Of a DNA stretch of 64,000 bases, positions 1 through 64,000 are shown piece by piece (within the stretch, counting starts at the first letter, position 1; the number at the start of each line of letters is the position of its first letter). A program made the position numbers and the translations under genes. The DNA comes from Acidobacteriota bacterium (GTDB taxonomy: Bacteria; Acidobacteriota; Terriglobia; UBA7540): the NCBI GenBank assembly GCA_021838785.1, contig JAKCCV010000004.1, forward strand, positions 1 to 64,000, read 5' to 3'. A model generated the notes under the pieces. That model was not told where the DNA came from. It made no database searches and was given only the letters and a program-made list of their open reading frames with translations.

Positions 1-90
1 CGCCCCAGTTGTGGCGATAAGTGATCAGCTTGAACTTCTGCCCGCGGAGTGGATGGTGAGGATGGATAACCTCAAAGCTCGTCTCGGCAG
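1..90 (-). pseudogene. DUF5372-like fragment (partial, runs off left edge)
   Basis: The minus strand reads, from about position 90 down to 1, a stretch containing FEVIHPHHPLRG followed by LITYRHNWG. I recognise this pattern from short DUF5372-type proteins that are often found beside transposase genes. No start codon is visible and the gene leaves the window at position 1, so it is partial. It lies head to head with the integrase fragment that follows, which suggests both belong to one decayed insertion element. The family assignment is from memory of the conserved core and is moderately secure; intactness cannot be judged. Confidence 0.4.
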
Positions 91-108
91 GGTCGTTATA
101 TGGTGTAG

Positions 109-336
109 TTGACAGCTTTCGCCAATGGCCGGGTCGAGCGCGCCAACCGTACCCACACGGAGGAGTTCTACGAGGTCACTCCCTTTTCGCTCCCCCTCGC
201 CCAACTCAACCGCGAACTCCTGGCCTGGGAACGAATCTACAACACCGTCCGTCCTCACCAAGCTCTCGGCTACCTCACCCCCCTCGAGTTCCTCATGAAA
301 TCCTCACCCCATAGAAAGGGGCCTAAGTGTCACTAA
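109..336 (+). pseudogene. C-terminal fragment of an IS481/IS3-type integrase transposase
   Basis: The 75-residue frame carries the C-terminal part of a DDE integrase core. It includes NGRVERANRTHTEEFYE, which contains the catalytic-region glutamate of the DDE motif, and ERIYNTVRPHQALGYLTP, the typical tail of IS481/IS3 family transposases. Full-length enzymes have 250-350 residues, and stop codons lie directly upstream in the same frame at positions 22 and 31, so the N-terminal domain and the first two catalytic aspartates are missing. This is a dead element fragment, not a functional transposase. No inverted repeats or target duplication could be recognised. Confidence 0.75.
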
Positions 337-432
337 TCTACTGGACGAGTACACCAGCTTGACAATCCGGCGGCTTTCCGTTAGGTTGCAAAATCGCCGA
401 CATTGCTGACCCCGTGTCGAACGAGAGGGAAA

Positions 433-1248
433 GTGCCCCGTAAACAACTGGTGACGATGACAACAGACTTTGGCGATTCCGACCATTTTGTCGGAACGAT
501 GAAGGGCGTCATTCTCAACATCAACCCTGAAGTGGTCATCGTGGATCTCTGCCACCAGGTCGGGTCTTACGACATCTTTGAGGCGGCCTACACGTTGGCG
601 CAAGCTTACAAATATTTCCCTCATGACACGATTCACCTGGTTGTGGTGGATCCCGGCGTGGGGTCCAACCGGCGGCCTATCCTGGCCCGCACGATGGAGC
701 ACAAGTTCGTCGCGCCGGACAACGGGGCTCTCTCGATGATTTATGAGCGCGAAGAGAACGTCGAGGTTCGTCACATCACCGCCGACCACTATTTTTTGAA
801 CCCGGTCAGCAGCACCTTTCACGGACGCGACATTTTCGCCCCCGTGGTCGGCTGGCTCAGCAAGGGGGTGGAAGCGGACAAGTTCGGCGAAGTCATTACG
901 GACTACGCCAAATTCACTTCACCCAAACCCAAATGGGTGAACGAAACGTTGCTGAAGGGAGTGGTGATTAAGCTCGACAAATTTGGCAACATCATTACCA
1001 ACATCACGCCGGCGGACGTGCCGCAAATTTTTACCGAAAATCCGCCTCCGTTCCGCATGATCCTCAATGGGAATGAAGTCACGCGGCTAAATCTCTCTTA
1101 TTCCATGGGGAAACCGTCGGAGATTTTCGCTATCGTGGGCAGCTCCGGCTTTATCGAGATTTGCACCAACCGCGGCTCGGCGGCCAAAGCGCTGAAGGTG
1201 GCCCGTGGAGTGGAAGTCGCCGTTATACTGGGCGAAAGCCCCGCCTGA
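433..1248 (+). CDS. SAM hydroxide adenosyltransferase / SAM hydrolase family protein (DUF62)
   Basis: This family cleaves S-adenosylmethionine to adenosine and methionine using a water-derived hydroxide, and is related to SAM-dependent fluorinases and chlorinases. The protein opens with TMTTDFGDSDHFVGTMKG and continues with VVVDPGVGS and STFHGRDIFAP, which are the conserved nucleoside-binding and active-site blocks, and has a C-terminal beta-barrel half from about residue 170. The length of 271 aa is normal. I chose the GTG at 433 because GAGAGGG lies just upstream; an in-frame TTG at 403 is possible. The gene stands alone between an IS remnant and a convergent transporter gene. Physiological role is unknown in most bacteria. 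Confidence 0.85.
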   Translation: MPRKQLVTMTTDFGDSDHFVGTMKGVILNINPEVVIVDLCHQVGSYDIFEAAYTLAQAYKYFPHDTIHLVVVDPGVGSNRRPILARTMEHKFVAPDNGALSMIYEREENVEVRHITADHYFLNPVSSTFHGRDIFAPVVGWLSKGVEADKFGEVITDYAKFTSPKPKWVNETLLKGVVIKLDKFGNIITNITPADVPQIFTENPPPFRMILNGNEVTRLNLSYSMGKPSEIFAIVGSSGFIEICTNRGSAAKALKVARGVEVAVILGESPA

Positions 1249-1309
1249 GTCGAGACGGGATGTCGTAGCGGCGCCGAAGCATCCACGCGGGATGCCTTTC
1301 CGCTAGGCT

Positions 1310-2680
1310 TCACGCGCGGAAAGGGGCCATGGGTTGCGGCGCAGAAACCGCGCGAGGAGTTAGTCTCTCGATCTTGACACGCGCGATTCTTCGACCCTTC
1401 ATTTCTAAGATGGTGTAACGACGGGCTTCGAAGATAAGCGACTCGCCGCCACGCGGGATTGCGCCGAGGCGGTAAAGCAGGAAGCCTGCCAACGTCTCAT
1501 AACCGGTGGAGCGGGGCAGCACGATCTTGTAATTTTCGGCAAGTTCGCGGAGCTTGAGCGCGCCGTCCACCACAAGGACCGAGTCGGCCATGGCCAGGAT
1601 CGGTTCGGTACGACGATCGTGTTCGTCCCGAATTTCTCCCACAATTTCTTCCAAGACATCCTGCAGCGTCACCAAGCCCACCAAGGTTCCGAACTCATCC
1701 ACCACCAAGGCTACCTGGGCGCGGCGCCGCCGAGCGTGATCCAGCATGGTGAGCAGGGGCATCGTTTCCGGCACAATCATCGGTTCACGGAGGAAAGTCC
1801 GCGCATCAAAGCGTGCGCTCAGGGGGACGCCGTCACGCAGCCGATCGAACGCGACGCGCAGCAGATCTTTGGCGTGGAGAACGCCTACAATGTGGTCCAT
1901 GGACCCTTCATAGACCGGAATGCGCGAGTGCCCCCGATGAACCATCTGGTCGAGTAAAAAGCCCAAATCTTCCGTCAACGGCAAGCAAGCTATCTGAGGG
2001 CGAGGAACCATAACCTCGCGGACGGAGATGCGATGTAAATCGAAAACACCGCGAATCATCTGTTCCTGTTCCTCTTCGAGCATGCCGCGCTTCCGCAGAG
2101 CGGCCACAATTAACTTGACCTCATCGAGCGTGTGAAGCGGGCCAGTGCCGCCCGCCGCCTTTTTCCCCATCAGTCCCAACACGGCGTCGCTCGTCCGCTC
2201 CAACACCCGGATGGGGTATCGCCCGACGCGGAGGAATAAGTTCATCCACGGCGCAATGGCGAGCGCCGTCGCCTCAGCGCGCTCGTAGGCGATGGCTTTC
2301 GGGACCAACTCACCCAGGACCATCAATATCGTGGTAATTAGGAGAAACGCCACGGCGATTGCTACGACGTGCACGGCCGCATGAGTGGCCGTAGGGGTGA
2401 AGCGGCCGGCAATCAACCGTGCGACAGGAGCTGCCATGAGCTGCTCCCCGACCCACCCCATCAGCACGCTGGCCATCGTGACGCCCAACTGGATGCCGGA
2501 AAAGAGCAATCCCACATCGGACAGCAGGTTGAGGGCCAGGCGGGCTGCCAAGCGGCCCTCCCGCGCCAACTGTTCCAGCCGCGTGCGGCGCACGGTCAGA
2601 AGGGAGTATTCGGCCGCGACAAAGAAACCATTGACACCCGCCAGCAAAACAATTCCGGCTGCCTTGAGGAAAATCCACAC
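1310..2680 (-). CDS. CorC/HlyC-type transporter (CNNM domain, CBS pair)
   Basis: The inner-membrane protein belongs to the CorC/CNNM family, linked to Mg2+/Co2+ efflux and metal homeostasis. The first ~190 residues form a DUF21/CNNM membrane domain with hydrophobic segments (for example at residues 3-25, 58-80 and 95-120). A CBS pair follows, containing VPRPQIACLP and VDEFGTLVGLVTLQDVLEE, and then a C-terminal CorC_HlyC domain. At 456 aa it is full length. The start is a GTG at 2680 with a hydrophobic first helix directly behind it; no strong ribosome-binding site is visible. The specific cation is not decided by sequence. It is convergent with the SAM hydrolase gene. Confidence 0.88.
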   Translation of the reverse strand: MWIFLKAAGIVLLAGVNGFFVAAEYSLLTVRRTRLEQLAREGRLAARLALNLLSDVGLLFSGIQLGVTMASVLMGWVGEQLMAAPVARLIAGRFTPTATHAAVHVVAIAVAFLLITTILMVLGELVPKAIAYERAEATALAIAPWMNLFLRVGRYPIRVLERTSDAVLGLMGKKAAGGTGPLHTLDEVKLIVAALRKRGMLEEEQEQMIRGVFDLHRISVREVMVPRPQIACLPLTEDLGFLLDQMVHRGHSRIPVYEGSMDHIVGVLHAKDLLRVAFDRLRDGVPLSARFDARTFLREPMIVPETMPLLTMLDHARRRRAQVALVVDEFGTLVGLVTLQDVLEEIVGEIRDEHDRRTEPILAMADSVLVVDGALKLRELAENYKIVLPRSTGYETLAGFLLYRLGAIPRGGESLIFEARRYTILEMKGRRIARVKIERLTPRAVSAPQPMAPFRA

Positions 2681-2809
2681 GTCGTTTTCTACCTACCGGG
2701 ATTGTAGTATGGGTTAATCTTGTTGTGTCCCGTCATTCGACTGAGGAAGGATATCGTCCGAGGCATCGCATCCCAGCGCTCCGCAGGATGGAAAGTGGTG
2801 TCTGCAATT

Positions 2810-3049
2810 TCAAACGAGCCGGTATTTTTCCGCGAGAAGGCGCTGGAAACGAGGACGATAGATTAGATCGAAGGCCCGTTCTTTGCCCGGAAACAGGGTT
2901 AGTGCAAACCGGCGGGTAGCCGCAATCATTTCCGAGGCTTCTTCAATGGGCAAATCGCATTGCGCAAGCGTGCTCATCACCAGATTGACGACAACCTGAA
3001 GCCGCCGAATCTTACGAGTTTCCTCTAAAATTTCCGCTTCGGTAGCCAA
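2810..3049 (-). CDS. Conserved hypothetical small protein, 79 aa
   Basis: I do not recognise a named family. The protein is small, helical and charged, with EILEETRKIRRLQVVV near the N terminus and a basic C-terminal region containing FDLIYRPRFQRLLAEK. I chose the TTG at 3049 because AGGGAGG lies four bases upstream and because a TATAAT element at 3098-3093 covers the longer ATG at 3094, which would place that ATG inside the promoter. It is encoded in the same direction as the comEC run but downstream of it by about 165 bp and has its own promoter. Function is unknown. Confidence 0.6.
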   Translation of the reverse strand: MATEAEILEETRKIRRLQVVVNLVMSTLAQCDLPIEEASEMIAATRRFALTLFPGKERAFDLIYRPRFQRLLAEKYRLV

Positions 3050-3092
3050 CGCGCCTCCCTGGCGGCGTTGCAAGCATGAATGCCACCCATCC

Positions 3093-3098
3093 ATTATA
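3093..3098 (-). promoter_or_regulatory. Putative -10 element of the 79-aa gene
   Basis: A perfect TATAAT on the minus strand sits about 45 bases before the TTG start and RBS of the small gene. An A-rich run lies upstream on the same strand (T-run on the plus strand at about 3121-3128), which could act as an UP element. No convincing -35 hexamer is present. Confidence 0.45.
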
Positions 3099-3215
3099 TA
3101 CGGCGCGGCAGTGGTCGCCGGTTTTTTTTGAAATTACACGCCGCCTGCCATTGGCCACAGAAAAGTTAGGCCAGCGATGCCGCGTATCTGCGGTTTCACC
3201 CTGTCCATGAGAAGT

Positions 3216-5855
3216 TTAATGGATGATTCTGAAGTGCTCGCAAGGGTGGTGAACATGGCCAGTTGGCTGCCCTTCAGAGCAAGTCACCGCGATCTTATCT
3301 TGGCCTACGCGCGCCGTGACCGCGCCGTCAAGCGAGGTATCAAAAATCTCGACGGGGCCCCTATCGAGCCCTCTGAAAAGCGAGTCTAAAGGTTGGCGCC
3401 GCCCTCTCATTCTTTGATTCACAATGACCCATTTCGGAATGGCCGAGGCCAATGAGAGCATGACGCTACTGCCAACCCATAGCTCATGATTTGGCCGGCC
3501 GCGCCGAACCGACATTCTTTCGGCTTCTTTTTTGTTTATTGGGTTCAAGACGAGCACGCTCTCATTCCCTTGTTGGATTCGAAGACCCAGCGGTGGTCTT
3601 GGCTGGAAACTGTCGGACGAAGATGCGCCGACCACCATCAGCTTGCTGCCGTCTTGGCGCAACGCTTCGCCCACCGATATCTTCCGGACCTCCATCTTCA
3701 GCCGCCGGGCCCATCGCCTCAGATCGCTCGCGCGGGGTGACGTTGACAAAGAGCTTATCCACAGTTGTTGCGGATCAAAGTTCCTTGCCACAGCGTTCAC
3801 ACCTTGGAGCGTTCCGGGCGTCGTGCCATCCGCCAGCAAAATGTTGAGCCGCTTCAGCCCGCGCGACCAAAGGTATGGGGAAACGATTTCTTCCCCGGGA
3901 TTCCACCGACCCTGGTAGTCGGTCGTCGAGCCCCACGCAACCGGGCTTCCGCAAGCCCCCATCAGCAAGGTCGTCTGATCAGGTAACACCACGAAGGTCG
4001 CCTGGCCGGTTCCGCAGTCCAAGGCCGTCACCTCCAGCACTCCCTTGGGAATTTTGGGGCGGAACGGATAGGTAGCAACCAGAGTGGCCGACACTCCAAA
4101 GGCTAACATCGCCGCCGTAAACATTTTCCGGTGGCGACCCAGTGCCCAGCCCGCCAACCCGAGAGACGCCGCGAAACAGAGCACCACCCCTAGCGGGGGT
4201 CCCGGCACGCGATAGGCGAGCCACCAGGGGCGAAGGGGAACGCGGGTCAGCGCGAAAAGGACCTGCATGATGGCCGCAACACAGCGCGCCGGCCACATTG
4301 CCAATCCCGGCGCGACGGTCGCCAGCATGACGGTCGGAATAGCCGAGGCCAACAACAGCGTCATCACCGGAATAGCGAGGGCATTGAGCCCAATGCCGGC
4401 AAAAGTAATCCAATGAAACAGCTTCGCCATCGGCATCAGCAGACCCATCTGCAACGCCGCCGAAAAGGCGATCAATTCCACAACCCAGATGACCAGCCGC
4501 GCCGGACCCACCACGACCGTATTCACGAGCAGGGGGTGGCGGTCAAAAACAGGAAACTTTTTTTGTAGGGCCTTCTTCAGATCCAACGCTTTCTGGCGTA
4601 GGCGCCCCGGCGCGCCTGTCACCGTGTCCGCGTGAGCGGAATCATCTATCCAGCTCAACGCTCTGCGGTAAGGCTCGGTGGTACGCTCCAAGAGGGGAAC
4701 CACGAACCCGAAGATCAACAAGGCAGCGGAAAACGAGAGCTGGAAACCCGCCTCAAACAACCATGGCGGCCGCCACGCCAGGAGGGCCAGGCCCGCGAAC
4801 CCCACGGCATTCAGCCCTTTGCGGTCACGGTAGAGATAGCGGGCTAACAGGTAGGTGCCAATCATCAGCGAGGCGCGGAGAGTGGCCGCTCGCTGCTCCA
4901 CCAGAACGGCATAGCCTGCAAGAAACAACGCTACCGCCAAGTAGCGGCCGCCTTCTCGAACCCGCAACGCGCGCATCAGGGCCAGCACCAACACGGCAAG
5001 CAAACCGACGTGCAATCCCGAAATCACCAGCAGATGATAGAGTCCCGAGCGGCGAAAGCTCTGGATGGTTTTGGAATCCAGCGACGATCGGTCGCCCACT
5101 AAAACGGCTTTCAATACCGCGCCATCGCGGCCCTGCGCGGACCAGGGTGGATAAAGTTGGTCAATTGCCGCCAAGACACGCTGCCGAATCCATTGCACCA
5201 ACCTTCCACCCACCCACATGCCGTTTCCTGGAAGTTTCTGAACCAGGGAAGGATTTGAGATGTCACCTTCCCAACCGATGTCCTTAATGGACTTGAGCCA
5301 CCAACGGTAATTGAAGGCCCCGGGGTTTTTGTACACTTGCGGGCGGAAGAATTCGACCGGCGCCAGAATTCGATCGCCTGCCTCAAGATGGAGCTCCTGG
5401 GCAGCGGTCCAGGACTGAGACCTCGGGGGGACATAGAGGCGCATTTGAACCCGCCGTCGGATCGGCAGAGTTTGATGTCCCCGCTGCGCGGTGGACACCC
5501 ATGCGTCAAATTCGTATCCCGAAGGGGTTCGCAATGGAGCCGTTAGCACCGTGGCGAGGACGGGAAATTTGTTTCGGCGGCCCGAGTGGCTGGAGGCCAA
5601 ATCCCGCAACCTCCCAGGCGGAAAACGCAAGGGGAAAAGCGCCATGGCAGCGCATCCCGCCAAAGCAAACCCCGTTATCGCCGCAAGGGCGGCAAGTCGC
5701 TGGCGATCGTGGCGCAGCGTCAGCAGCCCCGTCAGCAACATGGCCGAGGCTGCCAGAAGCAGCCCGCCGGCCGCCAGCGGCCCCAAGCGGAGAACGCTCG
5801 CGAGCAGGATGCCTGCCGCCCACGCAGCAGCAATTCCCAGAAGCGGGAAGCGCAT
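3216..5855 (-). CDS. comEC: ComEC/Rec2-family DNA uptake channel with degenerate metallo-beta-lactamase domain
   Basis: ComEC carries single-stranded DNA across the inner membrane during transformation. The 879-aa protein has an N-terminal hydrophobic/OB region (DUF4131, roughly residues 1-190), a large polytopic Competence domain (roughly 230-560, including SGLYHLLVISGLHVGLLAV, the family hallmark) and a C-terminal metallo-beta-lactamase-like domain from about residue 608. In that last domain the expected HxHxDH metal motif is absent: where it should stand, around residue 674, the sequence reads LLADGTTPGTLQGV. The nuclease-like domain is therefore probably not catalytic. The ATG at 5855 lies three bases after the rlmD stop, so the gene is the end of a long minus-strand run. 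Confidence 0.88.
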   Translation of the reverse strand: MRFPLLGIAAAWAAGILLASVLRLGPLAAGGLLLAASAMLLTGLLTLRHDRQRLAALAAITGFALAGCAAMALFPLRFPPGRLRDLASSHSGRRNKFPVLATVLTAPLRTPSGYEFDAWVSTAQRGHQTLPIRRRVQMRLYVPPRSQSWTAAQELHLEAGDRILAPVEFFRPQVYKNPGAFNYRWWLKSIKDIGWEGDISNPSLVQKLPGNGMWVGGRLVQWIRQRVLAAIDQLYPPWSAQGRDGAVLKAVLVGDRSSLDSKTIQSFRRSGLYHLLVISGLHVGLLAVLVLALMRALRVREGGRYLAVALFLAGYAVLVEQRAATLRASLMIGTYLLARYLYRDRKGLNAVGFAGLALLAWRPPWLFEAGFQLSFSAALLIFGFVVPLLERTTEPYRRALSWIDDSAHADTVTGAPGRLRQKALDLKKALQKKFPVFDRHPLLVNTVVVGPARLVIWVVELIAFSAALQMGLLMPMAKLFHWITFAGIGLNALAIPVMTLLLASAIPTVMLATVAPGLAMWPARCVAAIMQVLFALTRVPLRPWWLAYRVPGPPLGVVLCFAASLGLAGWALGRHRKMFTAAMLAFGVSATLVATYPFRPKIPKGVLEVTALDCGTGQATFVVLPDQTTLLMGACGSPVAWGSTTDYQGRWNPGEEIVSPYLWSRGLKRLNILLADGTTPGTLQGVNAVARNFDPQQLWISSLSTSPRASDLRRWARRLKMEVRKISVGEALRQDGSKLMVVGASSSDSFQPRPPLGLRIQQGNESVLVLNPINKKEAERMSVRRGRPNHELWVGSSVMLSLASAIPKWVIVNQRMRGRRQPLDSLFRGLDRGPVEIFDTSLDGAVTARVGQDKIAVTCSEGQPTGHVHHPCEHFRIIH

Positions 5856-5858
5856 GAG

Positions 5859-7208
5859 TTAGCCTGCGGATCGAGCTAGCCGTGCCACACACTCGACGTG
5901 GTAAGTCTGGGGGAAAAAATCGAACAATTCAACCGACTCCAGTTGGTAGCCCTGTCGGACAACAAAGCAGAGGTCCCGTGCCAGGGTCGGAGGATGGCAA
6001 GAAACGTAGCAGATTCGGCGTGGGCGAAGGGTGGCAAGGGGACGCAACACTCCCGGGCCGGCGCCAGTTCGTGGTGGATCCAAGACGACCAGGTCCGGTT
6101 CGCGCCGAGCGTATCGCCGCAGGAAATCCTCCACCCTTTGATTTGAAATCGTGAGGTTGTCGAGCCCTGCGGCCTGCGCATTCCAGGCAAGGTCGCTGGC
6201 TGAAACCTTTTGAGACTCGACCGCGAGCACTTCTCGAAAGGTTCTCGCCAACGGCAAGCTAAACAGCCCCACCCCCGCATAAAGGTCGAGGGCCACCAGC
6301 CCCTTCTCGCCGTCCGTAACGGCCATTATGAGATCAGAGATCAGAAATCGCGACGCTTGAAAAAAAGCTCCCGCGCTGATGCGATACCGAAATGACCCCA
6401 CTTGATAAAGCACCGCGTCATCCCCAGCCACAAGGCGCTCCGGCCCTGCCTCAATGACCACACCGCTCACACGCTCGATTCCCCGCAGTAAGTCCTCCGC
6501 CAGGAGTTTCGCCTCGTTGGTGTGCCGGTCGGCCCGAAGCAGAATGCGCACTCTGCTATCTTGATCATCGGCTAGCAAACTGACCTCCCGATAATCGCCC
6601 AGGCGACGACGCCACGCCGGTTGGTTGAGCTGTTCGAGCGTGCGGTTCAGCAGTGGAGAGAGAATCTTGCACCGCTCAATCGAAACCAAGTGATGGGATT
6701 CAGCCTGAAAAAATCCGATGGCCACATCGGCGGAGTCGGTGCGCTCAACCTTCAGTTCGCCTTGGTTGCGACAATGCCATGGCTCATCTTGGTGAATTTT
6801 TATGGGTCTATCCCACGGGATCTTTCCAATGTGGCGGAGGGTCTCCCGCACAATTTCTACCTTCCAGCGGACCTGGTCCGGATAGGCAAGGTGCTGGTAA
6901 TGGCAACCTCCGCATGTGTTGAAGTAAGGGCAAGGCGGCTGGACGCGGTTGGCGGCCGGAATAAGGATCTGGACTGCGCGCGCCCGCACAACACCCTTGA
7001 CCACGCCCACCGTTTCAACCAGCGCCGTTTCGCCCGGCAGCGCGCCGGTGACCAAAAAAGTCTGGCCCTGGGCGTGGGCCAGAGCCTTGCCGCCGTACAC
7101 GAGTTTGTGAGGTCTCAACTCGAAGCTCATGGACGCGCTCTCGGCTGCTGGCGCTGGTGGTCTTGACCCCTTGGCCTTTCCGAGTCGCCATTCTCGGCCA
7201 TCGGTCAA
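5859..7208 (-). CDS. rlmD: RlmD/RumA-like 23S rRNA (uracil-5-)-methyltransferase
   Basis: This SAM-dependent enzyme makes 5-methyluridine in 23S rRNA. A TRAM-like N-terminal domain is followed by the iron-sulfur cysteine motif CPYFNTCGGCHYQHL. The Rossmann methyltransferase core contains LDLYAGVGLFSLPLA, then DPPRTGAG, and the catalytic cysteine in YVSCHPPTLARD. Length 449 aa. The TTG at 7208 overlaps the TGA of the upstream gene, giving translational coupling; an internal ATG at residue 27 (MSFELRPHK, position 7130) is an alternative start nearer the family norm. Exact target uridine (747 or 1939) and hence RlmC/RlmD/RlmCD naming cannot be settled from sequence alone. Confidence 0.85.
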   Translation of the reverse strand: MTDGREWRLGKAKGSRPPAPAAESASMSFELRPHKLVYGGKALAHAQGQTFLVTGALPGETALVETVGVVKGVVRARAVQILIPAANRVQPPCPYFNTCGGCHYQHLAYPDQVRWKVEIVRETLRHIGKIPWDRPIKIHQDEPWHCRNQGELKVERTDSADVAIGFFQAESHHLVSIERCKILSPLLNRTLEQLNQPAWRRRLGDYREVSLLADDQDSRVRILLRADRHTNEAKLLAEDLLRGIERVSGVVIEAGPERLVAGDDAVLYQVGSFRYRISAGAFFQASRFLISDLIMAVTDGEKGLVALDLYAGVGLFSLPLARTFREVLAVESQKVSASDLAWNAQAAGLDNLTISNQRVEDFLRRYARREPDLVVLDPPRTGAGPGVLRPLATLRPRRICYVSCHPPTLARDLCFVVRQGYQLESVELFDFFPQTYHVECVARLARSAG

Positions 7209-7921
7209 AGATAAAACAGGCTCAGACGCGGAACGCGGTAGTGTTCAAATAGGCGTTTTTTGAGATATTGCCGCTCGAGCGCTTCAAGCTGGGAAGCACT
7301 CATCTTGCTTCGGGCGGCGGCAAGTTCGTGGTCAACCTCCGCCCGCGCCTTAACCAGCCATTCCACCGGCGCGGCCCGCGTCATGGCGGCAGCGGCTTTC
7401 TCTTCTAGCGCTGTCAAGTGCCACTCGAGTTCTTCCAGGTCTTCAGTCGGCTGAGCGTCAATATCCGCCGCGATGTTTGCCAGCGCGCGCGCGCATTCGG
7501 CGAGGTCGGCGGCAAGAACATCCTGTCCGTTCTGTTGCACGGCCGCCGTTGCCACGGCGAGCGCCTGTTGGTTGCGGCGCAAATAGTCCAAAACCATGCC
7601 GGGCGGAAAGGCAGGCTCACCCGTCGGCTGCGGCGATTTCAGCTCGCCCCCTTGCGCAGCCGCGACACGCATCTCTTCTGCCGCCCGCAGCACTTCCTGC
7701 GAGCAATAGGCAAGGCTATTGATTTTCTGATATCTTCGCGGCTTCTTCGCAAATTTCGCAAACGCGCGGTCAATGCCGAGCAGCACAGCCTCGAGTGGAA
7801 TCTCAGCTTCCTTCCACGCCTCAATCAGAGCCCAATCAAGCGTTGAAAGAAGCGAAGGCGTGCCACGGGCGCGCCGGAATTGCTCTTCAATTTCGGTAAA
7901 ATAATTAAAGTAATTCTCCAC
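7205..7921 (-). CDS. Conserved hypothetical protein, 238 aa
   Basis: No named domain is recognised. The protein begins MENYFNYFTEIEEQFRRARG, is rich in alanine, glutamate and arginine, and is predicted to be helical with a coiled-coil-like C-terminal half (about residues 165-225). It has no signal peptide or membrane segment, so it is probably cytoplasmic. The GTG start at 7921 has GGAAG upstream. Its last codons overlap the rlmD start, and it follows coaX by 46 bases, so it is co-transcribed with housekeeping genes. The first half has the look of a DnaD/replication-associated helical protein, but I would not assign that. Confidence 0.7.
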   Translation of the reverse strand: MENYFNYFTEIEEQFRRARGTPSLLSTLDWALIEAWKEAEIPLEAVLLGIDRAFAKFAKKPRRYQKINSLAYCSQEVLRAAEEMRVAAAQGGELKSPQPTGEPAFPPGMVLDYLRRNQQALAVATAAVQQNGQDVLAADLAECARALANIAADIDAQPTEDLEELEWHLTALEEKAAAAMTRAAPVEWLVKARAEVDHELAAARSKMSASQLEALERQYLKKRLFEHYRVPRLSLFYL

Positions 7922-7967
7922 GACTTCCGCGCTCGCTCGGGCTTCATACGGAGCGGGGCCGACGTAT

Positions 7968-8834
7968 TCATGCCTGCTTACGTCGGTTTGCGGCGAGGTG
8001 GCGCTCGTAAATGATGCGCAACCCTTCCAACGTCAAGGCGGGGTCAATGGTCGGCTTAAATCGAGAAGCGCCTGCTACTAGGGTTGCCTGCCCACCCGTC
8101 GCGACGACGCGCATTTTTTCTCCCAGCGCCGCTTTGAGCCGATCGAGCAAACCGTCCATCATGCCGATCGCCCCATAGAACAGCCCTGCCTGTATGCTCG
8201 AAACGGTGTTGGTGCCGATGGCCCGGCCCGGATCTCGAATCTCGACCCGCGGCAGGCGCGCGGCCCGCGTGAAAAGGGCCTCAGCCGAGATGCCCAGGCC
8301 GGGACAAATCGCTCCGCCCAAATATTCCCCTTTCTCCGAGATCGCATCAAACGTGATGGCCGTTCCAAAGTCCACCACCACGCAGGGGCCGCCATATTTC
8401 TCAAACGCGGCCACACTGTTGGCGATTCGATCAGCTCCCACCTCCTGCGGATTATCGTAATGGATGGCCATCCCAGTGCGTGTTCCAGGCCCTAAAAATA
8501 CGGCCGCGACTCCGAAGTATTTTTGCGTCATTTCTTCAATCACGGGGTTGACCGGCGGCACCACGCTAGAAACCATCACCGCATCAATCGAATCGGGCGC
8601 TAATCGTTTGGCTGAAAAGAGATTGCGCGTGAGGATGCCCATTTCGTCGGCGGTCACCTCGCGACAGGTGGAGAGCCTCCATTGGGCCTTCAACACGCGT
8701 CCCTCATAGACACCCAGCACCGTATGCGTGTTTCCTACGTCCATGACAAGAAGCATCGAGTCAACGCTCTCTTTGTCGGCGTCGCCCGCCGACTGAGCCA
8801 AGGCACCCTCGTGGGCCGGCCGATTCCCTTTCAT
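7968..8834 (-). CDS. coaX: Type III pantothenate kinase
   Basis: CoaX phosphorylates pantothenate in the first step of coenzyme A synthesis. The ASKHA-fold signature MLLVMDVGNTHTVLGVYEG marks the phosphate-binding loop; VGADRIANSVAA and VVDFGTAITFD follow, the latter holding catalytic aspartate. The ATG at 8834 overlaps the birA stop (ATGA) and has GGAG five bases upstream, so I use it, but the typical family start is the internal ATG at 8756 (residue 27), and the first 26 residues are not conserved-looking. CoaX beside birA is a common arrangement in bacteria with type III kinases. Confidence 0.92.
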   Translation of the reverse strand: MKGNRPAHEGALAQSAGDADKESVDSMLLVMDVGNTHTVLGVYEGRVLKAQWRLSTCREVTADEMGILTRNLFSAKRLAPDSIDAVMVSSVVPPVNPVIEEMTQKYFGVAAVFLGPGTRTGMAIHYDNPQEVGADRIANSVAAFEKYGGPCVVVDFGTAITFDAISEKGEYLGGAICPGLGISAEALFTRAARLPRVEIRDPGRAIGTNTVSSIQAGLFYGAIGMMDGLLDRLKAALGEKMRVVATGGQATLVAGASRFKPTIDPALTLEGLRIIYERHLAANRRKQA

Positions 8835-9826
8835 TTTATCTCCACAACTTCACCCGCCACCAATAACTCCTCCTGTCCATCATCCCGCCGGACGCGGAGG
8901 GCGCCGCTTAAATCGAGACCTGCGCTCGTGGCCATGTATTCGCTCGTCGCGGTGCGCACGCGCAGATGTTTGCCCTGCGCGTAGCTCGAACGAGCCATCC
9001 ATCGCTCTACAATGACCGAGCTGCCGCCCTCGATGAGCAGCCTGTAATGCTGCTCCAGTTCCCGAAGCAACGCTAAAAGCACCTGCAAGCGCGAATAGCG
9101 CTGTCCACCCTCCAGAGCAAGTGAACTCGCGATCCCTTTGAGTTCCGCGGGCATTCGAACATGGTTCACGTTAATGCCGATTCCGAGCACGACGGTGTGC
9201 AGCCGATCCATTTCCGCGCGCATTTCCGTCAAAATTCCGGATACCTTCCGGCCGTTAAGCAGCACGTCGTTCGGCCAGCGGATGTCGGCGGAAAGGCCGG
9301 TGCTGGCCCACACGGCTTCGCGCACCGCTAAACCTGCCATAAGGGTCAAGATCGGCGCCGCGGCAGGAGAGAGCGGAGGCCGCAGAATGATAGAGGAATA
9401 AATGCCGCTAAATCGCTCCGAGTGCCAAGTCCGGCCCATGCGCCCCCGACCCGCCGTCTGTTCTTCCGCCAAAATGAGGGTGCCGTGAGGGGCATCCCGG
9501 GGACTCAGTTCGAGCGCCACGTCGTTCGTCGAACCGACACAGAAATAGTGAATGATTTTCCGCCCTATTTGCTGCTGGGGAGGCACATGCGGCCGAATCA
9601 GGCTTGGTGCGAGGACATCGGGTAATGCCGCGAGTTGGTAGCCGCGCCGCGCGTGGCCGCGGATGCGAACGCCCGCTTCTCGCAGTCGCTCGATCCATGT
9701 CCAAACGGTTGCGCGCGAAACGCCGACTTCTGAAGCAATCTTGGGACCTGGCACCACCACCGTCGCGTTCTTTACCAGAACGTAGATCAGACGGTCGAGG
9801 CGATGGTCGGTCGGCGCAAAGGGCAT
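8831..9826 (-). CDS. birA: Bifunctional biotin-protein ligase / biotin repressor
   Basis: BirA activates biotin as biotinyl-AMP and attaches it to the carrier subunit of acetyl-CoA carboxylase. An N-terminal winged helix (residues 1-70, with VSRATVWTWIERLREAGV) suggests it also represses biotin genes. The ligase core has the GRGRMGRTWHS biotin/ATP loop and RWPNDVLLNGRKVSGIL. A small C-terminal SH3-like domain closes the protein. Length 331 aa is normal for the two-domain form. It overlaps coaX by four bases and follows nadC by 59 bases. No bio operon is in the window, so its operator targets lie elsewhere. Confidence 0.93.
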   Translation of the reverse strand: MPFAPTDHRLDRLIYVLVKNATVVVPGPKIASEVGVSRATVWTWIERLREAGVRIRGHARRGYQLAALPDVLAPSLIRPHVPPQQQIGRKIIHYFCVGSTNDVALELSPRDAPHGTLILAEEQTAGRGRMGRTWHSERFSGIYSSIILRPPLSPAAAPILTLMAGLAVREAVWASTGLSADIRWPNDVLLNGRKVSGILTEMRAEMDRLHTVVLGIGINVNHVRMPAELKGIASSLALEGGQRYSRLQVLLALLRELEQHYRLLIEGGSSVIVERWMARSSYAQGKHLRVRTATSEYMATSAGLDLSGALRVRRDDGQEELLVAGEVVEIK

Positions 9827-9885
9827 GAATATTCCTGGATAAGAGCAACCTCAGCCCATGTCGTAGCCGTCAACGGCTAGGCTTA

Positions 9886-10770
9886 TTAAGCCCGTTCAAC
9901 CAAAAAATGAATGGGCATCGCCGGCGCCGAATGCGTGAGCGCGCCCACAGAGATTGCGTCTGCGCCACTTTCCGCATAGGCTCGGATATTCTCCAGGGTG
10001 ACACCGCCGGAAACCTCCAACTTGATGCGACCTTGCGCGCGCTCGACGCAGCGGCCGACTTGCTCCGGTGTCATATTATCCAGCAAGGCCCAATCGGCTC
10101 CCGCCGCGATGGCTTCATCCAGCTCCTCGATAGTTCGAACTTCCACCTCGATCGGAAGCTGGTCGGGCCGCCCCTGCCGCGCCCGAGCGGCTGCCGTGCT
10201 CACTCCGCCGGCCAGCGTCAAATGATTATTCTTGATCAGAATCCCGTCATCGAGCCGTTGCCGGTGATTCTGCCCGCCCCCCAGACGCACGGCATATTTC
10301 TCTAAAGCGCGCAGTCCCGGGGTCGTCTTACGGGTGTCGAGCAATCGGGTGTGGAATCCAACCAGCCGTCGAGCATACTCACGGGTCAACGTGGCAATGC
10401 CGCTCAGCCGTTGCAAAAAATTGAGCGCCACCCGCTCTCCGCTCAACAACGTGGCAGCGTGAGCCTCCACCCGAGCCAGCGCTCTGCCCTCCTCCACCTC
10501 CGTTCCGTCGCCGGTGAAAACTTCAAAGCGGAGCTCCGGCTCGAGGCTGCGAAACACCTCTTCCACCACTGGCAATCCTGCCAGCACCAGTCGGCGCTGA
10601 GCAAAAAAAGTTCCACGGGCCCGCGTTGCCGGCAAAACGGTCAGTCGGGTGGTGATGTCTCCCGCGCCTATGTCTTCGGCCAAGGCGCGCCGGACCAGTT
10701 CGCGTAACGCCGCCCGGCTCAAGCCGTAGGGGGTGCACCCTACGGTTTCAGGCTGCGTCTCGCCGGTCAC
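9886..10770 (-). CDS. nadC: Nicotinate-nucleotide pyrophosphorylase (quinolinate phosphoribosyltransferase)
   Basis: NadC converts quinolinate and PRPP to nicotinate mononucleotide in de novo NAD synthesis. The N-terminal domain starts with LVRRALAEDIGAGDITT; the barrel domain contains TRKTTPGLRALEKYAV, GGGQNHRQRLDDGILIKNNH and EVEVRTIEELDEA, covering the arginine, histidine and lysine residues that bind quinolinate and PRPP. I chose the GTG at 10770, which overlaps the valS stop as GTGA and has GAGG upstream. This gives 294 aa. A TTG at 10785 is a longer alternative. nadA and nadB are not in the window. Confidence 0.93.
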   Translation of the reverse strand: MTGETQPETVGCTPYGLSRAALRELVRRALAEDIGAGDITTRLTVLPATRARGTFFAQRRLVLAGLPVVEEVFRSLEPELRFEVFTGDGTEVEEGRALARVEAHAATLLSGERVALNFLQRLSGIATLTREYARRLVGFHTRLLDTRKTTPGLRALEKYAVRLGGGQNHRQRLDDGILIKNNHLTLAGGVSTAAARARQGRPDQLPIEVEVRTIEELDEAIAAGADWALLDNMTPEQVGRCVERAQGRIKLEVSGGVTLENIRAYAESGADAISVGALTHSAPAMPIHFLVERA

Positions 10771-13649
10771 GGCGCAGCCTCGCAATCGGCGGCATTCGGC
10801 AGCGCGTCAAGCGTTTCATTGAGCTTTCGAAGTTGATCCGCCACTTCCGCCCGCCGTTTTTCAACCCCGGCCACCACGTCTTTCGGCGCCCGCTCGATGA
10901 ACTGCCGGTTTTGGAGTTGGCGCTCCATTTGCGCCAGAGCCTGGGTCAACTTCGTCTTCTCTTTCTCCAGCCGCATTCGTTCCGCCTGATGGTCCACGCG
11001 GGCTTTGTCTATAATCGAGACGCTGAATGCGCGGGCCGGCTCGGTCTGGAGAGGGCTGGACAATGACTTGTCTCTAACAGATGCCGCCAACTCCAGTTCC
11101 TTTAAGCCCGCAAGCCGGATGATGACCGATTCGTGAAGGCGAACGAGCGACAGGGTGGTCTGGCTTTCCACCATCACCTTGGCAGCCGGCGATGCCGTAG
11201 GCAACCCGGCTTCGGCTTTTGCGTTGCGCAAAGCAACGATCACATCCTGAAGCAAACGAAAATCCGTTTCGGCGGTCGAGTTGGCCGCCTTCGGATTCAC
11301 CAGGGCGAAGGGAGCGAGCGATATCGAGACATCCGTCGGCTGTCGCGGCAAGCGGTGCCACAATTCCTCCGTGATAAAAGGCATGAACGGGTGAAGCAAG
11401 TGGAGCGCGGTTTGGAAGGCTCGCGTCAGATTCACCCAGGCCGAGAGCGCGCGCGAGCCTTGGCTGGATTGAGTGATCTCCGGCTTCACCCACTCGAGAT
11501 ACCAATCGCAGAACTCATGCCAAAAGAAATGGTAAATAGCGTAAGCCGCCTCATGGAAGCGATACGCGGCCAGCGCTTCCTCCATTTCTCTAGTGACGGC
11601 GTGAAGGCGAGAGAAAATCCACTGGTCGGCAAGACTCCGAGGTTCGTCCGTCAGGGTGGCCTCAAAAGCTTGCTCTCGAGGTTCAAGCGCGGTCGCCAAC
11701 TCTTCACGCGCCGACTCGGGGAGCTTGTCCATATTCGTCAAGATGAACCGGCCGGCGTTCCAAATCTTGTTGGCGAAAGCGCGATAAGACTCGATCTTGT
11801 CCTGGCTGAAGGCGATGTCGGTTCCGGGGGCGGCGCTGATGGCCAGAGCAAAACGCACGGCGTCGGTGCCATATCGCCTCGTGATTTGGAGAGGATCAAT
11901 CACATTGCCCTTCGTTTTGGACATCTTCTGCCGCTCGGCGTCGCGCACCAGCGCGTGGATATACAACTCTCGGAAGGGCACCTCCTTCATGAACTTCAGC
12001 CCCAGCATGATCATGCGCGCGCCCCAAAAAAACAGAATGTCAAATCCCATGATCATGAGATCGTTGGGATAGAAGCGGCGCAGGTCGGGCGTGTCGTCCG
12101 GCCAGCCAAGCGTGGCGAAGGGCCACAAGGCAGAACTGAACCAGGTGTCGAGCACATCGTCTTCGGGCTGAAGGGTCTCGTGGCCGCACGCCGTGCAGGT
12201 GACGGGGGTCTCCCGCGAGACCATCACTTCACCGCACGCCTTGCATTTCCAGGCGGGAATTCGATGACCCCACCAGAGCTGACGGGAAATGCACCAGTCG
12301 TGAATGTTCTTCATCCAATCCAGATAAATCTTTTTATAGTTTTCGGGCGTGATGCGAATGCGCCCTTGCTCGACCGCACGGGCGGCCGGCCCCGCGAGCG
12401 GTTTCATCTTCATGAACCATTGCTCGGAAAGCAATGGCTCGATGACGGTCTTGCAGCGGCTGCACACGCCCATCGTGAGGGTATGTTCCTGCTCCTTTTC
12501 CAGCAGGTTTTGGGACGCCAGATCCTCCAGCACTTTTTTCCGTGCCTCGTAACGATCAAGGCCTTGATAGGGCCCGGCTTCCGCGGTCATGCGGCCTTGC
12601 TCGTCAATGACAACCCGCCGCGGGAGCCGATGCCGGCTGGCCATTTCGAAATCGTTAGGGTCATGGGCAGGGGTCACCTTGACGGCCCCCGTGCCGAACT
12701 CCGGGTCCACGAAATCATCGGCAATCACCGGGATGGCACAACCTACCAACGGTAGCAAGACCTTCCGGCCCACAGCAGCGCGGTAACGCCCATCGCCAGG
12801 GTTTACCGCCACCGCTGTATCGCCCAGCATGGTTTCGGGTCGTGTGGTGGCCACAATTAAATATCCATCGCCGTCCTCGAACGGATAGCGGATAAACCAC
12901 AGTTTGCCTGCCCGCTCCTCGTGACCCACTTCCAGGTCGCTGACCGCCGTCCGGCACCGCGGGCACCAATTGACGATGTATTTCCCGCGGTAAATAAGCC
13001 CTTCTTCGTACAGCCGGACAAAGACTTCGGTCACGGCGCGGGAATATTCCGCATCCATGGTGAAGCGTTCGCGCGTCCAGTCGCAGGAGGCGCCCAGGCG
13101 TTCCATCTGGGCGCGAATGGTTCCCCCGCTGGCTTCCTTCCACTGCCAGCAACGTTCCAGGAATTTTTCCCGCCCCATCTCGAGACGCCGGCGCTGTCCT
13201 TCCCGCCGCCAGGTGGCTCGCGTAGCAGGACCATCCGGCAAATCGGGTAGCGCCTCGCGTCCCAGCTCCTGCTCGACAATCATTTGCGTGGCGATCGAGG
13301 CATGGTCGGTGCCGGGCAGCCATAACACGTCGAGTCCCTGCATTCTCCGCCACCGCATTAAGGTGTCAATTTCCGTATGCTCGAGCATGTGCCCGATGTG
13401 CAGCGAGCCGGTGACGTTCGGCGGAGGAATCACCAGACAAAAGCGAGGGCGTGACGCCTCCTCGCTGGGACGATAGAGACGCCGCTCCGCCCAGAACCGA
13501 GCCCATCGGGGCTCAATGCTTTCCGGCTCATAGACCTTGGGAATTTCGTTTTTCAATTTGATGCTCAAACAGTTTTGGCTTTCGCTATCGCAAGTCGGAA
13601 AGCTCTCGACGGGAAGATGCGCCCCCCGGCGCTGCCCTGGGGCGTTCAC
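10767..13649 (-). CDS. valS: Valyl-tRNA synthetase
   Basis: ValS charges tRNA-Val. It is a class I synthetase with the HIGH motif in PPNVTGSLHIGHMLEHT, a CP1 editing domain, zinc-binding cysteine pairs (CPRC, CSRC, CKACGE, CTACG), the KMSKS-type loop in RQKMSKTKGNVIDP, an anticodon-binding domain and a C-terminal coiled-coil arm (about the last 75 residues). Length 960 aa. The GTG start at 13649 is favoured because AAGGAG lies four bases upstream, although conserved sequence starts about 30 residues later. It is the first gene of the minus-strand run to comEC. Confidence 0.95.
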   Translation of the reverse strand: MNAPGQRRGAHLPVESFPTCDSESQNCLSIKLKNEIPKVYEPESIEPRWARFWAERRLYRPSEEASRPRFCLVIPPPNVTGSLHIGHMLEHTEIDTLMRWRRMQGLDVLWLPGTDHASIATQMIVEQELGREALPDLPDGPATRATWRREGQRRRLEMGREKFLERCWQWKEASGGTIRAQMERLGASCDWTRERFTMDAEYSRAVTEVFVRLYEEGLIYRGKYIVNWCPRCRTAVSDLEVGHEERAGKLWFIRYPFEDGDGYLIVATTRPETMLGDTAVAVNPGDGRYRAAVGRKVLLPLVGCAIPVIADDFVDPEFGTGAVKVTPAHDPNDFEMASRHRLPRRVVIDEQGRMTAEAGPYQGLDRYEARKKVLEDLASQNLLEKEQEHTLTMGVCSRCKTVIEPLLSEQWFMKMKPLAGPAARAVEQGRIRITPENYKKIYLDWMKNIHDWCISRQLWWGHRIPAWKCKACGEVMVSRETPVTCTACGHETLQPEDDVLDTWFSSALWPFATLGWPDDTPDLRRFYPNDLMIMGFDILFFWGARMIMLGLKFMKEVPFRELYIHALVRDAERQKMSKTKGNVIDPLQITRRYGTDAVRFALAISAAPGTDIAFSQDKIESYRAFANKIWNAGRFILTNMDKLPESAREELATALEPREQAFEATLTDEPRSLADQWIFSRLHAVTREMEEALAAYRFHEAAYAIYHFFWHEFCDWYLEWVKPEITQSSQGSRALSAWVNLTRAFQTALHLLHPFMPFITEELWHRLPRQPTDVSISLAPFALVNPKAANSTAETDFRLLQDVIVALRNAKAEAGLPTASPAAKVMVESQTTLSLVRLHESVIIRLAGLKELELAASVRDKSLSSPLQTEPARAFSVSIIDKARVDHQAERMRLEKEKTKLTQALAQMERQLQNRQFIERAPKDVVAGVEKRRAEVADQLRKLNETLDALPNAADCEAAP

Positions 13650-13750
13650 TGCGCTCCTTTGTTAATCAAATCTACTATAGCCTTGGCTACAAAGCCTGGT
13701 CAACCCGCGGGACTTCAGAGGTGCCCTCACCGTACGAAGCGAGGAAACCG

Positions 13751-16483
13751 ATGTCACGTGCCAACCCCCAAGTGCATAATAGGCTTGTGGCGCAAAGAAC
13801 CCAACCCCCGAGCAATCTCGCAACCTACATCCTCCGCATGGCTGAGGCTGGCGAGCAAACGGCATTCGTTGAGCAAGGTTTATATCGTTCGCAGCGCTTC
13901 AGTTATGCCCGCGTAGTGGAACGAGCGCTCGCCTTTGCTCGCTGGCTCAAAGAACACCATCTTGCCCGCGGAGACTGCGCGCAGGATTCCAAAGTGGTCT
14001 TGTACGCTCGGCCCGGCGCAGCCTGGGCAATGGCCTTCTACGGGTGCGTGCTGGCCGGAACAGTTATGGCCCCGGTGGATGCGGGCTTTTCATCCGATTT
14101 CGTCCGTCAAGTCGCCGAGCACATTGGTGCGTCGTGGGTAATCTGCGACCACGCAACCGAGCGGACGCTGGAGCAATCCGGAATCTCCTGGCCGGTTTCG
14201 CGCTTTAGGCTAGAGGGATTGGATGATTTACCATCCGCCTCGGCAGCCCCGAGTGAGTTGTCGGTCCTTGACCGTCAGGCGCTCGTCGAAATTGTTTACA
14301 CTTCGGGCACCACGGCTCAACCCCGCGGCGTGATGATCACGCACGGAAACCTGCTGGCCAATCTGGAGCCGGTGGAACGGGAAATCCGCCGCTATCGGCC
14401 GCTCAGCCTACCCTTTCGACCTCTTCGGTTCCTGCATCTGATTCCCCTCAGCCATCTTTTTGGGCAGGTGATGGGCTTGTTCATTCCACAATTTCTGCGC
14501 GCGGAGGTGATTTTTCCAGAGAGCCAGGCGCCATCGCAACTGGCGCGCACAATGCGCGAGCGAAAGGTATCCGTGATGGTTTCCGTACCGCAGCAACTCG
14601 AGGCGCTTGGGACGTGGGCGCTGCAAGAGCTCGGCTCGGGAGACAGCCGTCAGGCGGAGGTCCAGATCGAGCAGGCGCAGACGGAGCGTTGGTCGGTCCC
14701 AAAACGCTGGTGGCGGTTTCGCCGTCTGCATCGCGTCCTGGGTTGGAAGATGTGGGCCTTCGTTGTGGGAGGCGCGCGGCTGGCCCCCAGTGTGGAAGCC
14801 TTGTGGAACGCTCTCGGCTACGCAGTAATTCAAGGTTACGGCCTCACCGAGACCGCTCCCGCCATCAGCATTACTCATCCTTTCCGAATCCGACGCGGAG
14901 CCGTCGGCCGTCCACTGGCGGGCGTCGAAACGCGCATCGCCCCGGATGGAGAAATCTTGGTCCGCGGGGAGAATGTCTCTCCCGGCTACTATGGCGATCC
15001 CGAGGCTACGCGCGGCATTCTTTCCGACGGTTGGCTCCATACCGGCGACCTCGGTCGCTTTGATGAAGAAGGCAACCTAATCTACCTCGGCCGAAAAAAG
15101 GAAATGATTGTCACGGCGGAGGGTCTGAATGTTTTCCCAGAAGATGTCGAGGCTGCTCTTCTGAAGCAGCCTGCCATTCGTGAGGTGGCGGTGGTGGGTC
15201 AGGAGTCGAAGACGGCGCCGCTCGGCTCCGGGCGAACCCTTGTTCATGCGGTAATTGTCCCCGCCCGAAGCCGGAATGACCAAGAAATTGAGGCGGCGGT
15301 CGAGGAGGCGAACCGCTCCCTTGAACCCCACCAGCGTGTGCGTGGGTTTTCGGTCTGGCCGCGCAATTCATTACCACGAACCCTCACTACCGGCAAGATT
15401 CAGCGTGCGGCGATTGCCGCCTGGGTCAATGCCTCGCGCGGCGCCGCGGGGGTCCCGCCCGCCGCGCCAACAAGCGGGACCGCCGATTGGCAGCGCTTTC
15501 TAGAGAGCCTGGGCGTCCCGCGCGAACGCCTGCGCCCAGAGGCACGGCTGGCCGAAGACTTAGGGCTTTCTTCTCTCGATCGCGTGGAGTTAATGACTTG
15601 GTTAGAGAGCCAAGGATATCCCGTGAATGAGGAATGGATGGCACAACCCCTCACCGTCGCGGACCTTGAGAAACTTGTCAGAAGTGGAAAGTCGTTCCCC
15701 CTCGAAACTATCCCTGCATCCTCTGCGAATCACGCCGAGATCGCACTCCCCTCCCCATCAACGCCAGGGGCAGACCGGCCGGATTTGAAGCGAGAGCCGG
15801 CATGGACTGTTTCCGCGCTTGCCGTGATAGCGCGCGACCTTCTGCAGCGAGGCTTGGTGTTTCCGTTTCTGCGTTATTACGTTGAGCCGGAATTCGCCGG
15901 CCTTGAGCGGCTTCGGAACCTCCGCCCACCGGTCCTCTTTGTGGCCAACCACCAAAGCTTTTTCGATGCCGCCCTAGTTCAGCGCGCCTTCCCCTGCGGA
16001 TGGCGGCGACGTCTGGCTCCCGCCATGAGCGGCGAGGTCTTCCGAAACCACTCGCCCTTTTCGCTCTTCTTGACCCGGCTGATTTTTAACGGATATTTGA
16101 TCAGTGAGAATCCCGCTCGAGCCCAAGAGGCCTTGCATCGAGCCGGCTGGCTGGCCGAACGGGGCTACTGCACGCTCATTTTCCCTGAAGGTGAACGGAC
16201 CCATGACGGCCACCTGCAGCGTTTCCGGCCCGGTGTGGGTGTGATGGCGGAACGGCTGGGCCTGCCGGTGGTGGCATTGCGGATTGAAGGCTTATACGAG
16301 ATCTGGCCGCCCTCTAATCGTCGTCCGCGCCGCGGCCGGGCGAGGCTCATTGTAGGAGAAACGTTTCACATGGAGCCGGGCGAGTCCGCCGGCGCGTTCA
16401 CCCGCCGCCTTGAAAAGTACTATCGCGAGCAGACAGTCTTCGAACCTCGACCCGCTCAGGAGATTGGGCACTTGGGCAGTTGA
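13751..16483 (+). CDS. Trifunctional fusion: acyl-AMP ligase, acyl carrier protein domain, PlsC acyltransferase
   Basis: Three units are fused in 910 aa. Residues 1-570 are an AMP-forming acyl-CoA/acyl-ACP synthetase with YTSGTTAQPRGVMITHGN (near residue 184), GYGLTETAPA and GWLHTGDLGRFDEEGN. Around residue 608 an acyl carrier domain shows DLGLSSLDRVEL, whose serine is the phosphopantetheine site. The C-terminal third is a PlsC-type acyltransferase with the NHQSFFD box (about 733) and FPEGERTHDG (about 811). The family precedent is Aas, which activates fatty acid on ACP and re-acylates lysophospholipid, but Aas has the acyltransferase first and recruits free ACP. I infer a membrane phospholipid repair or fatty-acid salvage enzyme. 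ATG at 13751 follows GAGGAAACCG. Confidence 0.88.
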   Translation: MSRANPQVHNRLVAQRTQPPSNLATYILRMAEAGEQTAFVEQGLYRSQRFSYARVVERALAFARWLKEHHLARGDCAQDSKVVLYARPGAAWAMAFYGCVLAGTVMAPVDAGFSSDFVRQVAEHIGASWVICDHATERTLEQSGISWPVSRFRLEGLDDLPSASAAPSELSVLDRQALVEIVYTSGTTAQPRGVMITHGNLLANLEPVEREIRRYRPLSLPFRPLRFLHLIPLSHLFGQVMGLFIPQFLRAEVIFPESQAPSQLARTMRERKVSVMVSVPQQLEALGTWALQELGSGDSRQAEVQIEQAQTERWSVPKRWWRFRRLHRVLGWKMWAFVVGGARLAPSVEALWNALGYAVIQGYGLTETAPAISITHPFRIRRGAVGRPLAGVETRIAPDGEILVRGENVSPGYYGDPEATRGILSDGWLHTGDLGRFDEEGNLIYLGRKKEMIVTAEGLNVFPEDVEAALLKQPAIREVAVVGQESKTAPLGSGRTLVHAVIVPARSRNDQEIEAAVEEANRSLEPHQRVRGFSVWPRNSLPRTLTTGKIQRAAIAAWVNASRGAAGVPPAAPTSGTADWQRFLESLGVPRERLRPEARLAEDLGLSSLDRVELMTWLESQGYPVNEEWMAQPLTVADLEKLVRSGKSFPLETIPASSANHAEIALPSPSTPGADRPDLKREPAWTVSALAVIARDLLQRGLVFPFLRYYVEPEFAGLERLRNLRPPVLFVANHQSFFDAALVQRAFPCGWRRRLAPAMSGEVFRNHSPFSLFLTRLIFNGYLISENPARAQEALHRAGWLAERGYCTLIFPEGERTHDGHLQRFRPGVGVMAERLGLPVVALRIEGLYEIWPPSNRRPRRGRARLIVGETFHMEPGESAGAFTRRLEKYYREQTVFEPRPAQEIGHLGS

Positions 16484-16508
16484 CAGACGCGAAACCCGGT
16501 GTTACATT
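16480..16508 (+). promoter_or_regulatory. Sigma-70-type promoter of the B12 riboswitch transcript
   Basis: TTGACA at 16480-16485 and TACATT at 16503-16508 are separated by 17 bases. The -35 overlaps the stop codon of the upstream fusion gene, and transcription would start near 16515, about 25 bases before the riboswitch core. The -35 is perfect and the -10 matches four of six positions. Confidence 0.65.
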
Positions 16509-16534
16509 CACGGTTGTTCTTTGAAAACTCTTGT

Positions 16535-16716
16535 TCCGAGGGTGCCTCGATTGAATCGAGGTTAAAAGGAAAGGCCGTGCAAATCGGCCGCGGTCCCGCC
16601 ACTGTAATCGGCGAGCCGGATTCTCCCGTGGGCGTTATTGCCAGCCACTGTGCTCCACCCGGAGCACGGGAAGGCTGAGGATCCAGCCATGACCCGAGAG
16701 CCAGGAAGCCTGCCCA
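16535..16716 (+). ncRNA. Cobalamin (adenosylcobalamin-type) riboswitch
   Basis: The conserved parts of the RF00174 aptamer appear in order: GGTGCC at 16541, AAAAGGAAAG near 16564, the B12 box CGGTCCCGCCACTGTAA at 16591-16607, GCCACTG at 16644, CGGGAAGG at 16667, and GAGCCAGGAAGCCTGCCC ending at 16715. This order and wording are diagnostic. It senses cobalamin in the cell and turns down the receptor gene downstream. The effect is most likely at transcription, because an intrinsic terminator follows 50 bases later. Confidence 0.95.
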
Positions 16717-16765
16717 GGAATGTAACATAAGCCAACTCTTCGGCGGAAAGAGCGCAGGTATCATG

Positions 16766-16806
16766 CCTTCCAGTTTGAGCTTGAGGAATTGGAAGGCTTT
16801 TTGTTT
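16766..16806 (+). terminator. Intrinsic terminator of the B12 riboswitch expression platform
   Basis: Positions 16766-16776 (CCTTCCAGTTT) can pair over 11 positions, two as G-U, with 16786-16796, leaving a nine-base loop, and are followed by a T-rich tract at 16798-16806. This is a full rho-independent terminator about 160 bases before the receptor start, and I take it as the OFF structure of the riboswitch. Confidence 0.78.
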
Positions 16807-16966
16807 CCGGGTGGCCCACGCTCTTTTTTCCGCCAAGCCCCGCCGAGCGAGCGGGAGAAGGAGCAACGGAGTGAACTTCACACATCCCAAGTCACTTGTC
16901 ACGCAGCAAAAATCCAATTACCTAAAACAATTTTTGCTTCCGAAACCTTTGGAACGGCCCCCCGCA

Positions 16967-19234
16967 ATGGGGCGCGTGGTGGAATGGGTCATACTCGCTG
17001 CCACCTTTTTCTTTCTTGCGGTTGGCCTGGCAGAGGGAGCGACCCTTGCGGGGAAGACGTTGGACCCAAGCGGCCGGGTGGTGGCCAATGTGCGTGTTCG
17101 GCTCATGCACGATCTCGCGCCCCTCGAGGAAACGCGGTCTGACGCTCGAGGCCAATTCGTATTTCACCACCTCAGTCCCGGCAAATACTTCGTGGTCGCA
17201 AATTCGCCGGGAATGTCGGGCACATCGGGCCCCTTTCGAATCGCGCGCCGCACCGAGAAGTTGACCATCCACCTGCGCCTACGCATCAGCGCCGTGCGGC
17301 AGCAGGTCGTCGTATCGGCCTCGCTGGGTGGAGCTCTCGCCTCGCAACTAGGTTCCTCGGTCAGCGTCATCACCCACCGGGAGCTTGAAGATGAGGGAGT
17401 ACAGTACCTATTTCAGGCGCTCCGCGAGGTGCCTGGCGTGGTGGTCAATGAAACCGGTGGGCCCGGCGGCGTGACCAGCGTTTTCGTGCGTGGCGGAAGT
17501 TCCAATTACAACTTGGTCATGGTGGACGGAATCCCCCTGAACGAGTTCGGCGGCGATTTTGATTTTGCTCCCTTGCCCGCGAGTGGAGTGGAGCGCGTGG
17601 AGGTGACCCGAGGGCCGGAAAGCGCCCTTTACGGCTCCGATGCCATCTCAAGCGTGATTAACATTGTCACTCGGCGCGGCGGTGGTCCACTGCACTTCTC
17701 AGGGCTTGAAGAAGTGGGGAGCCACCTTACCCGTCGTTTTGCCACCGCTGGCAGTGGCCTCACCCGAGGCATCAGTTGGGCCTACAATCTTTCCCGTCTG
17801 GACACGGATGGCTTAGTCCAAAACGATCAGTACAGCGATCAAAGCGCCTTTCTAACCCTCGGCTACTCACAAAACCCGCGGCGCCAGTTTCGGTTCAACT
17901 TTTTCGGCAACGCCAATACCGCCGGGGTTCCCGGCCCGTTTGGCTCAGACCCCGACCATCTGTTCCCCGGTATTGACACGATTTCCCGAGACGAGCAGAA
18001 CCTTTTCGGTTATGGAGCAAGTTACGCCGAACAGATTACACCGCGCTTTCGACAGGTGGTGAGCGCCGACGTTTCCCTCAACCGCTACTTCTTCGTCACC
18101 CCGTTTGGCGATTCCTACTCCCACAACCTGCGCGCTGTCGTGAACACTCAGAGCCAAATCGCGCTTTCGAGCCAAGACTTTTTTGTGGCGGGGATGGAGT
18201 ACAATCGTGAGCAGATAAAAAACACCTACATCGCCAATGCCAACAATACTCCTTTTCTTCTGCCGCGCACCAGTTGGGCCGGCTTTGCGGAAAACCGTTG
18301 GGTTCCCGGCCGGCGATTCGCGCTGAACGCCGGCGTGCGCTTTGATGACATTCTCACGCACAGCCTGCCGCCCGGAGCGTTTGGCTCGCGTCCTCTGTTG
18401 CCGGCATCCACGGTCACCGAAGTGGATCCACGAATTTCGGCCGCCTACCTTCTGCGCGACGGCGAGTCGGGCGCCATCGGCCTGACGCGATGGCATGGCA
18501 GTTTCGGGACGGGTATCCGTGCCCCCGACGGCTTTGAGCTTGCCTTCACCAACAACCCGCATTTGAAACCGGAAAAGAGCGTCAGCTTTGACACGGGCGT
18601 TGAGCAGCAGTTTTTCTCCCGCCGAGCGTCCGTGGATGTCACCTATTTCTACAACCGTTTCAAAGACCAAATTGTAGTGCTGGGCGGATCGCTCACGAAT
18701 CTGAGCTCCTTCGTTTCCGACAATCTTGGCAATTCGCGGGCGGAGGGGTTGGAAGTTTCGATGCGGGCTCAACCGGCTCGCTCTCTCACGGTGCTGGGCG
18801 GCTACACTTTTCTGGACACTTCGATTTTGGCGCTCAACGGAGCGGACGTGGCGCTCGCTCCACTGCGGGTGGGGCAACCGTTCTTTCGCCAACCTCGCCA
18901 TTCTGGCTTTTTCAACGTCACGTGGTTGCATGGGCCGCTCATGCTTAACGTCAACGGTTATGTGCGCGGTTCGGTCCTTGATCTGGAGCCCAACTTGGGG
19001 CTTTTTGCCTGCGCGCCGCCGAGCGAAGGCGGACCCGGACTTCCCTGCATGTTTACCAATAAAGGCTATACGCTGGCCAATGGAGGATTTTCTTATCAAT
19101 TCCCTGCGGGCATCCAGCTTTACGGCCGAATAAATAATTTTCTCAATCAGAAGTATGAGGAAGCCCTGGGATATCCCGCGTGGAAATTGAATTTTCTGGC
19201 TGGCATCCGATTCGAATTACCGGCAAAATACTAA
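16967..19234 (+). CDS. btuB: TonB-dependent outer-membrane receptor, BtuB-like (cobalamin-regulated)
   Basis: The outer-membrane receptor binds its ligand and imports it with TonB energy. After a signal peptide (residues 1-25, WVILAATFFFLAVGLAEG) there is a carboxypeptidase-regulatory domain (about 28-110), a plug domain with VFVRGGSSNYNLVMVDGIPL and VEVTRGPESALYGSDAISS, and a 22-strand-type beta barrel to the terminal aromatic-containing strand. Length 755 aa. I chose ATG 16967, since the in-frame ATG 16763 lies directly before the riboswitch terminator and the intervening residues do not look coding. Control by a B12 riboswitch is the main reason to assign cobalamin or cobinamide as ligand; the barrel alone does not prove it. 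The N-terminal regulatory-like domain is typical of acidobacterial and Bacteroidota receptors rather than E. coli BtuB. Confidence 0.85.
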   Translation: MGRVVEWVILAATFFFLAVGLAEGATLAGKTLDPSGRVVANVRVRLMHDLAPLEETRSDARGQFVFHHLSPGKYFVVANSPGMSGTSGPFRIARRTEKLTIHLRLRISAVRQQVVVSASLGGALASQLGSSVSVITHRELEDEGVQYLFQALREVPGVVVNETGGPGGVTSVFVRGGSSNYNLVMVDGIPLNEFGGDFDFAPLPASGVERVEVTRGPESALYGSDAISSVINIVTRRGGGPLHFSGLEEVGSHLTRRFATAGSGLTRGISWAYNLSRLDTDGLVQNDQYSDQSAFLTLGYSQNPRRQFRFNFFGNANTAGVPGPFGSDPDHLFPGIDTISRDEQNLFGYGASYAEQITPRFRQVVSADVSLNRYFFVTPFGDSYSHNLRAVVNTQSQIALSSQDFFVAGMEYNREQIKNTYIANANNTPFLLPRTSWAGFAENRWVPGRRFALNAGVRFDDILTHSLPPGAFGSRPLLPASTVTEVDPRISAAYLLRDGESGAIGLTRWHGSFGTGIRAPDGFELAFTNNPHLKPEKSVSFDTGVEQQFFSRRASVDVTYFYNRFKDQIVVLGGSLTNLSSFVSDNLGNSRAEGLEVSMRAQPARSLTVLGGYTFLDTSILALNGADVALAPLRVGQPFFRQPRHSGFFNVTWLHGPLMLNVNGYVRGSVLDLEPNLGLFACAPPSEGGPGLPCMFTNKGYTLANGGFSYQFPAGIQLYGRINNFLNQKYEEALGYPAWKLNFLAGIRFELPAKY

Positions 19235-19258
19235 AATAGACAGAAGGAGGTCGGAAAC

Positions 19259-19783
19259 ATGCTCTACCTGATCGTGGCTTTGGCGGCGTTAGCTCGGTTC
19301 GCCCCGCATCCGCCGGATTTCAGCCCGGCCTATGCGGCCTTGCTCTTTGGCGGCGCGTGCCTCAGAAAACGCGACTCGATCTGGTTCCCGGTTGCTGTGC
19401 TGGCGGTGAGCGACTTTCTGCTCACGACCGCCATTTACGGGATGCACTTTGGCTGGGCGGACACGATGGATTGGGTCGGCTTTGCCGCGGTGGCGCTGGT
19501 CGGTTGGTGGCTGCGGGAGAAAATCTCCCTCAGGAGGGTGGTGGCCGCTTCACTGGCGGGCGGTGCTGTCTTTTTCCTCATCAGCAATTTTGGCGTGTGG
19601 ATGGGAGGGCTGTTGTATCCTCGCACCGTCGCCGGACTCGGGGTGTGCTTTGTGGCTGCGCTGCCGTTCTTGGGAAGCACGCTACTGAGCAGCGTGCTCT
19701 TTAGCGGCGTGCTCTTTGGCGCCTACGAGTACTATCGTCGCCGCGCCCGCCGGCTAAGCCAAGTTGCCGCCTCCTCGAGGTAG
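19259..19783 (+). CDS. DUF6580-type membrane protein, candidate S-component-like transporter
   Basis: The 174-aa protein is almost entirely hydrophobic, with about five to six membrane segments (for example residues 1-15, 40-58, 68-84, 95-113, 120-140 and 142-160). It contains LARFAPHPPDFSPAYAALLFGG and FFLISNFGVWMGGLLYPRTV, which I recognise as hallmarks of the DUF6580 putative transporter family, resembling ECF substrate-binding (S) components. AAGGAGG lies upstream of the ATG, and only 24 bases separate it from the btuB-like gene, so it is in the same B12-riboswitch transcript. I infer inner-membrane passage of cobalamin or a precursor; this is not established. No ECF ATPases or BtuCD genes are nearby. 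Confidence 0.75.
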   Translation: MLYLIVALAALARFAPHPPDFSPAYAALLFGGACLRKRDSIWFPVAVLAVSDFLLTTAIYGMHFGWADTMDWVGFAAVALVGWWLREKISLRRVVAASLAGGAVFFLISNFGVWMGGLLYPRTVAGLGVCFVAALPFLGSTLLSSVLFSGVLFGAYEYYRRRARRLSQVAASSR

Positions 19784-19785
19784 CG

Positions 19786-19803
19786 CCGCCGAGCGGCGGT
19801 TTG
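19786..19803 (+). terminator. Weak intrinsic terminator after the B12 operon
   Basis: CCGCC-GAGC-GGCGG at 19786-19799 forms a short GC hairpin followed by only three T residues. It lies between the convergent DUF6580 and BtuF-like genes. Confidence 0.4.
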
Positions 19804-19863
19804 GGCGGCCGTTCCATTGCCGGGTATTCCCACGCCAAACTCTCGCGTGGTCACGCGCTCGCG

Positions 19864-20775
19864 CTACCGCAGAGGCGCGAGCGCTTCGGCGGGGATGGCG
19901 TCGGTGAAGATGCCGGGATGGATTGCTGCCGCAAGGATCTCAACCCCCTGAGCGAGGCGAGGTCCGGGGCGCGAGAAATAGCTGGTGGCATCCACCGCAT
20001 AAACCCGCCCGGCGCACACGGCCGGCAAAGTGTTCCAGCGGTGCGGAAAGCTCATGCCGCGGAACTCCTCAACCGCCTCGCGGAGGTGGTAGCCGCAGGG
20101 CATAATGACAATCACCTCGGGCTGGGAGCTCAAAACCACCTCCCAGTCGGCCCGATAGCCCGGCTCGCCGGTTTTACCTAGCACGTCCGTGCCTCCCGCT
20201 TTGGCTACCATTTCCGGAACCCAATGCCCGGCGATGAACGGCGGATCAAGCCATTCCAAACACAGCGTGCGCGGACGAGCAGGCGCCTGGGCAACAGTTT
20301 TTTCCACCGTCTCGACCCTCCGGCGGCATTCTTCTGCCAAACGCTGAGCTTCACTTTCGCGCTCCGTGACGCGACCTATCGCCCGGATATCATTCCAGAT
20401 ATCGTCGAGCGTCCGCGGGTTGAGTGAAATCGTCCGCGGCACGGAAGCGAGCGCGGCCAAGGCCGAACCTAAATCATCCGGCGAAGCGGCGCACACACGG
20501 CAGAGGTCTTGGGTAATGATAAGGTCGGGCCGCAGTTCGCTCAGCGCGAGAGCGTCCACCACGTAAAGGCTTTCGCCGCCCGCCATGGAGTCCGTCACGC
20601 GGCGGTCAATCTCGCCCGCGCTCAGCCCCTTGGGCAAGCGTCCCCCCACCACGACCCGCTTCTGGCGGGCTTCGGGCGGGAAGTCGCACTCATGCGTCAC
20701 GCCCACGACCGCATCGCCCAGGCCCAGCCCAAAAAGAATTTCCGTCGCCGAAGGAAGAAACGAGCAGATGCGCAT
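19864..20775 (-). CDS. BtuF-like periplasmic-binding-protein-fold protein without signal peptide
   Basis: The fold is the class III helical-backbone binding protein family used for cobalamin, siderophore and heme ABC importers. The sequence starts directly at the mature-like RICSFLPSATEILFGLG and contains VVGVTHECDFP and IITQDLCRVCA, typical of the 'cobalamin-binding protein' subgroup. Length 303 aa. There is no signal peptide or lipobox, so unless the start is misread the protein is cytoplasmic. The ATG at 20775 directly precedes the conserved core, leaving no room for an export signal. Its position, convergent with the B12-riboswitch operon, supports a cobalamin-related role. No permease or ATPase gene accompanies it. 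Confidence 0.82.
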   Translation of the reverse strand: MRICSFLPSATEILFGLGLGDAVVGVTHECDFPPEARQKRVVVGGRLPKGLSAGEIDRRVTDSMAGGESLYVVDALALSELRPDLIITQDLCRVCAASPDDLGSALAALASVPRTISLNPRTLDDIWNDIRAIGRVTERESEAQRLAEECRRRVETVEKTVAQAPARPRTLCLEWLDPPFIAGHWVPEMVAKAGGTDVLGKTGEPGYRADWEVVLSSQPEVIVIMPCGYHLREAVEEFRGMSFPHRWNTLPAVCAGRVYAVDATSYFSRPGPRLAQGVEILAAAIHPGIFTDAIPAEALAPLR

Positions 20776-20868
20776 AAAAAGAGTCTAACGGATCGTTAGC
20801 CGATCGGCCATCCATGTTTTGCCGCGAGCCCGAGCCGACTGGCAGGCCGGCACGATTCTCGAGATTTC

Positions 20869-20889
20869 AAAAACCCGTGGGCACGACGG
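20869..20889 (-). terminator. Possible weak intrinsic terminator of pyk
   Basis: On the minus strand a short stem CCGT/ACGG (20889-20875) is followed by GTTTTT, about 20 bases after the pyk stop. The stem is only four pairs, so the call is tentative. Confidence 0.35.
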
Positions 20890-20908
20890 CAGCGTTCGGC
20901 CGGTTCGC

Positions 20909-22366
20909 CTACTCAATTCGATGCACTTTGAGCAAATTCGTCGTGCCGTGGCGAGCAATCGGGGTTCCGGCGATGACGGCCACCAAGTCGCCCCGCTGGA
21001 CAACTCCCAACGAGCGCAGCCGGCCCGCCGCTCCCTCGACCATGCTGTCCGTCGAGTGAACGCGGTGCATGTGCACGGGCTTCACGCCCCAATAGAGCGT
21101 GGTGCGACGCAACACCACGGAAAACGGCGAGAAGGCGTAAACAGGAACGCGCGGGCGATGTTTTGAGATTAAACGCGCGCTCGAGCCGGATTGCGTGAAC
21201 ACGGCGATCGCCTTCAAATTGAGTTCCGCCGTCATATGCGCCACGCTTTCGCAGATGGCCTCGGGAACGCCGAGCGCTTCTTCGGAGGAGGTTCGGCGAC
21301 GCCAGCCGCTTGCCGTCATGGCGGCTTCAGCCGCCTGAATAATGCGCGACATCATGCCGACGCTCTCGACCGGAAAGCGGCCGGTGGCCGTCTCGGCGGA
21401 GAGCATCAGGGCGTCCGTTCCGTCGAAAACGGCGTTGGCTACGTCGGAAGCCTCGGCGCGCGTGGGGCGAGGATGAGCTGTCATGGACTCCAGCATTTGC
21501 GTCGCCGTAATGACCGGCACGCGCAGGGCGTTGGCGCGCGCAATAATTCGCTTTTGGATGGCCGGAACTTCTTCGGGAGGCAACTCGACGCCCAAATCGC
21601 CCCGTGCCACCATCACCGCATCGGCAACGGGGAGAATCTCCTCCAGGCGCTCGATGGCTTCTGGCTTTTCGAGCTTGGCGACGATGGGTATGGAGCGCCG
21701 AGCTTGGCGCAAAATCCGCCGCACGCGATGGATGTCCTCCGCGGAGCGAACAAAAGACAGCGCCACGTAGTCCACGCCGTGGCGAATACCGAACTCCAAA
21801 TCCTTGCGGTCCTTAACCGAAAGCGCCGACATCTTGAGTAAACAGCCGGGCAAGTTGATGCCTTGGTGCTCGCTCAACACGCCGCCGGAGACGACCTGGC
21901 AGTGAACCTCCGATCCCTCCACGCGCTCCACGCGAAGCTCAATCAGCCCGTCCGACAGCAAGATGCGATTGCCGGGCTTGACTTCGCGCGGCAGGTTACG
22001 AAAAGCCGTCGAGACAATGCGCGCGTTGCCCAGCCTCGGTTGCGTGGTCAGGGTGAAGGGTTCGCCGGGCTTCAGCTCCACGGGGCGTCCGCCCTCGAGC
22101 GAGCCGGTGCGAATCTTGGGACCTTGCAGATCCTGGAGGACGGCAACGGCTTTGCCCGCGGCGCGCGCTGCCGCGCGAAGCCGTCGCAGCCGCCGCGCGT
22201 GCTCGGCGTGCGTGCCGTGAGAAAAGTTGAGCCGAGCTACGTCCATGCCGGCTTCCAACATGGCCGCCAGGACCGGCAGCGGGTCGGAAGCCGGACCGAG
22301 CGTCGCCACAATCTTGGCGCGACGCGGCGTTGGCTGCCCCGTGACGAAGTCGAGCCGTGGAGTCAC
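20909..22366 (-). CDS. pyk: Pyruvate kinase
   Basis: Pyruvate kinase makes pyruvate and ATP from phosphoenolpyruvate in glycolysis. Signature blocks are RRAKIVATLGPASD at the N terminus, DVARLNFSHGTHAEH, IVAKLEKPEAIERLEEI with the catalytic lysine, VMVARGDLGVELP, and NAVFDGTDALMLSAETATGRFP. The C-terminal allosteric-type domain is present. Length 485 aa, slightly over the usual 470. The GTG start at 22366 lies seven bases after a TATAAT on the same strand, so the message could be leaderless. It is not clearly in an operon with its neighbours. Confidence 0.96.
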   Translation of the reverse strand: MTPRLDFVTGQPTPRRAKIVATLGPASDPLPVLAAMLEAGMDVARLNFSHGTHAEHARRLRRLRAAARAAGKAVAVLQDLQGPKIRTGSLEGGRPVELKPGEPFTLTTQPRLGNARIVSTAFRNLPREVKPGNRILLSDGLIELRVERVEGSEVHCQVVSGGVLSEHQGINLPGCLLKMSALSVKDRKDLEFGIRHGVDYVALSFVRSAEDIHRVRRILRQARRSIPIVAKLEKPEAIERLEEILPVADAVMVARGDLGVELPPEEVPAIQKRIIARANALRVPVITATQMLESMTAHPRPTRAEASDVANAVFDGTDALMLSAETATGRFPVESVGMMSRIIQAAEAAMTASGWRRRTSSEEALGVPEAICESVAHMTAELNLKAIAVFTQSGSSARLISKHRPRVPVYAFSPFSVVLRRTTLYWGVKPVHMHRVHSTDSMVEGAAGRLRSLGVVQRGDLVAVIAGTPIARHGTTNLLKVHRIE

Positions 22367-22373
22367 GGAAAAA

Positions 22374-22379
22374 ATTATA
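22374..22379 (-). promoter_or_regulatory. Putative -10 element of pyk
   Basis: TATAAT on the minus strand ends seven bases before the GTG start of pyk. If used, transcription begins at or within a base or two of the start codon. No good -35 hexamer is visible 16-18 bases upstream. Confidence 0.45.
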
Positions 22380-22439
22380 ACGGGAATTCGCGCGGCGGAC
22401 TACGCTTGTTGAAGGAGCCGGCAAGAGGCGGGCGCGCGG

Positions 22440-22931
22440 CTAATCGAGCGTCAGCAGGTAATCGGACGCGCTCAGCTCGCCGAGCTTGGCCAGGTTGACC
22501 CGCCGGCCGATGACGTTGCCCAAGTATTCAAGAATCGCCGTCATGCGCAGGATGGCCCGCCGCTCACCCACGTGGAAAAGATGGCCCACGGAAAGCAGAA
22601 AGACGGTCAAACGGAAATAGAGCATCAACAGCCGGTCTTCCTTGGAATAGCGTTGGGTGGCGTTGCCGGCATTTTTGAGCAGATAGGTCAGCGCCAAATA
22701 ATCGCACTTCAGCATCATGCGAAAACGGGAATATTCGAGCGGCGCCGTGTAATCCATCACCGCCTTGCGGATGGAAGGAAATTCGAGGCGGTTGGCGTTT
22801 ACAATGGGCATGAAGTATTGGCGATCGAATTCCCGGCGCAGGATGCGCTCGCACGCCGCCTGGAAATAGAAAAAGAACATCGCCGTCGAGAGAACCAAAA
22901 TCAGCACTGCAACAACCATCACCAACCTCAT
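22440..22931 (-). CDS. Hypothetical membrane-anchored protein, 163 aa
   Basis: The protein has one clear N-terminal transmembrane helix (about residues 4-24, VMVVAVLILVLSTAMFFFYF) and a mainly helical soluble remainder with basic and aromatic residues. A second moderately hydrophobic stretch lies at about 105-122. I do not recognise a family. It follows the 7-helix protein gene by 60 bases on the same strand and may be co-transcribed with it. No function can be assigned. Confidence 0.65.
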   Translation of the reverse strand: MRLVMVVAVLILVLSTAMFFFYFQAACERILRREFDRQYFMPIVNANRLEFPSIRKAVMDYTAPLEYSRFRMMLKCDYLALTYLLKNAGNATQRYSKEDRLLMLYFRLTVFLLSVGHLFHVGERRAILRMTAILEYLGNVIGRRVNLAKLGELSASDYLLTLD

Positions 22932-22991
22932 TCGCAGCGCCGGTCTTCTTGACCGGCGAAATCGGCGGCCATGCGGACATCGCCGCCGCAG

Positions 22992-23732
22992 TTAAATGCG
23001 CGCCAGCACGTGCGCCGGCAAAACCTCCCGAGGGCTTTGCGCTTCCATCGCGGGCACCGCTTTCGGGACGCGCGCCGCCGTGTAAAACCAAAGTAAGACC
23101 ATGCCTATGTCGCACAGGGGCATGACGTACCCGGCCACGACCCCGTAAAGGGCCTGACCTCCAGCGACGTACACGAGTGCAAGGCACGCCGCGAAACCGG
23201 CTAGTTCGATGCCAAGACCGCTGACCAATAGGCCAAGTTGGTCGTCCGCCGGCTCAAACCGCTGGAGCATCAAGTAAAGCATTGTAATGAGCACCAGGAG
23301 GACGAAATAGAGGTCTTGCTGAAATTCAAGAACGAAGAAAGGGAAGAACCCTTGGTGGTGGTGGAGGATGGTAGCGTAGGCGACGAGGCCAGTGAGGACA
23401 AAAACCGATGCCAACATCAGCCTAACGTGGCGCCAAAGCTCCACGCTTTTGGCTAGGCAGGCGCGGCGGAAGAACGAGCCGACCAGCAGAAAGGCGCAAA
23501 AGACGATCCAGTAGTCAGTGAGCCAGTAGCAGAGGGCATACTGCCGGGACTGCGGGCCCCAATGGAATGCCACCGCCAGCCTAGCGCTGCCGACAGCGAC
23601 TGAGGCTAGCAGGTAGGCTGCAACGCCGAAAAGTCCGGAGCCCGGTCGCCTGACGACTTTTAGGAGGATGTAAACGAGCACGCCGACTTCGAGGGCGTAA
23701 TCGGCGTAACCGAGGATGTCTGATATTCGCAC
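22992..23732 (-). CDS. Hypothetical seven-helix integral membrane protein
   Basis: About seven hydrophobic helices are visible, starting with DYALEVGVLVYILLKVV and ending with GMVLLWFYTAA, with short charged loops. The length from GTG 23732 is 246 aa; a TTG at 23822 would add 30 mostly basic residues and overlap the upstream small-peptide gene by 25 bases. I do not recognise the family; similar orphan seven-helix proteins occur in acidobacterial genomes. It follows a small exported-peptide gene on the same strand, so the two may function together, but nothing in the sequence shows how. Confidence 0.65.
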   Translation of the reverse strand: MRISDILGYADYALEVGVLVYILLKVVRRPGSGLFGVAAYLLASVAVGSARLAVAFHWGPQSRQYALCYWLTDYWIVFCAFLLVGSFFRRACLAKSVELWRHVRLMLASVFVLTGLVAYATILHHHQGFFPFFVLEFQQDLYFVLLVLITMLYLMLQRFEPADDQLGLLVSGLGIELAGFAACLALVYVAGGQALYGVVAGYVMPLCDIGMVLLWFYTAARVPKAVPAMEAQSPREVLPAHVLARI

Positions 23733-23797
23733 GATGGATAACCCAAGGCCCGCCCCCTTTCGCCGCCGCCACCGGGCTACCCATAGAGTCGTGAGAA

Positions 23798-24013
23798 TTA
23801 CCTGGCGCGGAATCCGCCGCAATTTGGCGGGCAGGGAATCGGGCCAGGGCCGAGAGCTAACTGCGGCAGAATGTCGGCATTAGGCGCCAACGCAACCACC
23901 GGGCTAACGGCCTTCGTTTGAACCGACGCCGCTTTCGCAACCGACCGGCGCAACATTACTCCTGCCAGCACGACGAGCAGAGAAAGCAAAAGGGTGACGA
24001 TGTAATTCTTCAT
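23798..24013 (-). CDS. Small exported peptide, 71 aa, with CPPNC motif
   Basis: The protein has an N-terminal signal or anchor sequence (MKNYIVTLLLSLLVVLAGVM), a short linker and a proline/glycine-rich tail GPGPIPCPPNCGGFRAR with two cysteines. AGGAG lies seven bases upstream of the ATG, which makes a real gene likely despite the small size. It precedes the seven-helix protein gene on the same strand. The tail could form a small disulfide loop after export. No family is recognised; I make no functional claim. Confidence 0.6.
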   Translation of the reverse strand: MKNYIVTLLLSLLVVLAGVMLRRSVAKAASVQTKAVSPVVALAPNADILPQLALGPGPIPCPPNCGGFRAR

Positions 24014-24037
24014 TGGGCTCTCCTGTTAAGTGATTTT

Positions 24038-24056
24038 CCGGGCGTTGAACGTCCGG
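24038..24056. repeat. 19-bp inverted repeat upstream of the small-peptide gene
   Basis: CCGGGCGTT-G-AACGTCCGG is a dyad with one mismatched pair, about 25 bases upstream of the ATG at 24013. Its position fits an operator or a 5'-leader hairpin for the small exported-peptide gene. Confidence 0.45.
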
Positions 24057-24319
24057 CACAAGAGAGCCTAAGTTACAATACCTCCCAAGTCAATCGAATT
24101 CTAAGACACTATCTCGCTCCTTGATTTTGCCATGTAAATTTGGCAAGTCAAGCGGAAAATGTCTTGGCGTGCTTCACGGCGGCGGGAGCGCCCCGTGAAC
24201 ACAAGTCCACTTTAAGGGTGGGTCAAACATCTGGCAATAGTACTAAGGTAAGGGGTCGCGCCGAACCATGGCCCGGCGGTGACGACGCTGGTAGGCTGCG
24301 ATTTTCCGGTTGAAGTTGC

Positions 24320-24325
24320 TATAAT
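24320..24325 (+). promoter_or_regulatory. Putative -10 element of amt
   Basis: TATAAT lies 58 bases before the chosen amt start at 24384. It argues against the upstream in-frame starts at 24279 and 24324. No convincing -35 box is present, so an activator may be needed. Confidence 0.4.
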
Positions 24326-24383
24326 GCCGGATGCTTTCTACAGTCGGACGGAACCCGTTGTCAAACCAAGGTGGAGTTTCCTG

Positions 24384-25790
24384 ATGCGAAGGTTGTGGAT
24401 GGTCCTTTTGCTTGCGCTAAGCCTTGGCAGCCTGGGCGCGGTCGCGGCGCGCTCGGCGGTGGTGCCAGGGCTCGCAGTCCGCTCGGCCACGGCATCGGTC
24501 GCGGGGCAGCTTGCTCAACTTGAACGCCAGGTGAACCAAGCTCGCAATCGAGGCGACAACGCTTGGATGCTCACCAGCGCCGCGCTCGTTTTGCTGATGA
24601 CCGGCCCCGGACTGGCGCTTTTTTACGGCGGGCTGGTGCGCAAGAAGAACGTGCTGGCAACGCTTATGCAGAGCTTTTCTCTAATGGCCATCATCACGGT
24701 GTTATGGGCGCTATTGACCTTTAGCTTGGCCTTTGGGCAGGGCACGGCATTCCTGGGCGGCTTCGAATATCTGTTCCTGCACGGTGTCGGCGGCGCGGCC
24801 AACCCCGCCTATGCTGGAAGCATTCCTTTTGAAACTTACATGGTGTTTCAGTTGATGTTCGCCATCATCACGCCCGCTTTGATTTGCGGCGCCTTCGCCG
24901 AGCGCATGAAGTTCAGCGCCATGGTGGTGTTCATGGTGCTGTGGTCGGTGGTGGTGTACGCTCCGATGGCCCACATGGTCTGGGGCGAGGGAGGATTGCT
25001 CAACGCAGCGCAAGGCGGCGTTTTTCCGACGCTCGATTTTGCCGGCGGCACGGTGGTTCACATTACCTCCGGGGTCTCGGCGCTGGTCACGGCGCTTTAT
25101 CTTGGGCGACGGCTTGGCTATCCCGAAGAGCCGATGCCCCCCCACAACGTGGTACTCAGCTTTATCGGCGCCTGCCTGCTCTGGGTGGGGTGGTTTGGCT
25201 TTAATGCCGGTAGCGCTTTAGCCGCCAGTCCGCTGGCCACGAGCGCCTTTGTGGCCACGCAGTTTGGCGCGGCTGCGGCGGCCATCGGGTGGGCCGGAGC
25301 GGAGTGGATGCGCAACGGTCGCCCAAGCCTGCTCGGAGCCGTTTCAGGAGCGGTGGCCGGCCTGGTGGCCATCACACCCGCCTCCGGGTTTGTGGGGCCG
25401 ATGTCGGCGCTGGTGATTGGATTGGTGGCGGGGATCGTTTGTTATCTGATGGTCACCAAAGTAAAAGCCCGCCTCGGCTATGATGACTCCCTGGATGCGT
25501 TTGGCGTTCACGGGGTCGGCGGGACCGTTGGAGCGCTCTTAACCGGTGTTTTTGCAGCGCGCGCGGTCAACCCCATCTTCAACCAGCAGCCCGTGGGTTT
25601 GATAGACGGTCATCCGGCTCAAGTGTTGGATCAGATGGTCGGCGTGGCGATCGCTTGGGCGCTGGCCATCGTCGGAACGTTCATTATCCTGAAAATTGTG
25701 GATGGCATCATCGGTGTGCGCGTCCCACCGGAGCATGAGGTTCAAGGACTGGATATTACGCAGCACGGAGAAGAGGCCTACAATCTGTAG
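24384..25790 (+). CDS. amt: Ammonium transporter (Amt family)
   Basis: The inner-membrane channel passes ammonium/ammonia. A signal peptide (MRRLWMVLLLALSLGSLGAVA) is followed by a short periplasmic stretch and the 11-helix core, with DNAWMLTSAALVLLMTGPGLALFYGGLVRKKN, here given as DNAWMLTSAALVLLMTG then LALFYGGLVRKKN, and FDFAGG-like and DAFGVHGVGGTVGALLTG blocks containing the conserved twin-histidine region. Length 468 aa. I chose ATG 24384 because GGAG precedes it and the signal peptide begins there. glnK follows by 126 bases, as in the usual amtB-glnK pairing, and glnD comes next, so all three act in nitrogen control. Confidence 0.93.
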   Translation: MRRLWMVLLLALSLGSLGAVAARSAVVPGLAVRSATASVAGQLAQLERQVNQARNRGDNAWMLTSAALVLLMTGPGLALFYGGLVRKKNVLATLMQSFSLMAIITVLWALLTFSLAFGQGTAFLGGFEYLFLHGVGGAANPAYAGSIPFETYMVFQLMFAIITPALICGAFAERMKFSAMVVFMVLWSVVVYAPMAHMVWGEGGLLNAAQGGVFPTLDFAGGTVVHITSGVSALVTALYLGRRLGYPEEPMPPHNVVLSFIGACLLWVGWFGFNAGSALAASPLATSAFVATQFGAAAAAIGWAGAEWMRNGRPSLLGAVSGAVAGLVAITPASGFVGPMSALVIGLVAGIVCYLMVTKVKARLGYDDSLDAFGVHGVGGTVGALLTGVFAARAVNPIFNQQPVGLIDGHPAQVLDQMVGVAIAWALAIVGTFIILKIVDGIIGVRVPPEHEVQGLDITQHGEEAYNL

Positions 25791-25916
25791 TTGCCGGGCC
25801 GAAGCAGCCGCCGTTTGGGCTCCCGCGCCCTGAGCGCTGGGGTGAAAGCCAGGCATCGAGAACTCCTTGGCCGCAGCGCGGCTCAGGCCGACCCTCCTTC
25901 TTGGGAGATAAGAGCG

Positions 25917-26255
25917 ATGAAAAAAATCGAAGCCATCATTCAGCCGTCGCGTTTTGAAGCGGTCAAAGGCGCCCTACAGGAAATTGGTGTCCAGGGCATG
26001 ACCATTTTGGAGGTGCGCGGTCACGGCCGTCAAAAGGGACATACGGAGGTTTACCGGGGCAGCGAGTACACGGTGGATCTCTTGCCCAAAATCAAGCTGG
26101 AGATGGTGGTTCCCGACCGCCTCGTGGAAGCCGCCGTGCAAGCCATTCTGAAGGCCGCCAAAACAGGGAAGATCGGCGACGGCAAAATCTTCGTGTCGTC
26201 CATTGAGGAGGCGATCCGCATCCGCAACGAGGAGCGCGGCGAGGCGGCTCTGTAA
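25917..26255 (+). CDS. glnK: PII nitrogen regulatory protein
   Basis: PII trimers sense 2-oxoglutarate and ATP/ADP and control Amt, GlnE/GlnS and transcription. The 112-aa sequence has MKKIEAIIQPSRFEAVK, the T-loop GRQKGHTEVYRGSEYTVD with Tyr51 as uridylylation site, and GKIGDGKIFVSSIEEAIRIR. I chose ATG 25917 with GGAG upstream; longer in-frame starts are not conserved. Location between amt and glnD suggests that it is the Amt-linked GlnK form. The presence of Tyr51 and a full glnD directly downstream support control by uridylylation. Confidence 0.95.
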   Translation: MKKIEAIIQPSRFEAVKGALQEIGVQGMTILEVRGHGRQKGHTEVYRGSEYTVDLLPKIKLEMVVPDRLVEAAVQAILKAAKTGKIGDGKIFVSSIEEAIRIRNEERGEAAL

Positions 26256-26309
26256 CGCTGAGGCCTTTTCCTTCGGAGGGCACTCCATCCCGCCGGCCGC
26301 TCGGCGCGC

Positions 26310-28874
26310 GTGACGTTTATGCCCCTATCGGTTTCGTTGGCGCCGCTCGAAGAGCTCTATCGCTCGCAGGCGGAAGTGATTCGCGCCCGCTTTGAAGCAG
26401 CCGGCGTGGGCCTCGAGGCCGCCGCCGAGCGCTCCCGATTGGTAGATGCGTTAGTGCTGACTCTTCACCGCGAACTGATGGGGCCGGAGACCGCCCCAGG
26501 CTTGGCCATCGTCGCGCTCGGCGGTTACGGTCGCGGCGAGCTGTTTCCGCACTCCGACGTGGATATTCTTTTCCTGGCTGCCAACCGTCAGACCCAGGAG
26601 GAATACCGGGAAGCTATCGCAGCTTTTTCGCGCGCGCTTTGGGACCTCCACTTGAAGGTGGGGCCGGCGACACGAACGCTTACAGAGTGCGGCGTTCTCG
26701 ACCGCTCAAACCTGGAATTCAGCATCGCCTTGCTCGATGGCCGCTACGTGGCGGGAGACGCGCTCCAGTTTGCCCGCTTGCGTGACGAAGTGGTGCCCCA
26801 TTTGGTGGCGCGGGACCACCCCGATTTGGTTCACGATCTCGTCGAGGCCACTCGGCGTCGCCACGCCAAGCATGGTGAAACGATTTTTCATCTCGAACCG
26901 AATGTGAAGGAGTCTCCCGGGGGATTGCGCGATTATCACGTCGCGCGCTGGCTCACGCTCCTCGGTGAACTCAAGGCGCGTCGCCGCTGGGTCCGGCCCG
27001 AAGAGGGCTGGCCAAGCCGCTTGGGAGCCGAAGGACAGGCGGCCTTCGCGTTTCTCGCCACCTTGCGCTGTTTTCTTCATTACCAGCACGGTCGGGATGA
27101 GAATCAACTCACTTACGAGCTTCAGGACTTGGCGGCCTCCGCGGCATGGGGGCTGGCGCGGCGCGAGCCTTTGCCGGCCGAGGATTGGATGCGCCGTTAT
27201 TTTCGCCACGCTCGATCCATTGATTGGCTCGCCCGGGCCGTCATCGAGGAGGCGCTGCCCGCCCGCGCTTCCCTCTATGGACTCTATCAAGATTGGCGGT
27301 CGCGCCTTTCAAACGCTGATTTCTCGGTTTTGCGAGGCAAAATTTACTTTCGACAGCCAACGGAAGATCCGCTGCTGCTTTTGGGGCTTTTTGAGTTCAT
27401 GGCGCGGCACGGCCTTGAACTCGCTCGGGAGACCGAACGCCAAGTGGAGGAGTTTGTTCCGCGATTGGCAGCGCAATGGCGGGACGGCGCACCCTACTGG
27501 AAAAGTTTCCTTCGCATTCTGGCGGGGCCTCATGCCGCCTCTGCCCTTCGAGCCATGCACCGGCTCGGTTTGTTGGAGGCTTTGTTCCCTGAATTTCGCG
27601 TCATTGACTCGCTCGTCGTCCGCGATTTCTATCATCGCTACACGGTGGACGAACACTCCCTGATGACGATTCAAAATCTTCACGCCCTATCCCGGGCGAC
27701 GGAGGAGCCGGAGCGGCAATTTGCCCGCCTCTTCGCGGAGCTCGAGCGGCCCGAGCTGCTTCTTTTTGCCCTCCTGTTCCACGATGTCGGCAAGGGAATG
27801 GACGAACCCCATCACGTCGAGGGCAGCCTGGCGGCGGTGGGGCGCATTTTGGAGCGCTTCGCCGCCGACCACCGCGAACGCGAAGCCATCTCCTTCCTGA
27901 TCCGCCATCACTTGGAGATGTCCGCCACTGCGCAGCGACGCGACATCTTTGACCCTGCCACGGTTCGCGCCTTTGCGGACGCGATGGGCGATCACGAACG
28001 CCTCAAAATGCTGTGTCTGCTGACCTATGCCGACATCAAGTCGGTTCACCCGGAGGCCTTAAAACCGTGGAAGGCGGAAATGCTGTGGCAACTTTATATC
28101 GCCGCCTCCAACGCGTTGACTCGCAGTCTTGATGAGGAACGTGTTCCCGCAAGCTCGCTGCCGCCCGGCGATGCCGATATTAACCCGAGCGAACTGGCAC
28201 CTTTTCTGGAGGGTTTCCCGCGCCGCTATCTGGCCACGCATTCTCCCCAGGAAATTGCCGCGCACCTCCGGATGGCACGGACCCTGACCGAGCGCTCGGT
28301 TGCACTGCGCCTGGAGCGACATCACGCCTGGGAGCTGACCGTCGTCACGCGGGATCGTCCCCGCCTGTTTGCATCCCTGACCGGCGTGCTCGCGGCCTGG
28401 GGGATGAACATTGTTAAAGCCGACGCTTTCGCTAACCGCGCGGGCATTGTCCTGGACACCTTCCGTTTTGTGGACCTTCACCGCACGCTCGACCTGAACC
28501 CGTCGGAGGTCGAGCGCTTCCAAAACACCATTTCGGATATCCTCACGGGCCACCAGCGTCTGGAAAGATTGCTCGAAGGGCGCATGGCCGCGCCATCGGC
28601 CCGCTCCCCAAAAACCTCCATCGCCACCCGAGTCCACTTTGACGACGAAGCCTCCGCGCACAGCACCTTGCTCGAGCTGATGACGCGGGACCGCCCCGGC
28701 TTGCTTTACCAAGTCAGTTCAGTCCTGGCCGATTTCGGTTGCAATATTGAGGTCGCGTTGATTGATACGGAAGGAGAAAAGGCGATTGACGTCTTCTATC
28801 TAACGTCCGGCGGCGCTCGTCTCCGCAGCGAACTCCAGCAATCGCTCCGCGCCGCTTTACTGGAGAAAATCTAG
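26310..28874 (+). CDS. glnD: PII uridylyltransferase / uridylyl-removing enzyme
   Basis: GlnD adds UMP to PII when glutamine is low and removes it when high. It has the nucleotidyltransferase core with [19 protein letters not shown], a linker domain, an HD hydrolase domain with [19 protein letters not shown], and two C-terminal ACT domains (about residues 690-760 and 785-850) that sense glutamine. Length 854 aa is normal. The start is GTG 26310 or ATG 26319; neither has a strong ribosome-binding site. It lies 54 bases after glnK. Confidence 0.94.
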
Positions 28875-28987
28875 AGGAACCCCCGCTTCGCGACGCTCCT
28901 CCGAGACGACGGACGCTCCACCACTAGCGCTTCCGCGCAAACCCAAACCGCCACGAGACCACGCTCGCACATCCGCTGTCCGGACAG

Positions 28988-29293
28988 CTAACTGGCTGCT
29001 TTCAGCTCCTCAGTGGGTCGAACCTCAAAAATGCTCCGGGGATTTTTCTTGACAATGCGTTCCAAACCCCAGAGCGCCGCTTCCGACCCTTCTTCCTTCA
29101 TCTGCTGGAACGAGCGCGTGTTAGTGTCGCTACAGCGCGGACACGGCATCACCCAGCGGCCCATCACGTTAATAGGCGCCGCCTTGGTATAAAAGATGGA
29201 TTTCTCGGCGTTGTGGTTCGTGTTTCCGAGACAGGTGTGGCAGATGTACCAGCGGGCACGGTCAATTTTTTGAAAGATCTTCCAAAAGCCCAT
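28988..29293 (-). CDS. Conserved hypothetical zinc-ribbon protein, 101 aa
   Basis: Two CxxC pairs, ICHTCLGN and PCPRCSD, are separated by about 34 residues, fitting a small zinc-ribbon. The rest is mixed, with a helical C terminus. I chose the ATG at 29293, which has AAAGG five bases before it; a TTG at 29341 would add 16 residues. There is no signal peptide or membrane segment. It stands alone between convergent glnD and the PilZ gene. I do not recognise a named family; the ribbon suggests nucleic-acid or protein binding, but this is only inference. Confidence 0.7.
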   Translation of the reverse strand: MGFWKIFQKIDRARWYICHTCLGNTNHNAEKSIFYTKAAPINVMGRWVMPCPRCSDTNTRSFQQMKEEGSEAALWGLERIVKKNPRSIFEVRPTEELKAAS

Positions 29294-29564
29294 ATTGCCT
29301 TTCACCTTGGGAACTGGATTTCCATAAAAATCATACCCCAAAAATCGTGCTATTTCAAAGCCTGCGGCAGCCGTCAGCCGGCAACCTCCCGGACACCGAG
29401 GGAACGGTCGGAGGCGCCGGCCCGACCTCGAACGGGAACGTCTCGGGCTACTTCCACGCCGCCGAGTGTGTCCGCCCGCGGTGGCGAGCTTGCGTGCTTC
29501 CCGAGTCGGGGATATCGCTCATCTTTCTGACCGCCAGGGGGGTGGGCAAGAAAGGCAGCGGGCT

Positions 29565-30200
29565 TCAACTGGACACATCAGGGGAGAAAAAACGCTCGAT
29601 GTAGGTCTGGATGCGGCGCTGATCCTCGGGGGAAATTTCAACAAACTGCACGCCCATCCCTTTCGACTCCACGATATAGGTGACGTGCGCCAGGGCGATC
29701 ACGATGGGAGCATCCGGCTCCAGGTTGAATCGCAACTGGATTTGAGTGCCGTTGGGCGGGGCTTGGCGGGTTTCAATGAACATCCCGCCGATGCTGATGT
29801 CCTTCACCAGCGCCAATGTCTGCCCATCTCCAAAAACCACTTGCGTTACGAGAGGGACGCGAAGCTCTTCGCGACAACCAATCGTGCGATGGTGAATGAG
29901 GCGCAATAAGGCCTGGCGAGAGGTTTCGCTCAACCCCAGGAATTCCACGCCAAAACCTGCGCCGGGAAGCTGAAATCGAACCTTGCCTCTCACCTTGATG
30001 ACGGGGAGGTGTTTGGCGGGGCGGAAATGAACCACAATCTCCGTGTCGGGCAAGAGCGGTTGGGGCGAATGGACAAAAACACCCCCTCCGCCCAGGTTGG
30101 TCGCCCGGCTGTGGAACCTCCGGTTGGCCGCCGTGCAATCCACCGGAAAGGTCACTGAGGCGCGCGGAAATTGCCGTTTGTCAACCAGTTTCACCAGCAC
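29565..30200 (-). CDS. Tandem PilZ domain protein
   Basis: PilZ domains bind cyclic di-GMP through RxxxR and (D/N)xSxxG motifs. The first domain (residues 1-100) has DKRQFPRASVTFPVD and ATNLGGGGVFVHS. The second (about 108-200) has REELRVPLVTQVVF and VKDISIGGMFIETR. In the first, the second motif is NLGGGG instead of NxSxxG; in the second, the classic DISIGG is kept but the leading arginine motif is REELR. Length 211 aa; GTG at 30200 has AGGATA upstream. A soluble c-di-GMP effector for motility, adhesion or polysaccharide is likely, although the partner is unknown. Confidence 0.85.
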   Translation of the reverse strand: MLVKLVDKRQFPRASVTFPVDCTAANRRFHSRATNLGGGGVFVHSPQPLLPDTEIVVHFRPAKHLPVIKVRGKVRFQLPGAGFGVEFLGLSETSRQALLRLIHHRTIGCREELRVPLVTQVVFGDGQTLALVKDISIGGMFIETRQAPPNGTQIQLRFNLEPDAPIVIALAHVTYIVESKGMGVQFVEISPEDQRRIQTYIERFFSPDVSS

Positions 30201-30419
30201 TATCCTGCCGTGGGAGATTCAACCCTCCACCGTCCCGCATTTTAACATGGTCGAGAACGGAGATTGCGCAAGAACACCTGATGCACCTGAGGAGCCTTCA
30301 ACGATCAAGGGCATGGAGGTGCGCGAAGGCCGGCGGACAGCATGACCTTGGGGCTCGACCGCAAGCCATCCGCGTCTCCCTCGATTCCGTACACCGCAGC
30401 GTTTTGAAGAAGGTCTGCG

Positions 30420-31205
30420 CTAACTGCGCAGCGAAACTTCATCCAACAAGATGAACTGCTGGATGACAGAATCCTCGGCCGCATCAATTTCGGCCGCAGA
30501 ACCGAAAAAAGCAACCTTGCCTTCCACTAAGAAGACGATGCGGTCTGCCAGCTTCCGTGCCAGCTTCATGTCGTGCGTGACCACCACGGAAGTGAGACCG
30601 GTTTGCTTTTTCAGTTTCAGAATCAGGTCCCCAATGGTCTGGGCCATCAAGGGATCCACCATCGTGGTCGGCTCGTCGTAAAGGATCGCTTCAGGCTTCG
30701 CGGCGAGGGCGCGCGCGATGGCAACGGCTCGCTTCATCCCGGTGCTCAGGTCGGAGGGCATCAAGTCCTTGGCAAAGTCAACTTCGACCAAGGCCAATAG
30801 CTCATCCACCCGCCGTTGGATCTGCTCCTCATCCAGCGGTTCGCCGCGCGTGGCGCGCTCGCGCAACGGATAGGCAACGTTCTCGCCGGCCGTGAGCGAA
30901 TCAAAAAGCGCTCCTGACTGGAAGACCATCGTCACGCGCCGTCGCACCTCCACGAGTTCTTGCTCTCCCAATTTGGAAACCTCAAATCCTCCTACCCTTA
31001 CCGTGCCTTGGTCCGGTTGCAGAAAACCCAGGATGTGTTTGAGCGTCACGCTCTTTCCCACGCCGCTTTTGCCCAGGACGACCACCATCTCGCCGCGCTG
31101 AACTTGAAAACTCACATCATCGAGAACCGGCTGGCCGTTGAAGGACTTGGAAACGTGGCTGAACTCGATGTAAGGTTGGCTTTCCACGTTGACGCTCGTT
31201 GCCAT
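30420..31205 (-). CDS. MlaF-like ABC transporter ATP-binding protein
   Basis: The ATPase resembles MlaF/Ttg2A, which powers phospholipid traffic between inner and outer membrane with the MlaE permease and an MCE-domain MlaD protein. Walker A is GKSGVGKS, the signature motif LSTGMKR, and Walker B AILYDEPTTMVDP. The latter carries the DEPTT(G/M)LDP-like Mla pattern. The C-terminal tail EDSVIQQFILLDEVSL is longer than the core. Length 261 aa from ATG 31205; an upstream start would add 29 residues. No mlaE or mlaD is in the window, so its partners are encoded elsewhere. It is divergent from the M23 peptidase gene. Confidence 0.8.
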   Translation of the reverse strand: MATSVNVESQPYIEFSHVSKSFNGQPVLDDVSFQVQRGEMVVVLGKSGVGKSVTLKHILGFLQPDQGTVRVGGFEVSKLGEQELVEVRRRVTMVFQSGALFDSLTAGENVAYPLRERATRGEPLDEEQIQRRVDELLALVEVDFAKDLMPSDLSTGMKRAVAIARALAAKPEAILYDEPTTMVDPLMAQTIGDLILKLKKQTGLTSVVVTHDMKLARKLADRIVFLVEGKVAFFGSAAEIDAAEDSVIQQFILLDEVSLRS

Positions 31206-31318
31206 AGGATGCTTCAACTCCTCCGTCTCGATGATATCGCGAAACCCGCACCGTCTTTGCAAGTTCGTGCATGAATGGAATGGAGACTCCACGGCACGGT
31301 GTAAAGGGTGCGGCTCAA

Positions 31319-31348
31319 TCCAAAATTGGAATAATCCAAAAATTGGGA
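31319..31348. promoter_or_regulatory. Two tandem inverted repeats (TCCAA-TTGGA) between divergent genes
   Basis: TCCAA-AA-TTGGA at 31319-31330 and TCCAA-AAA-TTGGG at 31335-31347 are two similar dyads, centre to centre about 16 bases. They lie just upstream of the -35 of the M23 gene, between it and the divergent mlaF-like gene. A dimeric regulator binding both could control both directions. Confidence 0.4.
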
Positions 31349-31356
31349 GATTTCGC

Positions 31357-31386
31357 TTGCCTTTGTTGATAACGATTTGTTATAAG
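31357..31386 (+). promoter_or_regulatory. Promoter of the M23 peptidase gene
   Basis: TTGCCT at 31357-31362 and TATAAG at 31381-31386, with an 18-base spacer. The ATG at 31397 is only 10 bases after the -10, so the message would have almost no leader, in line with the lack of a ribosome-binding site. Confidence 0.5.
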
Positions 31387-31396
31387 TTCGGTCAAT

Positions 31397-32779
31397 ATGG
31401 AGTTGGGAAGGTTGCAAAAACAGAATGATCGCGCCAATAGTCCTGCAAAGAGGGCCTCGTGGCCGTCAGGAAGGCTTTGGCTCGTGGTGCTCCTCACACT
31501 GCTGGCAGGCAGCCTGTTAGAACTGACGGCGTTACGACGTTTGCGCGCCGAGCGTGAGTTGGCTCGCCAGAAGCGGCGGGCGATTGCAGCCGTTCGTTCT
31601 GTGGTGGCTCGACGTCCCACGTACTGGGAAGCCACCCTGCCCGCCCGGGCAACACTGACGAATTTTCTTGAGGCTAACGGCCTGTCTCAGCGTGCCGCTC
31701 AGGCCGTCGTTCAAGCCGCGCGGCCGGTTTACAATCTCGCCCACGTCCGGGCGGGGCATCGCGTGACGTTGATTCGCTGGGGCGGAAAATTGCAAGCCAT
31801 CCATTATCAGATTGACGCCCTCCGCACGCTTTGCGTGACACGGCAAGCACAGGGCTTTGCGGCCCACATTCAAAAGATCCATTACCAGGATCGCGTGGCG
31901 AGCGTTGCCGGAATCGTCCGCGGCTCGCTCTTCCAGACGATTCAAGCGGAAGGAGAAAGCCCCAGACTGGCCGTCAAGATTGCCAACATTTTTTCTTGGA
32001 ATATTGATTTCAATACCGAAAGCCGGCCGGGCGACCGCTTCGCCGCGCTGGTGAACAAACGATATCTGAACGGTCATTTTGAAGGTTATGGGCGCCTGCT
32101 GGCGGCCGAATACGATACCGCTCATCACGATTATCAGGCCATCCTGTTCCACACTTCCTCGGGCCGCCCCGCCTACTATCAGCCGAACGGGAAATCCATG
32201 CAGAAAGCGTTTCTGCGCTCTCCGCTCAAGTTTGCCGCCCGCATCACCTCCGGCTTTAGCTATCACCGTTTTCATCCCATTCTGCGGCGTTACTTGCCGC
32301 ATCTCGGGATAGACTATGCCGCTCCCGTCGGTAGCCCAGTGCAGGCCGTGGGTAGTGGAACAGTCCTCTATGCCGGTTGGAAGGGCCTGGATGGAAAGCT
32401 CGTGGTTCTTCGTCACGCCCACGGGTATGAGACCTATTACATGCACCTTTCCCGAATTCTTGTTCACCGCGGTCAGCGGGTGACGGAAGGACAGACCATC
32501 GCCCTGAGCGGTGATACCGGCCTTTCAACAGGCCCGCACCTCGACTTTCGAATTGAACACGACGGCGTCTTCCGCAATTTCCTCACCTTGAATCTGCCGC
32601 CGGCACAGTCGGTCTCGCGCCGGGATTGGAATCAGTTTGCTCGGGTGCGCGCCCGCGTCCTTACCGAATTGCAGAGGATCGAACCGAACCCGGCCCCCGC
32701 CGCCGAGCGAGCGTCCCTGCTCGGCACTTCCGTTGAGCCAAGCATTCCGGCCCCCTCGCCCGCTTTGCAACCTTTTTGA
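31397..32779 (+). CDS. M23 family membrane-anchored metallopeptidase (peptidoglycan endopeptidase)
   Basis: The enzyme cuts peptidoglycan cross-links in the periplasm. One transmembrane helix at about residues 27-45 (LWLVVLLTLLAGSLLELTA) anchors it. A middle region (about 75-260) resembles the LysM/OapA-like domains of Csd3/MepM-type enzymes. The M23 domain has HLGIDYAAPVGSPV, with the His and Asp zinc ligands near residue 301, YETYYMHLSRI with the active-site histidine, and GPHLDFRIEHDG with the last histidine. All zinc and catalytic residues are present, so it should be active. Length 460 aa. An amidase gene follows, so both form a cell-wall cluster. Confidence 0.9.
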   Translation: MELGRLQKQNDRANSPAKRASWPSGRLWLVVLLTLLAGSLLELTALRRLRAERELARQKRRAIAAVRSVVARRPTYWEATLPARATLTNFLEANGLSQRAAQAVVQAARPVYNLAHVRAGHRVTLIRWGGKLQAIHYQIDALRTLCVTRQAQGFAAHIQKIHYQDRVASVAGIVRGSLFQTIQAEGESPRLAVKIANIFSWNIDFNTESRPGDRFAALVNKRYLNGHFEGYGRLLAAEYDTAHHDYQAILFHTSSGRPAYYQPNGKSMQKAFLRSPLKFAARITSGFSYHRFHPILRRYLPHLGIDYAAPVGSPVQAVGSGTVLYAGWKGLDGKLVVLRHAHGYETYYMHLSRILVHRGQRVTEGQTIALSGDTGLSTGPHLDFRIEHDGVFRNFLTLNLPPAQSVSRRDWNQFARVRARVLTELQRIEPNPAPAAERASLLGTSVEPSIPAPSPALQPF

Positions 32780-32978
32780 AGGCCCGGCTCGCACAACGAA
32801 TCAGTGGGGGGTGCAGTGTCTGGCGTGTTTTCGTGTCCGATGCGAAGCTCAGCCCGACCGCCATGCTTGGCTTCAGTTCTGCGCCAAGCCAGAGTCTCCA
32901 TTGCAACCTCGCCGCCGCATCGAATAGAATGAAGACGAGGCCGGGGATTGCTCCTTCGGTTTCAAGAGCTCGGAAGGC

Positions 32979-34505
32979 GTGAGGGCATTGGCCGAAGATT
33001 CCGATTATCGCTTGCGCCGCACCCGCTGGCTGCTGTTTCTTCTCTTGGCGGGGGTGACGGCTTCCTTGTGGCCAGGCCGAGCCGGAAGAAGCGAGAACCT
33101 TGTCTTTTACCTTCAAAAGTCCCATGCCGTTCTGCCTCTTCGCACCCTCCACGGCGTTCCTTATCTTCCTGCGCTGCGCTTGCTGACCATTTTTGGAGAA
33201 ATGGGCGGCTTGCACGCCAAGCGCAAGACCATGACGGTCTGGTTCGGAAACACGCGAATTCAACTACGCCAGAATAACAAGGTCATCCGCCTGGACAACG
33301 CGAAGCTGCGCCTCGCTGACCCCGTCCGCATCGAACATGGCGATTGGATGGTTCCGGTCGAATTTCTGACGACGGTTCTACCCACGTTGCTGAATCAGCC
33401 GGTTCATTATCAGGTCAGGGGTCATCGGGTTTTCATCGGTGATATTCAGCCCAATACTTTCACCCTCGGGGTGACAACAATTTCCAATGGAACGCGCCTG
33501 ACCTTTCGTTTTACGCAACCCATCCAATTGCAAACGGCAGCCCGCAATGGGAAATGGGTGCTCTTCCTTGGGCCTCACCCGGTCGAGCCAACTGAGTCGA
33601 GCTACCGACTGACCAACCCCTACATTTCCGAGGTTCGGTTCGACGACCGAGACGGCTTACCGAAGTTGATTCTGACACCATCGAGCGTCGGTTTGAACTT
33701 CTTTCCCACTCTGACCGGAGGTGGTCGAGTGCTGGTAGCGCAAGTCGAGCAACCGCCTGCGCCGGCTGTGGCTCAGTCGCAACCGCCGGCAGCGGTCGCG
33801 CCAACCGCTCCTGCGGCCGGCTCGAGCGCTCTCCCGCTTCCTCAGACTTCAACCGTGGCCCCCAGTTCGACAATAACGCCCCCGCTGCCCGTCGTGGTGC
33901 TGGATGCGGGCGAGGGAGGGACCGATTTTGGAGCACGCGGCAAAAATGGTCTGCTTGAGAAAAACCTCACCGCTCAACTGGTGGCGCGCGTGCGCGTGGC
34001 CTTGATGGCTACAGGCAAATACAAAGTGGTGCTGACTCGTGTCGGCGACGTCAATCTTTCCTCGAACCAGCGAGACATTATTGCCAACATCACCCACCCC
34101 ATCGCCTTTATTAGCTTCCACGCGGGCGATATGGGACCCGCCATCCCACGCATTATGGTTTATAGCTATACCCCAGCTTCACCGCCGGATCAGACCGTGG
34201 CGAGCCTAGGGTCGCCTTTGTTCGTGCCGTGGGATCAGGTTCAACTGAGCTACGCTCCGCAAAGTCTGCGGCTGGCCGAGGATTTGCAGCAGCAGCTCGA
34301 AGCCACGACGCATGATGCCGGCTCGCAACCTCGGCAGGCTCCCGTGCGAGTGCTCCGGAGCGTTGCGGCCCCGGCCACCGCCATCGAAGTGGGAAGCCTT
34401 GCTCCAGACACCAACCCCGCCCCCTTGACCGATCCGACCTTTCAAAACCAGATTGCCGCTGGGGTTGTGCTGGCGCTCGCCGCCTTCCAAGCGGGGGCTT
34501 CCTAG
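32979..34505 (+). CDS. N-acetylmuramoyl-L-alanine amidase-type protein with altered zinc site
   Basis: Amidase_3 enzymes split the bond between muramic acid and L-alanine of peptidoglycan. The 508-aa protein has an N-terminal membrane or signal helix (about residues 15-35), an AMIN-like region to about 250, a proline/alanine-rich linker (about 255-300) and the amidase domain. The expected DPGHGG block reads VVLDAGEGGTDFGARG at about residue 307, so the first zinc histidine is a glutamate. The second glutamate (LLEKNL), the histidine in SFHAGD (about 378) and AIEVGS (about 468) are in place. Whether it is catalytic is uncertain. The start is GTG at 32979 with GGAAGG close by. It sits directly before the GerMN gene. 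Confidence 0.82.
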   Translation: MRALAEDSDYRLRRTRWLLFLLLAGVTASLWPGRAGRSENLVFYLQKSHAVLPLRTLHGVPYLPALRLLTIFGEMGGLHAKRKTMTVWFGNTRIQLRQNNKVIRLDNAKLRLADPVRIEHGDWMVPVEFLTTVLPTLLNQPVHYQVRGHRVFIGDIQPNTFTLGVTTISNGTRLTFRFTQPIQLQTAARNGKWVLFLGPHPVEPTESSYRLTNPYISEVRFDDRDGLPKLILTPSSVGLNFFPTLTGGGRVLVAQVEQPPAPAVAQSQPPAAVAPTAPAAGSSALPLPQTSTVAPSSTITPPLPVVVLDAGEGGTDFGARGKNGLLEKNLTAQLVARVRVALMATGKYKVVLTRVGDVNLSSNQRDIIANITHPIAFISFHAGDMGPAIPRIMVYSYTPASPPDQTVASLGSPLFVPWDQVQLSYAPQSLRLAEDLQQQLEATTHDAGSQPRQAPVRVLRSVAAPATAIEVGSLAPDTNPAPLTDPTFQNQIAAGVVLALAAFQAGAS

Positions 34506-34508
34506 GCC

Positions 34509-35108
34509 ATGTCGCGTCGCGCGGCCTTGTTCGGCATTGTCACCGCCGTCGTGCTGGTGGGCGCTTTTTTCTATTTGCTTCGGCTGAAGCGGCTGACGTT
34601 CGCCCCGATTTCCCCGAAGTCAGAAGCGACCGTGCGCACCAAATTGCGCGAGGCAGCTCTCGCACCTGCCTCAGCCGCCACGCAACTGGTGACGTTATAT
34701 TTCCCCTCCTATGCCACCGGGCTGCTCATTCCGGAAACTCGCCCCTTGGCGCTCGCGGCCAACGATACGGACCGCATCAAGCAGGTGGTCCTGGCCCTCA
34801 TTGAGGGATCGCAAAAGGGGTTGGGGACGGTCTTGCCCCCGTCGGCCACCCTCCGGGCGGTCTTTATGACCTCCGACGGCACGGCCTTTCTCGACTTTTC
34901 CCAAGATGCGCTCACGAACTTTCCGCCGGGGATTGAAAGCGAATCGCTGGCGGTTTACTCCATTGTGGATTCAATCGCCGCAAATGTTCCCGATGTCAAG
35001 CGGGTAAAATTTCTGGTCCAGGGGCAGCAGGTGCGAACGTTGGCGGGCCACATTGACCTGAGCGGCTATTTTGCGCCCAATTCCTCTTGGATCGCCCCAT
35101 CCCAATAA
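34509..35108 (+). CDS. GerMN (sporulation/germination-like) domain protein
   Basis: A membrane helix at residues 7-24 (FGIVTAVVLVGAFFYLLRL) is followed by a GerMN domain with LVTLYFPSYATGLLIPETRP, then VVLALIEGSQKGLG and FLDFSQDALTNFPPG. GerMN domains occur in GerM and in many non-spore formers, where the role is often cell-wall related. Length 199 aa. It starts three bases after the amidase stop, so both are in one transcript and the product may help the amidase. No lipobox cysteine is present. The function in this organism is unknown. Confidence 0.85.
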   Translation: MSRRAALFGIVTAVVLVGAFFYLLRLKRLTFAPISPKSEATVRTKLREAALAPASAATQLVTLYFPSYATGLLIPETRPLALAANDTDRIKQVVLALIEGSQKGLGTVLPPSATLRAVFMTSDGTAFLDFSQDALTNFPPGIESESLAVYSIVDSIAANVPDVKRVKFLVQGQQVRTLAGHIDLSGYFAPNSSWIAPSQ

Positions 35109-35124
35109 ATAAGGAGCCCATAGC

Positions 35125-35901
35125 ATGGCGACCACGCCTCGACCGTTGCGGGGTTTGTTATATTCCGGCGGAAAACTGATGCGGCCCGACGGGCGCGGGG
35201 CTCGTGAACTTCGCCCGGTGGAGATTGTGCCCCACTTCATCAGCAGCGCGGAAGGGTCGGCCTTAATCAAGCTGGGCGAAACTCAGGTGATCTGCACCGC
35301 TTCTCTCGAAGAAAATGTTCCCCCGTTCTTGAAGGGGCAAGGGCGAGGATGGATTTCCAGTGAATATTCCATGATTCCGCGGTCCACCGAGACCCGGACC
35401 CCGCGGGAGGCGGTGCGCGGCAAGCAGAGCGGGCGCACGATGGAGATTCAGCGCCTTATTGGGCGCTCCTTGCGTGCGGTCACCGACCTGGAGGCTTTGG
35501 GCGAGCGCACCCTCATGCTCGATTGCGATGTCATTCGTGCCGACGGCGGCACGCGAACCGCTTCCATTACTGGCTCGATGGTGGCCCTGGGCTTGGCCTT
35601 GCAGAAGCTCCTTCAACTCGGTGTCCTGAGAAAGCAACCGCTGCGGGATTATGTTGCGGCGGTCAGCGTCGGCCTGTTTGGAACCGAGATTTTGCTCGAC
35701 CTCGACTACGCTGAGGATTCAAGCGCCGACGTGGACATGAACGTCGTCATGACCGGCTCAGGCCAGTTGGTGGAGATTCAAGCCGCGGCGGAGAACACCC
35801 CGTTCAACAAGACTTCTCTCATGGACTTGGTCTCCGCTGCCGAACCCGCCATCGCGCATCTCATGGACGTGCAAAGGGCGGTGCTCAAAATAGAGCTGTA
35901 A
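35125..35901 (+). CDS. rph: Ribonuclease PH
   Basis: RNase PH trims the 3' ends of tRNA precursors with inorganic phosphate. Landmarks are LMRPDGRGARELRPVEI, VICTASLEENVPPFLKG, GWISSEYSMIPRST with the conserved RTxR-type segment after it, GRTMEIQRLIGRSLRAV, the catalytic LMLDCDVIRADGGTRTASI and LDYAEDSSADVDMN. Length 258 aa. The ATG at 35125 has AAGGAG upstream. rdgB follows 82 bases later, a pairing that is common across bacteria. Confidence 0.95.
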   Translation: MATTPRPLRGLLYSGGKLMRPDGRGARELRPVEIVPHFISSAEGSALIKLGETQVICTASLEENVPPFLKGQGRGWISSEYSMIPRSTETRTPREAVRGKQSGRTMEIQRLIGRSLRAVTDLEALGERTLMLDCDVIRADGGTRTASITGSMVALGLALQKLLQLGVLRKQPLRDYVAAVSVGLFGTEILLDLDYAEDSSADVDMNVVMTGSGQLVEIQAAAENTPFNKTSLMDLVSAAEPAIAHLMDVQRAVLKIEL

Positions 35902-35983
35902 GCAACTGACCCGCGCCCCAAACTGTCTGAAGGTGCCCGAGGCCGCCCCGACGACGCGGTAACGACCTGAAGTTAAAACCACG

Positions 35984-36622
35984 ATGAGCTCTCCGCGACT
36001 GTTGTATCTGGCTTCATCGAATAAGGGCAAATTGCGAGAGTTCCGCCAAGCCGCGTCTGCCTGCGGCATCGAGCTTCAGGTGGTTCCTGGCTTCGACCGA
36101 CTTCCGCCCTGCCAAGAGGACCAGTCAACCTTTCAGGGCAACGCCCGCAAAAAAGCCTCCTATTACAGCTCCTTGACGACCGGCCTGGTGTTCGCCGACG
36201 ATTCCGGAATCTCAGTGGAGGCTCTCGGTGGCCAGCCCGGCATCCACTCGGCGCGATTCGCCGGCCCTGACGCCACCGACGCTCAGAATGATGCCAAGCT
36301 CTTGGAAGAACTGGCGCGATGTCCGGGCGCTAGCCGGTCGGCTCAATACGTTTGCTGCATCGCGTTGGCCGCGCAACAGCAAATCCTGGGAGTCTTTGAG
36401 GGCACGGTCTGCGGCGTCATCGTGGATACGCCGAAAGGCTCTAATGGTTTCGGCTATGATCCATACTTTTTTTACCCTCCCCTCGGAAAAACCTTTGCCG
36501 AACTTACGCCGGAAGAAAAGTTCGCTGTCTCCCATCGCGGAAACGCTTTCCGCAAACTGTTGGAGTTTCTCACCGCGTCGCAGCTTAGGCCGCGCTCGGC
36601 GGGCCATCTTGACCTGCCATAA
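35984..36622 (+). CDS. rdgB: XTP/dITP diphosphatase (non-canonical purine NTP pyrophosphatase)
   Basis: RdgB/Ham1 removes dITP and XTP to keep inosine and xanthine out of DNA. It begins LYLASSNKGKLREFRQAA, contains DQSTFQGNARKKASYY, LVFADDSGISVEALGGQPG and GSNGFGYDPYFFYP, which carry the nucleotide and Mg2+ binding residues, and ends with FAVSHRGNAFRKL. Length 212 aa, normal for the family. Located after rph as in many genomes. Confidence 0.94.
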   Translation: MSSPRLLYLASSNKGKLREFRQAASACGIELQVVPGFDRLPPCQEDQSTFQGNARKKASYYSSLTTGLVFADDSGISVEALGGQPGIHSARFAGPDATDAQNDAKLLEELARCPGASRSAQYVCCIALAAQQQILGVFEGTVCGVIVDTPKGSNGFGYDPYFFYPPLGKTFAELTPEEKFAVSHRGNAFRKLLEFLTASQLRPRSAGHLDLP

Positions 36623-36707
36623 CTGCGGCTTCAAGAAGGGCTAGCATTGTGGCGGAGAGCGTGCTACGTTATAGGCGAAGAAAGATGATGCCCGGATGGG
36701 AGGCGAT

Positions 36708-37256
36708 ATGCGTTGGCCAAGCGTCCGATTCACAGCGTGGGCGGGATTCGTCTGCTTGCTTCTGAGCATGGGTTCGGGCCCGGCGAAAGCCGCGGGGGGA
36801 CCGGGAATCCTGGCGCCGGCCAGCGGCGCTACCAACGTCTTCTTTAATCCGGTCCCGCTCAATCTCTACGGTGGATTTGGGGCCTTTTCGCTGCCGTTAA
36901 TTCCTTCTTCAACCTCGTATCTCGGCTCTTATTGGTGGGCCGGTCCAAACGCCAGCGATGATCCTCGTCAAGCGGGCTACAATCCGTCGGCCGGCTATCC
37001 GTGGGACTCCGTGACCACGCTTCTGTTAAGTGCGCGGCCCTCTCGCGCCCACGTCACGCTGGACGGTTCCGACGTGGGAGCGGCGCGCGATTTGGGACCC
37101 ATTCAGCTTCCACTCGGTGAGCATACCCTCCGCGTGTCGGCGCCCGGTTACGAACCCTCCACCACCCTCCTGAAGGTGGAGCAGCCCATCGTGCAGAAGC
37201 TCGATGTGCGGCTCACGCCCATCAAGCTTGCAGCCAAGGGTAAATCACCCCATTAG
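36708..37256 (+). CDS. Secreted PEGA-domain protein
   Basis: A signal peptide (residues 1-28, ending near GPAKAAGG) is followed by a glycine/serine/tyrosine-rich stretch of about 80 residues and a PEGA domain (about 105-175) with ARPSRAHVTLDGSDVGAA and GEHTLRVSAPGYEPSTT. PEGA domains occur at the cell surface and in signalling proteins. I chose ATG 36708 because GGGAGG lies just before it. The start of a serine protease gene lies 46 bases downstream, so the two may be co-expressed. Function unknown. Confidence 0.72.
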   Translation: MRWPSVRFTAWAGFVCLLLSMGSGPAKAAGGPGILAPASGATNVFFNPVPLNLYGGFGAFSLPLIPSSTSYLGSYWWAGPNASDDPRQAGYNPSAGYPWDSVTTLLLSARPSRAHVTLDGSDVGAARDLGPIQLPLGEHTLRVSAPGYEPSTTLLKVEQPIVQKLDVRLTPIKLAAKGKSPH

Positions 37257-37302
37257 ACCTCGCTTCTACCCGTCGCCGGTAGTTGCCTTGAGTGCCAAGG
37301 CG

Positions 37303-38061
37303 ATGAGCCCGCGTCGCCGGCCACCGAGCACGATGTGGGCTTGCCGTCGAGCGCTTGTGTTTCTTGTTGCCTTGGCGTGGAGAGCCCCGGCCCAAACAAG
37401 CCCCCATTGGCCTAGCCCGTCGGCCGTGCAGTTGATTGCGGTCGGGCCTGCCGGCTACGAGAAGACCCAGGAATGCTCCGGGACCGCCTTGTGGCTGGAT
37501 GCTCAAGGCGACCTTCTCACCAACGCCCATGTGGTCGAGCTTGCGCAGCGGTGTCTTGAGGGCAGGCGCAAAGCGCAGTTACTGGTCAAATTTTCCAATT
37601 CCTCCGCACCCGAGGCGACGGCCATTCCATGCCGCGTGACGGAGCTCGATAAGCGGCGGGATCTCGCTCTACTTCGCGCCGATTGGTCTCCTGGGTTCAA
37701 GCCGCCGTGGCCGCGGTGGGATGAAAACCCTCTGCCTCGGGGAACCCGGCTGCGCGTGGCAGGCTTTCCGGCGTCCTCTTGGCAGCCGGTCATTCAAACG
37801 GGCTTTGTGATAGGTTATCAATTCGAGCGCCTCCTTCGAGGCCGTCCCGATGCAACCCAAATGCTGGTGATGAAAGTCAGCTTGCGACGAGGATCGAGTG
37901 GCAGCCCCGTTTACCTCGCGGATGGCCGGTTGGTCGGCCTTGTCGAAGCGCGGCTGAGCCACGACCCGACAGAAGCCCTCATCATTCCCGCCCGCTATAT
38001 TGCCAATTTCCTGCGCCGCAGCGCGGTAGTCCATGGGACGCCAACCAGCCATTCTCGGTAG
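37303..38061 (+). CDS. Exported trypsin-like serine protease
   Basis: The S1-type fold is indicated by the catalytic triad: His in TNAHVV (about residue 74), Asp in RRDLALLR (about 120) and Ser in RGSSGSPVYLADGRLVG (about 199). A signal peptide lies within MWACRRALVFLVALAWRAPAQ. No PDZ domain follows, so this is shorter than DegP. Length 252 aa from ATG 37303 with AAGGCG upstream; the ATG at 37333 is an alternative. The substrate is unknown. It follows the PEGA protein gene. Confidence 0.8.
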   Translation: MSPRRRPPSTMWACRRALVFLVALAWRAPAQTSPHWPSPSAVQLIAVGPAGYEKTQECSGTALWLDAQGDLLTNAHVVELAQRCLEGRRKAQLLVKFSNSSAPEATAIPCRVTELDKRRDLALLRADWSPGFKPPWPRWDENPLPRGTRLRVAGFPASSWQPVIQTGFVIGYQFERLLRGRPDATQMLVMKVSLRRGSSGSPVYLADGRLVGLVEARLSHDPTEALIIPARYIANFLRRSAVVHGTPTSHSR

Positions 38062-38203
38062 CGTCAGCGGAGCGATGGGATGGGTTAATAGTTTGGCCTC
38101 GCCGTCATTTTGTTCCCGCCGAGGTCTTCCCATATCCCAATAAATCGCTTAGCATGGTTGGATTGTTCCCGCAGCCTCCGCTCTCGCGGGCAAGCATAAA
38201 ACC

Positions 38204-39661
38204 ATGAGTCAACTTCGCCTTCGATTTGCGCCTTCGCCCACCGGCTACCTGCATGTGGGTGGCGCGCGCACCGCACTCTACAATTGGCTCACCGCGCGAC
38301 GCCACGCCGGAACCTTCATTTTGCGCATTGAAGATACCGATGCCGACCGTTCCCAACCTGAGCTGACGACGGCCATTCTTGAGAGCCTCCAATGGCTGGG
38401 CTTGGATTGGGACGAAGGGCCGTATTACCAATCGCAGCGCCTGGAGCTTTATCGCGCTCGAGCCCAGGAGCTCGAGCGAAGCGGCCATGCCTATCCTTGC
38501 TTCTGCTCGCCGGAGGAACTTCGCGTCAAGCGGGAGCGCGCCGAAGTGGAGCACCGCGCTTGGAAGTACGACGGAACCTGCCGAAATCTTTCCCCCGCCG
38601 AGCAATCTCGCCGTCGCGCCGAGGGCCGCCCGGCCGCCCTCCGCTTTCGAGTGCCGGACTCGGGCCGGACCGCGTTTGAGGACCTGGTCTTCGGCTCCAT
38701 TGAGCTTGCCAACTCGGAAATCGAGGATTTTGTTCTGCTCCGTTCGGACGGTCAGCCAACTTATCATCTCAGCGTCGTGGCCGACGACCTCGATCTTCGC
38801 GTGAGCCATGTCGTCCGAGGCGCGGATCATCTCTCGAACACGCCCAAGCAGATTTTGATGTATCGCGCCCTCGGCGCCCCGGAACCCATCTTCGCTCACC
38901 TGCCGTTGATTTTGGGACCGGATAAACAGCGGCTCTCCAAGCGTCACGGAGCCACCTCGGTCGGCGCCTACCGCGAGCAAGGCATCTTGCCCGAAGCGTT
39001 GACTAATTTTCTGGCGCTGCTCGGCTGGACGCCGCCGAGCGGTAAGGAGATTCTCAGTCGGGAGGAGATGGTCGCCCAGTTTGACCTCAAGGCGGTGTCG
39101 CGTTCGAACGCCGTCTTTGATCCGGAGAAGCTCACCTGGATGAACAGCGAATATTTGCGCCACCTGCCACTTGAAAAACTTCTTCCTCGGGTGGAGGCCC
39201 AGCTCCACGCCGAGGGGCTGTGGAATCCGGCATTTTCTCAAGCTGAGCGTGAGCGCTTTGAGGATTCTGTCCGCCTGTTGCAGACGCGGGCACGGACGCT
39301 TAAGGATTTTTCCCACTCCGGGCGGGCCTTTTTTACGGAGGATTTTTCCTTCGACCCCGAGGCGCGCGCAAAGTTTTGGAAGGAGCCTCATCTTGCCGAC
39401 TGGCTAAGCGAACTGGCACGGCGCCTGCGCAGCCTGAGCCCGTTTGACCTTGAAGGGACCGAAAAATGCCTGCGGGCGCTTGCCGAAGAAAAAGGGGTGC
39501 GCGCCGGGGTGCTCATCAACGCCGCGCGGGTGGCTCTGACCGGCCAGGCTGTGGCTCCCGGCCTGTTTGACGTCATGGTCACGCTCGGCCAGGATCGCGT
39601 GGCGCAGCGACTCGAGAGGGCCGCGGCGTTCCAACGCCAATCACAATCTGCCGGCTCCTGA
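38204..39661 (+). CDS. gltX: Glutamyl-tRNA synthetase
   Basis: GltX charges tRNA-Glu, and in many bacteria also tRNA-Gln before amidation. The class I HIGH-type motif is in RFAPSPTGYLHVGGARTALYN, the KMSKS-type motif in DKQRLSKRHGATSVGAYRE. A zinc-like cysteine region YPCFCSPEELR is present. Anticodon-binding C-terminal domains follow. Length 485 aa. A hairpin-forming CCCGC...GCGGG lies shortly upstream of the ATG. It is convergent with the redox operon terminator. Confidence 0.95.
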   Translation: MSQLRLRFAPSPTGYLHVGGARTALYNWLTARRHAGTFILRIEDTDADRSQPELTTAILESLQWLGLDWDEGPYYQSQRLELYRARAQELERSGHAYPCFCSPEELRVKRERAEVEHRAWKYDGTCRNLSPAEQSRRRAEGRPAALRFRVPDSGRTAFEDLVFGSIELANSEIEDFVLLRSDGQPTYHLSVVADDLDLRVSHVVRGADHLSNTPKQILMYRALGAPEPIFAHLPLILGPDKQRLSKRHGATSVGAYREQGILPEALTNFLALLGWTPPSGKEILSREEMVAQFDLKAVSRSNAVFDPEKLTWMNSEYLRHLPLEKLLPRVEAQLHAEGLWNPAFSQAERERFEDSVRLLQTRARTLKDFSHSGRAFFTEDFSFDPEARAKFWKEPHLADWLSELARRLRSLSPFDLEGTEKCLRALAEEKGVRAGVLINAARVALTGQAVAPGLFDVMVTLGQDRVAQRLERAAAFQRQSQSAGS

Positions 39662-39698
39662 GAAAAAGGCGTGGTCGCGGCAGGCCTGGCCACGCGCC
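39662..39698 (-). terminator. Intrinsic terminator of the ccdA-lgt-tlpA-dsbD-yfcE operon
   Basis: On the minus strand CGTGG...CCACG with flanking GC pairs (39696-39668) is followed by TTTTTCT (39667-39661). It sits just after the small ORF that ends at 39710 and overlaps the last codons of the convergent gltX. This marks the end of the minus-strand operon. Confidence 0.7.
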
Positions 39699-39709
39699 TC
39701 TCAGGGGCC

Positions 39710-39811
39710 TTATCCCGTCCACTTCTCGACTTTCTCAATCACCACAATGGCGAACGCCAAGATGGTCACCGTAACTTCAAGCACGCGCTTGATGTTTTTT
39801 AGGCTCAGCAT
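39710..39811 (-). CDS. Possible 33-aa single-helix membrane protein
   Basis: The short frame begins MLSLKNIKRVLEV and contains one hydrophobic helix (TVTILAFAIVVIEK). GAGGG lies upstream, it begins 11 bases after the yfcE stop, and the operon terminator is right behind it. These support a real small gene, but nothing else does. An upstream in-frame extension to 39922 exists, overlapping yfcE. Confidence 0.4.
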   Translation of the reverse strand: MLSLKNIKRVLEVTVTILAFAIVVIEKVEKWTG

Positions 39812-39822
39812 TCTGTCATCCC

Positions 39823-40410
39823 TCAACTTCCGAGAGAGCTGGATGGGAACGCGGCGCTTGCCGATTCGAGCGAGTACAGATGCGCCGTGATCCCGTCCGG
39901 GCCGATTTTCAGCACGCCGCACGAGCGCGGCAGCGTAAAACGCTTCTTGCCCGCGGCTCCGGGATTAAAGAACAATCGCCGACCCAACCACACTCGGCAC
40001 GGCGCATGGGTGTGGCCAAAGATGACGACCTCGGTCGTTGGTTGGAAGGCCTTTCCCAACTCCTCAGCACGGTGTAAAGGCTCGCCCGGAGCCGGGCTGT
40101 TCCTTCCCAACGCCTCCAGTTCCGCCGGCGGAAAAGGTAAAATGTGCATCAACTCGATGTGGCAACCCGCCAGTTCCAGCTCGCGCGACGGCGGCAGGGA
40201 AACCTCTGGGCTGTCCACGTTGCCGCGGACCGCATAGACCGGCGCAATCCGCTCGAGCGATTCAAGCACGTCTTCCGAGCCAACATCGCCCGCATGGAGA
40301 ATCACCTTCACGCCCGCAAGCGTCTCCGTCAGCAAGGGGTCAAAATAGCCGTGGGTGTCCGACACCACGCCCACCTTCGTGGCCGCACCCAAGCCCCTGC
40401 CCTCACTCAT
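39823..40410 (-). CDS. YfcE/MJ0936-type metallophosphoesterase
   Basis: The calcineurin-like phosphoesterase fold is shown by VGVVSDTHGYFD (metal ligands D and H), ILHAGDVGSEDVL, YAVRGNVDSPE and VIFGHTHAPCRVWLGRRLFFNPG. The family hydrolyses phosphodiesters, with broad substrate range in vitro; the biological substrate is unknown. Length 195 aa. It follows dsbD-alpha by about 130 bases on the same strand and could be part of the same transcript. Confidence 0.88.
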   Translation of the reverse strand: MSEGRGLGAATKVGVVSDTHGYFDPLLTETLAGVKVILHAGDVGSEDVLESLERIAPVYAVRGNVDSPEVSLPPSRELELAGCHIELMHILPFPPAELEALGRNSPAPGEPLHRAEELGKAFQPTTEVVIFGHTHAPCRVWLGRRLFFNPGAAGKKRFTLPRSCGVLKIGPDGITAHLYSLESASAAFPSSSLGS

Positions 40411-40541
40411 CCAATTGGGGTTGCTCTGTCCGATGGCGCACTCTCCATTTTCATCTTAGCCAAAGCCGTGCCCTCTGGCAAAAGGGACCTTCCACGCGCG
40501 GCGAATTGGCCATTCGGCCAACTCGCACCTTCAATTTCAAC

Positions 40542-41150
40542 CTAGTTGAATCGCAGGCGAGAGAAAATTGCAGCGTGAGCGGGTTTCAGCGGGATGTTCG
40601 CTGGCAGGACGGGCACGGTCACCACCAGCGGAATGCTGGTTGGCGCAAAGCAAGCGTGGTCGTTGCACGCCTGATAACTCAACTGACCGTGCAAAACAAT
40701 CTCTGAAGCCTTGCCCGTCCGCCCGACCTTCACCATCAAGCCAATCGGGACCTCCCCTTCGTAAACCGAGAGCGGCGTGTTGGAGAAGGAGAAATGAACC
40801 GCGCGCCCGGTGGGGTAAATCACTTTCATGACCTTAGCGTAGGCTGAGGGGCTGAAGCGTACTTCCGTGGGTATCAGATAGTTGAGCGAGGGATGATGCG
40901 CGTTAATGTGATAGCCGGCGGCGATTCGCACGACGACCGCGGCTTTGATGGCCGACCCGCGATGCGCCCCATTGGTCGCCAGAACCACCCGAGCTTTCGC
41001 CACGGGCGATGATTCTTGAGCTTGCATCGGAACGCCCGTAACCCCCAGCGCAAGCCACGCCGCGAAAAACAATCCCCAAACACCACCAGGCTTTGGCCGG
41101 TTCCGTTGGGTGGGCCGATGGCTCGACGTGACAGGTGAAAGATCTCGCAT
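40542..41150 (-). CDS. DsbD N-terminal (alpha) domain protein, periplasmic
   Basis: The sequence matches the DsbD-alpha/DsbC-interacting fold: AAGYHINAHHPSLNYLIPTEV, then FSFSNTPLSVYEGEVPIGL and the redox pair in LSYQACNDHACFAP. In E. coli, DsbD-alpha passes electrons from the membrane core to periplasmic thiol proteins. Here it is a separate exported protein with a signal peptide (GLFFAAWLALGVTGVPMQA). It lacks the membrane and gamma domains; ccdA four genes upstream supplies the membrane part. I prefer ATG 41150 over TTG 41153. Length 202 aa. Confidence 0.85.
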   Translation of the reverse strand: MRDLSPVTSSHRPTQRNRPKPGGVWGLFFAAWLALGVTGVPMQAQESSPVAKARVVLATNGAHRGSAIKAAVVVRIAAGYHINAHHPSLNYLIPTEVRFSPSAYAKVMKVIYPTGRAVHFSFSNTPLSVYEGEVPIGLMVKVGRTGKASEIVLHGQLSYQACNDHACFAPTSIPLVVTVPVLPANIPLKPAHAAIFSRLRFN

Positions 41151-41177
41151 CAACGTCTCAGGTTTTTGAATCCCCGG

Positions 41178-41999
41178 TTAGATGGGAGTTTTCTGGGTCA
41201 ACTTGGCCATGGCCTCCCGAGCCATCTTCAAACTGGTGGCGCAGCCGCCATCCACTTGCCGGCACTGCATCACCGTGTAACCGCACCCGCAGGCGCAGTG
41301 CTCGGAAGAGAGGGTTTTCTTGAGCTCGGTTAATTGGGTGGGCGTCAATTTGGAAACATCCACGCCCGGCACAGGCGAGTTCACTTCTGCCGGCGTTTCC
41401 ACGCTGATGTTCTCCGACCCGGGAACCGCCGGAGCAAAGTTGGTCACCATTTGGTTGGGGCGAGCCGCCAACAGCTGCCGCACCTCGCGCTCGAACACGC
41501 CCTCGCTCATGGCACCAATGTGCTTGGCATAAATTCGTCCATCTCGGCCAATCACGAAGCTGGTTGGAAGACCAAAGATGCCTCCGTACAACATGCCTAC
41601 TTTGTCGGTCGCCATCGCCACCGGATAATTCATTTTGAACTGCTGATAGAACTGCCGTACCGGGGCGGCGCTATCGTCCTCCGAAATGCCGATAACTTGG
41701 AGACCTTGCGGGCCGTATTTCCTTTGTAAATCCTCAAATTCCGGAATTTCCAACCGGCAAGGGCCGCACCACGTCGCCCAAAAATCGAGGATGACGACTT
41801 TGCCTCGAAAATTACTCAGGCTCAGCGTCTGGCCGGTCAGCGAGGCAAGCTTGAAATTCGGGGCCATGGGGTAGGCGCCGTCGGTTTGGGCTGAAAGCGT
41901 GGTCGCAGCGGGCGCGATCCAGAAGCGGTTGGCAACGTACAAGCCCCCCGCCACAATGATTCCGAGTATCACTCCTAAAAGGACTCTCTTTTTCTTCAC
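41178..41999 (-). CDS. TlpA/ResA-like thioredoxin with C-terminal cysteine-rich domain
   Basis: A membrane anchor (VLLGVILGIIVAGGLYVANRF) precedes a TlpA/ResA-like thioredoxin domain with DFWATWCGPCRLEIPEF (WCGPC near residue 76) and GLPTSFVIGRDGRI. It reduces extracytoplasmic thiols, for example in cytochrome c maturation. A C-terminal addition (about residues 205-273) has six cysteines in SEHCACGCGYTVMQCRQ and DGGCATS. I chose GTG 41999, with AAGGAG six bases upstream. This removes the overlap with lgt. Length 273 aa. Neighbours ccdA and DsbD-alpha supply reducing power. Confidence 0.88.
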   Translation of the reverse strand: MKKKRVLLGVILGIIVAGGLYVANRFWIAPAATTLSAQTDGAYPMAPNFKLASLTGQTLSLSNFRGKVVILDFWATWCGPCRLEIPEFEDLQRKYGPQGLQVIGISEDDSAAPVRQFYQQFKMNYPVAMATDKVGMLYGGIFGLPTSFVIGRDGRIYAKHIGAMSEGVFEREVRQLLAARPNQMVTNFAPAVPGSENISVETPAEVNSPVPGVDVSKLTPTQLTELKKTLSSEHCACGCGYTVMQCRQVDGGCATSLKMAREAMAKLTQKTPI

Positions 42000-42039
42000 A
42001 GCATGCTCCTTGCCGAGAAGCCTTGCCTCCGGCGGCGGA

Positions 42040-42915
42040 TTACCTTGCCGCCTGGTGGCTTTCGGGAACTCCGGGTTTGTTGCTCGCAATCGTTCCGCCC
42101 GTCGCCAGACTTACGCCGACCGCAGCCGGCTTTGAATTTCTGAACCATTGCCAGGCCAGGATGGGCGCGGCCCCGAGCGCCAGCAGCGCGATAAATTGCG
42201 AGGTCGAAAGCAGGTGGTGGAAAACGAAGCCGCGGTCGGGATCCCCCCGAATGAACTCATCAAAGAACCGAACCACGGCGTAAAGCACGATGTAGAGCAA
42301 GAAGATCTCGCCATCCCTTTTCTTGTGCCCGTACCTCCAAATCAGAAACCCAAAAATGGCGAAGCAGGCGGCGGATTCAATCAACTGCACGGGCCAAAGC
42401 CGCACGCCCAGCGGCGTGCCGGAAAGTTGATGCGCGTAAGGGTTGGTGAACACGACGCCCAAAAAGGAATGGGTGGGGGTTCCGTAATCATCCCCCGCTG
42501 CAAAACATCCCCAACGTCCGATGGCTTGTCCAAGCACCACCGCAGGCGCGCACACGTCGAAAAGCTTCCGCGCCGGCAGCTTCTGAACGCGAATATAGAC
42601 AATGGCGAAGAGGATGGCTCCAATCAAGCCGCCATAAAATACGCCGCCGGCCTCAAGCGTGGAAAGGGAAAAAATCCGGCTGGGATGGTCGTTGTACCCG
42701 TAATACGTCCAGTCGGTAATAACCATCAGGATTTTTGCCCCGATCAATGCCGCAATGATGACCCACGTGCTGAAATCCACCAGCATTCCGGTGTCCAGCC
42801 CTTCGCGCCGCCCTAACCTCACCACGGTGTAAAGCGCCGCCACCAGCGCTAACGCAAGGATCGGCCCGTAAGTGGGCATCCGAAAAGAACCGATTTGAAA
42901 TAAAATAGGATGCAT
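42040..42915 (-). CDS. lgt: Prolipoprotein diacylglyceryl transferase
   Basis: Lgt attaches diacylglycerol to the lipobox cysteine, the first step of lipoprotein maturation. Signature elements are MHPILFQIGSFRMPTYG, VFYGGLIGAILFAI, GQAIGRWGCFAAGDDYGTPT with the conserved arginine, and FFDEFIRGDPDRGF. About seven membrane helices are present. Length 291 aa. ATG 42915 has AAGGCGG upstream; the longer start adds 11 residues. It lies between ccdA and tlpA in one transcript. Confidence 0.94.
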   Translation of the reverse strand: MHPILFQIGSFRMPTYGPILALALVAALYTVVRLGRREGLDTGMLVDFSTWVIIAALIGAKILMVITDWTYYGYNDHPSRIFSLSTLEAGGVFYGGLIGAILFAIVYIRVQKLPARKLFDVCAPAVVLGQAIGRWGCFAAGDDYGTPTHSFLGVVFTNPYAHQLSGTPLGVRLWPVQLIESAACFAIFGFLIWRYGHKKRDGEIFLLYIVLYAVVRFFDEFIRGDPDRGFVFHHLLSTSQFIALLALGAAPILAWQWFRNSKPAAVGVSLATGGTIASNKPGVPESHQAAR

Positions 42916-43076
42916 TAATCCGCCTTTCGAGGGCCACCGCCCTGGCACATCAAAGAATTAATTAATCGTTGAGGCGCTCGCCGCCTTCCGCGGAAGGCGT
43001 TTTCATTTTCGCTGCGCGCGGCGATTTTCTCTCTTCTCCTTCGCCCTGCGTCGGCCCAAGTCTTTTCCTCTCCCTT

Positions 43077-43802
43077 TTACAGCGTAAACCGATTCAGGAA
43101 AGAAAGGTAGCCCGAAATCATCGTAAATTTGTTAAGCGCCATCAGCGCTCCAATAACTATCAGCAACACCCCCGAGGCTACTTCCACCACCTGCAAGTGC
43201 CGCCGAAATCGCGCGTAGAATTTTATGAATTGTCCCAAGCCCAGGCCCGTCAGAAGAAAAGGGATGGCGAGGCCGGCAGAATAAACCGCCAGCAGAAACA
43301 TTCCTTGAAACACGGCGTGCCGCGTGGCGGCCAGCGCCAAGATCGCCGCCAAAATCGGCCCCACGCACGGAGTCCATCCGAAGGCAAAGGCAAAGCCCAG
43401 CACAAACGACCCGACCAGCCCGCGTTTGGGCGCGCCGGGGTTCACGCGCGACTCCCGATAGAGGAGCGGAATTTTCAACAAGCCCGTCAGGTGCAGCCCG
43501 AAAACAATGATAATGACCCCGGCGACGATGTTAAAAACATTGCGCTCCGTGGTAAGAAACCGCCCCACCGCCGTCGCCGAGGCTCCTAGCGTAATGAAGA
43601 CCATCGAAAAGCCGCAGACGAACGCCAGCGAATTGCTGAAAATCCGGGTTCCCAAGCCGGCCCCCGCGCCGGCTTTCAATTCCTCCATCGAGACCCCGGA
43701 AAGCATGGAGATATAACCCGGAATCAGGGGTAGCACGCACGGCGACAAGAACGAAACCACGCCGGCAACAAACGCGATGGGAATGCCCAAGGGATGACTC
43801 AT
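43077..43802 (-). CDS. ccdA: CcdA/DsbD-like membrane electron carrier
   Basis: CcdA moves electrons from cytoplasmic thioredoxin across the inner membrane. It has six helices with two conserved cysteines: FLSPCVLPLIPGYISML and FGWTPCVGPILAAIL. Length 241 aa. Together with the separate DsbD-alpha and TlpA genes downstream it forms a split DsbD pathway for thiol reduction and cytochrome c maturation. It is the first gene of the minus-strand operon and is divergent from the HAD gene. Confidence 0.92.
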   Translation of the reverse strand: MSHPLGIPIAFVAGVVSFLSPCVLPLIPGYISMLSGVSMEELKAGAGAGLGTRIFSNSLAFVCGFSMVFITLGASATAVGRFLTTERNVFNIVAGVIIIVFGLHLTGLLKIPLLYRESRVNPGAPKRGLVGSFVLGFAFAFGWTPCVGPILAAILALAATRHAVFQGMFLLAVYSAGLAIPFLLTGLGLGQFIKFYARFRRHLQVVEVASGVLLIVIGALMALNKFTMISGYLSFLNRFTL

Positions 43803-43992
43803 GCTAACTCCGGCACCCGACCCAAGCCTCCTTGCTTTAGATGCACCGTTCCACGCTTTCGGCTCGCGCTTTCAGCCCGTCGCCCTTGAACGCTTACCCC
43901 CGGAAGTGTATCATACGGCTCTTTTGCCTTAGCCTCGGAAGGTAACGGGCCGCCCCGCTTTCGTGCGAATTGAGCCCAAGGAGAATCAACGT

Positions 43993-44679
43993 TTGCTTCG
44001 TGCCATCATCTTTGATTTTGACGGCGTATTGGTCAATTCTGAGCCCCTCATTCTTGAACTCACTCAGCAAATGGCCGCCCAAGAGGGCTGGGTGGTCACG
44101 CCGGAGGAGTATTACCGGGATTATCTCGCCTTAGATGACCGGCGCATTGTCGAGCATCTGTATCAAACCCATGGCCGAACCCTCGATCCCGCGCGTCGAG
44201 ATGCGTTATTGGCATGGAAAAGTCGGGCCTATCGAGAGGCCATTCAAAAAGGCCTGCCGGCGTTTCCGGGCGCGGCCGAGTTTGTCCGCCGCGCCGCTGA
44301 GCGCTATCCGCTAGCCATCGCCAGCGGCAGCCTGCGCGGCGAAATCGAGCATTTGCTGGCCATGTTGGGCCTGCGACAAGCTTTCAAGGTTCTGGTCACC
44401 GCCGACGATTGCCACCGCTCCAAACCTGACCCAGAGATTTACATTCGCTGCCTCGAGGCGCTGCGGCAACTTCCCGAATTCCATCCCAAAACGCTAAGAG
44501 CCTCGGAGTGCCTAGCCCTCGAGGATGCGCCGGGAGGCATTCTGGCCGCGCACAAGGCCGGCATTCCATGTCTGGCCCTTGCACACACTTGCCCCGCCGC
44601 GGCGCTCCTTCATGCCGATTGGGTCGTTCAGGGCTTTGGCGAAATTGATCTCCACCGCATCGCTCTCGAATTCCGCTGA
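43993..44679 (+). CDS. HAD-superfamily hydrolase (beta-phosphoglucomutase/phosphatase-like)
   Basis: Motif I is AIIFDFDGVLVNSEP, motif II AIASGSLRGEIEHLL, motif III lysine in CHRSKPDPEIYIR and motif IV LALEDAPGGILAAHKAG. The C1-type helical cap places it with the subfamily IA enzymes such as beta-phosphoglucomutase and sugar-phosphate phosphatases. Substrate unknown. Length 228 aa from TTG 43993 with AAGGAG eight bases upstream; GTG at 43963 is an alternative. It is divergent from ccdA. Confidence 0.87.
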   Translation: MLRAIIFDFDGVLVNSEPLILELTQQMAAQEGWVVTPEEYYRDYLALDDRRIVEHLYQTHGRTLDPARRDALLAWKSRAYREAIQKGLPAFPGAAEFVRRAAERYPLAIASGSLRGEIEHLLAMLGLRQAFKVLVTADDCHRSKPDPEIYIRCLEALRQLPEFHPKTLRASECLALEDAPGGILAAHKAGIPCLALAHTCPAAALLHADWVVQGFGEIDLHRIALEFR

Positions 44680-44811
44680 TGACACCTGCTCCTCACTCTG
44701 CTTCCTCGAAGCTTTAATCTCCATTTGCAGCCTGGCCAACTAGCTTGCACAATGGCATAGAACGTTGGTTCCAGTTGTCCCGCTCCTGTCGCTGGAACCC
44801 AAGGAGGATGT

Positions 44812-46248
44812 ATGCCCGGCTTGGCGAAGGTCAGTTGGAAGATAGGAATGGGGGCCTTGGTGGTATGGCTCAGTGTCTCCGGCCTGCGGTCACAAACCCT
44901 CGTGACCTCAACGCCCAACGAGCGGAGCGCCCTGGCCGTCACCGTTTATAACTCGAACCTCGCGTTGGTGCGCGATGTGAGGCAACTCCATCTCCCGACA
45001 GGAACCGTGGAAGTGCGTTTTGAGGGCCTTGCCGCCCAGGCAAATCCCGCAACCATCCACATGGCCTCTCTCAGCGACCCTGCCGCCTTCCTCGTTCTTG
45101 AACAGAGCTTCCATAACGATTTGCTCAGCCCCGCCACCCTGCTTAAAAATTACGTTGGTCATCACGTGATTCTGGTGCGGCGTCGGCGCGTGAACCATGC
45201 CACCCAAGAAATAAAAACCCCGGCCCTCCTGCTAGCGGACAACGATGGTCCGGTTTGGCAGGTAGGCAGCAAGATCCTCACCGGCGTCAAGCCCGACTAC
45301 TATATCTTCCCGAGCCTGCCAAAGAACCTTTATACCCGCCCCACGCTGCTTTGCCTGGTTTCCAACCGCGTGGCCGCCCCGCAAACCGTGGCCACAACCT
45401 ATTTGACCAATGGGATGAGTTGGAAAGCCGACTATGTTTTCTTGCTCCACCCAAAAGATTCCATGGGCGAACTCACCGGCTGGGCAGCCATCCGTAACGA
45501 CAGCGGAGCCACTTATCGAAAGGCGCGGCTGCAACTGGTCGCGGGAGAGATTCACTTGGCCACCGCGCCACGCCCGATGATGGAAATGCAGGCCGCCCCC
45601 GAAGCGAGCACGGTCTTTCAACAACAGCCGCTTGCCGAATACCATCTTTACAGCCTCCCGCGTCCCACCACGCTGGCGAACCACGCGAGCCTCGAGATCA
45701 GCCTGCTCCACTCGCCGCGCGTTCACTATCAAGAGATTTTGGAGCTGAACGGCCAGCCTTACTACAATCGCGCGCCGCTTTCGCCCGGTTCGGGCCTCCG
45801 CGAGCCGGTTCAAGTCCACCTTCGTTTTGACAACACTTCCGCCAACGGCCTTGGCGTGCCGATGCCGGCGGGCACCGTTCGGTTCTACCAAAACGATTCC
45901 GCCGGCATGCCGGAATTTTTGGGCGAGGACCCCATCTCGCCCACCCCCAGCGGTGAACCGCTTAATCTCACGGTCGGGAATGCCTTCGATGTGGTGGCCA
46001 CGCGAAAGCAGACCGCTTATCTATCGCTCGGCCCGAAAAGCTCCGAAGTGGCCTTTGAGATTACCCTGCGCAACCACCAATCGCACCCGGTCACCGTGGA
46101 GGTCAACGAGCCGATGGGCGGCGAGTGGACCATGCTGTCGTCCAATTACAAGTATAAAAAAACCTCCGCCTTTTCGGCTCGGTTTGAGGTTCCTGTCCCT
46201 GCCCACGGCCGGGCGGTGCTCAACTATCGCGTGAGGCTGCATTGGTAG
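44812..46248 (+). CDS. Exported DUF4139 domain protein
   Basis: The protein has a signal sequence (about residues 9-27) and a long beta-rich body with ALAVTVYNSNLALVRDVRQL near the N terminus, the hallmark of DUF4139, LTNGMSWKADYVF in the middle, and TLRNHQSHPVTVEV and WTMLSSNYKYKK towards the C terminus. Length 478 aa. AAGGAGG precedes the ATG. DUF4139 proteins are common in Acidobacteriota; no enzymatic role is known. It is monocistronic and convergent with queA. Confidence 0.83.
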   Translation: MPGLAKVSWKIGMGALVVWLSVSGLRSQTLVTSTPNERSALAVTVYNSNLALVRDVRQLHLPTGTVEVRFEGLAAQANPATIHMASLSDPAAFLVLEQSFHNDLLSPATLLKNYVGHHVILVRRRRVNHATQEIKTPALLLADNDGPVWQVGSKILTGVKPDYYIFPSLPKNLYTRPTLLCLVSNRVAAPQTVATTYLTNGMSWKADYVFLLHPKDSMGELTGWAAIRNDSGATYRKARLQLVAGEIHLATAPRPMMEMQAAPEASTVFQQQPLAEYHLYSLPRPTTLANHASLEISLLHSPRVHYQEILELNGQPYYNRAPLSPGSGLREPVQVHLRFDNTSANGLGVPMPAGTVRFYQNDSAGMPEFLGEDPISPTPSGEPLNLTVGNAFDVVATRKQTAYLSLGPKSSEVAFEITLRNHQSHPVTVEVNEPMGGEWTMLSSNYKYKKTSAFSARFEVPVPAHGRAVLNYRVRLHW

Positions 46249-46252
46249 CGCC

Positions 46253-46276
46253 ATCCTGCGGCTTCGGCTACAGGAT
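46253..46276. terminator. Hairpin between convergent DUF4139 and queA genes
   Basis: ATCCTG (46253-46258) and CAGGAT (46271-46276) pair around a TTCG-containing loop. No T-tract follows in either direction, so it is a weak candidate for bidirectional termination. Confidence 0.3.
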
Positions 46277-47353
46277 TAACATGCAATCGCCGTAGCTATA
46301 AAAGCGGTAGCGTTGCTGAACGGCGTGGGCGTAAGCGCGCAAAATGAACTCGCGGCCCGCAAACGCGCTCACCAGCATCAGGAGGGTGGACTTGGGCAGG
46401 TGAAAGTTGGTGAGTAAACCGCCGATGACGCGAAATGAGAATCCGGGATAAATGAACAGCCGCGTTTCATCGTGCCCCGGCTCGATGCGGCCGCCATGCT
46501 GGCGCGCGACATGCTCGAGCGTCCGCACCACCGTGGTGCCCACGGCAATCACCCGCCGTTTTTCCCCAACCGCGCGGTTCAGGGCCGTCGCCGCCGAATC
46601 GCTGATTTCAATCCTCTCCGCCTCCATGACGTGCTCTTCAATCCGCGCCGAGCGCACCGGCTGAAAGGTTCCAAGACCGACGTGCAACGTGATTTCCGTG
46701 GTTTCAATCCCTCGCTCCCGCAGCCGCGCGAGAACCCGCTCCGTAAAGTGAAGCCCGGCGGTCGGCGCCGCCACCGCCCCGGGCTGCTTGGCATAGACGG
46801 TCTGGTAGGCGTCCCGGTCCGCCGGTTCATCGGGACGATGAATATAAGGCGGCAAAGGGATGTGACCCCAACGCTCAATGGCGGCTTCCACCGAACCCGA
46901 CCGCGCCCGCAATCTTACCCGTCGCTCGCCGTACTCGCCTCGCCCGATGACTTCGGCTTCCAATTCACCGCCGCCAAAAATCAGCCGTTCCCCCACCGGC
47001 ACCTTGCGTCCTGGGTGAACCAACCCTCGCCAAATTCCGCCCCCTTCATCCCGCGTCAGGAGCAGCTCGACTTCACCCGTGAGGTGTTGCCGCGCGGCGG
47101 GATTGCGCGGGCTGATTTTCTGCGCCCGCGTGCCGACCCGTCGGCCGAGCAAACGGGCAGGAAAAACCTTGGTGTTGTTGAAGACCACCAAATCACCCGG
47201 CCGCAGGAGCTCCGGCAAATCTCCAAAAACGCGGTCTTCGATGGTCTCAGAGGCCCGGTCAAGCCGCAGCAAGCGCGATTGGTCTCGCTCGGCCAGCGGC
47301 CGCTGGGCAATCAGTTCTTCTGGCAAAAAGTAGTCAAACTCCGAAAGTTGCAT
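46268..47353 (-). CDS. queA: S-adenosylmethionine:tRNA ribosyltransferase-isomerase
   Basis: QueA moves the ribosyl part of SAM to preQ1-modified tRNA to make epoxyqueuosine. It opens with [27 protein letters not shown], split as [17 protein letters not shown], and contains [44 protein letters not shown] and [21 protein letters not shown], given as [15 protein letters not shown]. Length 361 aa from ATG 47353. No other queuosine genes are near. The upstream region is shared with the NRAMP gene region. Confidence 0.95.
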
Positions 47354-47542
47354 CGCTCCGGCATTGTAGCGTGAGGGCGGCGCGTACCCCAAATACGCTC
47401 ATCGGGCACAAGGCCGGCCTCGCGTCAGGAACGGGCACACCCCGGCGCAAAAAGTGTTTTTCACCTCGCCGCAGAAGACGGCGCGTCCGCAGTCTGCTGC
47501 GGGACAATCGCTGCGCTCTGCGCGGCTCCCTCAACCGTCCCG

Positions 47543-47576
47543 TTGACAACAGGCTGAAAATTTCGTTAACTATAGT
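47543..47576 (+). promoter_or_regulatory. Promoter upstream of the first NRAMP gene
   Basis: A perfect -35 TTGACA at 47543-47548 has a possible -10 TTAACT 17 bases later (47566-47571); TATAGT at 47571-47576 is a better hexamer but is too far away. The -10 region lies inside the palindrome at 47565-47580, so a repressor could block the promoter directly. Confidence 0.5.
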
Positions 47577-47580
47577 TTAC
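47565..47580. promoter_or_regulatory. 16-bp near-palindromic operator candidate before the NRAMP gene
   Basis: GTTAACTATAGTTTAC is a dyad with a single mismatched pair (positions 3 and 14), centred on 47572.5. Its size and place over the -10 are typical for DtxR/MntR- or Fur-like metal repressors. The exact consensus of such a regulator in this organism is unknown to me. Confidence 0.55.
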
Positions 47581-47744
47581 TCAACCTAGGAAGTCTCAGT
47601 AAACGGCTTCCCTCCTTTGATGCTGATGTCGAAGCGGCAGAGGCAGCCGGAGACGCGGGAAGCCAAGGGCCCTTGAACCTCTGAAAGGAGAGACGGCAGC
47701 AGGCCGCCTCGCGGGCGGCAGCCCCACGCTGTTGTGTAGCACGA
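47581..47744 (+). other. Leader region of the NRAMP gene
   Basis: About 165 bases lie between the operator and the ATG. It includes a GC hairpin GCCGCC...GGCGGC near 47704-47720 but no T-tract. I looked for M-box, yybP-ykoY and NiCo aptamer wording and found none. There is no clear ribosome-binding site before ATG 47745. Confidence 0.35.
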
Positions 47745-49166
47745 ATGGACAGGCCTTTGGACAACCCCTCCCCGTCGGCTCACCCCACCGTGGAACCGGC
47801 TAGCTCCGCCGGGGTCAAGGATGAGCTGGCGGCGCTTCTGACGCACGAAGACCTCGACCGGGCACGCGACCGAATGCAGGTGGCTCGTGCTCGGCGCGAA
47901 AAAAGCGCCCGCAAGCCCTTCGCCGGACTCCGCGTGCTTTGGCTTTTGGTAGGCCCGGGCATCCTGGTCTTCCTGGGTGAGAATGACGCTCCCAGCATGC
48001 TTTCCTACGCCGCCACCGGCTCGCGCTTTGGCGTGGGTTTTTTTATTCCCTTCGTTCTGCTGACCTTTTTGATGGGTTTCGTCGTGCAGGAAATGACCGT
48101 GCGCTTGGGAGCGGTCACGCATCGCGGCCATGCGGAGCTGATCTTTGATCGTTTCGGCCGGTTTTGGGGACTTTTCAGCATGGCGGATTTGGTGCTCGGC
48201 AACTTCCTGACGCTGGTCACGGAATTCATTGGAGTGCGCGCCGGACTGAGTTTTTTCGGCATCCCTCCGGTTGTCGCGGTGGGGGGCACGTTGCTCGTCG
48301 TGGCCGCGGCCATCATGACCGGCCGTTATTGGACCTGGGAGCGCATTACGCTCGGTCTTGCACTGTTTAACGGGTTGTTCGTTCCTGCGGCGCTTTTGGC
48401 GCATCCGGATTGGGGCGCCGTCGGTCATGCCCTGCTTTATTGGACGCCACTCCCGCATGGCCGCCCCTCGGAAATCCTCATGTTAATTCTGGCGGATATC
48501 GGCGCAACGGTGACACCTTGGATGCTCTTCTTTCAGCAGAGCGCGGTAGTGGATAAGGGCATGCAGCCGCGGGACATCGAGGCCGGCCGACTCGATACGG
48601 CGGTCGGCACCTTGCTGGCGGCGCTGTTCGGCATCGCCGCAATTTTAGCCACGGTGCCTCTATTCCGCCACGGCATCAATGCCCAAGATTTTCAGGCCGC
48701 GCAATTCGCCCAAGCCCTTGAGCCCCGGATCGGCCACCTGGGCGCGGCCTTGTTCGCGCTGGGCGTTTTTGACGCGGGCATGGTGGCTGCCGTCACCATC
48801 GCCACGTCTTCCGCCTACGCTTTTGGCGAGGTCCTGCATACCGGCCACAGCTTGAATCGCCCTCTGCGTGAAGCGTGGCCGTTTTATTCGATTCTGCTGG
48901 GCTCCGCGTGCCTGGCGGCCGGCCTGGTCTTGATTCCCCATGCCCCGCTCGAATTCATCATCTTGACGGTCAACGTCATCGCCGTGCTGGCCATGCCGCC
49001 GGCCCTGCTGTTCCTCATTTTCCTGGTTAATGACCGGGAAGTGATGGGCGAGCACGTCAACGGCCCACTCGCCAACTTCGCCGTCGTGACCATCACCGTC
49101 CTGCTGGTGGCGGCAGGCGTCTGGTATGGCGTGGCCACGGTTTTCCCGAGGCTCATGGGAGGCTAG
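47745..49166 (+). CDS. NRAMP-related divalent cation transporter with altered metal site
   Basis: The protein has 11-12 membrane helices in the SLC11 (NRAMP) arrangement after a hydrophilic N-terminal region of about 60 residues. In helix 1, where NRAMP has DPGN, it has NDAPS (Asp81 to Ser84). In helix 6, where NRAMP has MPH, it has VTPWMLF (Thr257-Pro-Trp-Met). The metal-binding Met and Asn of manganese/iron NRAMPs are thus missing, while the Asp is kept. It shares QSAVVDKG and other features with the transporter at 58887. Substrate may be Mg2+ or another hard divalent ion rather than Mn2+/Fe2+; this is inference. Regulation by the operator palindrome upstream is likely. Confidence 0.85.
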   Translation: MDRPLDNPSPSAHPTVEPASSAGVKDELAALLTHEDLDRARDRMQVARARREKSARKPFAGLRVLWLLVGPGILVFLGENDAPSMLSYAATGSRFGVGFFIPFVLLTFLMGFVVQEMTVRLGAVTHRGHAELIFDRFGRFWGLFSMADLVLGNFLTLVTEFIGVRAGLSFFGIPPVVAVGGTLLVVAAAIMTGRYWTWERITLGLALFNGLFVPAALLAHPDWGAVGHALLYWTPLPHGRPSEILMLILADIGATVTPWMLFFQQSAVVDKGMQPRDIEAGRLDTAVGTLLAALFGIAAILATVPLFRHGINAQDFQAAQFAQALEPRIGHLGAALFALGVFDAGMVAAVTIATSSAYAFGEVLHTGHSLNRPLREAWPFYSILLGSACLAAGLVLIPHAPLEFIILTVNVIAVLAMPPALLFLIFLVNDREVMGEHVNGPLANFAVVTITVLLVAAGVWYGVATVFPRLMGG

Positions 49167-49352
49167 CGCGGCGCGCCTAACACTCTCTTAGAGTGGCCAA
49201 TGGGGCACGGGCGCCACGGCCCTGTGCAACGGAACACGGCCAATCTAAAGGAAGGATATGTGGCGCGCGAAGGGCGTCCCCCCGGCGGGAGCGCGGACAA
49301 GAGGGGCGTGCCACAAGCTCTCCACCTGCAAACCTATTTCCGACGCCCCTCG

Positions 49353-51527
49353 CTAGCGAAGAGTAATCTCACTTGCAAGCGGCAGCTCACGCGAAGACAC
49401 GCCCACTTCAACTCGAAAGTCGCCAGGCGAGCAAACCCAGCGGCGCGCCGCGACGCTGTAATAAGAAAACGCTCTTCGGCGCAACGTGAGTTGGACGGGC
49501 TCGGTTTCGCCGGCCTTCAAAAAAACCTTGGCGAAAGCAGCCAACTGTCGGGGCGGCTCGCCGGTAGCTGCCGGCTCCGTCACATATGCCTGAACCACCT
49601 CGGCCCCGGCACGATGCCCGGTGTTTGTCACCTTCACGCTCACCTCGACCGGCGGCGAGGTTGGACTCAACTCGCTCGCAGCGGACAAGCTTCGTGGGTT
49701 GACCTGAAGGTGGCTCAGCCGAAAAGTCGTGTAGGACAAACCATAGCCAAAGGGAAACAAAGGCTGCACGTGCCGAGCGTCATACCAACGATAACCGACC
49801 TCGAGCTTTTCGCTGTAAATCGAAACGCCCTGGACGCCGGGCCATTGCTGCGCCGTTGCCGTGGGAACCTCCGACTCCGTGCGAGGAAACGTCAGCGGCA
49901 GTTTGCCGGAGGGATTCACGTCCCCGAAAAGGATGGCGGCAATGGCGTTGCCATCTTCCTGCCCGGGATACCACGCTTCCACGACGGCGCGCACTCGATC
50001 AATCCAAGGCATCAGCACCGCTCCGCCCGTGTTCAGCACAACGATCGTGTTGGGGTTGGCGGCGGCTACGGTGGAGATCAACTCATCTTGCCGACCGGGT
50101 AATTCGAGGTTAGGCCGATCGCGGCCTTCGCTTTCGGGCGCGCCAACAAAGACGACGGCGACCGATGCCGCCCTGGCCACGTTCGCCGCCTCGGTCATCT
50201 TGCTTCCGTCGGCGTATGTCACTCGCGCTTTCTGCCCCACGCGCTGACGAATGCCTTCGAGCGGGCTCACCACGTAGGGCGGAATCACGTAAGAACTGCC
50301 GCCGCCTTCAGCCACCGGCTCGGTCCCTCCGTCGGCGCCGATGACCGCTATGGAGCCGCTTGCCGCGAGCGGAAGAAGGTGCCCTTCATTCTTCAGCAGC
50401 ACCGTTCCCTGTTCGGCGACCTCTCGAGAAAACATGGCATGTTTCCGACTGGTCGCGACGGCATTCCAGTTGCCGTGCTGAGGTTTATCAAACAATCCAT
50501 GCCGAAACATGGTCACCAAAATGCGCCGAACGTGCGCGTTCAGCAGGCCCTCACTGACGCGCCCATCTTGAATCGCTTTTTCTAGCGCCGCGCCGTAGTA
50601 GCGCCCGTCGGGCATTTCCTGGTCGAGCCCCGCCTTGGCGGACGCCACGGTCGAATGCGTAGCGCCCCAATCGCTCAACACCCAACCTCGAAAGCCCAAG
50701 GCTTTTCTCAGCAGCCCGTCGAGCAGGTGCGGATTCTGGCAGGAATAAGATCCATTGGTCTGCACATAGGCGCACATCACCGTGCCCACGTGCCCTTGTT
50801 CGACGGCGGCTCGGAACGGCGGCAAATAAATTTCCTCCAGCGTTCGCTCATCCACCACGGAATCGGCTTGGAACCGTCCCGTCTCCTGATTCATGGTCAG
50901 ATACATGTTGGCGTCGGCGATGGGGCCTTGACTCTGCACCCCTTGAATTTCCGCGCCGGCCATCTGAGCGTTCAGGTAAGGGTCTTCGCCGTAGGTTTCA
51001 AACGCCCGACCCCACTCCGGCACGCGCACCACATCCACCGTCGGTCCCAGAAAGACGTTGGTGCCTTTCTTCCATTCCTCCTCGCCGAGGACGCGCCCGT
51101 AATCCCTCATCAAGGACGTATCCCAACTTGCGGCCGCCGCCAGAGGAGCGGGTAACAGCGTGACCTTCCGCGCGCCATTTCCCACCCCGGCGCGCCCGTC
51201 GGCCAGCCGCAGCGCCGGAATCCCCAGCCGCCGATTGGCGGGCACATAGCCGGCATAGCCCGTGAAAGGGTGCTCTTTGCGGCGCACGCCATGAACCAAG
51301 GCCAGTTTGTCGCTGGTCGTCATGGCGCGCAGCAGCAAATCCGCTCGCCGAGGGGCTGAAAGCGACTTGTTCATCCACGGCTCCTTGTGGAGTGAGGCGG
51401 GGGTTGCCAGCGTCGCGGCCACAACCGCCAGCATCACCGTGCCGCCCAGCCTTTGGACCGAGCTGCGAACACGCCCTCCGCCGCATCTCTCTCTCAGGTT
51501 CGTTGCTCGTCTCACGCGCGCACTCAT
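49353..51527 (-). CDS. Exported glycoside hydrolase family 3 beta-glucosidase-type enzyme
   Basis: GH3 enzymes remove terminal beta-linked sugars such as glucose or xylose. An N-terminal export signal (residues around 30-45, VMLAVVAATLATPAS) precedes the GH3 N domain with NVFLGPTVDVVRVPEWGRAF, and LGFRGWVLSDWGATHST, in which the Asp of VLSDWG (about residue 285) is the nucleophile. The GH3 C domain has NTGGAVLMPWIDRVRAVVEAW (as NTGGAVLMPWI) and the acid/base region, and a fibronectin III-like tail has VKVTNTGHRAGAEVVQAYV. I chose ATG 51527 (724 aa). The aglycone specificity is unknown. It stands alone, divergent from aroC. Confidence 0.88.
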   Translation of the reverse strand: MSARVRRATNLRERCGGGRVRSSVQRLGGTVMLAVVAATLATPASLHKEPWMNKSLSAPRRADLLLRAMTTSDKLALVHGVRRKEHPFTGYAGYVPANRRLGIPALRLADGRAGVGNGARKVTLLPAPLAAAASWDTSLMRDYGRVLGEEEWKKGTNVFLGPTVDVVRVPEWGRAFETYGEDPYLNAQMAGAEIQGVQSQGPIADANMYLTMNQETGRFQADSVVDERTLEEIYLPPFRAAVEQGHVGTVMCAYVQTNGSYSCQNPHLLDGLLRKALGFRGWVLSDWGATHSTVASAKAGLDQEMPDGRYYGAALEKAIQDGRVSEGLLNAHVRRILVTMFRHGLFDKPQHGNWNAVATSRKHAMFSREVAEQGTVLLKNEGHLLPLAASGSIAVIGADGGTEPVAEGGGSSYVIPPYVVSPLEGIRQRVGQKARVTYADGSKMTEAANVARAASVAVVFVGAPESEGRDRPNLELPGRQDELISTVAAANPNTIVVLNTGGAVLMPWIDRVRAVVEAWYPGQEDGNAIAAILFGDVNPSGKLPLTFPRTESEVPTATAQQWPGVQGVSIYSEKLEVGYRWYDARHVQPLFPFGYGLSYTTFRLSHLQVNPRSLSAASELSPTSPPVEVSVKVTNTGHRAGAEVVQAYVTEPAATGEPPRQLAAFAKVFLKAGETEPVQLTLRRRAFSYYSVAARRWVCSPGDFRVEVGVSSRELPLASEITLR

Positions 51528-51693
51528 CTCACCCAGCCTCCGCGTCCGACCGTTGAGACTAGCACGAAAAAGACCCGCCGCAAAACCACCCTCCACCGTT
51601 CGGCTGGCGAAAGAAGTCTTTTGACGCGCCCCAGCCGCGTCCGCTAAAATCGAAAGATTTGGATGGCGTTCCGCTAGCCTGGCCGAGGAAACC

Positions 51694-52869
51694 ATGCTTC
51701 GATTTCAGACCGCGGGTGAATCGCACGGTGAAGGGTTGATTGCGCTTCTTTCCGGCTTGCCGGCCGGGCTCCCGGTGGATTTCGCCTATGTCAATCGTGA
51801 GCTTCAGCGGCGCATGGGAGGCTATGGCCGAGGCGGCCGCATGAAGATTGAGTCGGACACGGCGCATTTTCTTTCCGGCGTCCGCCTGGGCAAAACCATC
51901 GGTTCTCCCATTGCCATCCTGATTGAAAATCGCGACTGGAAAAACTGGCAAGATGCCTTGTCGGTGGAAGAGCGGCCCGAAGCATTGGCCAAGTTCAAGC
52001 CGCTCTCTTCACCCCGCCCCGGCCACGCTGATCTGGCGGGGGCGCTCAAGTACAACTTTCCCGAAGCGCGTTATGTGTTGGAGCGTGCCAGTGCCCGTGA
52101 GACAGCGGCACGGGTGGCCCTTGGGGCTATGGCAAAACTTTTTCTGAAAGCCTTTGAGATTGCAGTCGCCAGCCATACCGTCGCCATCGGCTCGGCGCGA
52201 ATCTCCGAGGAGCCGGTCCGCTTTGAGGAAGTCCTGGCGCTGCGCGACCGCGAAGAGATTCTCCTGAACTGCGTGGACCCGGAAGCCGAGGCGCGCATGA
52301 AAGCGGAGGTGGACGCGGCCACCGAGGCCCGCGACACCGTGGGCGGCATTTTTGAAGTGATAGCGCGCGGCGTGCCTCCGGGTCTGGGTTCCTGCGCGCA
52401 GTGGGACGAACGGCTGGACGCTGCCCTGGCGCAAGCCCTCATGTCCATCCAAGCGGTCAAGGCGGTGGAAGTTGGCCGCGGCGTAGAAAATGCAACGCGG
52501 CGCGGCTCTGAAGTCCATGATGAAATCGGCTACGATGCCCTCCGGCGGCGCTTCACTCGGAAGAGCAATCGCGCGGGTGGGCTGGAGGGGGGCATCAGCA
52601 ACGGCGAGGACGTGGTAGTTCGCGGCTACCTCAAGCCCATCTCGACGCTGCGCCGGCCGCTCGAATCGGTGGATTTTGCTACGCGCGCCACCGTTCGCGC
52701 CGCGTATGAGCGCTCGGACGTTTGTGTGGTTCCGGCTGCCGGCGTCATTGGGGAGGCGATGGTCGCTCTCGTGCTTGCCCGCGCCTTCCTCGAAAAGTTT
52801 GGCGGGGATTCCATGGACGAGACCCGGCGCAACTTTGACCATTACCTCGAACAACTTCGACGTTACTGA
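51694..52869 (+). CDS. aroC: Chorismate synthase
   Basis: AroC makes chorismate from EPSP, the last step of the shikimate pathway, using reduced FMN. Landmarks are LRFQTAGESHGEGLIALLSG, RRMGGYGRGGRMKIE, LSSPRPGHADLAGALKY, ERASARETAARVALGAMAK, SIQAVKAVEVGRG and SNRAGGLEGGISNGEDVVVR, quoted here in parts. All signature blocks are intact. Length 391 aa. It starts the plus-strand run aroC-def-fmt-rsmB, with def nine bases downstream. Confidence 0.95.
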   Translation: MLRFQTAGESHGEGLIALLSGLPAGLPVDFAYVNRELQRRMGGYGRGGRMKIESDTAHFLSGVRLGKTIGSPIAILIENRDWKNWQDALSVEERPEALAKFKPLSSPRPGHADLAGALKYNFPEARYVLERASARETAARVALGAMAKLFLKAFEIAVASHTVAIGSARISEEPVRFEEVLALRDREEILLNCVDPEAEARMKAEVDAATEARDTVGGIFEVIARGVPPGLGSCAQWDERLDAALAQALMSIQAVKAVEVGRGVENATRRGSEVHDEIGYDALRRRFTRKSNRAGGLEGGISNGEDVVVRGYLKPISTLRRPLESVDFATRATVRAAYERSDVCVVPAAGVIGEAMVALVLARAFLEKFGGDSMDETRRNFDHYLEQLRRY

Positions 52870-52877
52870 GGAACCCG

Positions 52878-53387
52878 ATGATTTATCCCATCGTGAAATA
52901 CGGCCAGGAGGTGTTGGATAAGCCGGCCCAACCTGTCACGGCCTTTGATGCGCCACTGCAGAAGCTCATTGAGGACATGTGGGAGACCATGTACGCCGCC
53001 AACGGCGTTGGGCTGGCGGCGCCTCAAATTGGGCTCTCCTTGCGTTTGTGCGTGATTGACGTGAGCTCGGGGCAAGACCCCAATGCTCGCCTGGTCTTGG
53101 TGAACCCGGAAATCATCGCCCGCCAAGGAGAGCAACTGGAAGAGGAAGGTTGTTTGAGCCTTCCCGATTTTCGCGCCAAGACCACCCGCCCGGCCGTCGT
53201 CACGGCTCGCGCCTTGGACGCACAGGGGCAACCCGTTGAAATCAAGGGCGAAGGGCTGTTGGCGCGGGCGTTGTGCCATGAAATTGATCATCTCAACGGC
53301 AAGCTTTTCATTTCCCATCTCAGTCGGCTCAAGCGAGATTCGATCCAGCGAAGAGTTCGTAAAATGATGAAGGCGGGCCAGTGGTAG
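52878..53387 (+). CDS. def: Peptide deformylase
   Basis: Def removes the formyl group from nascent proteins. The three motifs are GVGLAAPQIG, EEGCLSLPD (the metal cysteine) and CHEIDHLNGKLF (HExxH). Length 169 aa. It follows aroC by nine bases and precedes fmt, the partner enzyme that adds the formyl group to Met-tRNA, by about 46 bases. Confidence 0.96.
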   Translation: MIYPIVKYGQEVLDKPAQPVTAFDAPLQKLIEDMWETMYAANGVGLAAPQIGLSLRLCVIDVSSGQDPNARLVLVNPEIIARQGEQLEEEGCLSLPDFRAKTTRPAVVTARALDAQGQPVEIKGEGLLARALCHEIDHLNGKLFISHLSRLKRDSIQRRVRKMMKAGQW

Positions 53388-53433
53388 CCGCCCGTTGCTG
53401 GGGCTCCGCTGCGGTGCGACGCCGCGCCCAACC

Positions 53434-54366
53434 ATGAAACTCATTTTCTGCGGCACTCCCGGTTTCGCTGTCCCAACGCTGGAAAAACTCGTTCAGGAGA
53501 ACTTTGAGGTTGAGCTGGTGGTGACCAACCCCGACGAGCCGGCGGGGCGAGGCGGCGCGCCCACGCCACCGCCGGTCAAGCTGGCGGCGCATCGGCATCA
53601 TTTGCTGGTTTTTCAGCCGCGCAAACTGAACGACCCTTCCACCCAAACGCTGCTGACCACTTTTCAGCCGGACGCTCTCGTGGTGGTGGCTTACGGGCAT
53701 CTTCTGCCTGGGTGGATGATGGATTGGCCTCGCCTCGGATGCATCAATCTTCACGCCTCGCTATTGCCCAAATATCGCGGTGCCGCCCCAATTCCCTGGG
53801 CCATCATCCATGGCGAGCGCGTCACGGGTGTGACCACCATGAAAATTGACCGTGGCATGGACACCGGCGACATCCTGTTATCTCGACCCGAGCCCATCCA
53901 TGACGATGATACGGCGGCCACGCTCGGAGAGCGGCTCAGCCGGCTCGGCGCGGACTTGATGGTCGAGACGTTGCGCGGCCTGGAACACGGAGCCATCCAT
54001 CCGCACCCCCAGGACCCGCAACAGGCCAGCTATGCGCACAAGCTCAAAAAAGAGGACGGGAAAATCACCTGGTCCGTTTCCGCCCAGGAAATTGCTCGCC
54101 GGGTTCGCGGCCTGAATCCCTGGCCGGGCGCCCAAACGCAATTCCGCGGAAAATACCTTCGCATCTGGAGGGCCTTGCCTTCCGCCGAAAATCTGCGCGG
54201 GGCAGAGCCGGGAACGCTGATTCCTGAAGGAAATCAATTGAAGGTTGCCTGCGGCTCGGGTTCGTTGGTCTTGCAGGAGCTTCAACTGGAAGGGCGAAAT
54301 CGGTTGACGTCGGAGGAATTCATGCGCGGCGCCCGTCTCCAGCCGGGCGAAAAGCTCGGCAGTTAG
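53434..54366 (+). CDS. fmt: Methionyl-tRNA formyltransferase
   Basis: Fmt formylates Met-tRNA(fMet) using 10-formyltetrahydrofolate. It begins MKLIFCGTPGFAVPTLEKL, with VVVAYGHLLPGW, INLHASLLPKYRGAAPIPW holding the catalytic N/H/D triad region, and TTMKIDRGMDTGDIL. The C-terminal OB-like domain is present. Length 310 aa from ATG 53434. Positioned between def and rsmB, as in E. coli. Confidence 0.96.
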   Translation: MKLIFCGTPGFAVPTLEKLVQENFEVELVVTNPDEPAGRGGAPTPPPVKLAAHRHHLLVFQPRKLNDPSTQTLLTTFQPDALVVVAYGHLLPGWMMDWPRLGCINLHASLLPKYRGAAPIPWAIIHGERVTGVTTMKIDRGMDTGDILLSRPEPIHDDDTAATLGERLSRLGADLMVETLRGLEHGAIHPHPQDPQQASYAHKLKKEDGKITWSVSAQEIARRVRGLNPWPGAQTQFRGKYLRIWRALPSAENLRGAEPGTLIPEGNQLKVACGSGSLVLQELQLEGRNRLTSEEFMRGARLQPGEKLGS

Positions 54367-54378
54367 GCGAGGTCGCCG

Positions 54379-55713
54379 ATGTCCGTCTCTCCGGCCCGCA
54401 AGCTGGCCTTTGAAACCCTCCTCAAAGTTGAGCAGGACCTCGGATTCGCCCCGGACCTGCTTCGCGCCTCAGCCCAAAGCACTTTGAAAGATGCCGACCG
54501 ACGCCTGGCCACTGAAATCGTCATGGGAACGCTTCGTTGGCGGGGCGAACTGGATTTCCAAATCGAGCAACGCCTTGCCCGGCGGGGGTCCGAGCTAGAC
54601 CCCGAAATCCGAACGGCCCTCCGCATGACGTTTTATCAGTTTGAGTTTCTCGACAAAATTCCCGCTTGGGCTGCCGTCCACGATGCGGTTGAACTGGTGA
54701 AAATGGCCGGCAAGCGCTCGGCGGCGGGATTGGTCAACGCGGTTCTTCGGAAGTCGCCACCGCCCAAGTTGAAGTTGACGGCCGCCGACGCTCTGCCGGC
54801 CGCCTTGCGTTCGTATCCTGCCTGGCTGCTGGCTCGCTGGGAACGTCATTACGGCCGCGCGGCGGCGGAGGCGCTGGCCTGGGCGGCTGCGCAGTCGCCT
54901 CCCACTGTGCTTCGCGTCCTCGGCGGCGAGCTGGAGGTTTCCGCGCTCGAAAAAAAGCTGGCCTCGCAAGGTGTCCGAACCCGAAGATCGCAGTTGGCTC
55001 CCGGCGCGCGTCGGGTGGAATCCGGCGACCACGCCGGCTTGCAGAACTCACCTCAGTTTGGGATGGTCATTCAGGATGAAGCCTCGCAGTTGGTGCCCCT
55101 GCTCCTGGCGGCGCGGCCGGGGCAGCGGGTGCTCGACCTCGCCGCGGCCCCGGGAATCAAGACCGTCCAAATCGCTGAGGCGATGGGGCAGGGTTGGCTC
55201 GTGGCCGCCGACCGCAGTGGGCGACGCTTACGCGCAATGCGCCGCCTGTGGCCGCAGTTGGCGCCGCCGAACGTGCCGCTCCATGCCGTCCGGCTGGATG
55301 CAAGCCGTCCGTTGCCCTTCGCGTATCAATTTGACCGAGTGTTGGCGGATGTTCCTTGCTCGGGCACGGGAACGTTGGCTCGTAACCCGGAGATTAAGTG
55401 GCGTCTCCAAGAAAGCGATTTTTCGCGCCTCGCGCGAACTCAGGCCGCCATATTGCGACAAGGGCTTGAAAGCTTGGCTCCCGGCGGAAGACTCGTTTAT
55501 TCCACCTGCTCGCTCGAGCCCGAGGAAAACGAAGCGGTCGTTGAAGCCGTGCTCTCCGAGGCCCAGAACTTCCGCCGGCTTGCGCGCGCCGAGTTTGCGA
55601 CAGAGTTTCCTTTTTTATCGAGCTTGTTCGATGCCGCGGGCTATTTTCGAACTCGCCCTGACTTGCACGGCACGGATGGCTTTTTTGCTGCGGTCATCCT
55701 GCGTGAGTGCTAA
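54379..55713 (+). CDS. rsmB: 16S rRNA (cytosine-967-C5)-methyltransferase
   Basis: RsmB methylates C967 of 16S rRNA. It has an N-terminal NusB-like RNA-binding domain (residues 1-135) and a SAM methyltransferase domain with IQDEASQLVPLLL, VLDLAAAPGIKTVQIAE, VLADVPCSGTGTLARNPEIKW (quoted in part) and LVYSTCSLEPEENE, providing both catalytic cysteines. Length 444 aa. It follows fmt by 12 bases. Confidence 0.93.
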   Translation: MSVSPARKLAFETLLKVEQDLGFAPDLLRASAQSTLKDADRRLATEIVMGTLRWRGELDFQIEQRLARRGSELDPEIRTALRMTFYQFEFLDKIPAWAAVHDAVELVKMAGKRSAAGLVNAVLRKSPPPKLKLTAADALPAALRSYPAWLLARWERHYGRAAAEALAWAAAQSPPTVLRVLGGELEVSALEKKLASQGVRTRRSQLAPGARRVESGDHAGLQNSPQFGMVIQDEASQLVPLLLAARPGQRVLDLAAAPGIKTVQIAEAMGQGWLVAADRSGRRLRAMRRLWPQLAPPNVPLHAVRLDASRPLPFAYQFDRVLADVPCSGTGTLARNPEIKWRLQESDFSRLARTQAAILRQGLESLAPGGRLVYSTCSLEPEENEAVVEAVLSEAQNFRRLARAEFATEFPFLSSLFDAAGYFRTRPDLHGTDGFFAAVILREC

Positions 55714-55816
55714 ATGTCCAAAGGCTGCCGGACGGTCTTGCAAAAACCGTCTTTCGCCCCGTCAACCCCTGGACTTCACCCTGTGGTAAGATTTGACACG
55801 GAGGAAACAAAAGCCC

Positions 55817-56362
55817 ATGGATTTGAGAGGCAAAAGAATTGCGGTGCTGGTCGCCGACCAGTACCAGGAACTCGAAGTGTGGTATCCGTTGCTACGCTTT
55901 CGCGAGGATGGAGCGGAGACCTTCGCCGTTGGCGCGGAAGCCGGCCAAACCTATGCCAGCAAAAAGGGTTATCCGGTCGTCGCGGATAAATCCATCGGAG
56001 AGATTCGCGCCGAGGACTTTGACGCGGTGGTCATTCCGGGCGGCTGGGCGCCGGACTTCCTGCGTCAAGATGAGCGCATGGTCAACTTTGTGCGGGAAAT
56101 GGATCGGGCCGGCAAAGTGGTGGCCGCGATTTGCCATGCCGGTTGGCTACTCTGCTCCGCCAATATTCTTCAAGGGCGCCGAGCCACCTGCTTCAAAGCC
56201 ATTCGAGACGACCTTAAACATGCCGGCGCCCATTACGTGGATGAAGAAGTGGTCGTGGACGGTCATCTGATTACTTCCCGCAAGCCGACGGATTTGCCCG
56301 CTTTTTGCCGCGAGATTGCGCGAGCCCTGGCGGCGCAATCCGCCGGCCGTCAGGCGGCCTGA
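55817..56362 (+). CDS. DJ-1/PfpI-family protein (type 1 glutamine amidotransferase-like)
   Basis: The sequence has the PfpI fold: MDLRGKRIAVLVADQYQELE, DAVVIPGGWAPDFLRQDERM (quoted in part), and the nucleophile cysteine in VVAAICHAGWLL. Family members act as glyoxalases/deglycases or stress proteins; activity is not predictable here. Length 181 aa from ATG 55817 with GGAGG upstream. It is downstream of rsmB by about 100 bases and may have its own promoter. Confidence 0.9.
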   Translation: MDLRGKRIAVLVADQYQELEVWYPLLRFREDGAETFAVGAEAGQTYASKKGYPVVADKSIGEIRAEDFDAVVIPGGWAPDFLRQDERMVNFVREMDRAGKVVAAICHAGWLLCSANILQGRRATCFKAIRDDLKHAGAHYVDEEVVVDGHLITSRKPTDLPAFCREIARALAAQSAGRQAA

Positions 56363-56437
56363 ACGGCAAGCGGCCATCGAGACTTTCCGGGAACTCCCTA
56401 GATTCTTTTTGTAGCATCTTCATCGCCAGGAGTCGCC

Positions 56438-57211
56438 ATGCGCCATCCAAAACTTGTTGCGTTCTTCGCCACGGCCGTCCTCTTCACGAGCGCGTGCTTT
56501 TTTGCCTCGCCGGCTGTCGCCAAAACCCCGCGCCAGCATCGGCTCCTTTACTTCACTTTGTCGGCGGGCTACAAACACGCGAGTGTCGCGCCGTCGCGGG
56601 CCATCGTCAAGGAGATTGGCGAGCGGTCAGGAGCGTTTGAAACCACGGTCACCAAAGACGTCTCCGTCTTTACCAAGCAGAATCTGAAAAAGTACGACGC
56701 CGTAATGTTTTTCACCACCGGTGAGTTGCCGATGACGGCCGCGGAGAAACGGGCCTTCATTGATTTTGTGAAGTCGGGCCACGGTTTCATCGGCGTCCAC
56801 AGCGCCACGGACACCTTTTATTTGTGGAAGGACTACCTTCAACTGATTGGCGGCTATTTCAACGGTCATCCTTGGCATCAAAAGGTCACCGTTGACGTGA
56901 CCGACCCCTCGAATCCCATCGTTAGTTTTTTAGGCAAGTCGTTTCAGATTGACGACGAAATCTACCAAATTGCCGATTTCCAATATCAAACCTCTCACGT
57001 CCTGTTACGGCTAGACCCTCACTCGGTGGATCTCGGCAAGCCGGGCGTCCATTTTCGGTTCTATGGCTGGCCCTTGGCGTGGACGCGGCATTATGGTCGA
57101 GGCCGAGTTTTCTACACGGCGCTCGGCCACCGCATTGCCGTTTGGCACGACCCTCGTTACCAACAGCTTCTTCTCAACGGAATTCGATGGGCCATGGGAA
57201 TGAAGCCGTGA
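56438..57211 (+). CDS. Exported ThuA-domain protein
   Basis: A signal peptide (residues 1-28, including AFFATAVLFTSACFFASPAVA, here as AVLFTSACFFASPAVA) is followed by a ThuA/trehalose-utilisation domain: LLYFTLSAGYKHASV, KYDAVMFFTTGEL, GHGFIGVHSATDTFYLW, and WPLAWTRHYGRGRVFYTALGH, which includes the family's conserved residues. ThuA-like proteins are glutamine-amidotransferase-fold proteins with unclear sugar-related roles. Length 257 aa. CAGGAG precedes the ATG. Confidence 0.85.
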   Translation: MRHPKLVAFFATAVLFTSACFFASPAVAKTPRQHRLLYFTLSAGYKHASVAPSRAIVKEIGERSGAFETTVTKDVSVFTKQNLKKYDAVMFFTTGELPMTAAEKRAFIDFVKSGHGFIGVHSATDTFYLWKDYLQLIGGYFNGHPWHQKVTVDVTDPSNPIVSFLGKSFQIDDEIYQIADFQYQTSHVLLRLDPHSVDLGKPGVHFRFYGWPLAWTRHYGRGRVFYTALGHRIAVWHDPRYQQLLLNGIRWAMGMKP

Positions 57212-57237
57212 GCTTCCGTCAGCGCCGGTCTTTTTCC

Positions 57238-57266
57238 TTGACAACCTTCCGCCCTCCCTGTAGGTA
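57238..57266 (+). promoter_or_regulatory. Possible promoter of the M-box transcript
   Basis: A perfect TTGACA at 57238-57243 is followed after 17 bases by TAGGTA (57261-57266), a poor -10. It lies about 70 bases upstream of the M-box core, which is a reasonable distance. Confidence 0.4.
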
Positions 57267-57329
57267 AGGAAAGCAGCACGGGTGCCAGGGATGGGAGGCA
57301 AGCGCATCGAGTGTTAACCAAGCCCAGCG

Positions 57330-57520
57330 ACCTCGTTAGGCAACGTTGCCGCGCAAACCTAGGCCACGGCCCAGAAACTCGCCGACGGGCCAATGGGCGA
57401 AGCCAAGACGGTCAGATGTTGGCGTTGTCAAAAGTGGCTGTTGAAAAGGGAAACGACCTTGTGGGGAACCAAAGCTCACACCAGGACGCCCGAAACTCGA
57501 GCGGCGATTCCGCTCAGGAG
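57330..57520 (+). ncRNA. M-box (ykoK-type) magnesium riboswitch
   Basis: The conserved aptamer wording appears: CGTTAGG at 57334, CCTAGGCCACGGCCC near 57358-57372, AGAAAC, GCCGACGGGCCAATGGG near 57381-57396 and the following purine-rich segment. This matches the M-box aptamer core of mgtE/ykoK leaders (GUUAGG, GGCCACnGCCC, GACGCCAAUGGG). The downstream gene encodes MgtE domains, as expected. At high Mg2+ the RNA should turn expression off. A six-pair hairpin GAGCGG/CCGCTC (57499-57515) lies at its 3' side and abuts a Shine-Dalgarno, so control could be at translation of the uORF. The aptamer borders are estimates. Confidence 0.82.
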
Positions 57521-57526
57521 AAAGGA

Positions 57527-57649
57527 ATGCCTTGTGGCCGCCGCGGCGATAAGGGTTTTGGTGGTGACCTTGCCAAGCCCCAGCGCCATGCTCCCGGGCG
57601 AGCCGGCCGACGGCAAACCGCTCTGATCGCAACCATGAGGGACCCATGA
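57527..57649 (+). CDS. Candidate 40-codon upstream ORF coupled to the MgtE-domain gene
   Basis: ATG 57527 has AGGAG (57516-57520) six bases upstream, directly after the hairpin of the M-box platform. The frame is open to TGA 57647-57649, which overlaps the ATG of the next gene at 57646 as ATGA. The peptide, about MPCGRRGDKG... to ...TALIATMRDP, is basic and contains several prolines. A role as leader peptide or translational relay is inferred from layout and resembles, in position only, Mg2+-sensing leader peptides of mgtA/corA. It could also be a non-functional frame. Confidence 0.45.
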   Translation: MPCGRRGDKGFGGDLAKPQRHAPGRAGRRQTALIATMRDP

Positions 57650-58887
57650 TTTATTTCACCGAACTTCAAAACCTGCCCATGTTTGACGTGCGGGGCGAAT
57701 ATCTGGGCCGATTGGTGGATTTGGTCGTTGATCCGGGACGCAATTCACTGCGCGTCGCATCGTATCTGGTCAAAACACCTTCCAATGCGTTGCTGTGCAT
57801 TACGCACGAGCAAGTGCAGTCCATCTCGGTTCGAGCCGGACAAACTTCGGTGCCTCGCGGCGAATTGCGCTGCTATTCGCCCGACGAAGGATTATTGCAC
57901 CTCAAAAAAGACGTGCTCGATCAGCAAGTCATTGACGTGAATCATCGCAAAGTGGTCCGCGTAAACGATATAGATTTGGACATCGTTCCCACCGACGGCC
58001 ACACGGACCTCCGAATCTTAGGCGTGAATGTGGGCCTGGCGGCCGCCGTGCGCCGGTTGCTCCAGGGGCTGACGGCCAAGCATACCCTGCGGCGCCTTTC
58101 CAGCCTGTTTCCTTCCAAAACGATTCGCTGGGAGTTCGTCAACCTGATTGAGCCAGATCCCGCGCGCCGGCTGAAGCTCAAGCTGTCGTCGGATCGCCTC
58201 GCCAAGCTCCATCCGGCCGATCTCGCCGACATCCTCGAGCAGTTGAGCCGCGATGAGCAACGGGCCGTGCTGGAGACCTTGGACGAGGAAACCGCCGCCC
58301 AAGTCATGTCCGAAATCCCGGCTCATCTTCAGGCGACTCTCGTCGAGAGCTTCGGCCCGCACAAAGCCGCCGATATTGTGGAACAAATGCCTCCCGATGA
58401 GGCTGCCGACTTGCTCCAGGAGCTGCCGCCGGAAACCTCGGCCGAGCTGTTGGCGGATATGGAAAAAGAGGAAGCCACGGAGGTCAAGGAACTGCTCGGC
58501 TTTGAAGAAAACACGGCGGGCGCCCTCATGACCACGGAATACGTCGTGGTGGGAGAAACGGCGACGGTGGGCGGATTGATGGAAATCTTGAAGCACTTCG
58601 AGGGAAACATTGAGTCCGTGCACGAGGTCTATCTCATCAACTCGGAGGCCACGCTTATTGGCGCGGTGCCGCTGGCGCGCATTCTGCTGGCCGCCCCGGA
58701 CACCCAACTGCTGACCCTCGCCAAAGACCCTCTCCTTCAGGTTTCGGCCCACGCCGACGCCAAAACCGTCGTGGACTTGTTTCACAAATACAATCTTCTG
58801 ACGCTACCGGTGGTGGACGATCATAACCGCCTTATTGGTGTGATTACGGCGGACGACGTCCTTGAACTGGTGGTGAAGCGGCACTGA
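57646..58887 (+). CDS. Soluble MgtE sensor-module protein: PRC barrel, MgtE-N and CBS pair, no membrane pore
   Basis: Three units are visible in 413 aa. Residues 1-95 resemble a PRC-barrel (LGRLVDLVVDPGRNSLRVAS). Residues about 180-285 form the MgtE-N helical superfamily domain with AKLHPADLADILEQLSRDEQ and ADIVEQMPPDEAADLLQELP. Residues about 285-413 are a CBS pair with GALMTTEYVVVGETATVG and LPVVDDHNRLIGVITADDV. In MgtE these cytosolic domains bind Mg2+ and close the channel. Here the protein ends right after CBS2; the five-helix pore of full MgtE (about 450 aa) is missing. It precedes a permease gene (stop/start TGATG), so it likely gates that permease. Start ATG 57646 overlaps the uORF stop. 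Confidence 0.88.
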   Translation: MIYFTELQNLPMFDVRGEYLGRLVDLVVDPGRNSLRVASYLVKTPSNALLCITHEQVQSISVRAGQTSVPRGELRCYSPDEGLLHLKKDVLDQQVIDVNHRKVVRVNDIDLDIVPTDGHTDLRILGVNVGLAAAVRRLLQGLTAKHTLRRLSSLFPSKTIRWEFVNLIEPDPARRLKLKLSSDRLAKLHPADLADILEQLSRDEQRAVLETLDEETAAQVMSEIPAHLQATLVESFGPHKAADIVEQMPPDEAADLLQELPPETSAELLADMEKEEATEVKELLGFEENTAGALMTTEYVVVGETATVGGLMEILKHFEGNIESVHEVYLINSEATLIGAVPLARILLAAPDTQLLTLAKDPLLQVSAHADAKTVVDLFHKYNLLTLPVVDDHNRLIGVITADDVLELVVKRH

Positions 58888-60167
58888 TGGCCAACTCCCG
58901 CCCCATCCCTAAAAAACTGCGCCACTGGCGTCGCAATTTCCTCATCTTCCTTTCCATCTTGGGCCCCGGCATTATCACTGCCAATGTGGACAACGACGCC
59001 GGAGGCATCTATACCTACTCCGTCGCCGGGGCCAAGTTCGGCCTGACGCTGCTGTGGACGCTCATCCCCATCACCGTCGCCCTAATTGTCGTGCAGGAAA
59101 TGGTGGCGCGCATGGGCGCGGTGACCGGCAAAGGCTTGGCCGACCTCATCCGCGAGGAATACGGCTTCCGCACCACGTTCATCTTAATGGCCTTTTTGAT
59201 AATCGCGGACTTCGGCAACACGGTGACCGAATTCGCCGGCCTCGCTTCCGGCATGTCGGTGTTTCACGTCACCCGCTACATTGCGGTTCCGCTGGGCGCC
59301 TTGCTGGTGTGGACCTTGGTAGTGAAAGGAACGTATCGTTCGGTAGAAAAGGTCTTCCTGGTCGCGTGCGTTTTTTACATTGCCTATCCCATCTCCTGTT
59401 TTCTCGCCCATCCGGATTGGGGTCAGGCGGTGCTGAGCACGGTCAAACCCACCTTTCAGTTCAACGCCCCCTATTTGTACATGTTTGTCGGCGTGGTGGG
59501 CACCACCATCGCTCCCTGGATGCAGTTCTATCTTCAATCGGCGGTGGTGGAAAAGGGAATCAAGCTTCGGGATTACGTCTATTCCCGCTGGGACGTTATT
59601 GTCGGCTGCATCTTCACCGACGTGGTGGCTTTCTTTATCATCGTCGCCTGCGCCGCGACGCTTTACGTGAGTGGCCATCGTCACATCAAAGACGCGGGCG
59701 ACGCTGCCATAGCGCTGCGCCCCTTGGCGGGCCACCTGGCCAGCGCGCTGTTTGCCTTTGGCCTGTGCAATGCTTCCATCTTTTCCGCCTGCATTCTCCC
59801 CCTGGCCACGGCCTATTACGTCTGCGAAGGGCTGGGCCTCGAATCCGGCATTGACAAGCGCTTCCATGAAGCCCCCACCTTCTATTATCTTTATACGGGC
59901 CTGATTGTGTTGGGCGGGTTGGTCGTCATCGCCCTGAAAGAATCCGACCAAGTCCCCATCATCCTTCTCTCCCAGGTGGTCAACGGCATCCTCTTGCCTT
60001 TTGTTTTGATCTTTATGTTACGGCTCTGCAATCGCGAGGACTTGATGGGCTCCTATCGCAATACCCGCGCCTTCAACGTGATCGCCTGGGCCACCTCCGT
60101 GTTGATGATTGGCCTGACGCTGCTGTTGGCGGTCAGTTCCTTCTTTCCGGGCGGCGTGCCGAGCTGA
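58887..60167 (+). CDS. NRAMP-related magnesium-type transporter
   Basis: The 426-aa protein has 11 helices in the NRAMP arrangement. The helix 1 metal motif is NDAGG (Asp37-Ala-Gly-Gly40) instead of DPGN, and helix 6 has TTIAPWMQF (Ala209-Pro-Trp-Met) instead of the MPH motif. Loss of Asn and Met with retention of Asp is what distinguishes the Mg2+-transporting NRAMP relatives (NrmT/NRMT) from manganese and iron NRAMPs. The gene is under an M-box and its ATG overlaps the stop of the MgtE-sensor gene. I infer Mg2+ uptake controlled by that sensor protein. Mn2+ co-transport remains possible. The protein also has FLSILGPGIITANVDNDAGG, ending at the motif. Confidence 0.88.
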   Translation: MANSRPIPKKLRHWRRNFLIFLSILGPGIITANVDNDAGGIYTYSVAGAKFGLTLLWTLIPITVALIVVQEMVARMGAVTGKGLADLIREEYGFRTTFILMAFLIIADFGNTVTEFAGLASGMSVFHVTRYIAVPLGALLVWTLVVKGTYRSVEKVFLVACVFYIAYPISCFLAHPDWGQAVLSTVKPTFQFNAPYLYMFVGVVGTTIAPWMQFYLQSAVVEKGIKLRDYVYSRWDVIVGCIFTDVVAFFIIVACAATLYVSGHRHIKDAGDAAIALRPLAGHLASALFAFGLCNASIFSACILPLATAYYVCEGLGLESGIDKRFHEAPTFYYLYTGLIVLGGLVVIALKESDQVPIILLSQVVNGILLPFVLIFMLRLCNREDLMGSYRNTRAFNVIAWATSVLMIGLTLLLAVSSFFPGGVPS

Positions 60168-60199
60168 GCGCCGCGGCCGCCGCTCGATGCCCCGCCTGC

Positions 60200-61429
60200 T
60201 TATTCCGGCTCTTCAAACATGCGATTTTCGGGGACCACCACCACAATACCGCTCTCGGTGACGTGATATTTCTTGCGATCTTCCTCCAGGTTGTACCCGA
60301 TTTCGGTGTGTTCCGGCAGATGGATGTGGCGGTCAATAATCGCGCGGCGAATGCGGGAATAGCGACCGATGTTCACGTGAGGGAAAATGACCGAGCTTTC
60401 CACTTCCGTGTAACTGTTGACCCGAACATCGTAGCTGATGACCGAATTCATTACCCGCCCACCGGAAATGATGGAGCCCATGGCCACCGTCGAGTCCACG
60501 GCAATGCCCATGCGCCGCCCCTCCTGGGCGAAGACGAATTTGGCCGGCGGATATTGTCGCTGATACGTGCGGATGGGCCACTCACGGTCATAGAGGTTGA
60601 AAACCGGATTCACGGAAACCAAGTCCATGTTGGCTTCGTAATAGGCGTCGAGAGTTCCGATGTCCCGCCAGTAAAGCGCCTCTTTCTTGTTCTCATCCAC
60701 AAACTCGAAGGCATAGACGTTGCCACGGTCAATCAGCTTGGGAATGACATCTTTTCCAAAGTCGTGGCTCGAGGTGGGGTCCTGCGCGTCTTCCATGAGC
60801 GCTTGAATCAGCAAATCGCGGTTGAAGCAATAGATGCCCATGGAGATTTCGCATTGGTTCGGATTGTCAGGCGCCGGCTTGGGGTCCTGGGGCTTCTCTT
60901 GCCACCCCACGATGCGATGCTGCGAGTCCACCTCCACGACGCCAAAACGCGACGCCTGCGCGCGGTCCACGCGAATGGTTCCGACGGTGACCTGGGCGCC
61001 GGCGTCGGCGTGGCGGCGGAGCATCAGTTGATAATTCATCTTGTACACATGGTCGCCGGAAAGCACCAGCACGTACTTGCAGTTCTCGCTGCCAATGGAA
61101 TAAAGGTTCTGATAAATCGCGTCCGCCGTGGCGCGGTACCAGTGTTCGCCCACCCGCATCATGGGCGGGAGCACTTGCACGAACTCGCCCAGCTCGCTGT
61201 TGAGGAAGCTCCAACCCTCCCGCAGGTGCCGGTTCAGCGAGAGCGCTTTGTACTGAGTGAGAACGTAAATGCGTCGCAGGTCGGAGTTAATGCAGTTGGA
61301 GAGCGTGATGTCAATGATGCGGTAAATGCCCCCGAAGGGCACCGCCGGCTTGGCGCGGTCGCGCGTTAAAGGATAGAGACGCTCGCCCGCTCCCCCTGCC
61401 AGAAGGCATACAATCGCGTCGCGCACCAT
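60200..61429 (-). CDS. glgC: Glucose-1-phosphate adenylyltransferase
   Basis: GlgC makes ADP-glucose for glycogen synthesis. The nucleotide-binding sequence is LLAGGAGERLYPLTRDRAKP, followed by FGGIYRIIDITLSNCINS and ALYWRDIGTLDAYYEANMDL, quoted in parts, with a left-handed beta-helix C-terminal domain. I chose ATG 61429 (409 aa), with AGGAG ten bases upstream, because the longer reading adds 25 non-conserved residues. It is convergent with the NRAMP gene. Other glycogen genes are not in the window. Confidence 0.94.
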   Translation of the reverse strand: MVRDAIVCLLAGGAGERLYPLTRDRAKPAVPFGGIYRIIDITLSNCINSDLRRIYVLTQYKALSLNRHLREGWSFLNSELGEFVQVLPPMMRVGEHWYRATADAIYQNLYSIGSENCKYVLVLSGDHVYKMNYQLMLRRHADAGAQVTVGTIRVDRAQASRFGVVEVDSQHRIVGWQEKPQDPKPAPDNPNQCEISMGIYCFNRDLLIQALMEDAQDPTSSHDFGKDVIPKLIDRGNVYAFEFVDENKKEALYWRDIGTLDAYYEANMDLVSVNPVFNLYDREWPIRTYQRQYPPAKFVFAQEGRRMGIAVDSTVAMGSIISGGRVMNSVISYDVRVNSYTEVESSVIFPHVNIGRYSRIRRAIIDRHIHLPEHTEIGYNLEEDRKKYHVTESGIVVVVPENRMFEEPE

Positions 61430-61664
61430 GTCGCCGGGTCTCCTCTCATAGACGTTGGAAGAGCGCCCACGGAAATGCTGACGGCTCCGTCGCTCCGCGC
61501 CCAAACCGGGCCGTCGTCATTATATCAAATCTGTTCCACGCCATGCCGCGCCCCTTCGACGACCCTTGGGAACTCGCGCCCGCCCCTCCGCCCCAAGCCG
61601 ATGTCGCTGCTGCGCCGTGGGCGACTATGTTATATTGCTCAAGGACCCGGACGATTCCCCGCCC

Positions 61665-62798
61665 ATGCGTTCCCATTCGCTTTCGCTCGCTGGTTACGCC
61701 ATGCCCGTCGAAAAGACGCAGGGCCGTCGCTATCCCGAGCCTTCTCACCCTTATCGGAACGAATACGAGCGCGACCGCGATCGCATCATTCATTCCCGGG
61801 CCTTTCGCCGCTTGGAAAACAAGACCCAGGTGTTCACACGCCGCTTCTCCGACCATTTCCGCAACCGGCTGACCCACACCCTGGAGGTAGCTCAAATCAG
61901 CCGCACCGTGGCCAAGGCCCTCCGGCTCAACACCGACCTCGCAGAAGCCCTGGCGCTGGTCCACGATGCCGGCCATCCGCCCTTTGGTCACACCGGCGAG
62001 GCTACGCTCGATGGTCTGATGCAGCGCTATGGCGAACGCTTCGACCACAACCTTCACGCCCTGCGCATCGTCGAGCAATTCGAGCAAAAGTACGCGGCTT
62101 TCCCCGGCCTCAACTTGACCTTCGAGGTACGGGAAGGCATCATCAAACACTCGCGCTCCTACGACCCGCAACAATATCCCGAGTTGGCCGAATACCGCCT
62201 GAATGAGCACCCGCCCGTGGAGGCTCAATTGATTGACCTGGCGGATGAGATTGCCTACAACTGCGCCGACCTCGACGACGGCTACGAAGCCAAGCTCTTG
62301 ACGCTCGCGCAGATTCGGCAAGGCGTGCCGATTTTTGACAGGCACCTGCGGCGGCAGGAGCGCAAATTCCCTCGCGCGCCCGAAAAGCTGAAGTTCAATG
62401 AGGCGCTGCGCAGCGTTCTCGATTGCCTCGCCACGGGCCTGATTGAGCGCACCCGCGACGAACTGCGCCGCCTCGGCATCCGCTCGGTGGAAGAGGTGCG
62501 GGCCGCCCCGGCTCGTGTCGCCGGCTGGAGCCCGTCGCTCCGCCGGCATAACCGGCAACTGAAGGACTTCCTCGCTCAGAACCTCTATTCCCACTCCGAA
62601 ATCCGTCGTGAGCGGCAGCGCATCCTTCGCATGATGACCGAGCTTTTCAACCATTTTGTCGAGCATCCGCAGAGCCTGCCGCCTTTCTATTACGAAGAAA
62701 CGCGCCGCGAACCCACCCATCGCATTGTCTGCGATTACATCGCCGGCATGACCGATCACTATTTGATCGAACAGCACGCCAAATTCCTCGGTCCTTGA
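61665..62798 (+). CDS. dgt: Deoxyguanosinetriphosphate triphosphohydrolase-like HD protein
   Basis: The HD-domain dNTPase cleaves dNTPs to nucleoside and triphosphate. It contains RIIHSRAFRRLENKTQVF, RNRLTHTLEVAQISRTVA, and the HD metal motif in LVHDAGHPPFGHTGEATLD, followed by EIAYNCADLDDG. Length 377 aa from ATG 61665. ATG 61701 is the alternative; neither has a strong ribosome-binding site. TATATT at 61631-61636 could be its -10. The protein belongs to the shorter, type-2 dNTPase group rather than E. coli Dgt. Confidence 0.88.
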   Translation: MRSHSLSLAGYAMPVEKTQGRRYPEPSHPYRNEYERDRDRIIHSRAFRRLENKTQVFTRRFSDHFRNRLTHTLEVAQISRTVAKALRLNTDLAEALALVHDAGHPPFGHTGEATLDGLMQRYGERFDHNLHALRIVEQFEQKYAAFPGLNLTFEVREGIIKHSRSYDPQQYPELAEYRLNEHPPVEAQLIDLADEIAYNCADLDDGYEAKLLTLAQIRQGVPIFDRHLRRQERKFPRAPEKLKFNEALRSVLDCLATGLIERTRDELRRLGIRSVEEVRAAPARVAGWSPSLRRHNRQLKDFLAQNLYSHSEIRRERQRILRMMTELFNHFVEHPQSLPPFYYEETRREPTHRIVCDYIAGMTDHYLIEQHAKFLGP

Positions 62799-62977
62799 AC
62801 GCCCCGTCTCGGCTCACGGCGCACGGGTTGCTTTTCACCTCGCGTGGGCTATCGAACCCTCCGACAAAAAGTTTCCATTTTTTCCCCTCGTCGAATTTTT
62901 TCGGGCAGCCGATACATCATCAGCAAGCATCTGGGTGCTATAGTGATTGTTTTTGGAATTTCATAGGGAGGTGGGGA

Positions 62978-64000
62978 TTGAAAAAAGCCCAAACATCGAA
63001 CGGGCGTGGTGCGGGCCTCGTCATTTTCGTTCTGGTTGTCCTGATAGGATTAGTCATCCTTGGGGTGAAGGTTTTCAGTCCGGAAGCGCCGGCCATTCGG
63101 CTGACGAACCCGGTGAAAGCGCTGGGCAAAAGCACGGAACTTCGAGTGGAGGTTTCCGACCCTCGGCATCGCATCAAAGCGGTGAGCATCCGCGTGGAGC
63201 AGAAGGGCAAGGCGTTTAAGCTGCCCGTCGCCGTCGCCGTGGCGCACCCGCCGGGTCCGCCTTGGTGGAAGTTTTGGGCCTCGCGCCCCGTCAGCCGTTG
63301 GACCGTGACCGCTCGCGCCGGGCAACAGGAACTTCCCGCGCTTCATCAAGGCCACGCCCGCATCGTCATCACCGCGGTCAACAATTCCTGGGGCCGCTTT
63401 TTCCGCGGCGGCCGCAGCGTGATGGTCCTCCGGCTGCCCGTGCGCTTCTCCCCTCCGCAAATCTACGTGTTGACCACCCAAAACAATGTCACTGACGGCG
63501 GCTGCGCCATGGTCGTCTTTCGCGTCTCGCGCGGCACCGTGCTCTCCGGCGTTCAGGTTGGCCCCTACTTTTTCCGGAGCTACCCCATGCCGAAAGCCAA
63601 GCACGACACGCGGCTTTGTTTATTCGCCTTTCCTTACGGCGTGCCTCCTTCCACGCCGGCGCACCTGATGGCCCGCGACGATGCGGGCAACGTAACGCTG
63701 GCGAACTTCGATTATCGCGTCCTGCCGAGAAAATTCCATCGCGGCAAGATTGTCCTGACGCACTCCTTCATGGAGCGCCTGGTCCCCCCCATCATGAGCG
63801 AGTCGCCTCAGCTTAAGAACCAAGGGAGTCTGCTCAAAAATTTCCTTCAAATCAACCGTCAGTTGCGACAAACGGACACCGCGCTGCTTTTCAAATACGG
63901 TCAGGAAACCACGCACCACTTTTTATGGTCCAAGCCTTTCCTGGCTCTGCCGCATTCCAAGGTGGAGGCCGGCTACGGCGACGCGCGTTCTTATTTTTAT
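62978..64000 (+). CDS. N-terminal part of an M23-type peptidase-like envelope protein (truncated by window end)
   Basis: The frame is open from the TTG at 62978 to the last base, so it continues outside the window; 341 codons are visible. GGAGG lies just upstream of the TTG. One membrane helix (about residues 14-30, VIFVLVVLIGLVILGVKVF) anchors it. A beta-rich, immunoglobulin-like region follows (about 35-200). Near the end FLALPHSKVEAGYGDARSY resembles the segment before the M23 active site in acidobacterial endopeptidases, where a HLG(F/Y)D motif should follow off the edge. The catalytic domain itself is not seen, so the assignment rests on this motif. Confidence 0.65.
   Translation, partial: MKKAQTSNGRGAGLVIFVLVVLIGLVILGVKVFSPEAPAIRLTNPVKALGKSTELRVEVSDPRHRIKAVSIRVEQKGKAFKLPVAVAVAHPPGPPWWKFWASRPVSRWTVTARAGQQELPALHQGHARIVITAVNNSWGRFFRGGRSVMVLRLPVRFSPPQIYVLTTQNNVTDGGCAMVVFRVSRGTVLSGVQVGPYFFRSYPMPKAKHDTRLCLFAFPYGVPPSTPAHLMARDDAGNVTLANFDYRVLPRKFHRGKIVLTHSFMERLVPPIMSESPQLKNQGSLLKNFLQINRQLRQTDTALLFKYGQETTHHFLWSKPFLALPHSKVEAGYGDARSYFY

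Follow-up and report, generated by a model that had tools for sequence, protein, structure and literature searches.

Many bacteria that need vitamin B12 and carry the receptor BtuB have no BtuCDF system, and the importer that serves them at the inner membrane is not known (PMC6072759); undiscovered B12 transporters have been inferred likewise by others (PMC2667541). The locus analyzed here raises this question for an Acidobacteriota bacterium. It lies in a stretch of 64,000 nucleotides (the window) and combines a cobalamin riboswitch, a BtuB-like receptor and a small membrane protein of the DUF6580 family. We consider it likely, with a probability of about 0.85, that this operon serves the import of B12 (corrinoids), with DUF6580 in the place of BtuCD at the inner membrane. 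DUF6580 would then very probably be an unrecognised inner-membrane B12 carrier, because it is encoded in a B12-controlled operon, its predicted fold resembles that of BtuM and it replaces the usual pump in many bacteria.

The original prediction of a riboswitch-controlled transcript with a TonB receptor and a small membrane protein was borne out (Table 1). The RF00174 aptamer, the sole copy in this genome, scored 97.7 bits against a gathering threshold of 31.5 (E 3.8e-23), the receptor has both the Plug and the barrel domain, and the membrane protein belongs to DUF6580, matching PF20221 with an E-value of 3.6e-44 (151.3 bits against a gathering threshold of 27). The aptamer starts 15 bases downstream of a candidate promoter that agrees with the consensus at 10 of 12 positions and has a TG before its second hexamer; the consensus scan found two promoter-like sites in 4.6 kb where 0.8 would be expected. 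The hairpin that follows, whose loop is too long for the automated scan and whose stem was recognized by inspection, is a probable transcription-attenuation expression platform. As this hairpin occupies positions 16765-16806, the receptor probably starts at 16967, with the signal peptide MGRVVEWVILAATFFFLAVGLAEG, and not at the first ATG of the open reading frame at 16763. The best NCBIfam family of the receptor is TIGR01779 (BtuB), at 149.6 bits and thus far below the equivalog cutoff of 599.7; as in BtuB, a TonB-dependent receptor stands here under cobalamin control. The DUF6580 gene begins 24 bases past its stop codon.

Table 1. Features of the B12-controlled locus and of the adjoining convergent gene (positions in the window).
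Feature	Position	Strand	Basis
Sigma-70-like promoter, TTGACA-17-TACATT	16480..16508	+	consensus match only
Cobalamin riboswitch aptamer RF00174, full length	16523..16731	+	covariance model
Terminator-like hairpin GCCTTCCA...TGGAAGGC with T-run	16765..16806	+	12-pair stem, by inspection
BtuB-like TonB-dependent receptor, 755 aa, with signal peptide	16967..19234	+	Plug and barrel domains
Shine-Dalgarno AAGGAGG of the DUF6580 gene	19244..19250	+	sequence
DUF6580 protein, 174 aa, six predicted helices, proposed inner-membrane B12 importer	19259..19783	+	PF20221
BtuF-like protein, 303 aa, HEC / QxxCxVCA / CG motifs	19864..20775	-	PF01497 (Peripla_BP_2)

The membrane protein had been called S-component-like, and its AF2 model (pLDDT 96.5) indeed predicts the fold of an ECF S-component. 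The first-ranked structure in a Foldseek search of the PDB was BtuM with hydroxycobalamin (8ovv; TM 0.69, probability 1.00, with an E-value of only 0.042), followed by the ECF S-components PanT, ThiT and RibU. Positive charges concentrate in the tail and in the two loops that join helix 2 to helix 3 and helix 4 to helix 5, which suggests that both termini are cytosolic, as in BtuM (PMC6072759), so that the predicted topology is that of the BtuM family. The conserved residues R13, P16, H17, D52, N110, W114 and Y120 would form a corrinoid-binding site at periplasm-facing loops. BtuM of Thiobacillus denitrificans also shares with DUF6580 a size of about 20 kDa, six helices, a host without an ECF module, a B12 context and occurrence where BtuCDF is absent (PMC6072759). 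However, BtuM needs its conserved cysteine in loop L3 (PMC6072759), an invariant cobalt ligand (Cys80) that is missing in DUF6580: across 110 aligned sequences no position of the loop that follows helix 3 is conserved as cysteine, and the only common cysteine is C130 (88%), at the start of helix 6; a histidine in L1 is 93% conserved. Lacking this diagnostic residue, DUF6580 cannot be assigned to the BtuM family by that mark, and we propose that it nevertheless works like BtuM. Its taxonomic spread is far wider, and sequence similarity between the two is not significant, since no BtuM chain was recovered at E<=10 with two profiles against the PDB.

These profiles gave no significant relative of DUF6580 in the PDB. 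The best was CbrT (E 4.1), which hhalign also aligned over a fragment only (probability 55); 8uo8, at E 0.003 in a PDB profile search, was rejected as a transmembrane chance match. No close relatives were found on plasmids or phages. A literature search for DUF6580, PF20221 and IPR046487, presumably the number of this family, retrieved no paper and no substrate assignment, and the name BtuN from a Rhodocyclus paper could not be linked to DUF6580 by sequence. In NCBI records, proteins of this kind may carry the label 'putative transport protein'.

The gene neighborhoods place DUF6580 in a B12 context in several phyla. Co-occurrence with B12 riboswitches and btuB, which the original prediction had set as a check, was strong: B12 riboswitches and BtuB-like genes were found at 37 and 21, respectively, of 80 loci from many phyla, these being the most similar matches and not a random sample. 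The 37 loci have their riboswitch on the same strand as DUF6580, where about 0.4 (0.36) riboswitches would be expected by chance, and riboswitches on the two strands numbered 44 and 4 (+ and - relative to DUF6580; sign test, 1.5e-9). They were scored by cmscan, as a regular expression for the boxes undercounted them and missed AdoCbl-II and short variants. At eight loci the riboswitch lies immediately 5' of DUF6580 (L041, L042, L048, L081, L089, L096, L099 and L112), and at three others an AdoCbl-II riboswitch does so (L040, L049 and L108). Other neighbors across the 80 loci include ten cobalamin adenosyltransferases, eight BtuF-like proteins and six NrdJ. In candidate-phyla bacteria the order nrdJ-DUF6580-pduO (L040, L049, L105 and L110) recalls the nrdJ-cbrS-cbrT-pduO cluster of L. 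delbrueckii (PMC5997447), and genes for DUF4465 proteins, for which B12 binding has been demonstrated in the family (PMC13398666), are neighbors of DUF6580 at L041, L089 and L095. None of the B12 hallmarks sought was present at 35 of the 80 loci, the Acidobacteriaceae branch included. Some loci without hallmarks have other stable neighbors.

The claim that the cluster has no BtuCD holds for the entire genome, which is 98% complete. A btuCD locus was sought elsewhere and none was found; the genome has no BtuC-type permease (FecCD) and thus no BtuCDF system, its sole FecCD match being below cutoff and matching an ABC-3 permease. The B12-dependent methylmalonyl-CoA mutase domain (TIGR00640, over cutoff) indicates that this organism needs B12. 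Having neither CbiC nor BtuC, it must have some protein that carries the corrin itself.

It is unlikely that DUF6580 is a true S-component whose ECF or ABC motor is encoded elsewhere. The fold would suit this role, as would the small-residue spacing in helix 1, which resembles an AxxxA motif, and CbrT, the S-component of ECF-CbrT (6fnp; PMC5997447), shares with DUF6580 the B12 context, a similar nrdJ/pduO cluster and a faint sequence signal. However, CbrT-type S-components work with EcfT and two ATPases, whereas no T component (CbiQ/EcfT) was detected in this genome, in a search whose controls were positive in 10 of 14 cases, and no transport motor genes were found among the DUF6580 neighbors examined. 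Slightly less probable still is the import of a B12 precursor or lower-ligand fragment, such as cobinamide or alpha-ribazole, in place of complete cobalamin. The S-component CblT is thought to import alpha-ribazole. Fold class and riboswitch control would be the same, and BtuM and CbrT accept cobinamide too (PMC6072759, PMC5997447), but BtuB and the adenosyltransferases adjoining DUF6580 act on whole corrinoids, and the lack of both CbiC and BtuC leaves the corrin itself in need of a carrier.

The distribution of DUF6580 also agrees with a carrier of B12. DUF6580 and FecCD were mutually exclusive among 347 genomes, which are not phylogenetically independent ([[35,12],[18,282]], p=1.2e-24), and remained so without family f2 (p=8e-10), although about a quarter of the DUF6580 genomes of the phylum also have FecCD and in one (G287) a FecCD gene is 2.6 kb from DUF6580. 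In the organism's own class, 29 of 40 genomes encode DUF6580 and none of these 29 has CbiC, while the other 11 have either FecCD (3) or CbiC (8); each of the 40 therefore has DUF6580, FecCD or B12 synthesis. True FecCD was absent from 39 of the 50 DUF6580 genomes reached through loci of many phyla. Exclusion of FecCD over many families, together with complementarity to B12 synthesis, is the signature of a carrier. This makes it improbable that DUF6580 is a B12-regulated accessory or sensory protein and that B12 enters otherwise, for instance through an SbmA/BacA-type transporter, even though BacA imports cobalamin in mycobacteria (PMC10960864) and the S-component fold is found also in receptors and MreD (PMC11109136); moreover, the DUF6580 protein of the window has no attached signaling domain. 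A cobalt transporter for B12 synthesis, as suggested by the frequent control of such transporters by B12 riboswitches and by the related fold of CbiM (Foldseek rank 46), was rejected as very improbable, because the DUF6580 genomes of the class all lack CbiC and so do not need cobalt for making corrins, and btuB and adenosyltransferase genes are neighbors.

The BtuF-like gene is convergent to the DUF6580 gene and lies outside the riboswitch transcript. The absence of an export signal, already pointed out in the original prediction, was confirmed: an in-frame stop three codons upstream of the start means that no signal peptide can be encoded, and the N-terminus aligns with that of mature E. coli BtuF. 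Thus, the suggested cytosolic location is supported by the sequence. Predicted fold and sequence match BtuF and heme-binding proteins of the class III binding-protein type; unlike these, the 303-residue protein has no signal peptide for periplasmic export, and it has four conserved cysteines (in the HEC, CxVC and CG motifs) that E. coli BtuF lacks in the alignment. We give about even odds to the idea that it is a cytosolic corrinoid-binding sink or chaperone; a sensor is another candidate role. BtuCDF and the DUF6580 operon share the proposed transport step, the riboswitch and the BtuB partner, and here too a BtuF-like fold adjoins the membrane protein, but that membrane protein is unrelated and no ATPase is present.

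In the import system that we favor, scarcity of coenzyme B12 would lead the riboswitch to let transcription pass the hairpin, provided that it switches in this direction. The BtuB-like receptor, judging from its family and its riboswitch, would bring B12 into the periplasm, where DUF6580, as a solitary protein of S-component fold, may bind it and move it over the inner membrane instead of BtuCD, presumably inward and independently of ATP. Imported B12 would be kept inside by binding, for which the BtuF-like protein is a candidate, and also by adenosylation where an adenosyltransferase adjoins DUF6580.

As a proposal, DUF6580 would fill the importer gap in Acidobacteriota, Bacteroidota, Ignavibacteria, Balneolota, Omnitrophota, some Lysobacterales and candidate-phyla bacteria, and it would give metabolic reconstructions a marker of B12 auxotrophy. 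It may also offer a second, cysteine-independent example of how solitary S-components transport without ATP. More tentatively, and with the odds rather against it, DUF6580 could represent a third, phylogenetically broad class of bacterial inner-membrane B12 importers, coupled in the branch of Acidobacteriota, Balneolota and Ignavibacteria to a BtuF-fold protein that works in the cytosol as a sink and thereby makes transport by a carrier without ATP directional. If this were true, DUF6580 and its cytosolic BtuF-fold partner would be a binding-protein-dependent importer turned inside out.

The riboswitch transcript carries genes for a TonB-dependent receptor and a small membrane protein of the DUF6580 family, as the original prediction had proposed from the sequence; the full aptamer, the receptor and DUF6580 itself bear this out (table). 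The closest relative by this locus, the Acidobacteria MAG at L033, has the same gene order, riboswitch-btuB-DUF6580 plus a convergent BtuF-like gene, and its DUF6580 protein is 62% identical. The best-supported reading is that B12 would reach the periplasm through the BtuB-like receptor, would then be moved inward to the cytosol by DUF6580 acting as a solitary S-component-type carrier, presumably independent of ATP, and would finally be trapped inside the cell.

Features of the proposed B12 uptake locus, of other parts of the window and of related loci (L numbers, loci around DUF6580 relatives)
Feature	Position	Strand	Remarks
Sigma-70-like promoter	16480-16508	+	
Cobalamin riboswitch aptamer	16523-16731	+	full; 97.7 bits
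Hairpin, then T-run	16765-16806	+	12 pairs
TonB-dependent receptor	from 16967	+	clear signal peptide
DUF6580	19259-19783	+	AAGGAGG ahead; 24 bases past receptor stop
BtuF-like gene	19864-20775	-	outside riboswitch transcript
M-box (Mg) riboswitch	57325-57494	+	60 bits; upstream of the next two genes
MgtE N-domain-like (CBS/PRC-type) and NRAMP-like transporter genes	57646-60167	+	two genes, read by eye
Riboswitch, NRDD, DUF6580, BtuR-type gene	L051 5496-8884		
Cys_rich_CWC protein	L041 1608-1811		about 70 aa
Cys_rich_CWC protein	L042 8539-8748		about 70 aa
DUF6580 beside VTT-domain gene	L071 4805-5473		Acidobacteriaceae
DUF6580-BtuB open reading frame	L015 598-1992	-	G287:C30

This genome (3.42 Mb, 98% complete) has one cobalamin riboswitch and a methylmalonyl-CoA-mutase-type B12 domain above the NCBIfam cutoff, which indicates that it uses B12; as it has no CbiC, it is probably unable to make the corrin ring. 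The absence of a cobalamin ABC permease, initially claimed for the window, extends to the whole genome: no FecCD permease was found above cutoff, and the single weak match is an ABC-3 family permease, so there is no BtuC and the system differs in this from BtuCDF. CbiQ/EcfT, a second Peripla_BP_2 protein and a PduO-type adenosyltransferase are likewise missing from the genome. Within the riboswitch operon, no protein other than DUF6580 is a candidate for the inner-membrane step.

The AlphaFold2 model of DUF6580 (21 homologues; pLDDT 96.5, pTM 0.89) agrees with the S-component-like character first ascribed to the protein. Its top PDB match is BtuM with hydroxycobalamin (TM 0.69, probability 1.00, 19% identity), weak by E-value (0.042) yet first among 350,542 chains, followed by the ECF S-components PanT, ThiT and RibU, so that the four highest matches are all vitamin proteins with this fold. 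Positive charges occur in the helix 2-3 loop, the helix 4-5 loop and the tail, and both termini are therefore predicted to be cytosolic, as they are in BtuM (PMC6072759). Among 110 sequences R13, G82, W114 and G126 are invariant and P16, H17, D52, N110, Y120, P136 and F153 are more than 90% conserved, many of these residues being located within L1, helix 3 and L5 or next to them; H17 and C130 might, speculatively, be cobalt ligands. A profile of 53 sequences matched a single chain, 6fnp_A of the structure of ECF-CbrT, a B12 S-component complex (PMC5997447), at a non-significant E of 4.1.

A CbrT-type ECF component is ruled out in this genome because EcfT is absent. Membership of the BtuM family is also ruled out, since DUF6580 has neither sequence kinship nor the invariant loop 3 cysteine that defines that family (PMC6072759); it would nevertheless work like BtuM. 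A literature search found no paper on DUF6580 by name, and the main text of a survey of S-component folds (PMC11109136) does not give it among its families.

The predicted co-occurrence of DUF6580 with B12 riboswitches and btuB was found in the 80 most similar loci, from many phyla, of at least 584 obtained by scanning 84,980 species genomes. A same-strand B12-class riboswitch is present in at least 37 of the 80, a minimum because 21 loci lay outside the cmscan set, and a same-strand BtuB-like gene in 21. Riboswitches number 44 on the same strand vs 4 on the opposite one (p=1.5e-9), with about 0.36 expected by chance in 0.95 Mb, and in L041, L042, L048, L081, L089, L096, L099 and L112 one lies immediately 5' of DUF6580. 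Cobalamin adenosyltransferase (10/80) and NrdJ-like reductase (6/80) also occur, BtuC in none of the 80, and 45 have at least one same-strand B12 hallmark. The candidate-phyla loci L040, L049, L105, L108 and L110 (Levybacteria, Woykebacteria) hold clusters of AdoCbl-II riboswitch (L040, L049, L108), nrdJ, DUF6580 and pduO (lacking in L108), so that these very small genomes have a minimal but complete module for B12 use. The reductase of L040 clears TIGR02504 (AdoCbl-dependent), and the order nrdJ-DUF6580-pduO (L040, L049, L105, L110) is the gene context in which CbrT was identified. Loci L041, L089 and L095, of Bacteroidota type, have as one neighbour a DUF4465 protein, of a family shown to bind B12 (PMC13398666). 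Two Bacteroidota riboswitch operons have a small Cys_rich_CWC gene directly 3' of DUF6580. In L051 a cobalamin riboswitch precedes a class III (anaerobic) ribonucleotide reductase, DUF6580 and an adenosyltransferase, which looks like reductase choice under B12 control.

The convergent BtuF-like protein was expected to be without export signal, and indeed its start is only three codons past an in-frame stop and aligns with the N-terminus of mature E. coli BtuF. The gene adjoins DUF6580, mostly co-directionally, at eight of the 80 loci as well as at the further phylum loci L003, L009, L018, L020 and L021, and copies with a readable N-terminus have at most a short lead ahead of RI(V/C)SL. The motifs HEC, QxxCxVCA and CG are invariant across the relatives, whereas E. 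coli BtuF lacks the corresponding cysteines in the alignment. By these sequence features, the window protein and those of L003, L021, L038, L057, L067, L070 and L092 appear to form a distinct cytosolic family of BtuF fold with four invariant cysteines (HEC, CxVC, CG), and not plain BtuF. Most simply, the protein would act in the cytosol as a sink or chaperone for corrinoids.

Of the 80 loci, 35 had none of the local B12 hallmarks that were looked for; they include the Acidobacteriaceae branch, some Balneolota and a Neomarinimicrobiota group. Branches such as these have other steady neighbours, a VTT-domain membrane protein (L071), YceI and DUF4956 (L059, Balneolota) or an HD-domain (HD/OB) protein (L077, Neomarinimicrobiota), and possibly they have other substrates or unlinked B12 genes; in the case of Acidobacteriaceae, a B12 role is still favoured by the profile across whole genomes. 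DUF6580 and FecCD are able to coexist, as both lie on one contig of genome G287, 2.6 kb apart. At L015, directly 3' of a cobalamin riboswitch, the DUF6580 reading frame continues stop-free into the signal peptide and plug of a BtuB, which is either an error of assembly or a fusion that occurs naturally.

Among 347 genomes of the phylum, DUF6580 is over cutoff in 47 and true FecCD (our threshold, E<1e-20) in 294, and the two exclude each other (table [[35,12],[18,282]], p=1.2e-24; p=8e-10 without family f2; Fisher tests that ignore relatedness). The 35 genomes with DUF6580 and without FecCD span nine family-level groups, so the exclusion is not confined to one lineage. True FecCD is also missing in 39 of 50 DUF6580 genomes sampled via the loci from many phyla; absence is the informative state, and co-occurrence need not imply BtuC, because FecCD also includes siderophore and heme permeases. 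Within the 40 genomes of its own class, Terriglobia, DUF6580 is found in 29, none of them with CbiC, and the other 11 have FecCD (G187, G202, G345) or, in eight genomes belonging to a single genus, CbiC, so that none lacks all three. Such a pattern would follow if DUF6580, BtuCD and self-synthesis were alternative routes to B12.
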